A DNA stretch of 42,575 nucleotides from a virus: the IMG/VR virus record IMGVR_UViG_3300025286_000033, positions 1-42,575 of that record. The stretch is one strand, 5' to 3'. This document shows, piece after piece, positions 1-42,575 of this stretch (the first letter of the stretch is position 1; every line of letters begins with the position of its first letter). Below the pieces are notes generated by a model. It had not been told where the DNA came from. It did not search any database and saw only the letters and a program-made list of their open reading frames with translations. A program made the translations under genes and the position numbers.

Positions 1-603
1 ATCAAATCGCATAACCTACACTATAAAATAATGGACTTCCAAAAGTTTGAGCCTGAGTTTTTAAAGTCTGAACAAGCTAAACAATTTGGTTGCGATCCTG
101 ACTACAACATATATTCTTTACAACAAAATGTTGTGAACACTAAATTATTACACAAAGATAATATCAGAACTGCAGGTGGTCATATCCATGTTGGATTAAC
201 CGAACCTAATTTTCATCCAATGGCTCGCAGTAGTTTAGTCAAAGGGTGTGATTGGTATATTGGATTACCGCTAACAGTATTAGAGGGAACATCACAAAGA
301 AAATCATTTTATGGTCAGGCAGGTTCATTCAGGCAAAAAGAATATGGAATTGAATATAGAACTCCTAGTAATATATGGTTGAGTAACGATAATATAAAAG
401 CGTGGGTATTTGAACAGATAAAAGCAATGACTTTTGACGTATTACATTATTTACCAAATAATGAACAACCTACACACGAGCGAAGAATAGCAGATGTCGG
501 AGAGGATAATTTTCAAGATATTATTAATTGTGGTCTTGTTGATGATGCTTGGGATTTATGTGAAAATTATGGTATGCATGTACCAACTTTGGGGACTTCA
601 TAG
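1..603 (+). CDS. COOH-NH2 ligase type 2 (amidoligase), 5'-truncated
   Basis: The reading frame is open from the first base, so the ATG at 31 is probably internal and the true start lies outside the window. Seen: RTAGGHIHVG with the paired histidines at about residues 61 and 63 of the visible part, then EYGIEYRTPSNIW near residue 120. The GGHIHxG plus E-x-R-TPS pattern is typical of the phage COOH-NH2 ligase type 2 family, relatives of glutamine synthetase and gamma-glutamylcysteine ligase that form amide bonds from a carboxylate and an amine using ATP. The N-terminal metal and ATP-binding acidic residues expected in the family would be upstream of the window. Its TAG stop overlaps the next gene's GTG by one base. 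It is the first visible member of a seven-gene peptide-ligation island. The substrate is unknown. Confidence 0.75.
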   Translation: MKSHNLHYKIMDFQKFEPEFLKSEQAKQFGCDPDYNIYSLQQNVVNTKLLHKDNIRTAGGHIHVGLTEPNFHPMARSSLVKGCDWYIGLPLTVLEGTSQRKSFYGQAGSFRQKEYGIEYRTPSNIWLSNDNIKAWVFEQIKAMTFDVLHYLPNNEQPTHERRIADVGEDNFQDIINCGLVDDAWDLCENYGMHVPTLGTS

Positions 604-1274
604 TGATTATTACAGAAGACAGGAGAGATTTTAGACAGAGATATAGAACTTGCACTGTATTACTCTACCTAAATGATACAAAACCTAACTTATTTTATGT
701 TGACGATATTGATGAAGATAGAAACAATATTTCAGGTTCAATTATTGGAGATGATAATGAGTGGTTGCCGACTAGACATAGAGTAGAATATATTGAAATT
801 GATTTTAAGTTTCCTAGATTGGGATTATTAAATGCTAAGAAAGGTGTTGTCAGACTATCTAGATTTGCTACACAACAATACAGACAATCTTTTAATGAGA
901 GAGTTGTAAACATAACTCAATTGAATCATGACTTAAAAGAAATATTTAAACTTCCTTTATTTAACTACGAAGATTTAAGAAAACCAAAGTTTATAAGGGA
1001 AGTATTTTTTCCAAGTTATTTCACAGTTAGTGGTGCTATAAGTAGGATTACATCTGGAGACAGATATGCAGGTGCTATATCAAAAGATTTATATGTAAGT
1101 TCTACGTGGAACAGCGAGGGTATTTATCTTGGGTATAAAGATATATTAGTTGGTAAAATGAGAGACAAGTCAATGTACCCAACAGTAGATTTATTTAATG
1201 GAAACAATGACTTAATAGATTTGATACAATTAGAAAATATTCAGATTGGAGGAATGTTAAATGCCCACAGATAA
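603..1274 (+). CDS. unknown protein embedded in the amidoligase island
   Basis: 223 residues starting at GTG 603 (TAGTG overlap with the previous stop; a GGGGA about 8 bases upstream can serve as ribosome-binding site). I do not recognise the family. The sequence is soluble and mixed alpha/beta in character, with no membrane segment and no cysteine-rich motif. The N-terminal part (about 1-95) is acidic and Ile/Tyr-rich. The middle holds a basic patch around KPKFIREVFFPSYF. The C-terminal part has DILVGKMRDKSMYPTVDLF. Its last 14 bases overlap the following amidoligase, so the two products are probably translationally coupled. Position between two amide-bond-forming ligases suggests it is a partner, substrate carrier or specificity subunit of that pathway. 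That is inference from context only. Confidence 0.7.
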   Translation: MIITEDRRDFRQRYRTCTVLLYLNDTKPNLFYVDDIDEDRNNISGSIIGDDNEWLPTRHRVEYIEIDFKFPRLGLLNAKKGVVRLSRFATQQYRQSFNERVVNITQLNHDLKEIFKLPLFNYEDLRKPKFIREVFFPSYFTVSGAISRITSGDRYAGAISKDLYVSSTWNSEGIYLGYKDILVGKMRDKSMYPTVDLFNGNNDLIDLIQLENIQIGGMLNAHR

Positions 1275-2469
1275 CATAGGTTCAATATTCGAAAAAAATA
1301 GAAACGTATTTTCTTATCAGGAGTCTAGTGATTTTGTATTACCAAGATGTATTATTGGTGTAGAAGTTGAGTTAGAAAATATGAAAGAGGCTAGTCATTT
1401 TGTACATAATGGAGTAAATAGAGACTCTGATAATCCATATTTTAGTTTTGACGCGGAAACCAGAGGAATATTTTTTGGTACTGGGTATTGGAATGTAAAG
1501 AATGACGGCAGTTTACGTAATAATGGAGTTGAATTTGTTACTAAGAAGATATTTGGCAAAGATTTAGCTGTAGCCCTGAATGAATTAAATGAATATCTTG
1601 CGGCTATTACTGTACCCAATAGTATTCCATCAGACAGATGTAGCGTACATATACATTTAGATGTTACTGACTTAAATAAAAATGAATACGCTAGACTGCT
1701 TATTGACTATGCTATATTTGAGAATGTGTTATTTAATTATTGTGGTGTACATAGAAAAGAAAATTTATACTGTTTGCCCTTCGCTAGGTCTGATGATTTT
1801 AAACGTACATTATCTAACATACTGACGTCAGTAGAAAAAGACTTGGACTTTAAGAAGCACGTAAATGGTTTTCCTAAATATAGTGCATTAAATTTAAAAG
1901 CTACCTCCACTTATGGCAGTCTAGAATTTAGATTACATGGTGGCACATACGATATAATGCGTGTCAAAGAGTGGATTAATATAATTATGTGTCTGAAGAA
2001 AAATTGTATTGGTAACTCTGCCAATAATTTGCACAGAGAAATATCTAGATTTGGTATTTCAAATTACCTAGAGAAAGTATTTAAGAACTATCATCAAATA
2101 CTAGACTACAATGAATGTGAGTCAGACATAATCGAGGGTATAAGATTAGCACAGGATATTTTACTTTATAACAACATGAAAGAAAGTAGCATAGATTATT
2201 TTAAGAATAACACTGTACTACTACCTAGAGAAACAGACATTGCCGAGCAGGTAGATGAGTACATAATTCCTTACCCATTAAATAAATATATGCAAAGAAT
2301 AGACAGAGATATTGATACACCTCGATTTAGATATACTATGGGAAATTTCTTTAACGATAACATCGGAGATGTACAAGAACATTATGATGATGAAGAAGAT
2401 TACAATGAAGAAGATTATGATGAAGGTCAATATGACGAGAATGATGAATACTATGATGAGGGATTATAA
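1261..2469 (+). CDS. type 1 COOH-NH2 ligase / putative amidoligase with acidic tail
   Basis: 402 residues, ATG preceded by GGAGG about 8 bases upstream. Motifs in order: GVEVELEN at 33-40 (acidic metal/ATP site of the glutamine-synthetase-like fold), NDGSLRNNGVEFVT at 81-94, the SVHIHLDV histidine pair at H130 and H132, and EFRLHGGTYD further on. This is the pattern of the putative amidoligase family related to glutamate-cysteine ligase, which couples a carboxyl group to an amine with ATP hydrolysis. After the catalytic part comes a tail of about 30 residues (about 370-402) made almost entirely of Asp, Glu, Tyr and Asn. This could be a protein-interaction surface or itself a ligation substrate (inference). 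The stop is followed immediately by the amidotransferase start at 2470. Confidence 0.82.
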   Translation: MPTDNIGSIFEKNRNVFSYQESSDFVLPRCIIGVEVELENMKEASHFVHNGVNRDSDNPYFSFDAETRGIFFGTGYWNVKNDGSLRNNGVEFVTKKIFGKDLAVALNELNEYLAAITVPNSIPSDRCSVHIHLDVTDLNKNEYARLLIDYAIFENVLFNYCGVHRKENLYCLPFARSDDFKRTLSNILTSVEKDLDFKKHVNGFPKYSALNLKATSTYGSLEFRLHGGTYDIMRVKEWINIIMCLKKNCIGNSANNLHREISRFGISNYLEKVFKNYHQILDYNECESDIIEGIRLAQDILLYNNMKESSIDYFKNNTVLLPRETDIAEQVDEYIIPYPLNKYMQRIDRDIDTPRFRYTMGNFFNDNIGDVQEHYDDEEDYNEEDYDEGQYDENDEYYDEGL

Positions 2470-3879
2470 ATGTGTGGCATAACAGGCATAATTAATTTAT
2501 CACAATTACAATTTGGGTTGTCAGAGAAAAAGTTATTCAGAGACTTATTGGTAGCCACATCTTTGCGTGGCAAACATTCCACAGGTATGTTTACTGTGCC
2601 AATAGATAATAATAAGACTGTAAGCGTGCTTAAACGAGCTGTGTCCGCAGGACAATTTATAGATACTGAGCAGTTTACAACTATAATGAAAGATTTTAAT
2701 AATTATAAATATGTTATTGGGCATACCAGATACGCTACTACTGGGGAAATCAATGATGACAATGCACACCCGTTTATTTGTAAAAATATAGTATTAGTAC
2801 ACAATGGAAATGTTGGAAACAAGCACGAGATATGTGTGCTAGCTGATAAGAAAGGCACAGATTGTAATGTGGATTCTGAGTCATTGGCTATTGCCTTGAG
2901 TAAAAATTCCATAGAAGATTTTATCCAAAAAGTAGAGGGAGCGTTTACTATTGTGTGGTATGACACTTCAAAGCGTAAGTTACATTTTATCCGCAATACA
3001 GAACGCCCCCTACATTTTGGTATCGTGAAAGATGATGATGTAGTATTATTTGCGTCTGAGGCTGAAGCACTATACTTTGTGGCTAAAAGAAATGAAGTAG
3101 AATTATCTAAGATATTCTCATTAAATGTTGGTACATTATTAACATTCGATAAAGATAGAAAGTTTGAGACTAAGAAAATATATGATGGACAGCAAGTTAG
3201 ACCCACTTATGCACATTATTACAATAATTATTGGGATGATGATTATGGAATGTGTACTCCATACGTTGGTCGTAGACAACAACATAACGTAACCAGAGTA
3301 GATGATTTATTTTCTGATGAAGATGATAACAATCCATTCAAATGTATTGGAATGTGTAAATATGATGAAATAGAATTTACGTATGAATCCTTTGAACCAT
3401 ATAAAAATAATACTCGTGGGTGCTTAATTGGCAGAAGGAATAATTTTCCTCAATATAAAGTTAAGGTTCATAATTATCAGAAACATCTTGCAACAATGGA
3501 AGTTGGTGAGATATGTTCAGGTAGGTTGATATCTATGTCAGAAAATAAAAAATATATGGGGTATATTGATAAGCACACATTGATGTTAGACCCAAGTAGC
3601 ATAATAGAGGTATTTGACGACCTCTATGATGAATACGATGATGTTGTGTGGGATGATGCCCCATGCGATGTATCAGGTCAGAGTTATTTAGTTAATGGTA
3701 AGTACGTTGACTACGAAGTATTTAGAAAAGCTACCGAAGATGGTTGCGAGGTTTGTTCATGTCCAATCAATTCAATAGATGATTATTCAATTTCTTGGAC
3801 TGATACGAATCGTCCGATTTGTCAAGACTGCACCAAAACGGGCGAGTATGATTCACACATTGCAGTTCAACCAAGTTAA
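2470..3879 (+). CDS. class II glutamine amidotransferase with C-terminal Cys-rich knuckle
   Basis: 469 residues. The N-terminus MCGITGIINL places Cys2 as the Ntn nucleophile after Met removal. RGKHSTG, GHTRYATTGE, NAHP and VHNGNVGN follow, the full glutaminase signature of the GlmS/PurF/AsnB type, within roughly residues 1-220. This domain hydrolyses glutamine and delivers ammonia to a partner synthase. No sugar-isomerase, PRTase or asparagine-synthetase domain follows. Instead there is an acidic, Tyr-rich linker and a C-terminal pair CEVC (426-429) and CQDC (451-454) that looks like a zinc knuckle. The acceptor enzyme is therefore presumably a separate protein, most simply one of the neighbouring ligases (inference). 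Starts one base after the amidoligase stop. Confidence 0.88.
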   Translation: MCGITGIINLSQLQFGLSEKKLFRDLLVATSLRGKHSTGMFTVPIDNNKTVSVLKRAVSAGQFIDTEQFTTIMKDFNNYKYVIGHTRYATTGEINDDNAHPFICKNIVLVHNGNVGNKHEICVLADKKGTDCNVDSESLAIALSKNSIEDFIQKVEGAFTIVWYDTSKRKLHFIRNTERPLHFGIVKDDDVVLFASEAEALYFVAKRNEVELSKIFSLNVGTLLTFDKDRKFETKKIYDGQQVRPTYAHYYNNYWDDDYGMCTPYVGRRQQHNVTRVDDLFSDEDDNNPFKCIGMCKYDEIEFTYESFEPYKNNTRGCLIGRRNNFPQYKVKVHNYQKHLATMEVGEICSGRLISMSENKKYMGYIDKHTLMLDPSSIIEVFDDLYDEYDDVVWDDAPCDVSGQSYLVNGKYVDYEVFRKATEDGCEVCSCPINSIDDYSISWTDTNRPICQDCTKTGEYDSHIAVQPS

Positions 3880-3897
3880 TAGTACAGGAGAAATATC

Positions 3898-4401
3898 ATG
3901 CACGACAAAGTAAAATTTACTTTCGCAGATGAAAATGGCGATGTTAAAAAATATTATGTTGGCTACGATTACAGCAAAGCAGGTAGTTGCTGCGGTGGTC
4001 AAGTATTAGCTGACATACATATTGCTGGTTGGAGAGAGACTGGTGGAGAAGGATACTACTCGTCTATGTCTTACAGAAATATTAGTAAAGAACTCAAATT
4101 GGAGGCGTTTACCATACTCAGAGATTATCTAAATGAGGGTGGACACAGGCGTTCTTGGACTGCTGGCATTGTTATATTAATGGATTATGTTAAGATGCGT
4201 GGCAATAATCGTGCAGTATTTGTTACGCGAGAATTTGCTGAGTGGGATGATTGGAATACTGATGGATTAGCTGTTAAGAATCCTAACTCTCCATATCACG
4301 TACAGATGTGGACTAAGTATCTTACCAAAGTTAAGGTTAATCCACATTATCAAGTATGTGAAGTATTAGATGTTACTAATGAGTCATTAGCTAATGCTTA
4401 G
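3898..4401 (+). CDS. unknown protein in the amidoligase island
   Basis: 167 residues with a clear ribosome-binding site (AGGAG) 7-8 bases before ATG. I do not recognise it. The N-terminal third is beta-rich and ends in GSCCGGQVLADIHIAGW. The Cys-Cys-Gly-Gly element could bind metal or act as a thiol centre, but that is speculative. The middle carries SYRNISKELKLEAFTILRDYL, probably a helix, and the C-terminus is aromatic and basic. There is no signal peptide and no membrane segment. Its end overlaps the ATP-grasp gene by 8 bases, so the two are probably translationally coupled. Context makes it a candidate substrate-binding or accessory component of the ligation pathway. Confidence 0.75.
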   Translation: MHDKVKFTFADENGDVKKYYVGYDYSKAGSCCGGQVLADIHIAGWRETGGEGYYSSMSYRNISKELKLEAFTILRDYLNEGGHRRSWTAGIVILMDYVKMRGNNRAVFVTREFAEWDDWNTDGLAVKNPNSPYHVQMWTKYLTKVKVNPHYQVCEVLDVTNESLANA

Positions 4402-5152
4402 ACCTATAATATATCCTTACAAATTACAATCTGAGTCAGCCAAAGCATTATCTAATTCTTTATCTGATTTAAGATGTAAGCGTGTGCGGGAGAATGGTAA
4501 TTATTCACATTACGATAATCATTTAGTTATAAACTGGGGTAACTCGAGATTTCCAAATTGGTGGAATGAAAATATTTACATTGTAAATAATCCTAAGTCT
4601 GTAGCTAAGGCACAGAATAAACACATAGCACTAGAGTGTATGCTAAACAAAGTTCGTATTCCTAGTTTTACTACGTTTAAAGATGTAGCTGAAAGATGGA
4701 TTAAAAAAGATAGGGTAGCAGTTGCTAGAAAATTATTACGAGGTTGCGGAGGACGCGGTATTTACCTAATTGATAATGAGAATGATTTGCCTGAATGTAC
4801 GTTGTATACGAGGTACGTAAAAAAATCTGATGAGTACAGGATACATATTTTTATGGGTACTATCACTTTCATGCAGAAAAAAATGCTGCGTAATGGAAGT
4901 GTTGGTAACAACTTTCAAATACGTAATTATAATAATGGGTGGATATTTGGTAGTAAGAATATAGCTGTACCACAAGATGTTGTGGAACAGGCGTTATTAG
5001 CAGTTGAAGCATTGAATTTAGATTTTGGAGCTGTAGATGTTGGTTGGCAGGCAAGCTCTCAAAAAGCATTTGTTTACGAGGTTAATACTGCACCAGCGTT
5101 AGAAGGAACTACTTTAGATTTATATAGTCAACAGGTACGGAGGTTATTATGA
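4394..5152 (+). CDS. RimK-like ATP-grasp ligase
   Basis: 252 residues. Seen: a pre-ATP-grasp region ending in NNPKSVAKAQNK (66-76), a glycine-rich ATP loop KLLRGCGGRGIYL (113-125), the hinge YTRYVKKSDEYRIHIF (138-153) with conserved Glu and Arg, and the metal site FGAVDVGW (211-218) followed by YEVNTAPALEG (228-238), in which E229 and N231 are expected magnesium ligands. This is the architecture of ATP-grasp carboxylate-amine ligases of the RimK/glutathione-synthetase group, which activate a carboxylate as acyl phosphate and join it to an amine or amino acid. It overlaps the upstream gene by 8 bases and the downstream GGCT-like gene by 4, so it is cotranslated with the island. The peptide or protein target is unknown. 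Confidence 0.88.
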   Translation: MLRPIIYPYKLQSESAKALSNSLSDLRCKRVRENGNYSHYDNHLVINWGNSRFPNWWNENIYIVNNPKSVAKAQNKHIALECMLNKVRIPSFTTFKDVAERWIKKDRVAVARKLLRGCGGRGIYLIDNENDLPECTLYTRYVKKSDEYRIHIFMGTITFMQKKMLRNGSVGNNFQIRNYNNGWIFGSKNIAVPQDVVEQALLAVEALNLDFGAVDVGWQASSQKAFVYEVNTAPALEGTTLDLYSQQVRRLL

Positions 5153-5571
5153 ATAAAATATTTGTGTATGGAACATTGAAACAACACCAACCAAATTTTT
5201 CAATTATTAAAAATGGTATATTTTGTGGTGTAGGAAGATTAGATGAAGCATATCAACTTAGAATGGTAAGTATGGGTTCATTTCCAGCACTTATACCATC
5301 TGGTAAAAGTTCATCTCAGGAAATTATTGGAGAGATATGGAGTGTAGATGATGAGGCTTTCAAAAATGTGGATTATTTAGAAGGATATCCAACTTTTTAT
5401 AAAAGGGAACAATTTACCATATTGGATTCGGCAGATAAGACACACACTTGTTGGGTGTATTTTATACCTGATGAGTTATCTTCTAGAGAATTGAGGAGTG
5501 TAGATAAGGGTACTTGGTATGGTTATGATGACCCTTCATATGGTATAACTGGCACAGATTATAGTGCCTAA
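5149..5571 (+). CDS. gamma-glutamylcyclotransferase-like (AIG2/GGACT family) protein
   Basis: 140 residues, start in an ATGA overlap with the ATP-grasp gene. The N-terminal FVYGTLK (5-11) is the substrate-binding loop of the GGCT-like fold. DYLEGYPTFYKRE (75-87) supplies the expected catalytic glutamate at E78, and GEIWSVDDEAF lies between them. Length is normal for the family. These enzymes cleave gamma-glutamyl or isopeptide-type amines, releasing 5-oxoproline. Placed after two amidoligases, an amidotransferase and an ATP-grasp ligase, it may edit, reverse or trim gamma-linked products made by them (inference). Its 3' end overlaps the primase start by 8 bases, tying the island to the replication genes. 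Confidence 0.87.
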   Translation: MNKIFVYGTLKQHQPNFSIIKNGIFCGVGRLDEAYQLRMVSMGSFPALIPSGKSSSQEIIGEIWSVDDEAFKNVDYLEGYPTFYKREQFTILDSADKTHTCWVYFIPDELSSRELRSVDKGTWYGYDDPSYGITGTDYSA

Positions 5572-6409
5572 TTGTAGAACACAACTTTCACACCTTAATT
5601 CTGAATTAGAAGTAGGAGAAACTACTAGGTCTGTTCAATGTCCTTTTTGTCTTAAACAAAATGGAGATTTTGCTGTAACCAGAACTGAAGATGGATTATT
5701 GTACAAGTGTTTTAGAGTTGCGTGCGATTCTAAGGGATTTATTCCCAGTAACTTAGGAGAATGGAACAGTCGAGAATTTTTACCTTTTAATTCATCGATT
5801 GTTCGTAAGACTGAGGAATACCCTTACGAGTCGCACATTATTAACTTAAATGAAAGTCAAATTTTATATTTACAAAATAAATTTGAACTAACTAATGAAG
5901 AAATTATATTAAATAAAATAAAATGGTGCGACAAAACAGAAAGAATAATATATCCAATATTATCACAAAATGGTAATACAAAAGGGTATGTCTCTCGTTA
6001 CTATAAAGAATTGTCTGGTAAAAAATATGACGGAGTAAAATCTAGGACATATTGGATTAATAGAAGTAATAATTATTACAACGTAAGTTTTCCTTACAGG
6101 AGGGAATATGACGTAAAAAATATATTTATATTGGTAGAAGATATAGTAAGTTCTATAAGAATGGCTAGGTATGAGCAGAGTATAGCATTATTATCTAATT
6201 CAATACCCACTAATGCAATGAGTTTATTGTCTGGAAAAGATGTAATCATTGTATTAGATAATGATGCAATATCCCACGCCTTAAAAATAAAACATCGTTA
6301 TTCTTTATTTTTTAAGTCTTGTCGTGTTATTCCTATAGACAAAGACCCAAAAGATATGAATGATGATGAATTAGTTAAAAAAGTTATTAGCTACGCAAAA
6401 ATAATTTGA
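5564..6409 (+). CDS. DNA primase with zinc ribbon and Toprim core
   Basis: 281 residues from GTG 5564, inside the end of the GGCT-like gene. A zinc ribbon occupies the N-terminus: C26-P-F-C29, then C49 and C54. A Toprim-like segment follows in the C-terminal half, with FILVEDIVSSIRMA giving the acidic residue and VIIVLDNDA giving the DxD pair. The arrangement resembles the primase half of T7 gp4, which makes RNA primers at the fork. Here the helicase half is a separate gene at 6536, so the primase-helicase is split. The internal strand of the Toprim fold is divergent, so activity is inferred from the pattern and context. Confidence 0.8.
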   Translation: MPNCRTQLSHLNSELEVGETTRSVQCPFCLKQNGDFAVTRTEDGLLYKCFRVACDSKGFIPSNLGEWNSREFLPFNSSIVRKTEEYPYESHIINLNESQILYLQNKFELTNEEIILNKIKWCDKTERIIYPILSQNGNTKGYVSRYYKELSGKKYDGVKSRTYWINRSNNYYNVSFPYRREYDVKNIFILVEDIVSSIRMARYEQSIALLSNSIPTNAMSLLSGKDVIIVLDNDAISHALKIKHRYSLFFKSCRVIPIDKDPKDMNDDELVKKVISYAKII

Positions 6410-6535
6410 ACTAATTTTCCTTCCTATAGTCTTACTTATATTATCAATATAAGATATTAATAAATATAAATATATTACATTGTAATTTATTTGTATTATA
6501 TTAATTATATAATATATATCATATAATATAAAATT
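6410..6535 (+). promoter_or_regulatory. AT-rich intergenic region with two inverted repeats (candidate origin or control region)
   Basis: This is the only real break in the plus-strand gene chain. It is almost entirely A and T. It contains a perfect 8-bp inverted repeat CTTATATT-ATC-AATATAAG at 6435-6453 and a 6-bp one ATTACA-T-TGTAAT at 6474-6486. TATAAT occurs at 6508-6513 and 6522-6527, but no convincing -35 box is correctly spaced and such matches are expected in DNA this AT-rich. No T-run follows either repeat, so they are not intrinsic terminators on this strand. No Shine-Dalgarno precedes the helicase ATG. Lying between primase and helicase, the region could be a replication origin or a protein-binding control site. 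Confidence 0.4.
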
Positions 6536-7723
6536 ATGGAATCTAAAATATTATCTTCAATTATTAAAGACAGGGAATCTTTTAACAAGCTCTCGAAACT
6601 AGATGTTAAGGATTCTTTCTCTGAACCCGCTAAGTTCATATACGAAATTATATGCGACTTTTATGACAAAGATACGTCTATATCTTTCGTAGATTTAGAA
6701 CTTATTGAGAAACGTATTGAGAGGGAGCTTCCTAAACAAATAGATTTGTACAGAAATATTCTGAAAACTTTGGATGAAACCACCTCCTCTCCAAATTTAT
6801 TGGAAGAAATTATTGCTCTGAAAAAAGATTTTATTTCGAGAGAACTATCATCATTATTGCTAACGCAAAAACGCACAGGTGTACTTGAACTAATGGAGCA
6901 ATATAAAAATGTGGAAGACTCCGTTGATGATGATGACGAAGATGAAAGTCTGTTGGTTGGTGCTAGTGTGTCTAATGTTGTAGAGTCACTGAGAAATAAA
7001 AATAGAATTAGAATGTGGCCTAAAGCTTTACATGAAGCTACTGGGGGAGCAATACGAGGAAATAATGTACTTGTATTTGGTAGACCAGAAGTTGGAAAGT
7101 CATTGTTTATTATTAATATGGTCGGAGGTCTGTTGCATGATGGCTACAAAGTATTATTTATTGAAAATGAAGACCCAGCCAAATCAACTATGTCTAGGCT
7201 TATTTGTAGACTAGCGGAAAAGCCTATAGTAGATGTTATTGAGAATCCTGATGAGGTCGAGAACGTAGTGAGACAAAGGGGATACGATAATTTAATACTT
7301 AAATCATTATCCCCAGGAACTTTTAGGGATATACAGAGTCTAATTGATCAACACGGGGTTGATGTTGTTGTAATCAACCAACTCCGTAACATTTGGGTAG
7401 GTAAAGAAGGTAGGGTGGAACAGATGGAGATAGCCGCTACATCTGCAAGAAATCTAGCTAAGAAGAATGATATCTTAGTTATTGGAGTTACCCAAGCGGG
7501 AGATTCGGGTACGAATAAACTGCGATTAGAGATGGGTGATATAGATTTCTCAAATACTGGAATGCCTGCCCAAATGGACTTAATTATTGGTGTTGGTTCT
7601 AATGAAGAATACGACAGCAAGTCGTGGAGAATGATTTCTCTACCTAAAAATAAATTAAGCGGAGAGCATTTATATTTTCCAGTATTAATAGATACGAAAA
7701 CTAATAAAATAACGAGCATATAA
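6536..7723 (+). CDS. replicative DNA helicase (DnaB/T7 gp4 helicase type)
   Basis: 395 residues. An N-terminal helical domain (about 1-120) resembles the DnaB N-terminal region and is followed by an acidic linker containing DDDDEDE. The RecA-like motor core has Walker A GRPEVGKS at 182-189, a VLFIENED strand, a Walker B-like VDVVVINQLRN and a late VIGVTQAGDSG sensor strand. It unwinds DNA 5' to 3' ahead of the phage polymerase and should work with the separately encoded primase just upstream. Its stop overlaps the polymerase start (TAATG). Unlike most genes here it has no visible ribosome-binding site; the upstream sequence is nearly pure A/T. Confidence 0.9.
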   Translation: MESKILSSIIKDRESFNKLSKLDVKDSFSEPAKFIYEIICDFYDKDTSISFVDLELIEKRIERELPKQIDLYRNILKTLDETTSSPNLLEEIIALKKDFISRELSSLLLTQKRTGVLELMEQYKNVEDSVDDDDEDESLLVGASVSNVVESLRNKNRIRMWPKALHEATGGAIRGNNVLVFGRPEVGKSLFIINMVGGLLHDGYKVLFIENEDPAKSTMSRLICRLAEKPIVDVIENPDEVENVVRQRGYDNLILKSLSPGTFRDIQSLIDQHGVDVVVINQLRNIWVGKEGRVEQMEIAATSARNLAKKNDILVIGVTQAGDSGTNKLRLEMGDIDFSNTGMPAQMDLIIGVGSNEEYDSKSWRMISLPKNKLSGEHLYFPVLIDTKTNKITSI

Positions 7724-9516
7724 TGATTTATAATATACCTGAGTTTGTAACTAATCCAAATCCTGATATATTCAAATCTAATAATTATTTGGTATTCGAT
7801 TTTGAAACTACTAACCTAGATAAAGGAGACCCATTAAATGAAAATAACAATGTCTTACTCATTGCGTGGAAGCGATCAGGAGATGAGCGAGGAGTTTTCG
7901 TTCAACATCCCAAACCAGCCCACATCGAAGACTTTCTTGAAGAAGTGGCAAGAGCTGATTTCATTGTTGCACACAATGCAAAGTTCGAGCTTGGATGGCT
8001 TAAGCGCCTCGGAGTCAGACTTGAACAGACACTTCCCTTTTGTACACAATTGGCAGAATACGTATTACGATCCAACAGACGAGGGAGACTATCTCTTGAA
8101 GAGTGCCTCAAACGAAGAAACCTCGGAGGAAAAGAGTCAATAATTAGTGCTATGATGGGCGCTGGAATATGCCCTTCAGAAATGCCTGAAAATTGGCTCA
8201 AAAAGTACGCTAAAATCGACGTAGAGCAAACGCATAAATTATTTGAGCACCAGCGTAGGGAATTATTTAAAAATGGCTTAGAGCGTGTTTTTTATACAAA
8301 GTGCCTGCAGATACCAGTTCTTGCAGATATTGAATTTAATGGTATGTGCTTAGATACTTCCAAAGTAAGGGAAGTATACAAGCTATCTGTATCTGAGCTA
8401 CGTTCAGTTGAGAGAGAATTAGACGAATTTACTGGTGGTCTTAACCCAAGAAGTAATAAGCAGATGTCTGAGTTTATTTATGATGAGCTTAAATTTGCTA
8501 TGCCAAAAGACCATAACGGTAATATTATAACTACTCCTAAGGGAGAGAGAAGTGCTTCATCGGTAGTTGTATCTCTACTGAAGCCAAAAACTAGTAAACA
8601 AAAGAAGTTTATACAACTAAAACAAAGGCAGGTGAAACTAAATGCACAAGTTACTAAATCTTTGGAGAAGTTTAATGAATGTTGTGAGCAGGGGGAAGGT
8701 ATCCTACACGCCTCTATCAACCAAGCAGTTACTACTACTGGCAGGTACAGCAGTACTGGAAAAACATACAAGTGTCAATTCCAGAATGTGGATCGAGGAT
8801 TTAAACGATTATTTAGAGCAAGAAAACCAAGCTGGCTGGTGGGTGAAGCTGATGAAGCACAACTGGAGTTCAGAGTCGCTGTCTGGTATGGACGAGATAA
8901 TCAAGGACTTCGAGACATACAGGGAAATTTTGATGTTCATAAATTTACAGCTGACATCATATATCCAAGAGAACGGGACAGAGTACAGGCTAGACAAAAC
9001 GCAAAAGCGCATACATTTAAGCCACTCTATGGTGGAACAAGCGGAACACCATCTGAGAGACGTTATTATAGAGCGTTTACTGAAAAATACAGGGGAATCA
9101 CTAGAGAGCAAGATAAATGGGTAGATGAAGCAGTTATAAACAAAGAATTAACACTTCCTACGGGGATGAAGTTTTACTTTCCCTCGTTGAAGGTTACACA
9201 TACTGGTTATGTTGAGGGTAATACATCAGTTAGAAATTATCCAGTGCAATACTTAGCTACAGCTGAGATTGTACCAACAGCACTAGTGTACGCTTGGCAT
9301 TGCTTTAAAAGTGCAAATGCTGAGTCTTTTATCACAAATACTATACATGATTCAATTATTTGTGAAATTCATCCAGATGAACGGAACTTTTTCATGGATG
9401 TGATGTCAGAGTCATTACAGGATTTTCCTGTGAAGTATATGAAGAAACTATATGGTATAGATTTCAACATACCATTAAAAGCTGAAATTAAAACTGGAAC
9501 TCATTGGGGGTCTTAA
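7723..9516 (+). CDS. polA: family A DNA polymerase with 3'-5' exonuclease domain
   Basis: 597 residues. Exonuclease: FDFET (D26, E28), HNAKFELGWL (84-93, with Glu89 where Asp is usual) and the YAKID exo III element. Polymerase: GRYSSTGKTYKCQFQNV, motif A ADEAQLEFR, motif B RQNAKAHTFKPLYG at 424-437, and motif C TIHDSII around H542-D543. The residue equivalent to E. coli Pol I Phe762 is F432. Motif C reads HDS where HDE is usual. It is shorter than T7 gp5 (about 700), but the domain order is the same and no 5' nuclease domain is fused; that activity is in the gene at 10527. It replicates the phage genome with the helicase and primase upstream. Confidence 0.95.
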   Translation: MIYNIPEFVTNPNPDIFKSNNYLVFDFETTNLDKGDPLNENNNVLLIAWKRSGDERGVFVQHPKPAHIEDFLEEVARADFIVAHNAKFELGWLKRLGVRLEQTLPFCTQLAEYVLRSNRRGRLSLEECLKRRNLGGKESIISAMMGAGICPSEMPENWLKKYAKIDVEQTHKLFEHQRRELFKNGLERVFYTKCLQIPVLADIEFNGMCLDTSKVREVYKLSVSELRSVERELDEFTGGLNPRSNKQMSEFIYDELKFAMPKDHNGNIITTPKGERSASSVVVSLLKPKTSKQKKFIQLKQRQVKLNAQVTKSLEKFNECCEQGEGILHASINQAVTTTGRYSSTGKTYKCQFQNVDRGFKRLFRARKPSWLVGEADEAQLEFRVAVWYGRDNQGLRDIQGNFDVHKFTADIIYPRERDRVQARQNAKAHTFKPLYGGTSGTPSERRYYRAFTEKYRGITREQDKWVDEAVINKELTLPTGMKFYFPSLKVTHTGYVEGNTSVRNYPVQYLATAEIVPTALVYAWHCFKSANAESFITNTIHDSIICEIHPDERNFFMDVMSESLQDFPVKYMKKLYGIDFNIPLKAEIKTGTHWGS

Positions 9517-9517
9517 T

Positions 9518-10075
9518 ATGAATACAGCAGAAGGAGTCGTAGAGACTATAAGAACTGGCAGAGGAGTATCGGTATCAATAAGTGGTGCTTGGTATGGTGC
9601 TGGCTTTGATGCAACTAAATTACCTTTTAAGGAAGGTAATACCATTAAATTTGTATATACTGAAAAAGGAATCTATAAGAATATAGATTTGAAATCAGTA
9701 GAAGTAGTGGATGCATCAGAGACAAGTAACTTACAACCAGCAGCTTCACCTAAAGTGAAAGTTACAGCTGGAGCAACTGTTACCAGAGACTCATACTGGT
9801 CTAACAAAGAAGAAGAGGACAAGTTACGTTCTAAAGAAATTAGATACGAAGCATGTCTACAAAGAGCAATTGCTATGGTTGATTTATTAATTACTTCTGG
9901 AGCAATTAGCTTAGGTGCTAATACCAAGAAGAAATCTGAAATAGTTGAAAAATCTGTTGAAGCATTTACTCGTAAATTTTATATAGAAGCTTCTGAAGCT
10001 AGAGAAGGGTCTTATGATGACCCTTCCTCTGACGCTCAAGCTGATTTATTAGAAGAGGACACAAATTATGAATAG
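9518..10075 (+). CDS. probable single-stranded DNA-binding (OB-fold-like) protein
   Basis: 185 residues beginning two bases after the polymerase stop. The first 65 residues (EGVVETIRTGRGVSVSISG, then WYGAGF, KEGNTIKFVYTEKG and YKNIDLKSVEVV) read as a small beta-barrel of the OB type. A variable linker and a conserved helical segment around RDSYWSNKEEEDKLRSKEIR follow. The C-terminus is acidic (EEDTNYE), as in many SSBs. Proteins of this design are common next to phage DNA polymerases. Role in coating ssDNA at the fork is inferred from the fold pattern and location; there is no diagnostic catalytic motif. Confidence 0.6.
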   Translation: MNTAEGVVETIRTGRGVSVSISGAWYGAGFDATKLPFKEGNTIKFVYTEKGIYKNIDLKSVEVVDASETSNLQPAASPKVKVTAGATVTRDSYWSNKEEEDKLRSKEIRYEACLQRAIAMVDLLITSGAISLGANTKKKSEIVEKSVEAFTRKFYIEASEAREGSYDDPSSDAQADLLEEDTNYE

Positions 10076-10322
10076 TAGATACTTAGACGAAACCCTTGAC
10101 TACAAACTTGTGGTACAAGGTTCTGTTGCATCTAAGGGAAACGGTCATGCTGTTTATGCAATAGTCAATAAAGAGACTGATGTAGTAGAGGCTGAAGTAC
10201 CTTTTTTAGTACAGGGATATGAGGGACTACATGAGATGCAAGCTACCTTAGATGATTGGAGAGATAAGTTTGCTGAAAAAGCTAGAAAGAAAGAAGAAGA
10301 ATCTAAGGTTTTAATTAACTAA
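10068..10322 (+). CDS. small unknown protein
   Basis: 84 residues overlapping the end of the SSB-like gene by 8 bases, so probably cotranslated. Beta-rich first half (LVVQGSVASKGNGHAVYAIV) and a charged helical second half ending in KEEESKVLIN. No recognised domain. Located within the replication cluster, so a DNA-metabolism accessory role is plausible but unsupported. Confidence 0.6.
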   Translation: MNSRYLDETLDYKLVVQGSVASKGNGHAVYAIVNKETDVVEAEVPFLVQGYEGLHEMQATLDDWRDKFAEKARKKEEESKVLIN

Positions 10323-10323
10323 G

Positions 10324-10530
10324 ATGAAACTAAGAGAAGCCATCAATAATATGTGTCGTTATTGCATCTATGACCCATATTCAAAAGGAACATGGCGCAA
10401 ACAGGTCGAAGAATGCACAGGTTATGAATGTCCTCTGTATAAGGTACGACCAATGCGTATAAATCAAAATTCAGACAAGAATTTGACTAATATGGCTAAA
10501 AAAGAAACAAATATTGGTGGACTATTATGA
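10324..10530 (+). CDS. small Cys-containing protein (putative zinc-binding)
   Basis: 68 residues. CRYC at 11-14 and a later ECTGYECPLY around residues 30-39 supply four cysteines in a C-x2-C...C-x4-C layout followed by RP. Short phage proteins with a C-x2-C, W, QV, C-x4-5-CPLY pattern are common in replication regions and probably fold around zinc. Function is unknown. The 3' end overlaps the exonuclease start by 4 bases. Confidence 0.65.
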   Translation: MKLREAINNMCRYCIYDPYSKGTWRKQVEECTGYECPLYKVRPMRINQNSDKNLTNMAKKETNIGGLL

Positions 10531-11387
10531 AAGCACTAGTAGATGGAGACATTATACTTTACAGGTGTGGCTTTGCTGCGCAAAGTAAAATATATAACCT
10601 ATTTTTGCCATCGTACTTAGGAGAGATACCTAAGTTCAGGTATAAAAAAGATATGCTTGCTTGGCGTGAAGAACATGCCAAAGGGGTATCTGATTACGCT
10701 GTTACTGTGGATACAGTCATAGAACCTGTTGAGAATGCATTAAATAATGTTAAGACTGTCTTAACTGAGGTGGAGAAGTTTTTATCCAATAGGTTTGGTG
10801 ATGTTGAGCTAGAGGTATTCCTTAGTCCGAAGGAAACATTTAGAGATAATCTTGCTACGATAAAAATATACAAAGGTAATAGAGATCCTTTGCATAAACC
10901 TCACTGGTACGCCGAGATTAAGGAGTATCTAAAGAATGTGTGGAATGCTGAAGAGCGAGAAGGTCTTGAGGCTGATGATGTTCTGGCTGACTTACAAGAT
11001 AAAAATACTTGTATTGTTACTACCGATAAAGACTTAGACCAGATTGCTGGGTGGCATTACAATTGGGTTAAAGACCAACTGTATGAAGTATCTGTAGAAC
11101 AAGGCATTCATAGTAAGTACGTGCAAATACTTACTGGAGATTCTACTGATAACATTGAAGGTATCCCTGGGGTTGGGCCAGTAGGAGCGGAAAAATGTCT
11201 TGAGTGGTGTGAATCAATTGATGATTATGAACAGGCAGTAGCCCAAGAGTACGAACATTTTTTCACTCAGAATAAAAAAGGAGTAGAAAAATGCAATGAG
11301 TACTGCATGACTTGGGAAGAAATTTTAGAAGAGACTAGACGATTAATAACATTAGGAGAAAGAAAAGATGAACTTAAACAAGAATAA
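10527..11387 (+). CDS. 5'-3' exonuclease / flap endonuclease-like (T7 gp6 type)
   Basis: 286 residues. The first strand LVDGDIILYR carries the N-terminal metal-binding Asp. LEADDVLADL and CIVTTDKDLDQIAG provide the acidic active-site cluster, and ILTGDSTDNIEGIPGVGPVGAEKCL is the last metal aspartate followed by a helix-hairpin-helix DNA-binding motif. This is the order seen in the 5' nuclease domain of Pol I and in T7 gp6. Expected to remove RNA primers and degrade host or recombination DNA 5' to 3'. Starts in an ATGA-type overlap with the upstream small gene; its last 20 bases overlap a tiny membrane protein gene. Confidence 0.9.
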   Translation: MKALVDGDIILYRCGFAAQSKIYNLFLPSYLGEIPKFRYKKDMLAWREEHAKGVSDYAVTVDTVIEPVENALNNVKTVLTEVEKFLSNRFGDVELEVFLSPKETFRDNLATIKIYKGNRDPLHKPHWYAEIKEYLKNVWNAEEREGLEADDVLADLQDKNTCIVTTDKDLDQIAGWHYNWVKDQLYEVSVEQGIHSKYVQILTGDSTDNIEGIPGVGPVGAEKCLEWCESIDDYEQAVAQEYEHFFTQNKKGVEKCNEYCMTWEEILEETRRLITLGERKDELKQE

Positions 11388-11475
11388 TATACTTGGAGAA
11401 ATAGCTTCTTACGTATCTGTAATAGCCTTTATATCATTTTTTACATATATTGTATACTTATATACAAAGTCATGA
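11368..11475 (+). CDS. tiny membrane protein (35 aa)
   Basis: A 35-residue frame that fills the apparent gap after the exonuclease. ATG is preceded by AGGAGA at 11354-11359, a good ribosome-binding site with about 8 bases spacing, and its TGA overlaps the next gene's ATG (ATGA at 11472). After a polar N-terminus (MNLNKNNILGE) comes one hydrophobic stretch of about 20 residues (ASYVSVIAFISFFTYIVYLY) and a short basic end TKS. This predicts a single-span inner-membrane peptide. Role unknown. Confidence 0.6.
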   Translation: MNLNKNNILGEIASYVSVIAFISFFTYIVYLYTKS

Positions 11476-11699
11476 AAGTTTATAAAGGCGACATAAAAAA
11501 GAAGCAAGAAGACATGTCAGATACTCTTACTAGAGCAGGCATAGAGAGATTGATGCGTGGAGTTAGCAAGACTAATATAGGAGACATAGAAGATTTAAAA
11601 TCAGCAGATCAATTAAAGGCAGCACTTAAGAAGAAGGACATTAAAAAATGGCTATTAGATACAGGTCGAAGTTTGAAGAAGAGATTGCAAAAAAACTAA
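11472..11699 (+). CDS. small basic unknown protein
   Basis: 75 residues, rich in Lys and Asp/Glu, predicted helical, no cysteines or membrane span. Contains TRAGIERLMRGVSKTNIGDI and a lysine-rich C-terminus (KKRLQKN). It overlaps the tiny membrane gene upstream by 4 bases and the endonuclease downstream by 52 bases in another frame. The family is not recognised; a nucleic-acid-binding role would fit the charge, but this is a guess. Confidence 0.55.
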   Translation: MKVYKGDIKKKQEDMSDTLTRAGIERLMRGVSKTNIGDIEDLKSADQLKAALKKKDIKKWLLDTGRSLKKRLQKN

Positions 11700-12049
11700 G
11701 AGGAAGTAGAGCTAGATACGAGAAGCTTATAATACCATTTTATAAAATTCATACATACAAACCTGATTGGGTTTTACCTAACGGAATTATAATTGAAGGC
11801 AAGGGTAGATTTACTTCTTACGACAGAGCAAAACATTTATTAATAAAGGAGCAACAGCCTAGTTTGGATATTAGGTTTGTGTTTAAATATGATAACAAGT
11901 TGCATAAAACATCTAAGACTAGATACTCAGAGTGGTGTAAACGACACGACTTCAAGTACAGTTTTACAGAAGTACCTAAGGAATGGATAAGAGAGAAGAA
12001 GAAATCTATTACTGTTTCAGATGTGGAAGTGAGTCTGAAAAAGGATTAG
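11648..12049 (+). CDS. endonuclease I-like Holliday junction resolvase
   Basis: 133 residues. RSKFEEEIAKKL at the N-terminus carries the first catalytic Glu. YKPDWVLPNGIIIEGKGRF gives the PD...(D/E)xK nuclease core with the second Asp, Glu and Lys, and DRAKHLLIKEQ follows. This matches T7 endonuclease I (gp3), a dimeric PD-(D/E)xK enzyme that resolves branched DNA before packaging and helps degrade host DNA. Length is close to T7 gp3 (149). It overlaps both neighbours, 52 bases upstream and 67 bases downstream. Confidence 0.88.
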   Translation: MAIRYRSKFEEEIAKKLRGSRARYEKLIIPFYKIHTYKPDWVLPNGIIIEGKGRFTSYDRAKHLLIKEQQPSLDIRFVFKYDNKLHKTSKTRYSEWCKRHDFKYSFTEVPKEWIREKKKSITVSDVEVSLKKD

Positions 12050-12210
12050 ATAACGAGATGGCACATTGTCATGAATGCGGAGAACACGCAGTTATATCTG
12101 TGCTCATGGCTTTTGACATAATCAACAGCCTCTACTTACGTGGGGAGCTTAACTTAAACTACGAGGAAAATGAATATGAGGAAATATGCTACGACCCTGG
12201 TGATTCCTGA
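11983..12210 (+). CDS. small zinc-ribbon protein
   Basis: 75 residues. CFRCGSESEK (first Cys pair at 11 and 14) and AHCHECGEHA supply two C-x2-C knuckles about 18 residues apart, a rubredoxin-like zinc ribbon. The acidic C-terminus is NYEENEYEEICYDPGDS. The start must lie at or before residue 10 because the first knuckle begins at 11, so the 67-base overlap with the resolvase gene is real if this gene is real. Function unknown; possibly a small regulator or nucleic-acid binder. Confidence 0.6.
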   Translation: MDKREEEIYYCFRCGSESEKGLDNEMAHCHECGEHAVISVLMAFDIINSLYLRGELNLNYEENEYEEICYDPGDS

Positions 12211-12985
12211 TGCTCACGATGGTCCTGAATATAATAAGGACAGATTTGAGGCTCTCGGAAACTTCATTGTCGAAAGAAAGCCTGACAATATAGTTCAGAT
12301 AGGAGATTTCATGAACTTAGATTCTATAAATTTCTTTGATACTAATAAGCCTTTGATAAAAGAGGGCAAAAGATTAAAAGATGATATAGATTCAGGTATA
12401 GAAGCTTACGAAAAGATAATGAAACCTATACGTGGCTTGTGGAAAAAGCAAGCTAGATGGAAAACAAAGAAGTATAATCCTAAAAGATACTGGTTGCTTG
12501 GAAACCACGAGCTTAGGACTTGGAGGTATACTCTAGACAAACCTGAACTAAGTGGGTTTATACCCGAGACAGATTTTGTTGGAGCTGGTAAAGATAAGTG
12601 GGATATAATAGAATATAGACACTACGTGTATATTGATGGCACAGCGTTTACACACGCACCGATGAACAGACGAGTTAATCAACCCATAAGTGGGGAGTAT
12701 GTTACTAAGAGAGCTACTGAAACACACGATACATCAATAGTATTTGGACACACACATAGATTTGGTGTTCATACTATGAAAAGAATTAATGGTGATGAGA
12801 CTGTAGCTCCATTAATACAATCTTGTAATGTAGGATGGTATGCAGATTATATGCCTGAATACATGGAAGGAAATGAAGCTACTTGTGATTGGTGGGCAGG
12901 ATTAGTTATGTTAACTCATACAGGTCATGGAACTATTGACATAACTCAGCACTCTATAGATAGAGTTAAAGAGGATTACTTATGA
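12170..12985 (+). CDS. calcineurin-like metallophosphoesterase
   Basis: 271 residues. Metal-site motifs are in the canonical order: VIPDAHDG (D-x-H), IVQIGDFMN (GD), WLLGNHELR (GNHE) and VFGHTHRFG (GHTH). The family hydrolyses phosphomono- or diesters with two metals. Phage members are found near replication and recombination genes, but the substrate cannot be told from the sequence. Two in-frame ATGs (12170, 12176) sit behind GAGGA; either could be used. Overlaps the zinc-ribbon gene by 41 bases and the next gene by 4. Confidence 0.9.
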   Translation: MNMRKYATTLVIPDAHDGPEYNKDRFEALGNFIVERKPDNIVQIGDFMNLDSINFFDTNKPLIKEGKRLKDDIDSGIEAYEKIMKPIRGLWKKQARWKTKKYNPKRYWLLGNHELRTWRYTLDKPELSGFIPETDFVGAGKDKWDIIEYRHYVYIDGTAFTHAPMNRRVNQPISGEYVTKRATETHDTSIVFGHTHRFGVHTMKRINGDETVAPLIQSCNVGWYADYMPEYMEGNEATCDWWAGLVMLTHTGHGTIDITQHSIDRVKEDYL

Positions 12986-13290
12986 ATACCTTTTTGTTGT
13001 TAACAAGTTTAATTGTTAATTCTCCTAGTGTGACTATGGGATTTAATAATATAGACGTGCAGTGCTCACTAAAAGGAGCTATTTTTGGACACTCTTGGCA
13101 GAAACATCAGGAAGGGGAGTCAAAAACTAAAATTATAGAAGATTTAGTTATAAAATTAAATCAGGATGGAGCACCTACAGAATATGTGAGTGTTTGGGTA
13201 GAACAAATGGATGCAGCTTTAAATATACCTGATTACTATTTGATGGTTGGAGAAATAGTTTACCAGTGTTTACTTAACAAAGGAGTATAA
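12982..13290 (+). CDS. unknown protein with hydrophobic N-terminus
   Basis: 102 residues starting in an ATGA overlap. The first 13 residues (MNTFLLLTSLIVN) are hydrophobic, but no positive charge precedes them and no clear cleavage site follows, so a signal peptide is doubtful. Contains IFGHSWQKHQEGESKTKIIEDL and an acidic, helical C-terminal half ending VYQCLLNKGV. Not recognised. Confidence 0.55.
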   Translation: MNTFLLLTSLIVNSPSVTMGFNNIDVQCSLKGAIFGHSWQKHQEGESKTKIIEDLVIKLNQDGAPTEYVSVWVEQMDAALNIPDYYLMVGEIVYQCLLNKGV

Positions 13291-13294
13291 TATT

Positions 13295-13486
13295 ATGACA
13301 GACAACGTAGATCATACGTTTATACCGAGGAGAAGAGCAAGAATCTTTGCAGAAATAAATCATGAGTTTGGCCCAGTAGAAGCTGGGGGTTGGCTTAAAA
13401 ACAACGTCCCTGAAGAAGAACGAGATGAATTATTTCTTAAATATTTAGGAGAGGAATTAAAAAAACATGAACCAATTACCGACTGA
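13295..13486 (+). CDS. small unknown protein
   Basis: 63 residues behind AGGAG (aaaggagtataatattATG). Charged and probably helical, with RRRARIFAEINHEFGP in the first half and EEERDELFLKYLGEELKKHE in the second. Ends 20 bases inside the ribonucleotide reductase gene, which implies coupled translation. No domain recognised. Confidence 0.6.
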   Translation: MTDNVDHTFIPRRRARIFAEINHEFGPVEAGGWLKNNVPEEERDELFLKYLGEELKKHEPITD

Positions 13487-15338
13487 GTATCAACAGTTTA
13501 TACACTTGAGTAGATACGCAAGACATCTTCCTGATAAACAAAGAAGAGAGACTTGGGAGGAAACTGTGGTTAGATATATATCTTTTTTTACTGAGAGATT
13601 TGATAACGAATTTGATTTATCTGAAGTAAAGAAAGCTATACTAAATTTAGAAGTCATGCCATCTATGAGATGTTTAATGACTGCTGGCAAGGCTTTAGAA
13701 AGAGATAATGTAGCTGGATTTAATTGTAGTTATCTTCCCATAGATAACCCACGATCATTTGACGAAATAATGTATATTCTAATGTGTGGCACTGGAGTGG
13801 GATTCAGCGTAGAGAGACAATTTATAAATCAATTACCTCAAGTATCCGAGGAGATACATAATACTAATACTGTAATACACGTAACTGACTCAAAATTGGG
13901 ATGGTCTAGCGCTTACAGAGAGCTTATATCCCTGCTTTATTCTGGCAGGATACCCTCGTGGGACGTTTCAAAAATTCGTCCCGCTGGAGCGAGATTAAAG
14001 ACCTTTGGTGGGCGTTCCTCAGGGCCACAACCATTGGAAGATTTATTTAAGTTTACTGTAAATACTTTTACAAATGCCAAGGGCAGGAAACTTACAAGCA
14101 TAGAGTGTCATGATATATGTTGTAAAGTGGGTGATATAGTCGTAGTAGGGGGAGTAAGGAGATCAGCGCTGATATCTTTATCTAATCTCAGTGATGACAG
14201 AATGAGAATAGCTAAGTCTGGCAATTGGTGGGAATTGAACGGACAAAGGGCGTTAGCTAATAATTCTGCCTGTTACACTGAGACCCCCGATATGGCTCAA
14301 TTTATGTCTGAATGGCAAGCATTATATCTGAGTCACTCAGGAGAACGTGGTATCTTTAACAGAACAGCAGCTAGGAAGTTCTCTCCTGAACGTAGGGATA
14401 TTGATTGGGAATTTGGTACTAACCCATGTTCTGAGATTGTGCTTAGACCTAATCAATTTTGTAACTTATCTGAGGTAATAGTAAGACCTAAAGATACATT
14501 AAAAGATCTGAAGAGAAAGGTAGAGATTGCTACCATAATAGGTACTATGCAGGCTACTTTAACTGACTTCAGATATTTGAGGTCTTCTTGGAAAAAGAAT
14601 ACTGAGGAAGAGGCATTGCTTGGAGTGTCGTTGACTGGCATAATGGATCATCAAACTCTCAGTACTTGCAGAGACATAACTAAGAAATGGCTACGGGAGA
14701 TGAAAGATGTGGCAATCAATACGAATGAAACTTGGGCGCATAAGCTCGGGATTAATCCAAGCAGCGCAATCACTTGCGTCAAACCTAGCGGCACTGTTAG
14801 TCAGCTTACTAATACTGCTAGTGGGATACATCCTCGTCATAATAATTACTATATACGAACAGTACGTCAAGATAACAAAGACCCGTTAACTGCTTTTATG
14901 AAAGAATGTGGATTTCCTAATGAACCAGCATTTGGCAAAGAAGATTCAACAACTATATTTTCTTTTGGATGTAAGAGTCCTAAGGGGGCTGTTACCAGAA
15001 ACCAGAAAACAGCTATAGAACAGTTGGAACATTGGCTAGTATATCAAGAGAATTGGTGTGAACATAAACCATCTATTACTGCTTACGTCAGAGAGCATGA
15101 GTGGATGAAAGTTGGAGCTTGGGTATATGATCACTTCGATGCTATAAGTGGAATATCTTTTCTACCTTACGATGGTGGAACATACAAACAAGCACCATAT
15201 ACTGACTGTACTAAAGAAGAGTATGAAGAAGCGTTAAAGGTTACTCCTAGTGCAGATTGGTCATTCTTGGTTGAAGAACAGGACAACACAAGTAGTTCCC
15301 AACAGCTAGCTTGTACTGGAAACTCATGCGAGATATAA
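13467..15338 (+). CDS. nrdJ: class II (adenosylcobalamin-dependent) monomeric ribonucleotide reductase
   Basis: 623 residues. Signature segments: GFNCSYL (C87), ILMCGTGVGFSVER, WDVSKIRPAGARLKTFGGRSSGP, GGVRRSALISLSN, the finger loop NPCSEI at 319-324 (radical-bearing C321 with N319 and E323), CNLSEV with the second redox cysteine C332, VKPSGTVSQL, and a C-terminal C616-TGNS-C621 pair just before the end that re-reduces the active site. The layout matches monomeric class II RTPR (Lactobacillus leichmannii type, about 740 residues), somewhat shortened. It makes deoxyribonucleotides for phage DNA synthesis without oxygen or a second subunit, but needs host vitamin B12. Overlaps neighbours on both sides. 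Confidence 0.93.
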   Translation: MNQLPTEYQQFIHLSRYARHLPDKQRRETWEETVVRYISFFTERFDNEFDLSEVKKAILNLEVMPSMRCLMTAGKALERDNVAGFNCSYLPIDNPRSFDEIMYILMCGTGVGFSVERQFINQLPQVSEEIHNTNTVIHVTDSKLGWSSAYRELISLLYSGRIPSWDVSKIRPAGARLKTFGGRSSGPQPLEDLFKFTVNTFTNAKGRKLTSIECHDICCKVGDIVVVGGVRRSALISLSNLSDDRMRIAKSGNWWELNGQRALANNSACYTETPDMAQFMSEWQALYLSHSGERGIFNRTAARKFSPERRDIDWEFGTNPCSEIVLRPNQFCNLSEVIVRPKDTLKDLKRKVEIATIIGTMQATLTDFRYLRSSWKKNTEEEALLGVSLTGIMDHQTLSTCRDITKKWLREMKDVAINTNETWAHKLGINPSSAITCVKPSGTVSQLTNTASGIHPRHNNYYIRTVRQDNKDPLTAFMKECGFPNEPAFGKEDSTTIFSFGCKSPKGAVTRNQKTAIEQLEHWLVYQENWCEHKPSITAYVREHEWMKVGAWVYDHFDAISGISFLPYDGGTYKQAPYTDCTKEEYEEALKVTPSADWSFLVEEQDNTSSSQQLACTGNSCEI

Positions 15339-15484
15339 AAGAAGATAAGTATCAACAGTTGGCTGACCTCATAAGGTCTGACCAATTGTCTACAAAACAA
15401 GTTATGGTAAAATTTAAAGAGGATCCAGAGTTTGCGCTCTGGTATAAAGAGAAATACACTAAAAAATGGTACACATACCCATGA
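15326..15484 (+). CDS. small unknown protein (52 aa) bridging RNR and DUF3310
   Basis: ATG at 15326 lies inside the last codons of the reductase gene, and the TGA at 15482-15484 overlaps the next ATG (ATGA). The frame fills exactly the 140-base space that would otherwise be empty. The product is charged (about a third Lys/Arg/Asp/Glu): DKYQQLADLIRSDQLSTKQV followed by KEDPEFALWYKEKY, probably two or three helices. No domain recognised; small helical phage proteins of this kind are often DNA-binding. Confidence 0.6.
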   Translation: MRDIKEDKYQQLADLIRSDQLSTKQVMVKFKEDPEFALWYKEKYTKKWYTYP

Positions 15485-15696
15485 ATCCAGATAACATAAA
15501 AGACCCTAAGCACTACTCAAGGTGGAAAATAGAACCTGTACAATTTATGATGGAAAATGAAATACCCTATGCTGAGGGTAACGTAATAAAATATATTATG
15601 AGATGGAGATACAAGGGTGGATTAGAAGATTTACATAAAGCGCAAGAGTATATAAATCTTTTAATTGAAAATGAATTGGAGAACAGTAGTGAATAG
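15481..15696 (+). CDS. DUF3310 family protein
   Basis: 71 residues. DPKHYSRWKIEPVQFM, AEGNVIKYIMRW and GLEDLHKAQEYI are the hallmarks of DUF3310, a short phage protein often labelled nucleotide kinase without biochemical proof. I chose ATG 15481 (MNPDNIKDPKHY), which overlaps the preceding stop in an ATGA, rather than the in-frame ATG at 15466, which would overlap the preceding gene by 19 bases and add five residues. Located beside RNR, which fits a nucleotide-pool role. Confidence 0.75.
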   Translation: MNPDNIKDPKHYSRWKIEPVQFMMENEIPYAEGNVIKYIMRWRYKGGLEDLHKAQEYINLLIENELENSSE

Positions 15697-15934
15697 TTAT
15701 GTAATTAAAAACACACATAGGTGGGAAAAATTCTATGAAATAATTGGAACCATTACTACAGTCGTTGGTGTATATCTTATCTCAGAAGGATACTATGTAC
15801 AAGGATTCTTAATAAATGGATTTAGTGATATAGTATGGGCTTGGTGGGGCTTTCTAAAGAAAGCTTATTATTTAATTGGATTGCAGGTGTTATTATTTAT
15901 ACTTATGATGAACGGAGTATATAACAACTTATGA
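15671..15934 (+). CDS. small membrane protein
   Basis: 87 residues from ATG 15671 (a TTG at 15665 is an alternative two codons upstream). Basic, aromatic N-terminus, then hydrophobic segments at roughly IIGTITTVVGVYLISEGYYV, GFSDIVWAWWGFL and LIGLQVLLFILMMNGV, so two to three membrane spans. The pattern (G..., helix, WW..., helix) recalls small PnuC/YgjV-like bundle proteins, but I cannot assign it. Overlaps the DUF3310 gene by 26 bases. Confidence 0.6.
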   Translation: MNWRTVVNSYVIKNTHRWEKFYEIIGTITTVVGVYLISEGYYVQGFLINGFSDIVWAWWGFLKKAYYLIGLQVLLFILMMNGVYNNL

Positions 15935-16188
15935 AAAACAGAAAGTTTAAAAAGTATCCATTGGTATTGATTGAATGGTATGACCACGCAGGTGAGGGTG
16001 GTTGGGTTGAGATGAAGGATCTTGAAGAAGAACCGATACTGGCTAAGACTGTAGGGTGGTTATTAAAAGAAGACAAGTTACGGTACCATGTAATGAATAC
16101 ATTAACCAATGACAATGGTCAAGGGGGTAACTCAGAGATACTTAAGGGTACTGTAAAATCTGCTAAGATACTTAGAAAATCTTTTTAA
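15931..16188 (+). CDS. conserved-looking small phage protein
   Basis: 85 residues, starting in an ATGA overlap. KKYPLVLIEWYDHAGEGGWV, then KTVGWLLKED and a polar tail (TNDNGQGGNSEILKG). Short proteins with P-L-V-x-I-x-W-x-D ... GW ... T-V-G-W are familiar from aquatic phage genomes, but have no known function. It is the last plus-strand gene; its TAA (16186-16188) shares the palindrome TTAA with the stop of the opposing transglycosylase gene. Confidence 0.65.
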   Translation: MKNRKFKKYPLVLIEWYDHAGEGGWVEMKDLEEEPILAKTVGWLLKEDKLRYHVMNTLTNDNGQGGNSEILKGTVKSAKILRKSF

Positions 16189-17132
16189 CGTCTCTGCCTG
16201 TTCTTGTTTACATCGTGCCAAGCCGTTATATATTTATCTATGTTGCCTTTCATTTCTGGAAATGCATCTAAAATTTCTTGTTTAGTTAATTCTCCTTCAG
16301 CTACATACCTACCTAAATATCCTCTTACTTCTTCTAGCTTTTCCTCTGTAACTGATATTGTTTTTCCTTTATATTTATATTTAAAAGACTTACCAGTTAA
16401 TTTTTTCTTTTTATCTAACATATAATCCATACTAGTAGGCCCTAAATTATATGCTGCTAACGCTGTTGCTCGTGCTCCTTTAACATCAAATCTAGGCATA
16501 TACTGAGTTCCAGTTTTATCCCAACGCCCTTGAGCATCTTTACCAAATACAGTTTTGCCATGTTTATCTCGATACTTTCCTGTATTTGTTCCTGCATATC
16601 TGTCTTCATATTTTCCTAATAAAGATGTTAAATATCTGTTAGAATGTCCTCGTTGTTTACCGCCTGTATCATAATCTTTTGGACCCCTAAGATTGGTGGC
16701 ACCGTACCATCTTAAGTTACCTACATCGCTGTGCGCTTTTGGTTTTACTTGATAAGGTCCTACTGCTTTTGATACTGGATTTACATATAAATGAGGATCT
16801 TTACTGTTGAGAACTAAATCCCCTCCTTCAATTCTAGAAACCACTTCCATATTAAATGGCTCAACATCTCTTCCAAATAATGTATCTGTATCAGTATACC
16901 CTTGTGGTATTTCTACCGCTTTGGGAGTTACAATACTAGGGATTTCCTCCTTAGGAGGAGGAGGTACAATATCCTCGCGTTTATCCTTTCCAAAAAATTC
17001 TTGATACCATCCAGATTGATAAATTAATTTATCTACCAGCCTTTCAGTAAGAGTATTGGTTGGTGTAGTGGACTCCGCCATTGCTACCAAGAGCCAACAA
17101 CTAATCCAAGAATAAAGAAACCAGCGTACCAT
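16185..17132 (-). CDS. lytic transglycosylase-like muramidase
   Basis: 315 residues as read from ATG 17132. The N-terminus MVRWFLYSWISCWLLVAMAE looks like an uncleaved or cleaved export signal; a second ATG at 17081 would remove it. A Pro-rich linker (about 55-75) precedes the catalytic domain: VVSRIEGGD with candidate catalytic E102, NPVSKAVGPYQVKPKAHSDVG and, near 250, TALAAYNLGP. These are the three lytic transglycosylase SLT motifs. It cleaves peptidoglycan glycan strands, either for host lysis (it lies in the holin cassette) or DNA entry. The start region overlaps a 36-residue membrane protein frame by 49 bases and has only a weak ribosome site. Confidence 0.8.
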   Translation of the reverse strand: MVRWFLYSWISCWLLVAMAESTTPTNTLTERLVDKLIYQSGWYQEFFGKDKREDIVPPPPKEEIPSIVTPKAVEIPQGYTDTDTLFGRDVEPFNMEVVSRIEGGDLVLNSKDPHLYVNPVSKAVGPYQVKPKAHSDVGNLRWYGATNLRGPKDYDTGGKQRGHSNRYLTSLLGKYEDRYAGTNTGKYRDKHGKTVFGKDAQGRWDKTGTQYMPRFDVKGARATALAAYNLGPTSMDYMLDKKKKLTGKSFKYKYKGKTISVTEEKLEEVRGYLGRYVAEGELTKQEILDAFPEMKGNIDKYITAWHDVNKNRQRR

Positions 17133-17194
17133 ATTATGTTAGGAAGTGATTCACATAAATCTAGTGCATAATCTTTTATTTCATCAAATTTCAT
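17084..17194 (-). CDS. tiny membrane protein (36 aa) in the lysis cassette
   Basis: Short minus-strand frame with a strong ribosome-binding site (AGGAG about 6 bases before ATG 17194), occupying the space between the 3-TM holin and the transglycosylase. Polar acidic N-terminus (MKFDEIKDYALDLCESLP), then one hydrophobic segment of about 18 residues (NIIWYAGFFILGLVVGSW) at the C-terminus. Single-span topology fits a holin or antiholin accessory or a spanin-like helper. Function is inferred from position only. Confidence 0.6.
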   Translation of the reverse strand: MKFDEIKDYALDLCESLPNIIWYAGFFILGLVVGSW

Positions 17195-17207
17195 TTTATT
17201 ACTCCTT

Positions 17208-17579
17208 TTATTTTCCAACTTTTTTAACCCGTTCAAAACTTCTAGCACCAGCTAATCCAAGCATACCTAGTAATACAGGCATCATCGTACTTATGTCAGC
17301 CTGAGGAACCATGATTCCAAATGGATCTGCTAATGGTGAAATTAAGAAATTCACTGTAAACCCAGCTACGCATACCCACGCACACGCTGGTCGCCAACCC
17401 GCTTGAAACCAATTACCTTTGGCGTCTTCTTTGTTTACTTCTATTTGTGCTATAGCAATTTGGTGAGCTTGTCTCTCAGCTAAGGTTGCTATTTCATGTG
17501 CTAACTTTTGCTTAGTGTCAGCATCGGGTATAAATTTATCCAGTAGTGAGGCTACTGGTCCTATAAGTGCTTGTAACAT
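17208..17579 (-). CDS. holin, 3-TM GTA/phage type
   Basis: 123 residues. After an amphipathic N-terminal helix and a charged helix (LAERQAHQIAIAQIEVNKED) comes FQAGWRPACAWVCVAGFTVN, the family hallmark (F-x-x-G-W-R-P), then further hydrophobic stretches and a C-terminal GLAGARSFERVKK. This matches the holin family first named from alphaproteobacterial gene transfer agents. It would form membrane lesions that release the transglycosylase at the end of infection. A ribosome site (GGAGG) precedes the start. Confidence 0.82.
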   Translation of the reverse strand: MLQALIGPVASLLDKFIPDADTKQKLAHEIATLAERQAHQIAIAQIEVNKEDAKGNWFQAGWRPACAWVCVAGFTVNFLISPLADPFGIMVPQADISTMMPVLLGMLGLAGARSFERVKKVGK

Positions 17580-17592
17580 TTCTAATCCTCCA

Positions 17593-18003
17593 CTAAGTAC
17601 TACAACAACGATAATCTTCTATAATTAAATCAAACTCATCTACATCTTGTAAGATATACATAAACTCGGTAAACCCCCTTCCGCTAGCAAGTACTGCAGC
17701 TCTTCCGTTTAGTTTACCAAATTCTTCAGCAATAAGTACACATCCCTGTGTGTTATGTTCACTATTCCCTTTGTGAAACAATATATGTGTTCTTTCCGCT
17801 ACGTCTAATATTTCAAATGTATTTCCAAACCTTGGAGACTTAACTCTTTTACAATTGTATGGTCCTGAAGGAATACAACTTATGCCTTTTTTATTATCTT
17901 CCCAAGATGGTTCTAGGGTTACAGCAAATGGAGTATTACCATTTATTAATACACCAAATGTAGCATCTTCATTTTCAATTACTCTCTTTAGCGTCAGTTC
18001 CAT
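17593..18003 (-). CDS. DUF5675 family protein
   Basis: 136 residues. LKRVIENEDATFGVLI, CIPSGPYNCKRVKSPRFGNTF, RTHILFHKGN and NTQGCVLIAEEF are the recurrent elements of DUF5675, beta-rich proteins usually found in phage lysis or tail-end regions. The conserved H...GN...T-x-G-C pattern resembles an L,D-transpeptidase-like or cell-wall-binding active site, but activity is unproven. It overlaps the membrane protein upstream by 29 bases, consistent with a lysis cassette role. Confidence 0.7.
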   Translation of the reverse strand: MELTLKRVIENEDATFGVLINGNTPFAVTLEPSWEDNKKGISCIPSGPYNCKRVKSPRFGNTFEILDVAERTHILFHKGNSEHNTQGCVLIAEEFGKLNGRAAVLASGRGFTEFMYILQDVDEFDLIIEDYRCCST

Positions 18004-18205
18004 ACATAGCCTCTAGTTTCTTTTTTTCTAATCTATAATTCTTTTGTTTAAAATAAATACTTACAAGTAGTGAGCAAAAAGCTATGCCAATAGCAAACAG
18101 AGTTGAGTAATGATTTATATAAGCAGCAATGCAAGCCCATCCCGAACAACCATAGGTTACAAAATCTATAGCTTTAACCACAGCTTCTGGGTGTTTAGTA
18201 ATCAT
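17975..18205 (-). CDS. small holin-like membrane protein
   Basis: 76 residues. One weak hydrophobic stretch (VTYGCSGWACIAAYI, about 16-30) and one strong one (TLFAIGIAFCSLLVSIYF, about 35-52), then a charged C-terminal tail (KQKNYRLEKKKLEAMY). A two-span protein with a charged tail next to DUF5675 and a 3-TM holin is typical of class II holins or antiholins. Starts in an overlap of 4 bases with the large internal-virion-like gene upstream. Confidence 0.6.
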   Translation of the reverse strand: MITKHPEAVVKAIDFVTYGCSGWACIAAYINHYSTLFAIGIAFCSLLVSIYFKQKNYRLEKKKLEAMYGTDAKESN

Positions 18206-20175
18206 CTAGCCTTTCTCCATTTTGAACCTTCATCCATAAAAGTGTTTTCTTTTAAAAAGTTTTCTAATGTTTTAATAGCTTCATCTCGTATTTCTTTATT
18301 TACGTTTAACGCTGGGGTTAGTTTAACAAGTTCTCTAGCCAATGCTTTTGGCTTCTGTTTAACGAGTCCTTCTGCAAAAAAAGCTTTAAACAAAGCTTCC
18401 CCCTTAGCTACTGTTGGACCCATAGCTATTCCAACTATTCCCGTATAAGAATGAAACATAGAGTCAAACACAAAATTACCCATACCAAATAATCCAGCTC
18501 TTTCTATAGCACGTAATACTCTCCGCTCTGACTCAGAAAGTTTTTTAAATCTTTGTTCATATAATGGATTACCCTTATCTCCATATCTTAGAGCATCTAT
18601 TATTTGATTAGATAAATCTGCAATGAGGAGAAGGCCCATTCCAGTACCTATTGTATATACACCAGCTCTTCCTCCCGATACTGGCATTCCTTGGTCATGA
18701 AATCCTTTATAAGTTTCTATTCCCCATTTAGCAATAACTCTGTTACCAATTAAGGTTGGAAAAGTTTTGAGATGTCTTAACCATCCTAAATTAGGATTTG
18801 AGTGCCATAGAGGAAGTGTTGCTGGATTAGGAGTTAATACCGAATCTTCAGCAAATATGTGAGCACCACGTTTTAACTTTTCAAAGAATGGTCCCTTAAG
18901 TGGTGCCTTGGCTCTAGCCCAAGCCATGCCTTCAGCTATATCCAATCCATAATATTCCATCAATCTTTCCATACGAACTTCTTCGCTTTTTACGAGACCA
19001 GTTTTTTTACCAGCTACCCTAGCTTTAAAATAATCTTTTACCATAGCATCGTATGTTCCTACAGCTAAGTGATTCATCCAATTAGTCCAATAGTAAAGAA
19101 GATTAGCACGAAATACTATATTACCAAGCATACTAGAATCTCCTTGGAATAGTGCATTCATTCTTTCCATAGCTGCTACATCACCAGCTTTTCGTATCTG
19201 CTGAGTAATAATCATAGCTCGGGTTTTATCTATTTTACCAATTTTAAAGTCTTTATGTATAGACTTTCCAACCATTAAAATACCAGCTCCAATCACTTTT
19301 GGAATTGCTTTACCATACGCTCTTGCTCCACCATTATATAATGGTAATGCAGCTTCTGGAAGAGAGGCTACTGTTGCCAATGGCAAAAGAGCTGCGTTTA
19401 AAAAGTTAGTGGTCCATCTTTGAGTTTTTATCCATCCTTTATGTCCACCCATCTTATATGCACCCTGCATAGCTTCTGCTAATCTTAAAGTACGTTCTAC
19501 TACATAGGCTGGTACTTCATATCCTTTTGCACTTGATTCTCTGACTCCATCAATTATACCTTTATACAACAATTCATTATGTTCACCGTACATTCTTGCC
19601 CATTCTACTCTATTGGATGTTTCTTCAATATAGAATTGTAATCCTTTATATGGATCATTTTTCATATATTTTTCAAATGTTTCTACGGGTAAATCTCTTA
19701 AAATTCTTTGATGATCAACTCCGCTAGCTTTTCTGGCTATAGCTTTTATTTCTGGCATACTTTCTTTACCAGTCATATTCATTATATCAGCAAGCATAGC
19801 CTCAGCTCTGTTGCTAGCCATAGTTCGTCCTTCACCTATAATATTCATAGCCATTTGATCAGCCATAGCTGCAGCTCCACCAGGACCATACGCACCATGT
19901 TTACCTTCAAATTCTTTTGCTATTTTAGGAGTTTCAAGAAACTCTGTAAGATCTTTTATAAATTGATCTAAATTTTTACTTATAAATCTTTGGTTCCATG
20001 CTTGAGGAAAATAGTTTGCAATTGTTTCATGATCAGGAAATACTTCTTTAATATAATCATCCATTCTGCGAATAAGTTCTTGAGTTTCTTTTACGAGCTC
20101 ACCTAATTTTCCTTTTGGTACGGGACCTTGGCCTCTAATTGCTCTGGCTATTTTTAGTCCATCTTTTGCAGACAT
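18202..20175 (-). CDS. large internal virion / polyvalent-type structural protein
   Basis: 657 residues, strongly helical, with many Lys/Glu/Ala/Met. No enzymatic motif found. Hydrophobic stretches occur around LNAALLPLATVASLPEAALP and VYTIGTGMGLLLIADL. It is the last of four large genes between the tail hub and the lysis cassette, where podoviruses encode internal core proteins ejected into the host. The composition resembles the C-terminal parts of large polyvalent phage proteins. It shares its first base with the last base of the neighbouring gene at 20175 (coupled). Function by position only. Confidence 0.55.
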   Translation of the reverse strand: MSAKDGLKIARAIRGQGPVPKGKLGELVKETQELIRRMDDYIKEVFPDHETIANYFPQAWNQRFISKNLDQFIKDLTEFLETPKIAKEFEGKHGAYGPGGAAAMADQMAMNIIGEGRTMASNRAEAMLADIMNMTGKESMPEIKAIARKASGVDHQRILRDLPVETFEKYMKNDPYKGLQFYIEETSNRVEWARMYGEHNELLYKGIIDGVRESSAKGYEVPAYVVERTLRLAEAMQGAYKMGGHKGWIKTQRWTTNFLNAALLPLATVASLPEAALPLYNGGARAYGKAIPKVIGAGILMVGKSIHKDFKIGKIDKTRAMIITQQIRKAGDVAAMERMNALFQGDSSMLGNIVFRANLLYYWTNWMNHLAVGTYDAMVKDYFKARVAGKKTGLVKSEEVRMERLMEYYGLDIAEGMAWARAKAPLKGPFFEKLKRGAHIFAEDSVLTPNPATLPLWHSNPNLGWLRHLKTFPTLIGNRVIAKWGIETYKGFHDQGMPVSGGRAGVYTIGTGMGLLLIADLSNQIIDALRYGDKGNPLYEQRFKKLSESERRVLRAIERAGLFGMGNFVFDSMFHSYTGIVGIAMGPTVAKGEALFKAFFAEGLVKQKPKALARELVKLTPALNVNKEIRDEAIKTLENFLKENTFMDEGSKWRKAR

Positions 20176-22382
20176 TATTTACCACCGTACCTAACAAACT
20201 GTTGTACACCAGGTAAGTACGTAGGTCTTACAGCTTTAAATATTTCATTCAATCCTTTGAATCCATTATTTTCTAATGTAGCTGTCATGAAAGTTCCAAT
20301 TCTATTTGCTTTTTCAGTATGAACAGAATCTACTGTTCTTGGTCTACGAGCAACTCCCTTAGTATCATATATAGCAAGATGTAAAGCTGGGGCTACAAAA
20401 CCATCAACTACTTTTGCATATGTAGGAGATATTTGTCTAACTTTATTTAATAAGCTTATAGATTTATAAGTTGTACCTTGAATAAATTTTGAAAATAATC
20501 CTTGTTGTCTGGTCAGCAATCCTCTATATTTAGGAAGAGGATCTCCAGGTTTAAATTGTCCTCTGGATGGATCTCCTAAATATTCCATTAATTCTCCTGT
20601 ATTATCAGGTATATATTTTGCTCCTAAGGATGTAAATTTTCCTTCCCAACCACCTTCTTCTTTCCACATTTCTTTGGTAACATCAAAAATATCTAAAGGA
20701 CTTTCAGATTCTTTAGGAGATAAGGTTTTTACTTCCTTGGGACCTTTAGCAATTTCTTTAGCTATTTTTGTAGCGTCCCTTTCAGCTGCCTCAGTCTTTT
20801 TCATTGCTTTGAAAGCTTCGGGAGTAATTTTTACTCCTGTAATTTCTTCTGGCATAAGATCACGATTTTTAAATATGCTATCTTCATATTTAAGTCTTTT
20901 AGCCAACCCTGATTCAAGAACTAACTTTCCAGTTTGTCCTTTTTCCATTAATTGATAAACTTCAAATTTGGAAAAGAATGTCTTTCCTTTAGATACGATT
21001 CCTTTAGAAGAAACACCTACAGTTGGATCTGAATAACCCTTATCTCTAGCTTTCATTTTAGCATCTACTAAACTTTCTCCTTTAAGAGCAGAAAAGATTG
21101 TACTTGTACCATCCTTTTCTCCTCGTACAGCAGGCCTAGCTTCTTCAAGTATTTTAATAGCCATTTCTTGAGTAATCTCTGGAGCTAATTGTTTATTAGA
21201 TGTTTTTCTTTCTTTAAGTATTTCCGTAAATTCTGCTAAGTTTGCAAATTTTATTTCTGCATCTGCTTTTGTCTTAGCATAAATTTTTTTACTTACACTT
21301 ACTGGGGGTTTAGCATATTTACCTATTTCAGGTTGTGGGGGTTTGTCAAACTCGTTTAAATATTTTATATAATATTTTTCTAATGCTCTATCGGTATAAG
21401 GTTTATTAGTTCTTGGGTTTAAATATCTGTCAAAAGTAGATATAAATTCACCAGGAGAAGCTAATCTTTTTTCCCAAGGATCCACCTTTGGTGCAGCTTC
21501 TTCCACAGTTATCTCTATTTTATCTTCTATAATTTCATCTCCCTTTTTACCTTTTTTAGCTATGTGATTTTGCATTGCATAAGTATATAGTTCTCGGGAA
21601 GCTTCTAAATTGTATTCATGTCCTCTTCCTTTTTTATCTAAACTTCTTATGTATTCTGTATCCCAAGTTTTAAAATCTATTATATTTTTTGGATCTTCAT
21701 AAAATTTTCTTCCTAGAGGAAGACCTACATCGGTACCTGGGATATTTATAGGTTTGGCAGGTATTTTATCTACCATAGCTTTAGTTGCTGCTGTTGCTCC
21801 TTTGATTCCATATATTGGAGTTAACAAAGAAATAAGTTCTCCTAAGGTTCTTACTGAAGTAGCTAAGGCTGCACTATTGGTAGCTTCAAATACTTGGTCA
21901 GCCTTTTTTTGAAAGTGTCCACTTATGGGTTCAATAATACTTTCGTGGAATAAATGTTGAAATCTTTCACCCGCCTCAGTTTGAGCAGCAAAGGGCTTTA
22001 CACCAAGAAAACTTACATTTGCTGCATTTTCTAGTACTTTATTAAATTCGTCGGGAAATGCGTCAAGCTCTCCTTTTAAGGCTGATACAATACCAGATTT
22101 AACTGTGGCATAAGGGGTAGCTATTCCAAATTGAAGACCTGCTTTTACAAAACCTTCAACAGTACCTGGCATAGCTGCTAATATATTTAAAGGTGTACGA
22201 CCACCTTCAGGACCAGTGTATCCTCCAACGTCCCCTCCTTGAGAAGGAAGGTAAGGATTTGCTTGGGGCAAATAGGGATTTACACTAGGAGCAGTACTAG
22301 TGGAAGGTAGATAAGGATTTCCTGAAATATTGGGTTGTGATTTTGTACTTTTCGTATCTACATCTAAATATGGATTAATCAA
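20175..22382 (-). CDS. internal virion-like protein with N-terminal NPYL repeats
   Basis: 735 residues. The first 46 residues contain four copies of NPYL (at 3-6, 22-25, 35-38 and 42-45), three of them NPYLP, in a Ser/Pro/Thr-rich low-complexity linker. A segment with AAMPGTVEGFVKAGLQFGIA and long Lys/Glu-rich helical regions follow. No catalytic motif recognised. Its place among the large late genes suggests an internal or ejection protein. The short linear repeats look like a docking or packaging signal; none of the neighbouring large proteins shows them. Confidence 0.55.
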   Translation of the reverse strand: MINPYLDVDTKSTKSQPNISGNPYLPSTSTAPSVNPYLPQANPYLPSQGGDVGGYTGPEGGRTPLNILAAMPGTVEGFVKAGLQFGIATPYATVKSGIVSALKGELDAFPDEFNKVLENAANVSFLGVKPFAAQTEAGERFQHLFHESIIEPISGHFQKKADQVFEATNSAALATSVRTLGELISLLTPIYGIKGATAATKAMVDKIPAKPINIPGTDVGLPLGRKFYEDPKNIIDFKTWDTEYIRSLDKKGRGHEYNLEASRELYTYAMQNHIAKKGKKGDEIIEDKIEITVEEAAPKVDPWEKRLASPGEFISTFDRYLNPRTNKPYTDRALEKYYIKYLNEFDKPPQPEIGKYAKPPVSVSKKIYAKTKADAEIKFANLAEFTEILKERKTSNKQLAPEITQEMAIKILEEARPAVRGEKDGTSTIFSALKGESLVDAKMKARDKGYSDPTVGVSSKGIVSKGKTFFSKFEVYQLMEKGQTGKLVLESGLAKRLKYEDSIFKNRDLMPEEITGVKITPEAFKAMKKTEAAERDATKIAKEIAKGPKEVKTLSPKESESPLDIFDVTKEMWKEEGGWEGKFTSLGAKYIPDNTGELMEYLGDPSRGQFKPGDPLPKYRGLLTRQQGLFSKFIQGTTYKSISLLNKVRQISPTYAKVVDGFVAPALHLAIYDTKGVARRPRTVDSVHTEKANRIGTFMTATLENNGFKGLNEIFKAVRPTYLPGVQQFVRYGGK

Positions 22383-22388
22383 TTTTTA

Positions 22389-23540
22389 TCACCTGGGCAA
22401 TGAAGTAACCATATTATTAAACATTTGATTAGCAATATTTTGAGCCTCTTCTTCAGACTTAAGGTGTATAGCCTCTTTTAACATGTCAATATAAATATCA
22501 CGACTCATTGGTATTCCACCTGGACCTTTAAAAGTTCCAAGTTGAGCTGAAGGAGCATAAGTATAAACATCACCACTTCCTAAACCCTTTGCGTCAAAAC
22601 CAACTTCAGCAGTTTGAAGTGATTTTCTCATAAAATCATTTAATACCTGAGCATCAGCCATTGGATCACCACTGTCTGTCATTGCACTTTCTAAAAGTTG
22701 AGATAAATTAGTATTTGCTGATTCCCACTTGTCTGCTGTTCTTTTTCCAGTATCAGTAACTTCTGCTGTCTCAGGAAAAGTTCCCCAAATTTGTTCCAGC
22801 ATAAGGTCAGTTTTTTGACCCCCGACAGTTGTTAACTTTCCTTGTATGTCTACTGCGTCTTTAAGACTAGGAGCTTTTGCTGCTAGTTTAGCTTGTTCTT
22901 CTCTGCCTATCTTAGACATTCTACCCATAACATCTGTAGTAAACTTAAGAGCCCCTATACTTTCTTTTGTTAGTGGGTCTCCTTGCGACATGCCACCAGG
23001 AAGACCTCCATCAGGTCTAATTATTCCATCTTCCTGTCTATCTTCCTCTCCTAAAGTACCGTCCATTTGCCAACTTTGTATATATCCATCATAGACTTGA
23101 TTTATTCTACCCATAGCCTGATTTACTTGATCAGGGGTTAAGTCAGGATTATTTACAACATTTGTTAATTCTGTTAGCAAAGGATCTAATCTGAGATATA
23201 TCATATCAGCTTCCTTCGTAGCTAGTTCAAAACTATTACCAAGTGCTGCTGCTCTTTCTCTTATAGCTACATTAGCAACAAAACCTTCCCTATCGTTAGT
23301 TATATATTCATTCAATGCCCTAGCTTCATGCATTTCATTGTCCCTTGCCCACGCACGTAAATCAGCATCTTTATATAATTCAGATAACATAAGATTTGCT
23401 TGTTCATTACTGAGATCTAGGCTTTCTACTCGTCCAGGACGAAGAGCTTCTTCTGTCCTAGTAGCAGCATTTATATTTCTAGTAGCGGCCTCAGTGTGTC
23501 GTATACCTGCTATGTGTTGACCTATTGTTTCTAATGCCAT
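22389..23540 (-). CDS. internal virion-like structural protein
   Basis: 383 residues, predicted almost wholly helical. The N-terminal HIAGIRHTEAATRNINAATR and later ELATKEADMIYLRLDPLLTE suggest coiled coils; the middle has a low-complexity DRQEDGIIRPDGGLPGGM. No enzymatic motif. It sits between a glycine-rich membrane-active protein and the NPYL-repeat protein, and is read as part of the internal core or ejection set. Identity rests on location. Confidence 0.5.
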   Translation of the reverse strand: MALETIGQHIAGIRHTEAATRNINAATRTEEALRPGRVESLDLSNEQANLMLSELYKDADLRAWARDNEMHEARALNEYITNDREGFVANVAIRERAAALGNSFELATKEADMIYLRLDPLLTELTNVVNNPDLTPDQVNQAMGRINQVYDGYIQSWQMDGTLGEEDRQEDGIIRPDGGLPGGMSQGDPLTKESIGALKFTTDVMGRMSKIGREEQAKLAAKAPSLKDAVDIQGKLTTVGGQKTDLMLEQIWGTFPETAEVTDTGKRTADKWESANTNLSQLLESAMTDSGDPMADAQVLNDFMRKSLQTAEVGFDAKGLGSGDVYTYAPSAQLGTFKGPGGIPMSRDIYIDMLKEAIHLKSEEEAQNIANQMFNNMVTSLPR

Positions 23541-23556
23541 TTTATATCTCCGTTAT

Positions 23557-24681
23557 TTAAACCAAGTCAGCCAGCGTACCAGCTACCTTAGTTCCAAGTT
23601 CTCCCAGTGAGGCCAGACCAACATCTGGTTCTCGTACTTCCCGTGCTTGTAATTCTTGAATTCTTGCTTGCATTCCCTCAGCACCTGCGCCAATAGATTT
23701 CCAGTAATCTCTTTCTTCACCAATAAATTTACTTTCAAGATCCATTAAGCCTCTAACCACCGTCTCAGCACCAAAACCCGATTCAGCTGGATTGTGTCCT
23801 TGAGCAATCATTAGCCTTGTTAATCTGTCGCTTTCTCTCTGTAAGGCAGCTTCGTAAGTCTTAGGTAATTCTCCCCTAGCCAAAGCTTCTTGTTGCTTCT
23901 TAGCTTCTGCAGCATAAAAATCTGCAAATTCATCTTGATATTTAGATAAATTTTCTTGTGTAGCTTCTATTTGCTGTTGTCTTATATCACCTTCATATGC
24001 GGAGAATCCAGCACCAACAAGTTCTTCAATCTTTTCTCTATCAAAAGTAAATCCCTGTTTTAAAGCTCCTGGCTGAACAGATGTAGGACTTTTGTATTGT
24101 GGTACACCACCAGTGTGTCCCGTTATAACACCTTGTCCTACTGATTTTAATCCACCAGACAAAGAACCAGTAGTTGCCTTCAAACCTGACCCCGATGCTT
24201 GATATTGTCCTAAGAGAGGTACATTTTTACCAGCAGCAGTTCCAAAACCTCGTTGTGCTGCTTGAAGCATTCCAGCACTTGGGGCTGCTAAACCGCTCAA
24301 CATAGTTGTAGTTCCAGCACCAGTACCAGACATTCCCATTATTCCTGCTGCTCTTCCACCAAATTGTACCGCACTACCACTAGCACCTGCAGCACCACCA
24401 AATCCACCAAGTCCACCAGCAGCAAGTTTACCACCAGCAAAACCAGTCAATCCTCCAATAAGTGCTCCCTTAAGACCTCCGCCAGAAATTGCCCCACCTA
24501 TCGCTCCGCCTATACCAGCACCAGCTGCTGCCGAAATACCCAAAGGCCCAGCAAGGGCAAACCCAGCAATTGGCAAAATTATTGGTGCTGCTTTTTTAAA
24601 GAACTTAGTAATTCCACTGAAGAATCCGTATTGTGGACCACACCCAAATTTGTGAAAATCTACCCAATATTTAATAATCAT
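23557..24681 (-). CDS. Gly/Ala-rich internal virion protein, probably membrane-active
   Basis: 374 residues. Residues about 20-90 form a hydrophobic, glycine-rich segment (IILPIAGFALAGPLG, GAGIGGAIGGAISGGG, ALIGGLTGFAGGKL) with G-x-x-x-G spacing like membrane-inserting helices. The C-terminal half is a charged coiled coil (NLSKYQDEFADFYAAEAKKQ). This two-part design is common in podovirus ejection proteins that enter the host envelope. The extreme N-terminus MIIKYWVDFHKFGCGPQYG is unusual and the true start might be later. A 36-base gap separates it from the tail gene upstream. Confidence 0.55.
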   Translation of the reverse strand: MIIKYWVDFHKFGCGPQYGFFSGITKFFKKAAPIILPIAGFALAGPLGISAAAGAGIGGAIGGAISGGGLKGALIGGLTGFAGGKLAAGGLGGFGGAAGASGSAVQFGGRAAGIMGMSGTGAGTTTMLSGLAAPSAGMLQAAQRGFGTAAGKNVPLLGQYQASGSGLKATTGSLSGGLKSVGQGVITGHTGGVPQYKSPTSVQPGALKQGFTFDREKIEELVGAGFSAYEGDIRQQQIEATQENLSKYQDEFADFYAAEAKKQQEALARGELPKTYEAALQRESDRLTRLMIAQGHNPAESGFGAETVVRGLMDLESKFIGEERDYWKSIGAGAEGMQARIQELQAREVREPDVGLASLGELGTKVAGTLADLV

Positions 24682-24717
24682 AGTTCATTTCTCTGTTGTT
24701 TTATTGTAATTTCCATT

Positions 24718-25293
24718 TTATATTGTATACCAATTAGTTGCGTCTGCCGCTATATATCTTCTTGTTGCGCCTTCTCCAAGTGGTGTACCATCTACTGCAT
24801 TTGCTGAACCACCATTTATAGCATCATCAGTGTTAGGCCATATTTGTATGTCTTGACCAGCGTCAGCATTTATAATTAAAATTTCTAATCCAGCTGATGC
24901 TGTTGGTAATTTAACCCCATCATTATCAGTACCAACTGTTGTTACTCTATTTATATCTTTAGTTAAAGCTGTTGCTCCAGCTTGAGTTTGAGTAGCACCA
25001 GCAGTTATGGAATCAGTTACTGATTTAGTAAAATTTCCTCCAGCAGTAACCCCAGTATGTTGAGCAGCAGTTAAATGGTATCTCTCCCCACTACTTCCAC
25101 CTTGATGTGTCTGTAAACTATTATGAGTACGAGTTGCTATGGACGTAATATTAGAATTCGTAAAATTTAATCCATTAAAATAACCTAACTGACCCTCTTG
25201 TGCTCCTCCTAATTGGTTACTTAATCTTTCAAAATATCTCTTCCATTGAGGAGATTCAATTGGTGTATGTAAAGGAGGAGGTCCTAAAGCCAT
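24718..25293 (-). CDS. tail-associated structural protein
   Basis: 191 residues, Thr/Ala/Gly-rich. The N-terminal SPQWKRYFERLSNQLG is a likely attachment helix, then a repetitive segment (ITAGATQTQAGATALTKDIN) and a beta-rich C-terminal domain ending IAADATNWYTI. Such small proteins next to the stabilisation protein are often tail needle or fibre-base components. It overlaps the stabilisation gene by one base (TAATG). Confidence 0.55.
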   Translation of the reverse strand: MALGPPPLHTPIESPQWKRYFERLSNQLGGAQEGQLGYFNGLNFTNSNITSIATRTHNSLQTHQGGSSGERYHLTAAQHTGVTAGGNFTKSVTDSITAGATQTQAGATALTKDINRVTTVGTDNDGVKLPTASAGLEILIINADAGQDIQIWPNTDDAINGGSANAVDGTPLGEGATRRYIAADATNWYTI

Positions 25294-26726
25294 TAATTAT
25301 CTCCCTCAGCATATCTACCTTGCTCTACTCCCATCTCTAAACCTTCTAATCTAAGTGGTGTATTGGCTGTGTGTGCTAATCTAAATGCTCGTCTGTGAAA
25401 TCTTCCCAAAGCAACTAGTCTTGGAAAAGTATTATTCATATCTACAGTTCTAGAGGCTGCATAATTATTATAATCATCATCTGACCAATCTATAGTTATT
25501 GGAGAAGATGCAGATTGTATATCTCCTATAACACCTAATCTATATAAAAATTTAGGTTTAGTTGATTGAAAATCTATTCTACTAGTCAGCATTTCTACTT
25601 TAATATCATTTGTTGAATCTTGGTGAATATCAATATCCATATTATATATTTTACCGTTATCTTCATCTAATAAAAATTTCTTATCAGCGTCTTCACAAAA
25701 ATCCATACCTGTAAAATAAGTTTCGGTAGTTCCATCAAAAGATGTCCATTCATGCCAGGTACCATCTCTTATATCACATACTAAAGTTTTAGCTGTATTT
25801 TTAAGAGTTAATATATAAAATTGGTGTCCCGCGATTCTCATACCATACGCATAAGCATCTGCTATACCATTTCCACCACCGTTAGCTTCTTCATCAATCA
25901 AACGTTCTACGGGCTTGGTACTAATAGTTTTTAAATCATTTCCCTCAAGCATCATAACAGACTTACCACCACTACGTCCCTGAGCTAACCATATTACTGT
26001 ATTCTCTCCTGAAAAAATAGTATCTCCATTAGCACAACCGTAGCGAATTGCTATACCTTCTACTGGGCTTAGAGTTGATCCCGATGCATTACCAGCATTA
26101 AAGAAAAATTCTGTAGACCATTCATTAAATGCTACAACAAAGTTTAGATGCTTTGCTATTCCAACCCCTAAATCAGGTTCCAATGAAGAAGTAAGAACAC
26201 TGTTTGCATTCCAACTAGTTGGGTCATTTACATCAGCATGAAAGATTTGATTAGTGGAACCCTTCATTACACAAATAAATCCATCTATATTTACTATACC
26301 CGATACTAATCCAGTTGGTATATCAGCATCAGTCATTTTTGTCATTGTATTATCTGCTGCAACAGTCCATATTTTATCAGCTACTCTAAATACAAGTCTT
26401 GGTGTTCCCCCTCTAACCTCAGTTACGTCAACTCTGCCAGTAGTATCATCCAATGTGCCACTTAATGCTGACCCATCTTTGAATATTTTATTTCCAACAG
26501 CAGCATAAATACTACCATTCTGAGTCCAACCATATAATGCTCTACCAGCAGCAGTAGCTGTGGTAAGAGAATCTGAAAATCCTGGTCGTTTTATTACTGA
26601 AGTAAATGGAGTATCTGCAGGACCAGCTATTACTTCAGGATAACAATTCTTAAACCACTGATCCTCTGTTGTACTAAATTGCCTTTGTTGTGGCAAAGCA
26701 AATAAAGGTACTCGTACTGAATCCAT
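25293..26726 (-). CDS. packaged-DNA stabilisation / tail hub protein (P22 gp10-like)
   Basis: 477 residues, beta-rich throughout. VPLFALPQQRQFSTTEDQWF, ENCYPEV-type start (KNCYPEVI), RPGF, a series of WTxxG/YAAVG blades, DDTTGRVDVTEV and GMRIAGHQFYILTLK are the pattern of gp10-like stabilisation proteins, which form the lower hub of short tails and keep packaged DNA in. Length is close to P22 gp10 (472). Directly downstream of the gp4-like adaptor, as in P22. Strong indicator of a podovirus-type tail. Confidence 0.82.
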   Translation of the reverse strand: MDSVRVPLFALPQQRQFSTTEDQWFKNCYPEVIAGPADTPFTSVIKRPGFSDSLTTATAAGRALYGWTQNGSIYAAVGNKIFKDGSALSGTLDDTTGRVDVTEVRGGTPRLVFRVADKIWTVAADNTMTKMTDADIPTGLVSGIVNIDGFICVMKGSTNQIFHADVNDPTSWNANSVLTSSLEPDLGVGIAKHLNFVVAFNEWSTEFFFNAGNASGSTLSPVEGIAIRYGCANGDTIFSGENTVIWLAQGRSGGKSVMMLEGNDLKTISTKPVERLIDEEANGGGNGIADAYAYGMRIAGHQFYILTLKNTAKTLVCDIRDGTWHEWTSFDGTTETYFTGMDFCEDADKKFLLDEDNGKIYNMDIDIHQDSTNDIKVEMLTSRIDFQSTKPKFLYRLGVIGDIQSASSPITIDWSDDDYNNYAASRTVDMNNTFPRLVALGRFHRRAFRLAHTANTPLRLEGLEMGVEQGRYAEGDN

Positions 26727-26731
26727 AAAAT

Positions 26732-27709
26732 TTACCTACGGTATGTTCCTTGTCTATCAGCGGGAAGTAAAAATAATGATTCTTTCTCCGTTGACCAATC
26801 ATCACATTGTTGCTTTAATGAAGAAGATATTGCAATTAGTTCCTGATATTTAGTAGCAGTTACTCCATATTTAGGAGATATAATAACTGCTAATCCCCAA
26901 CACAATGGTAAATACCATTCTTGAGGAAAGTCAGGTTCACTCTCGTTAGTTACACCATCAAAATCTTCATACGCTCTTGTAACATACAAATGTATTCTAT
27001 CGTTTGTATGTGAATCATCAGGCACAGGCCAAACATTCATATTGGCTGTAGTTACCTGAGGATCAAAATATAATTGGTTTATTTTACCACTTTCGGTTTT
27101 CTTACTTAGGTCAACATACTCTTGTCTTGATATTATAGTAATAGGTACATCAGTATCCTCAGTACTACGAACCCAAGCATTATTAATATTTAAAATCTTT
27201 TGCGTAAATGCGTTTGTATACGTATATACTCTGTCATTATCAGATGCATCGTCATCTATTGCGTCTGCAATAGTTAATGTTGTAGCAGAACCTACAGCAG
27301 TGATAGTACTAAAATGTATTCCCGAAGAATCAGTTACTACACCTATTATATCTCCAACAGCCATACCAGTAGTATCGTCTACCGTTAAAGAAGTTGCTGA
27401 AGATGAAACACTACCATTTAATTTAGTAGTAATAACTTCAGACTCCTTAGCCATGTTATCTACTGAAGAACCACCAAACGTATATTGTCTTTGTCCTTTG
27501 ATTGGAAACAGGACTATTTCCTGATTGACAAATAGATTCATTCCCTCTGCCATCCAGAACTTAATCATCATATTAAGAGATCTAGCACAATCAGATTTTT
27601 GGTTAGTGCTTGGAGTTTCTCCTTCACCAATAACACCAATAAGCTGAAGAGCTTCGGTAATTATATTATCTCTTGTTATTGAAAAATCAACTGATCCACT
27701 TGTAGCCAT
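26732..27709 (-). CDS. head-tail adaptor (P22 gp4-like tail accessory factor) with inserted beta domain
   Basis: 325 residues. ITEALQLIGVIGEGETPS and RSLNMMIKFWMAEGMNLF at the start, ISRQEYVDLSKKTESGKINQLYFDPQ, WPVPDD and YVTRAYEDFDG, then FPQEWYLPLCWGLAVIISPKYG are the recurrent motifs of gp4-like adaptors that bind under the portal. P22 gp4 is 166 residues; here a Thr/Val/Ser-rich beta stretch (about 95-160, starting TTKLNGSVSSSATSLTVDD) is inserted between motifs. The stop abuts the stabilisation gene. Family call is firm; the function of the insert is unknown. Confidence 0.8.
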   Translation of the reverse strand: MATSGSVDFSITRDNIITEALQLIGVIGEGETPSTNQKSDCARSLNMMIKFWMAEGMNLFVNQEIVLFPIKGQRQYTFGGSSVDNMAKESEVITTKLNGSVSSSATSLTVDDTTGMAVGDIIGVVTDSSGIHFSTITAVGSATTLTIADAIDDDASDNDRVYTYTNAFTQKILNINNAWVRSTEDTDVPITIISRQEYVDLSKKTESGKINQLYFDPQVTTANMNVWPVPDDSHTNDRIHLYVTRAYEDFDGVTNESEPDFPQEWYLPLCWGLAVIISPKYGVTATKYQELIAISSSLKQQCDDWSTEKESLFLLPADRQGTYRR

Positions 27710-28170
27710 TATTCTTCCTTTATATCGTTTCCGTTTAATGATGATTTATGGTAATTTTGTACCGTAAAATCACTTACATCATCAGCATAATCTATAATCT
27801 CACTATGTTTTACTCTAATAAAAGTATATGCGCTATACCAATTCTTTTTATTAAAATACCACAATGCTACATTGTATGTAAGTAAAACCAAGAAGGGAGA
27901 CATCACAGCGTCAAACACTACCATTGATGTACCATCTTCAATAAAAATATACGGCTCTAACACAGCTTGTAATAGTATTTGAGTTAGCGCAGCTAATGGA
28001 CTTGATATTACACAAGCCATTAAAAAAGTCCTTTTTATACTCCAAGGAGGATTACCTTCTTGTCTATTTATACGACGAAGTAATACATTAATCCATAATC
28101 CAATTACCGTACTAAAAAGTAGTGGTAAGAATAATAGAAATAAATCTGCGTACCAAGGTATATTAACCAT
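27709..28170 (-). CDS. multi-span membrane protein in the tail module (holin-like)
   Basis: 153 residues. About three hydrophobic segments: ADLFLLFLPLLFSTVIGLWI, FLMACVISSPLAALTQILLQ and FDAVMSPFLVLLTYNVALWY, followed by a hydrophilic acidic tail ending NGNDIKEE. The layout fits LydA-like phage holins, but it lies among tail genes rather than in the lysis cassette, so a different membrane role is possible. TAATG overlap with the adaptor gene downstream. Confidence 0.6.
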   Translation of the reverse strand: MVNIPWYADLFLLFLPLLFSTVIGLWINVLLRRINRQEGNPPWSIKRTFLMACVISSPLAALTQILLQAVLEPYIFIEDGTSMVVFDAVMSPFLVLLTYNVALWYFNKKNWYSAYTFIRVKHSEIIDYADDVSDFTVQNYHKSSLNGNDIKEE

Positions 28171-28440
28171 TTAAGGTTTATCAGGCCACGTTATGTTATC
28201 TACGTCACTCTGAGTAGGTAAATCTCTTAATGCTTTACGATAGGCAGTTTGTGCGTCAGACATAGTTAAATCGGAACTAGCCCACCAATCTGTTTCTCGT
28301 AATCGGTCATCACGCCTTAATCTTATTTTTCTCCACTTCTCTTCTGTTGATTCTAAAACTATATTATTTTTTTCTGCTTGAGTAAAAGCTCGTTCTATTA
28401 CTTCACCAGTTTGTACATTTACTTCAATTACGTCAGCCAT
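28171..28440 (-). CDS. tail assembly chaperone-like protein
   Basis: 89 residues. KIRLRRDDRLRETDWWASSDL followed by AYRKALRDLPTQSDVDNITWPDKP is the classical pattern of phage tail (fibre) assembly chaperones (R-x-x-RD-x-x-L-x-x-T-D-W ... W-x-x-YR-x-x-LRDLP ... WP). It would help fold or trimerise the adjacent fibre protein encoded at 28453. Third of three fibre/chaperone-like pairs in this module. Confidence 0.82.
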   Translation of the reverse strand: MADVIEVNVQTGEVIERAFTQAEKNNIVLESTEEKWRKIRLRRDDRLRETDWWASSDLTMSDAQTAYRKALRDLPTQSDVDNITWPDKP

Positions 28441-28452
28441 TTTATTTTCCTC

Positions 28453-29064
28453 TTAACTGAATGATAATGCAATAGAACCAGCATCAAAGGTATCTGTACC
28501 ACCAGTAGTATCTGAGATTTGAACTCTCTCCAATACACCTGCAAGACTTTTTGCACCTGCGTTGAATTGCATCTGAGGAGTACCATTATCGCTAGTAACT
28601 CCAGACGCAATCCAAGTATTATTAGTTACATCCTTTAAGCGAAGATGAATAATACCATCTCTTGTATCTCCTGCCGCTACTGAGTAGGTCATAATAAAAC
28701 CCGCAGTACTTGTGTCCATATTAGCACCATTACCTGACCTTGATACATATCCACTAGTTTCTACACCCCCTGACGGTCCGATGCGTACTATCCATTCTCT
28801 AGTACCATTTGCTGATAATCCCTCAAATAAAACATCAACACACGTAACACCAGGAGGTATTCCTGTTGCTGCTACCGTTGTTGCACCAGTAGTTACTTCT
28901 GCACCTACAGTTGTGCCAAGTCTATGCTTAACACCTGTATCATCTGTATGATATAAAGAACTTGGGGCATCTGACTTAACCCAGATTTGCGAACTTCCAG
29001 CGATATCCGTAACATCATCACCTGCCTCTACAATAAAGACACCTGTGTTTGTAATTTTAGCCAT
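28453..29064 (-). CDS. tail fibre / receptor-binding-type protein
   Basis: 203 residues, beta-rich, Thr/Gly/Ser/Val-rich, no cysteine-rich motif apart from PPGVTCVDVLF. N-terminal TNTGVFIVEAGDDVTDI, a short trimer-like region SGYVSRSGNGANMDTST and a C-terminal beta domain. Paired with the chaperone-like gene just downstream. The overlap with the upstream chaperone-like gene is one base. Receptor binding is inferred. Confidence 0.6.
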   Translation of the reverse strand: MAKITNTGVFIVEAGDDVTDIAGSSQIWVKSDAPSSLYHTDDTGVKHRLGTTVGAEVTTGATTVAATGIPPGVTCVDVLFEGLSANGTREWIVRIGPSGGVETSGYVSRSGNGANMDTSTAGFIMTYSVAAGDTRDGIIHLRLKDVTNNTWIASGVTSDNGTPQMQFNAGAKSLAGVLERVQISDTTGGTDTFDAGSIALSFS

Positions 29065-29306
29065 TACAATTTACCTCTTTCAGTTGCAATTTTTGCTTCC
29101 TGTGCCTCTAACCAACCATCATCGGTGCCTAAAACAGCATCGCGTAACCTTCTTTGAGTAACAGCATACTCTAGTTCCCTTATCTTCATCTTGGCAAGTC
29201 TTTTATCTTTACCATCTTCCCAAGCCTGTTCTTCTAAATCTCTAGCAGCTTCTTGTTCTGGAGTAAATTTAATTTTTCCATCTTTAGTCTGTCTATAACG
29301 TGTCAT
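29064..29306 (-). CDS. small helical protein, tail assembly chaperone-like
   Basis: 80 residues, highly charged and helical (TPEQEAARDLEEQAWEDGKD, REEL-type helix IRELEYAVTQRRLRDAVLG). Lacks the TDW/LRDLP signature of the gene at 28171, but occupies the same position after a fibre gene. Possibly a divergent chaperone for the fibre at 29316. Confidence 0.55.
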   Translation of the reverse strand: MTRYRQTKDGKIKFTPEQEAARDLEEQAWEDGKDKRLAKMKIRELEYAVTQRRLRDAVLGTDDGWLEAQEAKIATERGKL

Positions 29307-29315
29307 AAATTTCTC

Positions 29316-29894
29316 CTATGTGTACCCATAAAGTCTGTGGTTACAATCTGCAATATTTCCAGATTCAAATATTAATTGAATATGTGTTACGTCATCAGTA
29401 CCAAGATTATAATGTCCCGAATAAGCTCCCCATACTCTAACACCTGAGTCTAATGTAAATGTACCGATTGATGTAATATTGAAAAATTGCCCAGCATCAC
29501 GAGGATTGAAGATAGAAATTCTTGCATTATTTGTCTCGTTAGTAGCGTTTCCTAAAGTATTATCTGCGAATATTGACATACCTGTATGACCAGGATCACC
29601 ATGTTGGTTTGTTCCACTACCTGACATATTAGAGTAAGCACCACCCCATTCGTAATCATTAGTCCCTGATTTAAAAGTGCTTCCTCCATCGATAGAAACT
29701 CTCAAAGCTAATACTGCTCCATCTGTAGCAGGGGTAAGTGAATCTATCCATAAATCCCAGTGAGTAAAAACACTACTAGAAATATCAAGGTCAAGTGATG
29801 CAACGCCTGCGGAAGTACCTGATGCTACAAGTTGAACTGCTTCTAACTTATTACCTGCAGCATTTTGAATTGCTTCTACAACTAGTGTACTCAT
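29316..29894 (-). CDS. tail fibre / receptor-binding-type protein
   Basis: 192 residues. The start MSTLVVEAIQNAAGNKLEAV resembles the N-terminus of the fibre gene at 30364 (pattern M-S-x-L-x-V-x-x-(I/L)-Q-(N/D)-A-x-G), suggesting a shared attachment segment. The body is a jelly-roll-like beta domain with GHTGMSIFADNTLGN and a C-terminal ADCNHRLYGYT. Overlaps the upstream gene by 4 bases. Confidence 0.6.
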   Translation of the reverse strand: MSTLVVEAIQNAAGNKLEAVQLVASGTSAGVASLDLDISSSVFTHWDLWIDSLTPATDGAVLALRVSIDGGSTFKSGTNDYEWGGAYSNMSGSGTNQHGDPGHTGMSIFADNTLGNATNETNNARISIFNPRDAGQFFNITSIGTFTLDSGVRVWGAYSGHYNLGTDDVTHIQLIFESGNIADCNHRLYGYT

Positions 29895-30364
29895 AAATCA
29901 TTTACCTCTTTAATCACAGCTTCCATACCTTCTTTTAATTTATCAACGGAATCAGCATTGGTTATCTTTGTGTCTTTAGTTGCGTCTCTGATAGTTTGTT
30001 TTTTAGTAGATACTGCTGTCTTTGTATCAGAATCACCAGCTTCATCTGCACGTTGGTAAGCAATGTCTAATTCTTGAAACTTAGGTATTCTTGCCTCTCT
30101 AACTTTCTCTTTAGCAATAACTTTTGCTTTGCTTAAATCAACCTCTGTTGATTTGCCTTTAGAAGTTACCCAAGCGTTGCGAAATGTTCTGTCACTTTCA
30201 ACTGCATCTACGTCAACAATATCTGCTGAATCTCTGCAATTTTCAGGAACAGATTTTATTAATAAATCGTTTATCGTACCGCCATTCGCTAAAAACTCTG
30301 GGGCAGGAATAACAATTTTAGCTATTCCATCTTCTCCTTGATACACTATTCTTTCATCCGCCAT
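29891..30364 (-). CDS. fibre-associated protein with chaperone-like C-terminal half
   Basis: 157 residues starting at ATG 30364 (MADERIVYQGEDG), which has GGAGA about 6 bases upstream and a TAATG overlap with the preceding stop; an in-frame ATG 39 bases upstream would extend into the preceding gene and is less likely. N-terminal half: IVIPAPEFLANGGTINDLL, then DRTFRNAW, a segment common in phage fibre-associated proteins. C-terminal half is helical and charged (RIPKFQELDIAYQRADEAGD) like assembly chaperones. Confidence 0.6.
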   Translation of the reverse strand: MADERIVYQGEDGIAKIVIPAPEFLANGGTINDLLIKSVPENCRDSADIVDVDAVESDRTFRNAWVTSKGKSTEVDLSKAKVIAKEKVREARIPKFQELDIAYQRADEAGDSDTKTAVSTKKQTIRDATKDTKITNADSVDKLKEGMEAVIKEVNDL

Positions 30365-30744
30365 TATTGATCTCCAAGCATTACGCCATAAACTAATACA
30401 CAATCAGCCGCTGCAAAAGATGCGTTACAGGTAATCAATCTAATAGAACCTGCGGCCTGTGAATTAAATCCTATAATAGTACCACTTACACTTGTATTAT
30501 CTGTTTCTTTCGCAGTTCCTACTGCTGTGTAATTAACACTACCGAAATCAGTAGTGATTACTACTGTATGGTCGCCTGTACCATTATCTGTAATACTTGC
30601 ACAGTTAAATGAATCTCTAAATGCGGGAGTGCTTGTTCCATTCAAATTAAACCACGCTTTTACTGTTCCTTGGTTTAAATTAGCAGTAGTAGTTGGATTA
30701 CTTCCAGAAGCATCTTGAAGTGTATTTACTTTTAATATACTCAT
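30364..30744 (-). CDS. small tail fibre protein
   Basis: 126 residues. MSILKVNTLQDASGSNPTTT is an N-terminus well known from fibre-like proteins of aquatic phages. The rest is a beta domain with two cysteines (NCASITDNGTGDHTVVITTD and LITCNASFAAADC). Shares the N-terminal pattern with the fibre at 29316. Its TAA overlaps the ATG of the downstream protein by one base. Confidence 0.65.
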   Translation of the reverse strand: MSILKVNTLQDASGSNPTTTANLNQGTVKAWFNLNGTSTPAFRDSFNCASITDNGTGDHTVVITTDFGSVNYTAVGTAKETDNTSVSGTIIGFNSQAAGSIRLITCNASFAAADCVLVYGVMLGDQ

Positions 30745-30745
30745 A

Positions 30746-31525
30746 TTATACCACCGTCCAAGTTTCGCCAGCGCCTACAGTAACTGTATGAGTACTTGCA
30801 ATTGTAAATGGTCCAGCAGTCATTAGGTTACTACCATCAGTTACTTCAAAATTTCCAGCTGTTGTTCGTATATTTTCAACTCCCACTACGTTGCCTCCAG
30901 CATCTTGTAATCCGCCAGAAGCAGCTACTGGGGAAGAACCACTATTAGGGAATGGCATAAATAAGAATGTAGAAGTAGTTAGTGCATACACAAGAGCTAA
31001 ATCATTAGCAGCAGCTTGGTAGTTGGTATTACCCGCTACAGTTATTGTGCCACTATCTACGACAGACGCAGCAGCATCAAATATTAACCACATATGATCA
31101 CCAACCCGCTTCGGAGTACCGAAGTCAGTTATAGCATTAGTACCTGTTATGTGGACTGTATTGCCATCAACACCCGCCCATATATCTGTATCACCAGCTA
31201 CAGAAGCAATAGCAGTTCCTTGTGACATGCTAATAAACTTGCCATTAGTATCTAAAAATCCACCTAATTGAGGTGTAGCATCGTCTACTACATCTCCACC
31301 TGCTGCAGCCCATTTTACTCCTGTTGCTTCAGAAGAGTCTGCTGTTAAAACTTGATTATTTGACCCAACTGCTAGAGGTATAATATTAGTTCCATTAGAA
31401 GCTAATACATCGCCTTTAGTAGTTGTTGATAATCCATTAAATATATCGTGTACGAGGGCGTCAACTTCATTGAGCCAAGATGCTACAATGACCGTTTCGC
31501 CGTCAGTAAAAGCTGTTGTTGCCAT
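30746..31525 (-). CDS. tail fibre protein
   Basis: 259 residues. The N-terminus TAFTDGETVIVASWLNEVDALVHDIF is a typical fibre or baseplate-proximal segment. STTTKGDVLASNG, TDSSEATGVKW and AAGGDVVDDATPQLGGFLDTNG then form the repeat-like beta stem common in marine phage fibres. The C-terminal domain (GNFEVTDGSNLMTAG, ...GETWTVV) has the terminal W-T-V-V seen in many short fibres. Confidence 0.68.
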   Translation of the reverse strand: MATTAFTDGETVIVASWLNEVDALVHDIFNGLSTTTKGDVLASNGTNIIPLAVGSNNQVLTADSSEATGVKWAAAGGDVVDDATPQLGGFLDTNGKFISMSQGTAIASVAGDTDIWAGVDGNTVHITGTNAITDFGTPKRVGDHMWLIFDAAASVVDSGTITVAGNTNYQAAANDLALVYALTTSTFLFMPFPNSGSSPVAASGGLQDAGGNVVGVENIRTTAGNFEVTDGSNLMTAGPFTIASTHTVTVGAGETWTVV

Positions 31526-31526
31526 A

Positions 31527-31865
31527 TTATAATCCGCTCACTGGTATTGGTGTAAAAGAAGTATCCCCTGTTCTAGCACAGCCTGCTTCAGCTTGTCCAG
31601 CCCTAGCAGATCTGGTTATACAAACTGTTATTCCTGCATTTGCATCATCATCGGGTCTTATAAATCCGTCAGGAGTTATTTTATCTTCAACTCCTCTAAT
31701 TAAATCTTGAGAGTGTCGGGGTTCCCAATCGTATTTACATACGACTGCCCCATCCCATCTTTCAAACATCTCTGCGTCTCGGTATACGAAATCACATACA
31801 TCACATTTAACCCAATGATTTCCAGGTTGCCACCCAGGATTCCTAGTTTTCTTACCAAAACTCAT
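31527..31865 (-). CDS. small zinc-ribbon-type phage protein in the fibre module
   Basis: 112 residues. WVKCDVCDFVYRDAEMFERW ... VVCKYDWEPRHSQDLIRG: C-x2-C then a single C before the conserved D/CWEPRHPQD-type motif. A family of short phage proteins with WxxCDxCG(F/W) ... W-x-G-x-x-VCxxCWExRHPQDFV lies near tail genes; here the second knuckle's last Cys is replaced by Tyr-Asp. Function unknown. RBS is not strong. Confidence 0.65.
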   Translation of the reverse strand: MSFGKKTRNPGWQPGNHWVKCDVCDFVYRDAEMFERWDGAVVCKYDWEPRHSQDLIRGVEDKITPDGFIRPDDDANAGITVCITRSARAGQAEAGCARTGDTSFTPIPVSGL

Positions 31866-31871
31866 TTGTTA

Positions 31872-32177
31872 TTATCTAAAATAAATTATGTATGCTGCGT
31901 TAGTGCCAGATACATTACAAGATAATCCATTTTCAGCATGAACACCACCTTCAGGCATTGAAAAATGTTTTGTATCTTCTCCAGCAGGTACAACAGCTTT
32001 AAATACTTCGTTAGTTCCTGACGCGGTAGTCCCTGATGCAGCGTCTGTTATAACTAATGTTGCTTCGTTAGTTCCATCAGTTATTACTTGTACCCCAGCA
32101 AGAATACACTTTTGTCCGCTATGAAAAACTGCATCAGCATCCCTAAGCCCAGAGTATTTATTTCTTGGTGCAGGCAT
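31872..32177 (-). CDS. small structural protein
   Basis: 101 residues, beta-rich. GQKCILAGVQVITDGTNEAT, SGTTASGTNEVFKAVVPAGE and GLSCNVSGTNAAYIIYFR are short repeated beta elements, a jelly-roll-like capsid decoration or fibre-domain composition. Immediately downstream of a hairpin terminator that ends the preceding transcription unit, so it may begin a new one or rely on read-through. Confidence 0.55.
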   Translation of the reverse strand: MPAPRNKYSGLRDADAVFHSGQKCILAGVQVITDGTNEATLVITDAASGTTASGTNEVFKAVVPAGEDTKHFSMPEGGVHAENGLSCNVSGTNAAYIIYFR

Positions 32178-32206
32178 AATATATATCTCCTATAAATTTA
32201 AAAATA

Positions 32207-32224
32207 GGGGGAGATAACTCCCCC
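32207..32224 (-). terminator. intrinsic terminator after the beta-helix protein
   Basis: Perfect 7-bp stem GGGGGAG/CTCCCCC with a 4-base loop (32207-32224), flanked on the left by an A-rich run, which on the minus strand reads as TATTTTTAAAT after the stem. The minus-strand transcript thus carries a G/C hairpin followed by U-rich sequence, 27 bases past the stop of the gene at 32251. Confidence 0.75.
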
Positions 32225-32250
32225 AAAAAGTAAAACAAGACTAATACTAA

Positions 32251-33207
32251 TTAGTCGTCAGCAGATGCTGCACCAATTATACCGCCAGTACCGCTTCCAC
32301 TTATATCTTCATTATAATAGTTCTCAAATAGCAAACATTGAGCAGCTACAATTGAAGCTGCTTTAGTTGTTAAGTTACAAACTAAATAATTATTACGAAT
32401 AGTACCAGTTGAATTGATACCAACAAGGTCAATACATGGTTGAGCACCTAAATTACTGCCATCACCATTTTCTAGTAAGTTACTATCAATATCTAGATTG
32501 GTAGATAATGTAGTATCACCAGTAATATTAGCAACTGAATAGTCACCACGCATAACATTTCCACGAATTGTTAATTTGTCTGTGTCAGCATCCATATGTA
32601 CAGCTGAAGCTGCTCCACCTAGAGCCATGTCAAATGTACAACCTTCTACTAACCAACGACTGTTGTCGTTTACAAAACTAATGCTATCTACAAACTCATC
32701 TGTAGCAGCTAAAACAACGTCAAATACACAATCTCTGATAACACCATCATCTACGCCATCTTCAACAACAATACCATCTACTACGGCACTTACGTCAGCA
32801 GTAAATCTCATGTTTTGAATAACAACATCATCAGCACCTACTGCAACAGTAGCTGCTGTGGCATTAAAATTAATTTGAGCCATTGCGCCGCCGTGACCTA
32901 ATCCTATGCATCTTACACCAGCAACATCGAAATCTACTTCAGAATCAGTAGTAATAGTTTCGCTGTGTCCAGGCATGACATAAATAACGTCACCACGATT
33001 TGCCGTACATTTACCAATAGTAGCATCTATAGTACTAAAAGGTCTTAAATAAGTTCCGTCATTGCTGTCAGAACCACCAATACCACCCTGAGGTATTACA
33101 CCTGAGTTATTAACCCAAAATACTTTTCCAGGATTTGGTATTTCTAATGGAACGCCTTTTACGACAACTCCACCTTTCCATCCGTTAGGATAACTTGATA
33201 TTCCCAT
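32251..33207 (-). CDS. beta-helix-like head-associated protein
   Basis: 318 residues. GDVIYVMPGHSETITTDSEV opens a series of strands with inward V/I/N ladders (DDVVIQNMRFTADVSAVVDG, DDGVIRDCVFDVVL, KLTIRGNVMRGDY, NSTGTIRNNYLVC), the repeat rhythm of a right-handed parallel beta helix. SNDGTYLRPFSTIDATIG at the N-terminus is similar to pectate-lyase-like starts. It sits alone between two terminators next to the major capsid gene, so a capsid decoration protein or a surface fibre are both possible. Confidence 0.6.
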   Translation of the reverse strand: MGISSYPNGWKGGVVVKGVPLEIPNPGKVFWVNNSGVIPQGGIGGSDSNDGTYLRPFSTIDATIGKCTANRGDVIYVMPGHSETITTDSEVDFDVAGVRCIGLGHGGAMAQINFNATAATVAVGADDVVIQNMRFTADVSAVVDGIVVEDGVDDGVIRDCVFDVVLAATDEFVDSISFVNDNSRWLVEGCTFDMALGGAASAVHMDADTDKLTIRGNVMRGDYSVANITGDTTLSTNLDIDSNLLENGDGSNLGAQPCIDLVGINSTGTIRNNYLVCNLTTKAASIVAAQCLLFENYYNEDISGSGTGGIIGAASADD

Positions 33208-33237
33208 TTTAAATCTCCTATATTATATAAGAAAAGT

Positions 33238-33264
33238 AGGGGGGAAGATGGTACTTCCCCACCT
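33238..33264 (-). terminator. intrinsic terminator after the major capsid gene
   Basis: Strong imperfect hairpin: GGGGAAG (33241-33247), loop ATGGTA, CTTCCCC (33254-33260), extended by AGG/CCT with one bulged base. On the minus strand the stem is followed by CTTTTCTTATA. It lies 14 bases beyond the major capsid stop and would stop or throttle late transcription there. Confidence 0.72.
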
Positions 33265-33277
33265 AACAGTTTAGGTC

Positions 33278-34189
33278 TTAAGCACCAGGTGAGCCGTAAA
33301 CGCCTCTTGGGTCTGTCCAACCAAATGAATAACGCTCAACTGCTTTGAACTTAGCATTTTCAGTGTCGAAATCATTATCAATTGCGAATTGTAATGGTCG
33401 ACGTTGGAAATGTTTCATTCCGTCCATAACATCTGTGCGTATAAACCACGCATCGGTATCATTGAAATAATGATTAACGTTAATACCGCCTGGGAATTTA
33501 CCCATGCTGTATAGTGCGTTAATATCATTGTCAGCAGTACCAACACGATGTGGTGTATGCATAATACGTTCGGCCTCGTAAGTGAGGTCTACTGGTATAT
33601 TTAGTGATATAGGCATAACTGAGATTTTTAAACCTCGGTCATCCGTATATTTACCAATATCAATACACGCTTGTTCTAACGCTGCTTCTGATAAATCAGC
33701 TGCGGTCGTTAGTTCGTTTTGCCATGTTCCACCAGCCACGTTAACGTGAGCAGTAGAGCATAGTTCTAGTCCGTCACCGCCAGTAAACGAGTTATTAAAA
33801 GCTCGATTATATACATTAGCAGCAACATTTTCTTTGGTTTGTCTCATTGAGTAAGCCAAGCCTTTTGCACGTTTCTGTGCAACAACGCTGTAAAGGTCGT
33901 CTTCGACCATTTCTCTAGTTACGATAAAACCGTTAGCGTACACAACATGAGTATATCTAGTGAGAAAACCTTGACGTTCTTCATCATAAGATATTGCCGT
34001 TCCTTCAGGTTTAGCTGTAGCTAGCCCGAAGGAGGTAACTCCCATATCTTCTTCATAATTCTTACTTGAATTAAAAGAATCAAATAGGTTACTCCACTCA
34101 ACTGTGTGTTCATTATAGGATTTACCATACCACGAGTTCACGCCAGGCCATAGGGCTTTCGCAAAAGAACCAGTTGTAATAGTAGCCAT
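33278..34189 (-). CDS. major capsid protein
   Basis: 303 residues. No enzymatic motif. ATITTGSFAKALWPGVNSWYG, NEHTVEWSNLFDSFNSSKNY, RQGFLTRYTHVVYANGFIVT, VAQKRAKGLAYSMRQTKENV, LCSTAHVNVAGGTW and FQRRPLQFAIDNDFDTENAK resemble HK97-fold capsid proteins of aquatic phages. Position (after scaffold-like and two head proteins, before fibres), moderate length and its own downstream terminator support the call. Not verified by alignment. Confidence 0.8.
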   Translation of the reverse strand: MATITTGSFAKALWPGVNSWYGKSYNEHTVEWSNLFDSFNSSKNYEEDMGVTSFGLATAKPEGTAISYDEERQGFLTRYTHVVYANGFIVTREMVEDDLYSVVAQKRAKGLAYSMRQTKENVAANVYNRAFNNSFTGGDGLELCSTAHVNVAGGTWQNELTTAADLSEAALEQACIDIGKYTDDRGLKISVMPISLNIPVDLTYEAERIMHTPHRVGTADNDINALYSMGKFPGGINVNHYFNDTDAWFIRTDVMDGMKHFQRRPLQFAIDNDFDTENAKFKAVERYSFGWTDPRGVYGSPGA

Positions 34190-34207
34190 TTATAATTTCT
34201 CCTTAAA

Positions 34208-34792
34208 TTAAACGCCAGCGATTTGATCTGCCCAAGCGCTTTGATTACACTTGACCAAAAATCGTTGATTAGCAACAGAATCTGAGTTGTCTCCATCGGT
34301 TCTATCTACCATTTGAAGAATACGGAATGCCAATCCAGCAGTTGTATTAGCTGTACTTCCGTCTAATTCCATGTTAGATGCACCAGTAGCAGTAGTTCCA
34401 GCAGTAAAAGTAAAGTCGGCATTAAGGCCAACATCACTTTGTGTCATAGTAGCATCATCTGATTGACATTCTAATACTAGATTATCAATGTGTGCTACTA
34501 ATAGTGGAATACTTGTAGATGAAGCGTGATGTAAACGACCAAGATTATCAGGGTCAGGATACCATCCCACTACAACTCCGACGATCAAATCAGTTACCGC
34601 TTGTGCGCGGTTAACAGTTCCATATACACCATTAGATTTGGTATATGTGGTTCCTGCGGTATCTTGTATTACAAGATCTCCCATGAAAAGATTGTCACTG
34701 TCTGAGAAATATAAACTGGCTGCGCCCATGTAAGGACTTCCGTCTAGGTATCTAACTGGTGTAAAACCAGTAGGTCTGTCGACATTTGCCAT
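34208..34792 (-). CDS. head structural protein upstream of the capsid gene
   Basis: 194 residues, beta-rich, Thr/Ala/Asp-rich (RPTGFTPVRYLDGSPYMGAA, LVIQDTAGTTYTKSNGVYGT, GVVVGWYPDPDNLGRLHH, VANQRFLVKC). Proteins of this length and composition, with N-terminal RPxGFxPV, occur directly beside the major capsid gene in many marine phages, and may be head decoration or capsid vertex proteins. Function inferred. Confidence 0.6.
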   Translation of the reverse strand: MANVDRPTGFTPVRYLDGSPYMGAASLYFSDSDNLFMGDLVIQDTAGTTYTKSNGVYGTVNRAQAVTDLIVGVVVGWYPDPDNLGRLHHASSTSIPLLVAHIDNLVLECQSDDATMTQSDVGLNADFTFTAGTTATGASNMELDGSTANTTAGLAFRILQMVDRTDGDNSDSVANQRFLVKCNQSAWADQIAGV

Positions 34793-34842
34793 AATAATTT
34801 ACTCCTTATGTTAAAATTAGCGCTTCCTTGTGTAAAAAATCA

Positions 34843-35259
34843 TTATTTACGGCTTAAATCTAAGTTTCCGTAATGACCTTCTTTTTCAGTCTGCGCGTAC
34901 AATTCTTCTTCTATGGAGTCGATTTTCGCTTGTTTAGCAGCTTGATCTTCTTCATAGTATTTACGGTCAATAGCCATTAGGTAGAGCATCTCACCAGTCG
35001 AGTTACCAACTTTACAGACAACGCTTCCCGTTGCTTTTGATCCGTCAACTTTTTTATCTCCCACAGCTAACCCTTTATCAGTTATAAATTGATAACCAGC
35101 ACTCTGAAACACTTGACATCTGTTTTTAGTATCTAAGACCCACCTAGCAACTAAGTTGTCAGGTACATCTTCAACATTTAAAACCTGTCTGGCCTGTGCC
35201 ATAGGTATTCGCTTTGGGCGATCTAGATTTTTTTCTATTTTGCTTGTTGTAGTTTTCAT
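34843..35259 (-). CDS. small head-module protein
   Basis: 138 residues. Basic N-terminus (KTTTSKIEKNLDRPKRIPMA), beta-rich middle with ARWVLDTKNRCQVFQSAGYQ, and a helical acidic C-terminus (YYEEDQAAKQAKIDSIEEEL). Position between scaffold-like gene and head protein suggests an assembly or minor head protein. Not recognised. Confidence 0.55.
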   Translation of the reverse strand: MKTTTSKIEKNLDRPKRIPMAQARQVLNVEDVPDNLVARWVLDTKNRCQVFQSAGYQFITDKGLAVGDKKVDGSKATGSVVCKVGNSTGEMLYLMAIDRKYYEEDQAAKQAKIDSIEEELYAQTEKEGHYGNLDLSRK

Positions 35260-35261
35260 TT

Positions 35262-36179
35262 CTATAATTCTCCTATCTTTTCAAGCTCGGCTACGTATTC
35301 ATCTATAGAGTCGACAGCTCCAGCATCGACAAACGACTGTCCAATCTGAGCATACATATCCCGCGAACTCGCAGGAAGATCATCCAGTGTTTTTTTCTTC
35401 TGTGTCCCATTCGGACCAGGCTTTGTGGTTCGTCTCGTAGATGCAACAGGTGATGCGCTCGGCACTTGTTTTCCGAATTGCTCAGGATAACGAATTTTTA
35501 TTTCCTTATCCGTATATTCAAGAACATCATCAATTGTAGTGCTAGGATTATTGTTTCTAAACCCAACTGCAATTGAATCAGCATATTGACGCATATCAGA
35601 ATTAGTACGATACCACGAATTATTATCTATATAGTCTGCTATTTTATCTTGAGTATATTTTTGTTCAGTTTGGCCCTCAACACTTGGAACAGTCATTGTT
35701 GGCTGATTTCTGACTCTATCCATCTCAGTATCTATAGTGGCTACTCTTTCAAATTCACCATCTTCCATAGCAGATACTTTTTTGTCTGAAAGTTCTTTTA
35801 AAACTTTTTGTCTTTCATCTTCTCTAGTTGCGGCTTGTATATTAGCCATTTTTTCTACCATAGCATTTAGTTTATCTATTTGCTTTCTTTGAGTACCCAT
35901 AGTTTTAAAATACTCTCCTCTTTCTAAAAAGACTTGCGCATCTCTCCACTGTGTAGGATCTCCATCCCACTCTTTTTGAGGAACCCATCCTTGTCCTCTT
36001 GCTGCTTCTTCTATAGGATCCTCAGTAGATGTTTTAATATCAGCAGTTTTTTCAGCCTCAATTACATCACTTTCATCCATTGGAGCAGACACCTCTTCTT
36101 TTATTTCAACCTTATCTTGCGATTTAGTTTCGCTAGGTTTAGTCTCATTATCATCATATTGTGCTATAAATTCACTCAT
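35262..36179 (-). CDS. scaffolding-like protein
   Basis: 305 residues, highly charged and helical. An acidic disordered N-terminus (about 1-60), then AARGQGWVPQKEWDGDPTQW, a coiled-coil region MGTQRKQIDKLNAMVEKMAN and EDERQKVLKELSDKKVSAME, and a Pro/Arg-rich segment STRRTTKPGPNGTQKKKTL near the C-terminus. This composition and the place between portal/co-chaperonin and capsid genes match caudovirus scaffold proteins, which guide prohead assembly and are then released. Confidence 0.72.
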   Translation of the reverse strand: MSEFIAQYDDNETKPSETKSQDKVEIKEEVSAPMDESDVIEAEKTADIKTSTEDPIEEAARGQGWVPQKEWDGDPTQWRDAQVFLERGEYFKTMGTQRKQIDKLNAMVEKMANIQAATREDERQKVLKELSDKKVSAMEDGEFERVATIDTEMDRVRNQPTMTVPSVEGQTEQKYTQDKIADYIDNNSWYRTNSDMRQYADSIAVGFRNNNPSTTIDDVLEYTDKEIKIRYPEQFGKQVPSASPVASTRRTTKPGPNGTQKKKTLDDLPASSRDMYAQIGQSFVDAGAVDSIDEYVAELEKIGEL

Positions 36180-36186
36180 TTTCTTT

Positions 36187-36519
36187 TTACTCCTTGTCTA
36201 CAATCTTACAAAGCACATCTCCATCGTCTAATATAATAAATTCTTCTTTAGTTTCGGGATCTTGTATTAATTTCCCTCCGTATCTTGAATAAAGAATTTT
36301 ATCTCCAATCTTTACCCAAGGTGACTTTAAAATAGAATTTTTATTATAATCTACCCAAGCTAAGGGACCGACATCTACAACTATTCCAGTTGACATTGTT
36401 GCTTTATACAACTTCTCGTCTACTGCAATAGCAATTTTTATATCTGTTCCTTTTACTTCGTGAGATGTTTCTACTTCGTCTGGCTTAATTAATAATCTAT
36501 ATCCTAAGGCCCTAAGCAT
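36187..36519 (-). CDS. GroES-like co-chaperonin
   Basis: 110 residues. LGYRLLIKPDEVET at the start, GIVVDVGPLAW in the middle, WVKIGDKILYSRYGGKLI and EFIILDDGDVLCKIV at the end match the GroES pattern (RVLVKPxE ... GxVVAVGPG ... VKVGDxVLFxKYxGxE ... EYLILxExDILA). The region 18-40 (SHEVKGTDIKIAIAVDEKLY) is the expected flexible mobile-loop position. Slightly longer than GroES (97), close to T4 gp31 (111). It probably replaces host GroES with GroEL to fold the major capsid protein. Overlaps the upstream gene by 8 bases. Confidence 0.85.
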   Translation of the reverse strand: MLRALGYRLLIKPDEVETSHEVKGTDIKIAIAVDEKLYKATMSTGIVVDVGPLAWVDYNKNSILKSPWVKIGDKILYSRYGGKLIQDPETKEEFIILDDGDVLCKIVDKE

Positions 36520-36787
36520 CTTTGTAATCCTTTGCTGGTTGATCTATTTTAAGATCTTCCTCTTCTTCTCTAGAAGGAATTCCTTCATCAATTGCTTCTA
36601 TTACAGCATCTATAAGTTTACATCGTCCAATTATTTCTATGTGACTCATTGCTGTGGTATCTATATTATCTCCACAAAATGCGCCTTTACCAAATAAATC
36701 TTGTAACTCTTGTTTTGCTGTCTTTAAATAGTTTACTAACTCTTGAGTGTAAACCATGCCTTTCCAAGCGTATCTATCTCCGCTCAT
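36512..36787 (-). CDS. small unknown protein
   Basis: 91 residues, helical and acidic (TQELVNYLKTAKQELQDLFG, EIIGRCKLIDAVIEAIDEGI, EEEEDLKIDQPAKDYKDA). Similar short proteins precede or follow the portal gene in other aquatic phages. No domain recognised. Overlaps the GroES-like gene. Confidence 0.6.
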   Translation of the reverse strand: MSGDRYAWKGMVYTQELVNYLKTAKQELQDLFGKGAFCGDNIDTTAMSHIEIIGRCKLIDAVIEAIDEGIPSREEEEDLKIDQPAKDYKDA

Positions 36788-36807
36788 ATCTCTTCTCCTC
36801 TATTAGG

Positions 36808-38820
36808 TTAACTAGGTGTACTTTCTTGATCTTTATTAGCTTGCGCTTGTGCTTTTATTTGCTCTTGAACAATTTTTAATTCTTGCAGTTGAACATCCAT
36901 ATCTTTGCCACGAGATTCTAATTCTAATTTAATTTGTTCTACTTCAGCATCGAATTGTAATTTTAATTTTTCTAATTCAATTCTTTCAACTTCAGCTTGT
37001 GCTTTTGCCATAGTTAAAGTAGCATTTGCTTCGTCTCTAGCTGCTTGATATTGAACTTTAACTTTTGTAATTTCTTGTTCTGCCTGTGCTATTTGTGTTT
37101 CCTGCATTTTAATTTGCTGATCAAAATTAGGCTTCGGTTCAGGCATTTGCATTAATTCTGCTATATTTTCTTGATCTTGTGCCTCAAGTATACGTTTAGT
37201 AGCAACTTGAGGATTAACTGATCCTAATTGTAATAATTGCATTAATGATTCAGCCTTAGCTAACTTTTCAGCATTAGATATATTTGTTGGATCACTATTT
37301 GGAACAATATCCATTGCTTCATCTTCAAAATCAGCTTTACCAATAACAGCCGTTTGATCTTCTGGTCCAGCAGGATCTAATACTGCAAAATACTTTTCAT
37401 CTTCAAGATATAACATATTTAATCTATATATCTTTTTAAATTCTCGTTTCATTGAACGATGTATTCTTTTATAAATACTAGAGAATACTTGTAATCCTTG
37501 TTTTAATACTTCTGATGTAGTAGACCAAGGTTGATTTTGACCTGGGTTTTCCCCAGTCATTAAATCAGTTACTGAACTAAGTTGTTGTCCACTTTGAATC
37601 ATCATACCAAGCAATTGAAATAATACAGTTGATGGTTGCTTTGTTGGAAGAGGTACAATGCCTTTTCTTAAGTCATCCCCTATTGTATTAACATATCTCC
37701 ACTCTCCAGGCTTAAGAGGAGAATTACCATTTGGTATTTTAATACCCTTAGCTAAAAATCCTGATTGTAAATTATCTAATGTACCTGAATCAATAAGTTG
37801 ATTTATTAATGTATTTGCTGCTTCATTGAGTGGTCCTAATAAATTACCAAAACCCATTCCGTATACACCTGAATTAGGATCATTAATAAAAACATAATTA
37901 GTAAAATATTCTACGGGTTCTATAGAAATTATTTCACCTTTTTCGTTCATATCTATGCCTGTTTGATCATATCTTGCGGCAACTCTAACAACTTTTTTTG
38001 TATCTTTATGTACTGTGATTACATAAGGTTCTTCATATCCATCTTCATCTAAATCCCAAGTACAATGACATTCTAAAAATTCATGAGGAGAATCTTCATC
38101 ATTACTAGGAGGGGTTATTCCTAAAAGTTCATCTTCAGCCTCTGAATGATCTCCATCATAAGTATTAGATTCTTCTGGCAAATCAACATCCAAAAAATGT
38201 CCCATTCTTATTTGTCTTGTAACTTCATTGGGATAATAATATAATTTATGTGTTTTACGGTTTGCATCTTCTAATGAACTTGCATAATAATCTACACATA
38301 AATCTTTGGGTAAAACTAATTCGGATACCATTTTAGTTCCATCCCAATATGTCTTTTTAAATACATTTCCAATTATTGGAAGAATTAAACAGGTTCTATC
38401 CATCTCATCTTCCCAAGTATCCATTTCTTCTAATAATTGGTAAGACATATAATTACTTACTCGTCTGGCACGAGCAGCTTTAGATCCATCAGGATCATTT
38501 CCAATTACTCTAGTTTTTACAACTTTATTATTAGGAATAAGAGATTGATATGCGCGTGCTGCGAATTGTAAAGCTGATATAGTTAATAGTGGATACTTTA
38601 CATTTGCCGCATCAGGCCAGGGGAAATTTTTATTTGAAGATACTTGAGTAGCTAACTTCATATAATCTTCATATTTATCCATCCATTCTGAACGAGAACT
38701 TTCATCCATTTCATACCAATCGTAAACTGATTTACCCATATCTTTGAGGGTATCTTCGTCTATTTGTTCAGCTATATTTACTGAAGTAATTAAAGCTTGT
38801 AAATCTGTTTCAGTTGTCAT
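36808..38820 (-). CDS. portal protein (P22-like)
   Basis: 670 residues. NFPWPDAANVKYPLLTISAL, FAARAYQSLIPNNKVVKTRV, GNVFKKTYWDGTKMVSELVL, LPKDLCVDYYASSL, GFGNLLGPLNEAANTLINQL and LMTGENPGQNQPWSTTSEVL are the recurrent motifs of the P22-type portal, a dodecameric ring for DNA packaging and exit. The last about 100 residues are a long helix rich in Gln, Glu and Lys that would form the barrel reaching into the head. Follows TerL by three bases. Confidence 0.9.
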   Translation of the reverse strand: MTTETDLQALITSVNIAEQIDEDTLKDMGKSVYDWYEMDESSRSEWMDKYEDYMKLATQVSSNKNFPWPDAANVKYPLLTISALQFAARAYQSLIPNNKVVKTRVIGNDPDGSKAARARRVSNYMSYQLLEEMDTWEDEMDRTCLILPIIGNVFKKTYWDGTKMVSELVLPKDLCVDYYASSLEDANRKTHKLYYYPNEVTRQIRMGHFLDVDLPEESNTYDGDHSEAEDELLGITPPSNDEDSPHEFLECHCTWDLDEDGYEEPYVITVHKDTKKVVRVAARYDQTGIDMNEKGEIISIEPVEYFTNYVFINDPNSGVYGMGFGNLLGPLNEAANTLINQLIDSGTLDNLQSGFLAKGIKIPNGNSPLKPGEWRYVNTIGDDLRKGIVPLPTKQPSTVLFQLLGMMIQSGQQLSSVTDLMTGENPGQNQPWSTTSEVLKQGLQVFSSIYKRIHRSMKREFKKIYRLNMLYLEDEKYFAVLDPAGPEDQTAVIGKADFEDEAMDIVPNSDPTNISNAEKLAKAESLMQLLQLGSVNPQVATKRILEAQDQENIAELMQMPEPKPNFDQQIKMQETQIAQAEQEITKVKVQYQAARDEANATLTMAKAQAEVERIELEKLKLQFDAEVEQIKLELESRGKDMDVQLQELKIVQEQIKAQAQANKDQESTPS

Positions 38821-38823
38821 AAA

Positions 38824-40350
38824 TTAATATCCAGTTATTTGTGATCTTCCCATATGTAAAGATCCCATAGTCTCGTTATATTCTTCATCCCAATCAATTT
38901 CTTCTTGCTCTTCTTCGGTTGGAGCTGTTATCATTTGATTTAAAACTAATCCTAACCAAGCTATTGAGTCAACTTGGTCATCATACTGTCCTCGATCAAA
39001 TCTTAAAAGTTCCTGCTCAAAAGATGGAAACCAATCTGATTCCTTATCAAAGTGAACTCCGCCCTGTCTCATTCTACCTTGTATTGCACGAGCTCGAGAT
39101 AATTTATCTCTGTAAGGAACCATTGGATGTAGATTAATAAATATTCCAGTTTTTAACATTTCATCTTTTAAAAATGGTCCAATAGCTTTTTTAAGTGCTC
39201 CTTCTTCAACCACAAATAAATCAGGTTGATATCTTATCTGCACAGCCATCATTTCGTCAATGATTTGTTTCGCATCCATTCGTTGTCTAATAACATCCAC
39301 AATATGCAAAACACCACTTTGATCTACTCCGCCTACTGTTATAACTGAATAAGATCTTTTATCTTTTTCTGATATAGCAAAATCTATTGATGCATAATAA
39401 ACTTTAGCTAAATCAAAATCATCTTCTGACATTGGTACAAAATCATTTTTTCTAAAAAATGCATCACCCTCATGTATTGGGTAATTTAAGTATTCTTGAG
39501 CATATCCTTCTGATATACCCTGCTTAATAAAATCATTTTTTAATTTACTAAGTCTTTTTTCATCAAATTTTTCAGGCCATAGTATATCTTGAAAATCATC
39601 AAAATCAGTATGTGCTCTATATTTAATCGAATGCCAAGCTCTGGTTTTATCTAAAGAATATTCCTTAAGTTTTTCCTTAACTGTATATTTAGCTTCATCT
39701 CCAGTTGTCTCAGGCATTAATCTTTCTAATAAACTGTCAAAATGTAATACCGTTCCTACAAGTCTTATCTGACCAGTATCAGATAATGCTGGTATTAACG
39801 CACCATAAAACCAATTTCTAAATTTATCTCTACGTTCTTCATTTGATACAGCTTCATCATTTTCCATATCATCACAAATTATAAGATTTGGTCGTTTACC
39901 TCGCCATTTAAAACCACGAACTGACCCCGAACCACCTGATGCACCTCTAGCCATTATTCTAACTTGATGATTATCAGCGCCCATCTTAAATCTTATTTCT
40001 CTTTCAGCATCTTTATAAATATCGGCTATTTTAAATAACCCTCTTAATTTCTGATTTTCATATAGTTCCATCTTAATATCATTTAAGAATTGAACTGCTT
40101 GAAGCTCAGTATCAGATACTAAAACTACAAAATCTGCTTCTCTAAATAAAACTGCTGCTAATGTATACGCGTGAGTTACCGCAGTACTTTTTGCGTGTCC
40201 TCTTGGAGCTGCTATAGCAACAAGTGAGTGATCTGAGCAACAATATTCCCAAAGTTCTCTGTGGAACTGAGGAGTAGGTTTTGGATTGTCGTATCTCTCA
40301 CTTAATAAACTAGTAGCAAAACCGTAAATTAAATCACTAGTTAATTTCAT
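38824..40350 (-). CDS. terL: terminase large subunit
   Basis: 508 residues. ATPase: IAAPRGHAKSTAVTHAYTLA (Walker A, RGHAKST), NLIICDDMENDEAVSNEE (Walker B) and LVGTVLHFDSLLERLMPETT (coupling motif). Nuclease: YYASIDFAISEKDKRSYSVI (first Asp), VEEGALKKAIGP, and YDDQVDSIAWL (final acidic residues). Packages concatemeric DNA and cuts it. A small-subunit gene is not identifiable in the window. The C-terminus is SQITGY. Confidence 0.93.
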   Translation of the reverse strand: MKLTSDLIYGFATSLLSERYDNPKPTPQFHRELWEYCCSDHSLVAIAAPRGHAKSTAVTHAYTLAAVLFREADFVVLVSDTELQAVQFLNDIKMELYENQKLRGLFKIADIYKDAEREIRFKMGADNHQVRIMARGASGGSGSVRGFKWRGKRPNLIICDDMENDEAVSNEERRDKFRNWFYGALIPALSDTGQIRLVGTVLHFDSLLERLMPETTGDEAKYTVKEKLKEYSLDKTRAWHSIKYRAHTDFDDFQDILWPEKFDEKRLSKLKNDFIKQGISEGYAQEYLNYPIHEGDAFFRKNDFVPMSEDDFDLAKVYYASIDFAISEKDKRSYSVITVGGVDQSGVLHIVDVIRQRMDAKQIIDEMMAVQIRYQPDLFVVEEGALKKAIGPFLKDEMLKTGIFINLHPMVPYRDKLSRARAIQGRMRQGGVHFDKESDWFPSFEQELLRFDRGQYDDQVDSIAWLGLVLNQMITAPTEEEQEEIDWDEEYNETMGSLHMGRSQITGY

Positions 40351-40518
40351 TTATAATAATGGTGAATATAGTAAAGCTGCACATCCCGAGGTTAATAGTA
40401 AAAAAGATAAACCTATAAGTATCATACCAATAATAAAAATATTACTTGCTTGTCTACCTTTAAATAATGGTGCTATAAGCATGACCGTAAATATTAAAAA
40501 TATAATAATATTCTTCAT
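40351..40518 (-). CDS. small membrane protein
   Basis: 55 residues from ATG 40518 (MKNIIIFLIFTVML), which has AGG about 7 bases upstream and starts one base after the preceding stop; an in-frame ATG 33 bases upstream would overlap the upstream gene. Two hydrophobic spans (about 3-18 and 24-42). A LLLTSGC stretch resembles a lipobox but is in the second span, so it is not a lipoprotein signal. Role unknown; sits directly before terL. Confidence 0.55.
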   Translation of the reverse strand: MKNIIIFLIFTVMLIAPLFKGRQASNIFIIGMILIGLSFLLLTSGCAALLYSPLL

Positions 40519-40519
40519 A

Positions 40520-40798
40520 TTAATACCTATTTTTCTTTTGCCCAACACCATAAATTTGATGATAGGGTCTTACAGAAGATTTTTCTTCTTTGCTTGATTC
40601 CCACGTAGTATTACTACCGTGACCATAATTAGACCTTCTAGATCTAACTTTGGCTGCGTGAACAGCCTCCCTTTCAGAAACAAAAGTATGTCTTCCTCCA
40701 GTTCTTAAAGGTCTTTTTCTATTTTTTGTCTTTTTACTTGTGGCATAATTTCTCCATTTACCATTTACAAATTTAGTTTCAGAAATTTCATGTGCCAT
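40520..40798 (-). CDS. small basic protein
   Basis: 92 residues, rich in Lys/Arg/Ser (SKKTKNRKRPLRTGGRHTFV, EREAVHAAKVRSRRSNYGHG). Ends GQKKNRY. No domain recognised. One of a run of basic proteins upstream of terL. Confidence 0.55.
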   Translation of the reverse strand: MAHEISETKFVNGKWRNYATSKKTKNRKRPLRTGGRHTFVSEREAVHAAKVRSRRSNYGHGSNTTWESSKEEKSSVRPYHQIYGVGQKKNRY

Positions 40799-40799
40799 A

Positions 40800-41273
40800 T
40801 TATACGCTCGCTATAAATACTTCAACAGCTACTTCGTTAGTTAACGGATCAATTAGTATACTTTCTAAATTGTGTAAAGTAGTTACTATAGTTGCATTGG
40901 CATCAGATACAGCTACGCCATCGCTTGGTGTTCCCATTATAAAGCTTTTACCAGCCTCAAGTAAAATTGTTGCTGATTCATCTGCAGCAGAATCATCTTC
41001 ACCAGCATCTACTTGTAAAGATAGATTTACTGGGTTTGTGCTATCTAAATTTGTTACACGTATATATCTTACGTCTTCAACATCTAAAGCTCCATCAGAA
41101 AGAGAACCGTCAGAAACTGTACTTCTGAATGTTGCAATTGTAGTATCAGTAGGACAAGATACAATTCTTTTAAAGGTTTCAACAACACTTCCTATAGTAA
41201 GAGAAGTAGTTGCACCTTGGTCAACTGAGTTAAGCGTTACGCTTTCGGTTATTGTTACTGTTAAATCAGCCAT
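40800..41273 (-). CDS. beta-rich structural protein
   Basis: 157 residues, Thr/Ser/Val-rich with few charged residues (LTVTITESVTLNSVDQGATT, VRYIRVTNLDSTNPVNLSLQ, SFIMGTPSDGVAVSDANATI). Jelly-roll-like composition, like capsid decoration or tail proteins. It is the only acidic/neutral beta protein in the basic cluster. Starts behind AAAGGA, which lies inside the last codons of the upstream gene. Confidence 0.6.
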   Translation of the reverse strand: MADLTVTITESVTLNSVDQGATTSLTIGSVVETFKRIVSCPTDTTIATFRSTVSDGSLSDGALDVEDVRYIRVTNLDSTNPVNLSLQVDAGEDDSAADESATILLEAGKSFIMGTPSDGVAVSDANATIVTTLHNLESILIDPLTNEVAVEVFIASV

Positions 41274-41276
41274 TGA

Positions 41277-41471
41277 TTAATATCCTTTAGTTCTGTGAGT
41301 ACCTGATTGTGTCCCAGGTGCTCCCAATTGAATTCCTTTGGTTGTACCAACTTTGTGAGTAGCTGGTTTAATTCTATCTTGTTTACGTTTTTTACGTCTA
41401 CCATACGTAGTATGTCCTACAAAAGCTGTGATCTGTTGTGTGAGGCTGAATGGTTTACTGTTATTTGACAT
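41277..41471 (-). CDS. small basic protein ending in Gly-Tyr
   Basis: 64 residues, about 20 percent Lys/Arg, with GRRKKRKQDRIKPATHKVGT and C-terminus HRTKGY. No recognised domain. The N-terminal SKPFSLTQQITAFVG is less charged. TAATG overlap with the upstream gene. Confidence 0.55.
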   Translation of the reverse strand: MSNNSKPFSLTQQITAFVGHTTYGRRKKRKQDRIKPATHKVGTTKGIQLGAPGTQSGTHRTKGY

Positions 41472-41734
41472 TATGCATACCTTTTTCCGTATTTTTTACG
41501 ATCTGATGTTTTTCGTGAGTAACTTCTATTTTTAGATTTTTTTACTACTCGTTTATTTTTACTTGAGTTATTTTTAGGATTACGATCCTTATGGTCAACA
41601 TCCTTACCATCGCCTTTTTTAGCCGTACCCTTTTTTATAGCTTCTCTTCGAGATTTATTGCGAGCAGCCCTACGTTTCTTTTGTTTTTTCTTACTGTGGT
41701 AAGTAGCGTATTCTCGTTTGTAATCTCTAGCCAT
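41471..41734 (-). CDS. small basic HNH-like phage protein
   Basis: 87 residues, mostly Lys/Arg/Ser. YATYHSKKKQKKRRAARNKS, then KGDGKDVDHKDRNPKNNSSK: a DVDHKDxNPxNNS motif that resembles the core of HNH nucleases (His followed by Asn-x-x-Asn). The full HNH fold with a third histidine is not present. Short proteins with this signature are frequent near terminase genes in phages and are probably DNA-binding. Confidence 0.65.
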   Translation of the reverse strand: MARDYKREYATYHSKKKQKKRRAARNKSRREAIKKGTAKKGDGKDVDHKDRNPKNNSSKNKRVVKKSKNRSYSRKTSDRKKYGKRYA

Positions 41735-41736
41735 TG

Positions 41737-42042
41737 TTAATTTTTTATACCGTATTTTTTTATTCTTTCTATAAGTTGGTCTATTTCACTTTGTTTTTTC
41801 TTCTTCTTTTTGGTAGCTTTTTTCTTTTTTCTACTTTGTTCTAAAGTTGGTTTTGATGTATATGCATCAGGATGTAAGTCTCTAGCTATAATTTCAGCTG
41901 GAGATGCTCGTCTATTAGAACGTCTTACAGCCATCTGCTGTAGTGTATCTCGCGTACCTCCTGGAGTAATTGCTCCTCTAACAGTTGGTACAGTTCCCGT
42001 AACACTACCCATTTTTGTTCTTGGCTTTTTATAAGTAGCCAT
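41737..42042 (-). CDS. small basic protein with Lys-rich stretch
   Basis: 101 residues. RTKMGSVTGTVPTVRGAITP at the start, IARDLHPDAYTSKPTLEQ in the middle, then a Lys-run region (KKKKATKKKKKKQSEIDQL) and an amphipathic helix to the end. TAATG overlap with the upstream gene. Possibly DNA-binding or a minor head component; not recognised. Confidence 0.55.
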   Translation of the reverse strand: MATYKKPRTKMGSVTGTVPTVRGAITPGGTRDTLQQMAVRRSNRRASPAEIIARDLHPDAYTSKPTLEQSRKKKKATKKKKKKQSEIDQLIERIKKYGIKN

Positions 42043-42329
42043 TAATATCCTCTACCATACCGTTTCTTAGGTTTAGGTTTAGGTTTAGGTCTCATCGTTC
42101 GTTTAGTTGGTTTACCTTTTCTAGCTTTTCCCTTCAAACCACCAGCACCAGCTCTCATGCCACTTGTTCCCATTCGCGAGGCGGCCTTTGCTGCTTTTGC
42201 TGCTTTTAATGCTCTGCTTAATCCACCACTAAGTGCTCCTTTCAAACCACTTCGACCTGTAGGTGCTTTAGCGGCAGATTTTCTCTTTTTTACTGGAGTT
42301 CTACCTGTTCGTTGTTTTCCGTATGCCAT
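42042..42329 (-). CDS. small basic Ala/Gly/Lys-rich protein ending in Gly-Tyr
   Basis: 95 residues from ATG 42329 (MAYGKQRTGRTPVKKRKSAA), which has AGGAGG about 8 bases upstream; an in-frame ATG 39 bases earlier is unlikely because it overlaps the upstream gene. Ala/Lys/Gly-rich (GGLSRALKAAKAAKAASRMG), then Lys-Pro repeats (RPKPKPKPKKRYGRGY) encoded by a TTTAGG hexamer repeat on the plus strand. No domain recognised. Confidence 0.55.
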   Translation of the reverse strand: MAYGKQRTGRTPVKKRKSAAKAPTGRSGLKGALSGGLSRALKAAKAAKAASRMGTSGMRAGAGGLKGKARKGKPTKRTMRPKPKPKPKKRYGRGY

Positions 42330-42330
42330 T

Positions 42331-42575
42331 TTAATAACCTCCTCGTGAACCAGGTTTACGTTGTCCACCTAGTCGTTTACGAAATATTTCAGAACCATGC
42401 ATTCTTGTTGCTGGTCTATCTCCACCACTAGTTCCAGGTTTATACTTTTTTGGACCAACGGATTTCTTTTTTGGGGGAGGTCTCTTTATTGGTTGAGCTA
42501 TTGCGTTTGGACCTGCAGAATCTCTACCCTTGTAACTACCAATGCCTTTACCTTGTTGGCTAATTACTCTTTCTG
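42331..42575 (-). CDS. basic protein, C-terminal part (5' end outside the window)
   Basis: Open frame running off the right edge. The visible 80 residues are Lys/Pro/Gly/Arg-rich (IKRPPPKKKSVGPKKYKPGT, GSEIFRKRLGGQRKPGSRGG) and end in SRGGY before TAA at 42331-42333. It abuts the next gene with one base between stop and ATG. It continues the run of basic proteins. Confidence 0.6.
   Translation of the reverse strand, partial: ERVISQQGKGIGSYKGRDSAGPNAIAQPIKRPPPKKKSVGPKKYKPGTSGGDRPATRMHGSEIFRKRLGGQRKPGSRGGY

Follow-up and report, generated by a model that had tools for sequence, protein, structure and literature searches.

The first part (positions 1-5571) of the viral DNA analysed here (the window, a stretch of 42,575 nt) holds, with a probability of about 75%, a member, intact but for its cut 5′ end, of the phage 'putative peptidoglycan modification module' of the phiEco32/RIO-1/LUZ24 type, whose enzymes would share a general ligation chemistry. 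It encodes a COOH-NH2 ligase type 2 with an Amidoligase_2 beside it, an ATP-grasp ligase, an Ntn-Cys glutaminase and a gamma-glutamylcyclotransferase (GGCT), in an early position near the primase. This kind of cassette is already known and, in predictions that go back to 2009, serves to couple amino acids, possibly to the host cell wall. What is added here is the near-constant co-inheritance of four of its families (those of ORF1, ORF3, ORF4 and ORF6), the place of ORF2 as a core family, and the presence of GGCT, of a Peptidase_C26/class-I glutaminase-fold hydrolase (C26 hydrolase) or of both in 71 of 75 large loci.

The novelty implied by the sequence-only reading did not hold up, since the cassette has already been described and named (PMC5498523, PMC11945000, PMC6256558, PMC3890496). 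A 'peptidoglycan modification' cassette was reported as common to RIO-1, phiEco32, 7-11, PA11, tf, MR299-2, LUZ24, PaP3 and CW02 (PMC5498523) and was described again in two other papers (PMC11945000, PMC6256558), while ORF21-ORF31 of the LUZ24-like phage UFV-P2 match the order of the window from COOH-NH2_lig to the primase (PMC3890496). According to PMC5498523 and PMC11945000, a function for this phage peptide-ligation set was proposed by Iyer 2009 and Hardies 2013; in PMC10580990, the superinfection idea is credited to Iyer et al. 2009. In the literature searched, neither biochemical nor genetic proof of the product, target or phenotype of the cassette was found, nor any paper on its knock-out.

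The genes of the locus, all on the + strand, are as follows.

ORF1, 1..603, + strand: COOH-NH2 ligase type 2 (GCS-like amidoligase), C-terminal 200 aa (PF14395, 2e-13; phrog_3815, 2e-38)
ORF2, 603..1274, + strand: 223-aa core component without annotation, phrog_11055/phrog_4877 family (phrog_11055, 1e-8)
ORF3, 1261..2469, + strand: Amidoligase_2 with an acidic C-terminal tail (PF12224, 1e-10; phrog_7469, 1e-53)
ORF4, 2470..3879, + strand: class-II (Ntn) glutaminase domain followed by a C-terminal part of ~250 aa (GATase_6, 4e-18; phrog_4736, 8e-73)
ORF5, 3898..4401, + strand: 167-aa protein of close relatives only (found in 9 of them)
ORF6, 4394..5152, + strand: RimK-like ATP-grasp peptide ligase (phrog_2599, 2e-70)
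ORF7, 5149..5571, + strand: gamma-glutamylcyclotransferase, GGCT/AIG2 (GGACT, PF06094, 3e-22)
DNA primase, 5564..6409, + strand: context, outside the pathway (phrog_47, 1e-19)

The seven ORFs are tightly packed, five of their six internal junctions being overlapping or abutting. ORF1 and ORF2 have one base in common (TAG at 601-603, GTG at 603-605), ORF2 and ORF3 overlap by 14 nt, ORF3 abuts ORF4 (TAAATG), ORF5 and ORF6 overlap by 8 nt and ORF6 and ORF7 by 4 nt; the sixth junction, between ORF4 and ORF5, is a gap of 18 nt that contains AGGAG. ORF7 in turn overlaps the primase by 8 nt (5564-5571); the position at the primase is the same in close relatives and in UFV-P2. Coordinates and junctions thus confirm the claim of seven coupled + strand ORFs ahead of the primase, and independent libraries (Pfam, PHROGs) agree with the five enzyme families named; as a seven-gene enzyme set, the claim stands for these five, ORF2 and ORF5 having no enzyme assignment. 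In the 42.6 kb virus record, + strand genes reach position 15338 and comprise the cassette, primase, DnaB-like helicase, DNA polymerase A, exonuclease, endonuclease, metallophosphoesterase and ribonucleotide reductase, whereas head and packaging genes lie on the - strand, so the cassette heads the early/replication block. The end of this block (12170-15338) holds the metallophosphoesterase (phrog_221) and the ribonucleotide reductase (phrog_367). The early infection function that had been suggested is probable and is supported from a relative, Pseudoalteromonas phage PSA-HP1, in which homologous genes are transcribed immediately on infection (PMC7082346); immediate-early transcription in the window would hold by analogy.

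Likeness to the modules of phiRIO-1/PSA-HP1, LUZ24, PaP3, tf, PA11, CW02, phiEco32 and 7-11 extends to the five enzymes, to their grouping in one early operon and to the adjoining primase; an ORF2-type protein between the ligases is likewise common to the window and the phiRIO-1/LUZ24/phiEco32-type module. The relationship is distant, with protein identities of at most ~40% to these modules (the top value in the phage collection being about 40%) and zero DNA-level matches in that collection when the first 8 kb was compared by blastn. Unlike the named modules, the window has the additional lineage-specific ORF5, and no C26 hydrolase was seen in it or in its close relatives. The order COOH-NH2_lig, a protein of ~190 aa (size in UFV-P2), Amidoligase_2, GATase, ATP-grasp, AIG2/GGCT, primase is the same in UFV-P2, although there it is interrupted by an HNH endonuclease and small ORFs. 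Primase and helicase form one protein in UFV-P2 but are separate genes in the window (5564-7723), where the helicase is DnaB-like; a fused primase/helicase follows the cassette in many relatives.

The enzymes of the cassette are presumably active, judging from the key residues that their sequences retain. Motif conservation was scored over 134-144 non-redundant viral loci (70 for GGCT), and the residues cited as intact in the five enzymes proved conserved at 98-100%, which implies strong constraint. HxH and ExR are conserved at 98-100% in both amidoligase families (ORF1 and ORF3), and GxExE, HxH and ExR at 100% in that of ORF3; the same 100% applies to Cys2, R87, N112-G113 and D135 of the glutaminase (ORF4), to ExR of the ATP-grasp ligase (ORF6), whose ExN residues E229 and N231 reach 100 and 99%, and to YG and E78 of GGCT (ORF7). 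The 5′ end of ORF1 is missing, as the record starts inside the gene; a complete version (279 aa, L002:3119-3958), with the expected N-terminal G-x-D-x-E stretch, is present in a relative, L002, that is 100% identical to the window at ORF3 and ORF6. Compared with PDB sequences, the ORF1 and ORF3 profiles gave no meaningful match, while the ORF6 profile matched alpha-L-glutamate ligase, D-Ala-D-Ala ligase and RimK chains (7qys, 5zct, 4iwx) in an alignment confined to the C-terminal lobe, so that ORF6 is by sequence only a remote relative of characterised ligases. With RimK/alpha-L-glutamate ligases it has in common the ATP-grasp C-terminal lobe with ExR and ExN, and its specificity is not predictable from an alignment of this lobe only. 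Assignment of ORF6 to the R2K clade of ATP-grasp enzymes (R2K_2, PF18299) was rejected at 16.0 bits against a curated cutoff of 26.2, in favour of RimK-like/phrog_2599. Two terminal regions deserve mention. The tail of ORF3 (2371-2466) is strongly acidic and tyrosine-rich, is kept in close relatives and missing from the shorter Zobellviridae homologues, and could be substrate-like or disordered. The C-terminal end of ORF4 (3730-3870) has a zinc-ribbon-like pattern of paired cysteines (CEVCSC...CQDC), which may be absent from the L003 homologue, a protein ~90 aa shorter.

The families of ORF1, ORF3, ORF4 and ORF6 travel together with almost no exceptions and in shuffled orders. They have homologues in 315, 340, 338 and 310 phage records, respectively, with near-identical host breakdowns (Pseudomonas 119-121, Escherichia 92-93, Vibrio 22), and the same gene set is seen in the annotated neighbourhoods of ten phages (Zobellviridae, Grimontviridae and other groups). 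Viral contig scans seeded with three different members yielded 144 non-redundant loci for comparison, among which the ORF6 family is present in 138, ORF4 in 136, ORF1 in 134, ORF2 in 118 and GGCT in 70. When both flanks are complete, all four families occur in 23/23 loci found with the ORF1 seed, in 25/25 with the ORF3 seed and in 23/25 with the ORF6 seed, the other two being without ORF1; with loci ranked by how similar they are to the queries, more distant reduced sets are under-represented. Gene orders vary (e.g. O4-O1-O2-O3-O6, O1-O2-O3-O4-O6-O7 and O7-O6-C26-O1-O4-O3), so that recent inheritance of one arrangement from a common ancestor does not by itself explain the linkage. Loss of individual members, which if frequent would have counted against a functional set, is common for some genes only: the four core enzymes are mostly retained, whereas roughly half of the loci have no GGCT and ORF5 is specific to its lineage. 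The full set appears dispensable in some phages, because 14 records of Arthrobacter phages match ORF3 and ORF4 and are absent from the ORF6 matches listed, and OM43 phages are reported with apparently amidoligase and glutaminase only (PMC10580990). The cassette looks phage-exclusive, since cellular genomes (one per species, 84,980 species) gave only seven loci, all in metagenome-assembled genomes. In five of these loci, helicase or primase genes of phage type adjoin the cassette, and in the other two none is seen on a short stretch; the reach of the pattern scan is limited to relatives in which the chosen motifs are retained. The contigs concerned (L248-L254) were binned with Colwellia, Crocinitomix, Dojkabacteria and other genomes, and most resemble phage contigs.

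ORF2, which the sequence-only reading had not recognised as such, is a core component of the cassette by the criterion of sequence profiles. An ORF2-type protein of ~180-230 aa lies between the ORF1 and ORF3 homologues in most gene orders. A profile seeded with 13 positional homologues and run on 12,616 ORFs recovers 175 of the 179 positional candidates, as well as 7/7 loci fetched later from another collection. Profiles of the window's group and of the Zobellviridae group match each other (E 7e-5) and both lead to phrog_11055 in PHROGs, the phiEco32-like versions leading to phrog_4877. The AlphaFold (AF2) model is that of a confident alpha/beta protein (pLDDT 94.4). Foldseek against the PDB gave no full-length match and none better than E 0.09, only matches of ~60 residues to Sm/SH3-like barrels at E about 0.1, and since these are short and weak the fold is given no functional reading; the ORF2 profile, run against PDB sequences, returned nothing up to E = 1. 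Against a viral library, Foldseek gave 11 significant matches, the CW02 homologue among them. ORF2 was undetected in about 17 non-redundant loci of rearranged order, most of which have longer ORF3 and ORF4 proteins, and a check for fusion found zero similarity of the ORF2 profile to the longer amidoligase and glutaminase of such loci. Those of the L077 type (L077, L084, L085, L049, L070, L072 and similar) form a lineage that encodes, in this order, GGCT, ATP-grasp, C26, COOH-NH2 ligase, glutaminase and amidoligase, the last with an N-terminal extension of ~190 aa, about the size of ORF2. ORF5 (3898-4401) has a conserved GSCCG motif and sits between the glutaminase and ATP-grasp genes in nine close relatives; it had zero matches in 50,697 phage records, and its AF2 model is of low confidence (pLDDT 48.8).

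Characterised members of the GGCT and C26-type families act on gamma-glutamyl bonds. The C26 hydrolase is present in 83 of the 144 loci; in the 75 loci that span 18 kb or more, GGCT stands alone in 24, C26 stands alone in 29, the two occur together in 18 and 4 lack both, and one or both are found in all ten named phage genomes and in the window. The apparent complementarity of the two enzymes (Fisher p = 8e-5) is not independent of phylogeny, and in phylogenetically independent pairs, which are too few, it is not significant. As nearly all large loci carry one or the other, the pathway is most simply read as one dealing with gamma-glutamyl bonds, and on balance gamma-glutamyl chemistry is considered probable.

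A working mechanism can be proposed. At an early stage of infection, each of the three ligases (two GCS-fold amidoligases and one RimK-like ATP-grasp enzyme) would use ATP to activate a carboxylate, which would then be coupled to an amine; the class-II glutaminase would either supply ammonia or cleave a gamma-amide. ORF2 would partner the two amidoligases without catalytic activity of its own. GGCT would trim or recycle gamma-glutamyl intermediates, a C26-type gamma-glutamyl hydrolase replacing or joining it in many phages. With such an enzyme set, including GGCT/C26, the likeliest product would be a gamma-glutamyl-linked peptide or amide. It would most plausibly be attached to precursors of peptidoglycan, an alteration of the infected cell directed against superinfecting phages. 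Peptidoglycan is the leading proposal for the target, predicted at slightly under even odds, and protection against superinfection is a tentative prediction for the purpose.

Two live rivals compete with the cell wall as target. In glutathione synthesis and turnover (GshA, GshB and GGCT), a GCS-fold ligase is followed by an ATP-grasp ligase, and GGCT cleaves the gamma-glutamyl bond. The cassette mirrors these steps, and the GGCT/C26-type hydrolases of 71/75 loci would also suit a soluble, glutathione-like gamma-glutamyl peptide serving redox, nitrogen economy or counter-defence; a nitrogen/amino-acid role has been proposed for a phage with four of the families (PMC10945688). The likeness is a mechanistic analogy, and a glutathione-like path needs two ligases, whereas three ligases (including a second GCS-fold enzyme), a class-II glutaminase and ORF2 are found here. 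Nor was a recurring transporter or reductase noticed next to the cassette among the neighbours conserved in the 144 loci, and a soluble compound is judged rather unlikely. Protein tagging at the onset of infection, in which the RimK-like ligase and the amidoligases would add glutamyl or other residues to a host ribosomal or transcription protein, is unlikely as well: tagging of the RimK type needs one ligase only, and the neighbours include no conserved acceptor, with the possible exception of ORF2, the C-terminus of which is unconserved in alignments. It would nevertheless agree with the match of the ORF6 profile to alpha-L-glutamate ligase and RimK chains, with the ExR of ORF6, a motif described as typical of ATP-grasp enzymes catalysing peptide-like bond formation (PMC4431377), and with the early expression of the PSA-HP1 homologues (PMC7082346).

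Two further readings carry much less weight. The ORF2 family might be an acceptor or scaffold carrying a gamma-glutamyl peptide built by the amidoligases and the ATP-grasp ligase, the product being a protein-borne conjugate with no change to the cell wall; this idea, modelled on the amino-group carrier protein of lysine biosynthesis, is quite improbable. The DNA-linked amide that had been suggested earlier, i.e. hypermodification of phage bases by amide-linked amino acids, is very improbable. It draws on the overlap of the cassette with the primase and on the recurrent adjacency of primase/helicase genes, but early genes commonly adjoin replication genes. It found no supporting enzyme, as the thymidylate synthase/hydroxymethylase family (PF00303), the only base-modification route covered, is absent from the 11 records considered (the window and ten relatives).

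The preferred reading therefore remains a peptide-ligation module with the cell wall as its leading, predicted target. Hundreds of phage records contain the cassette, some of them from phages that infect E. coli and P. aeruginosa and can be grown in an ordinary laboratory, and in the literature searched its product is a prediction only. The core protein ORF2 and a near-universal gamma-glutamyl-cleaving enzyme in large loci sharpen the vague label of 'peptide modification' that the cassette has borne.
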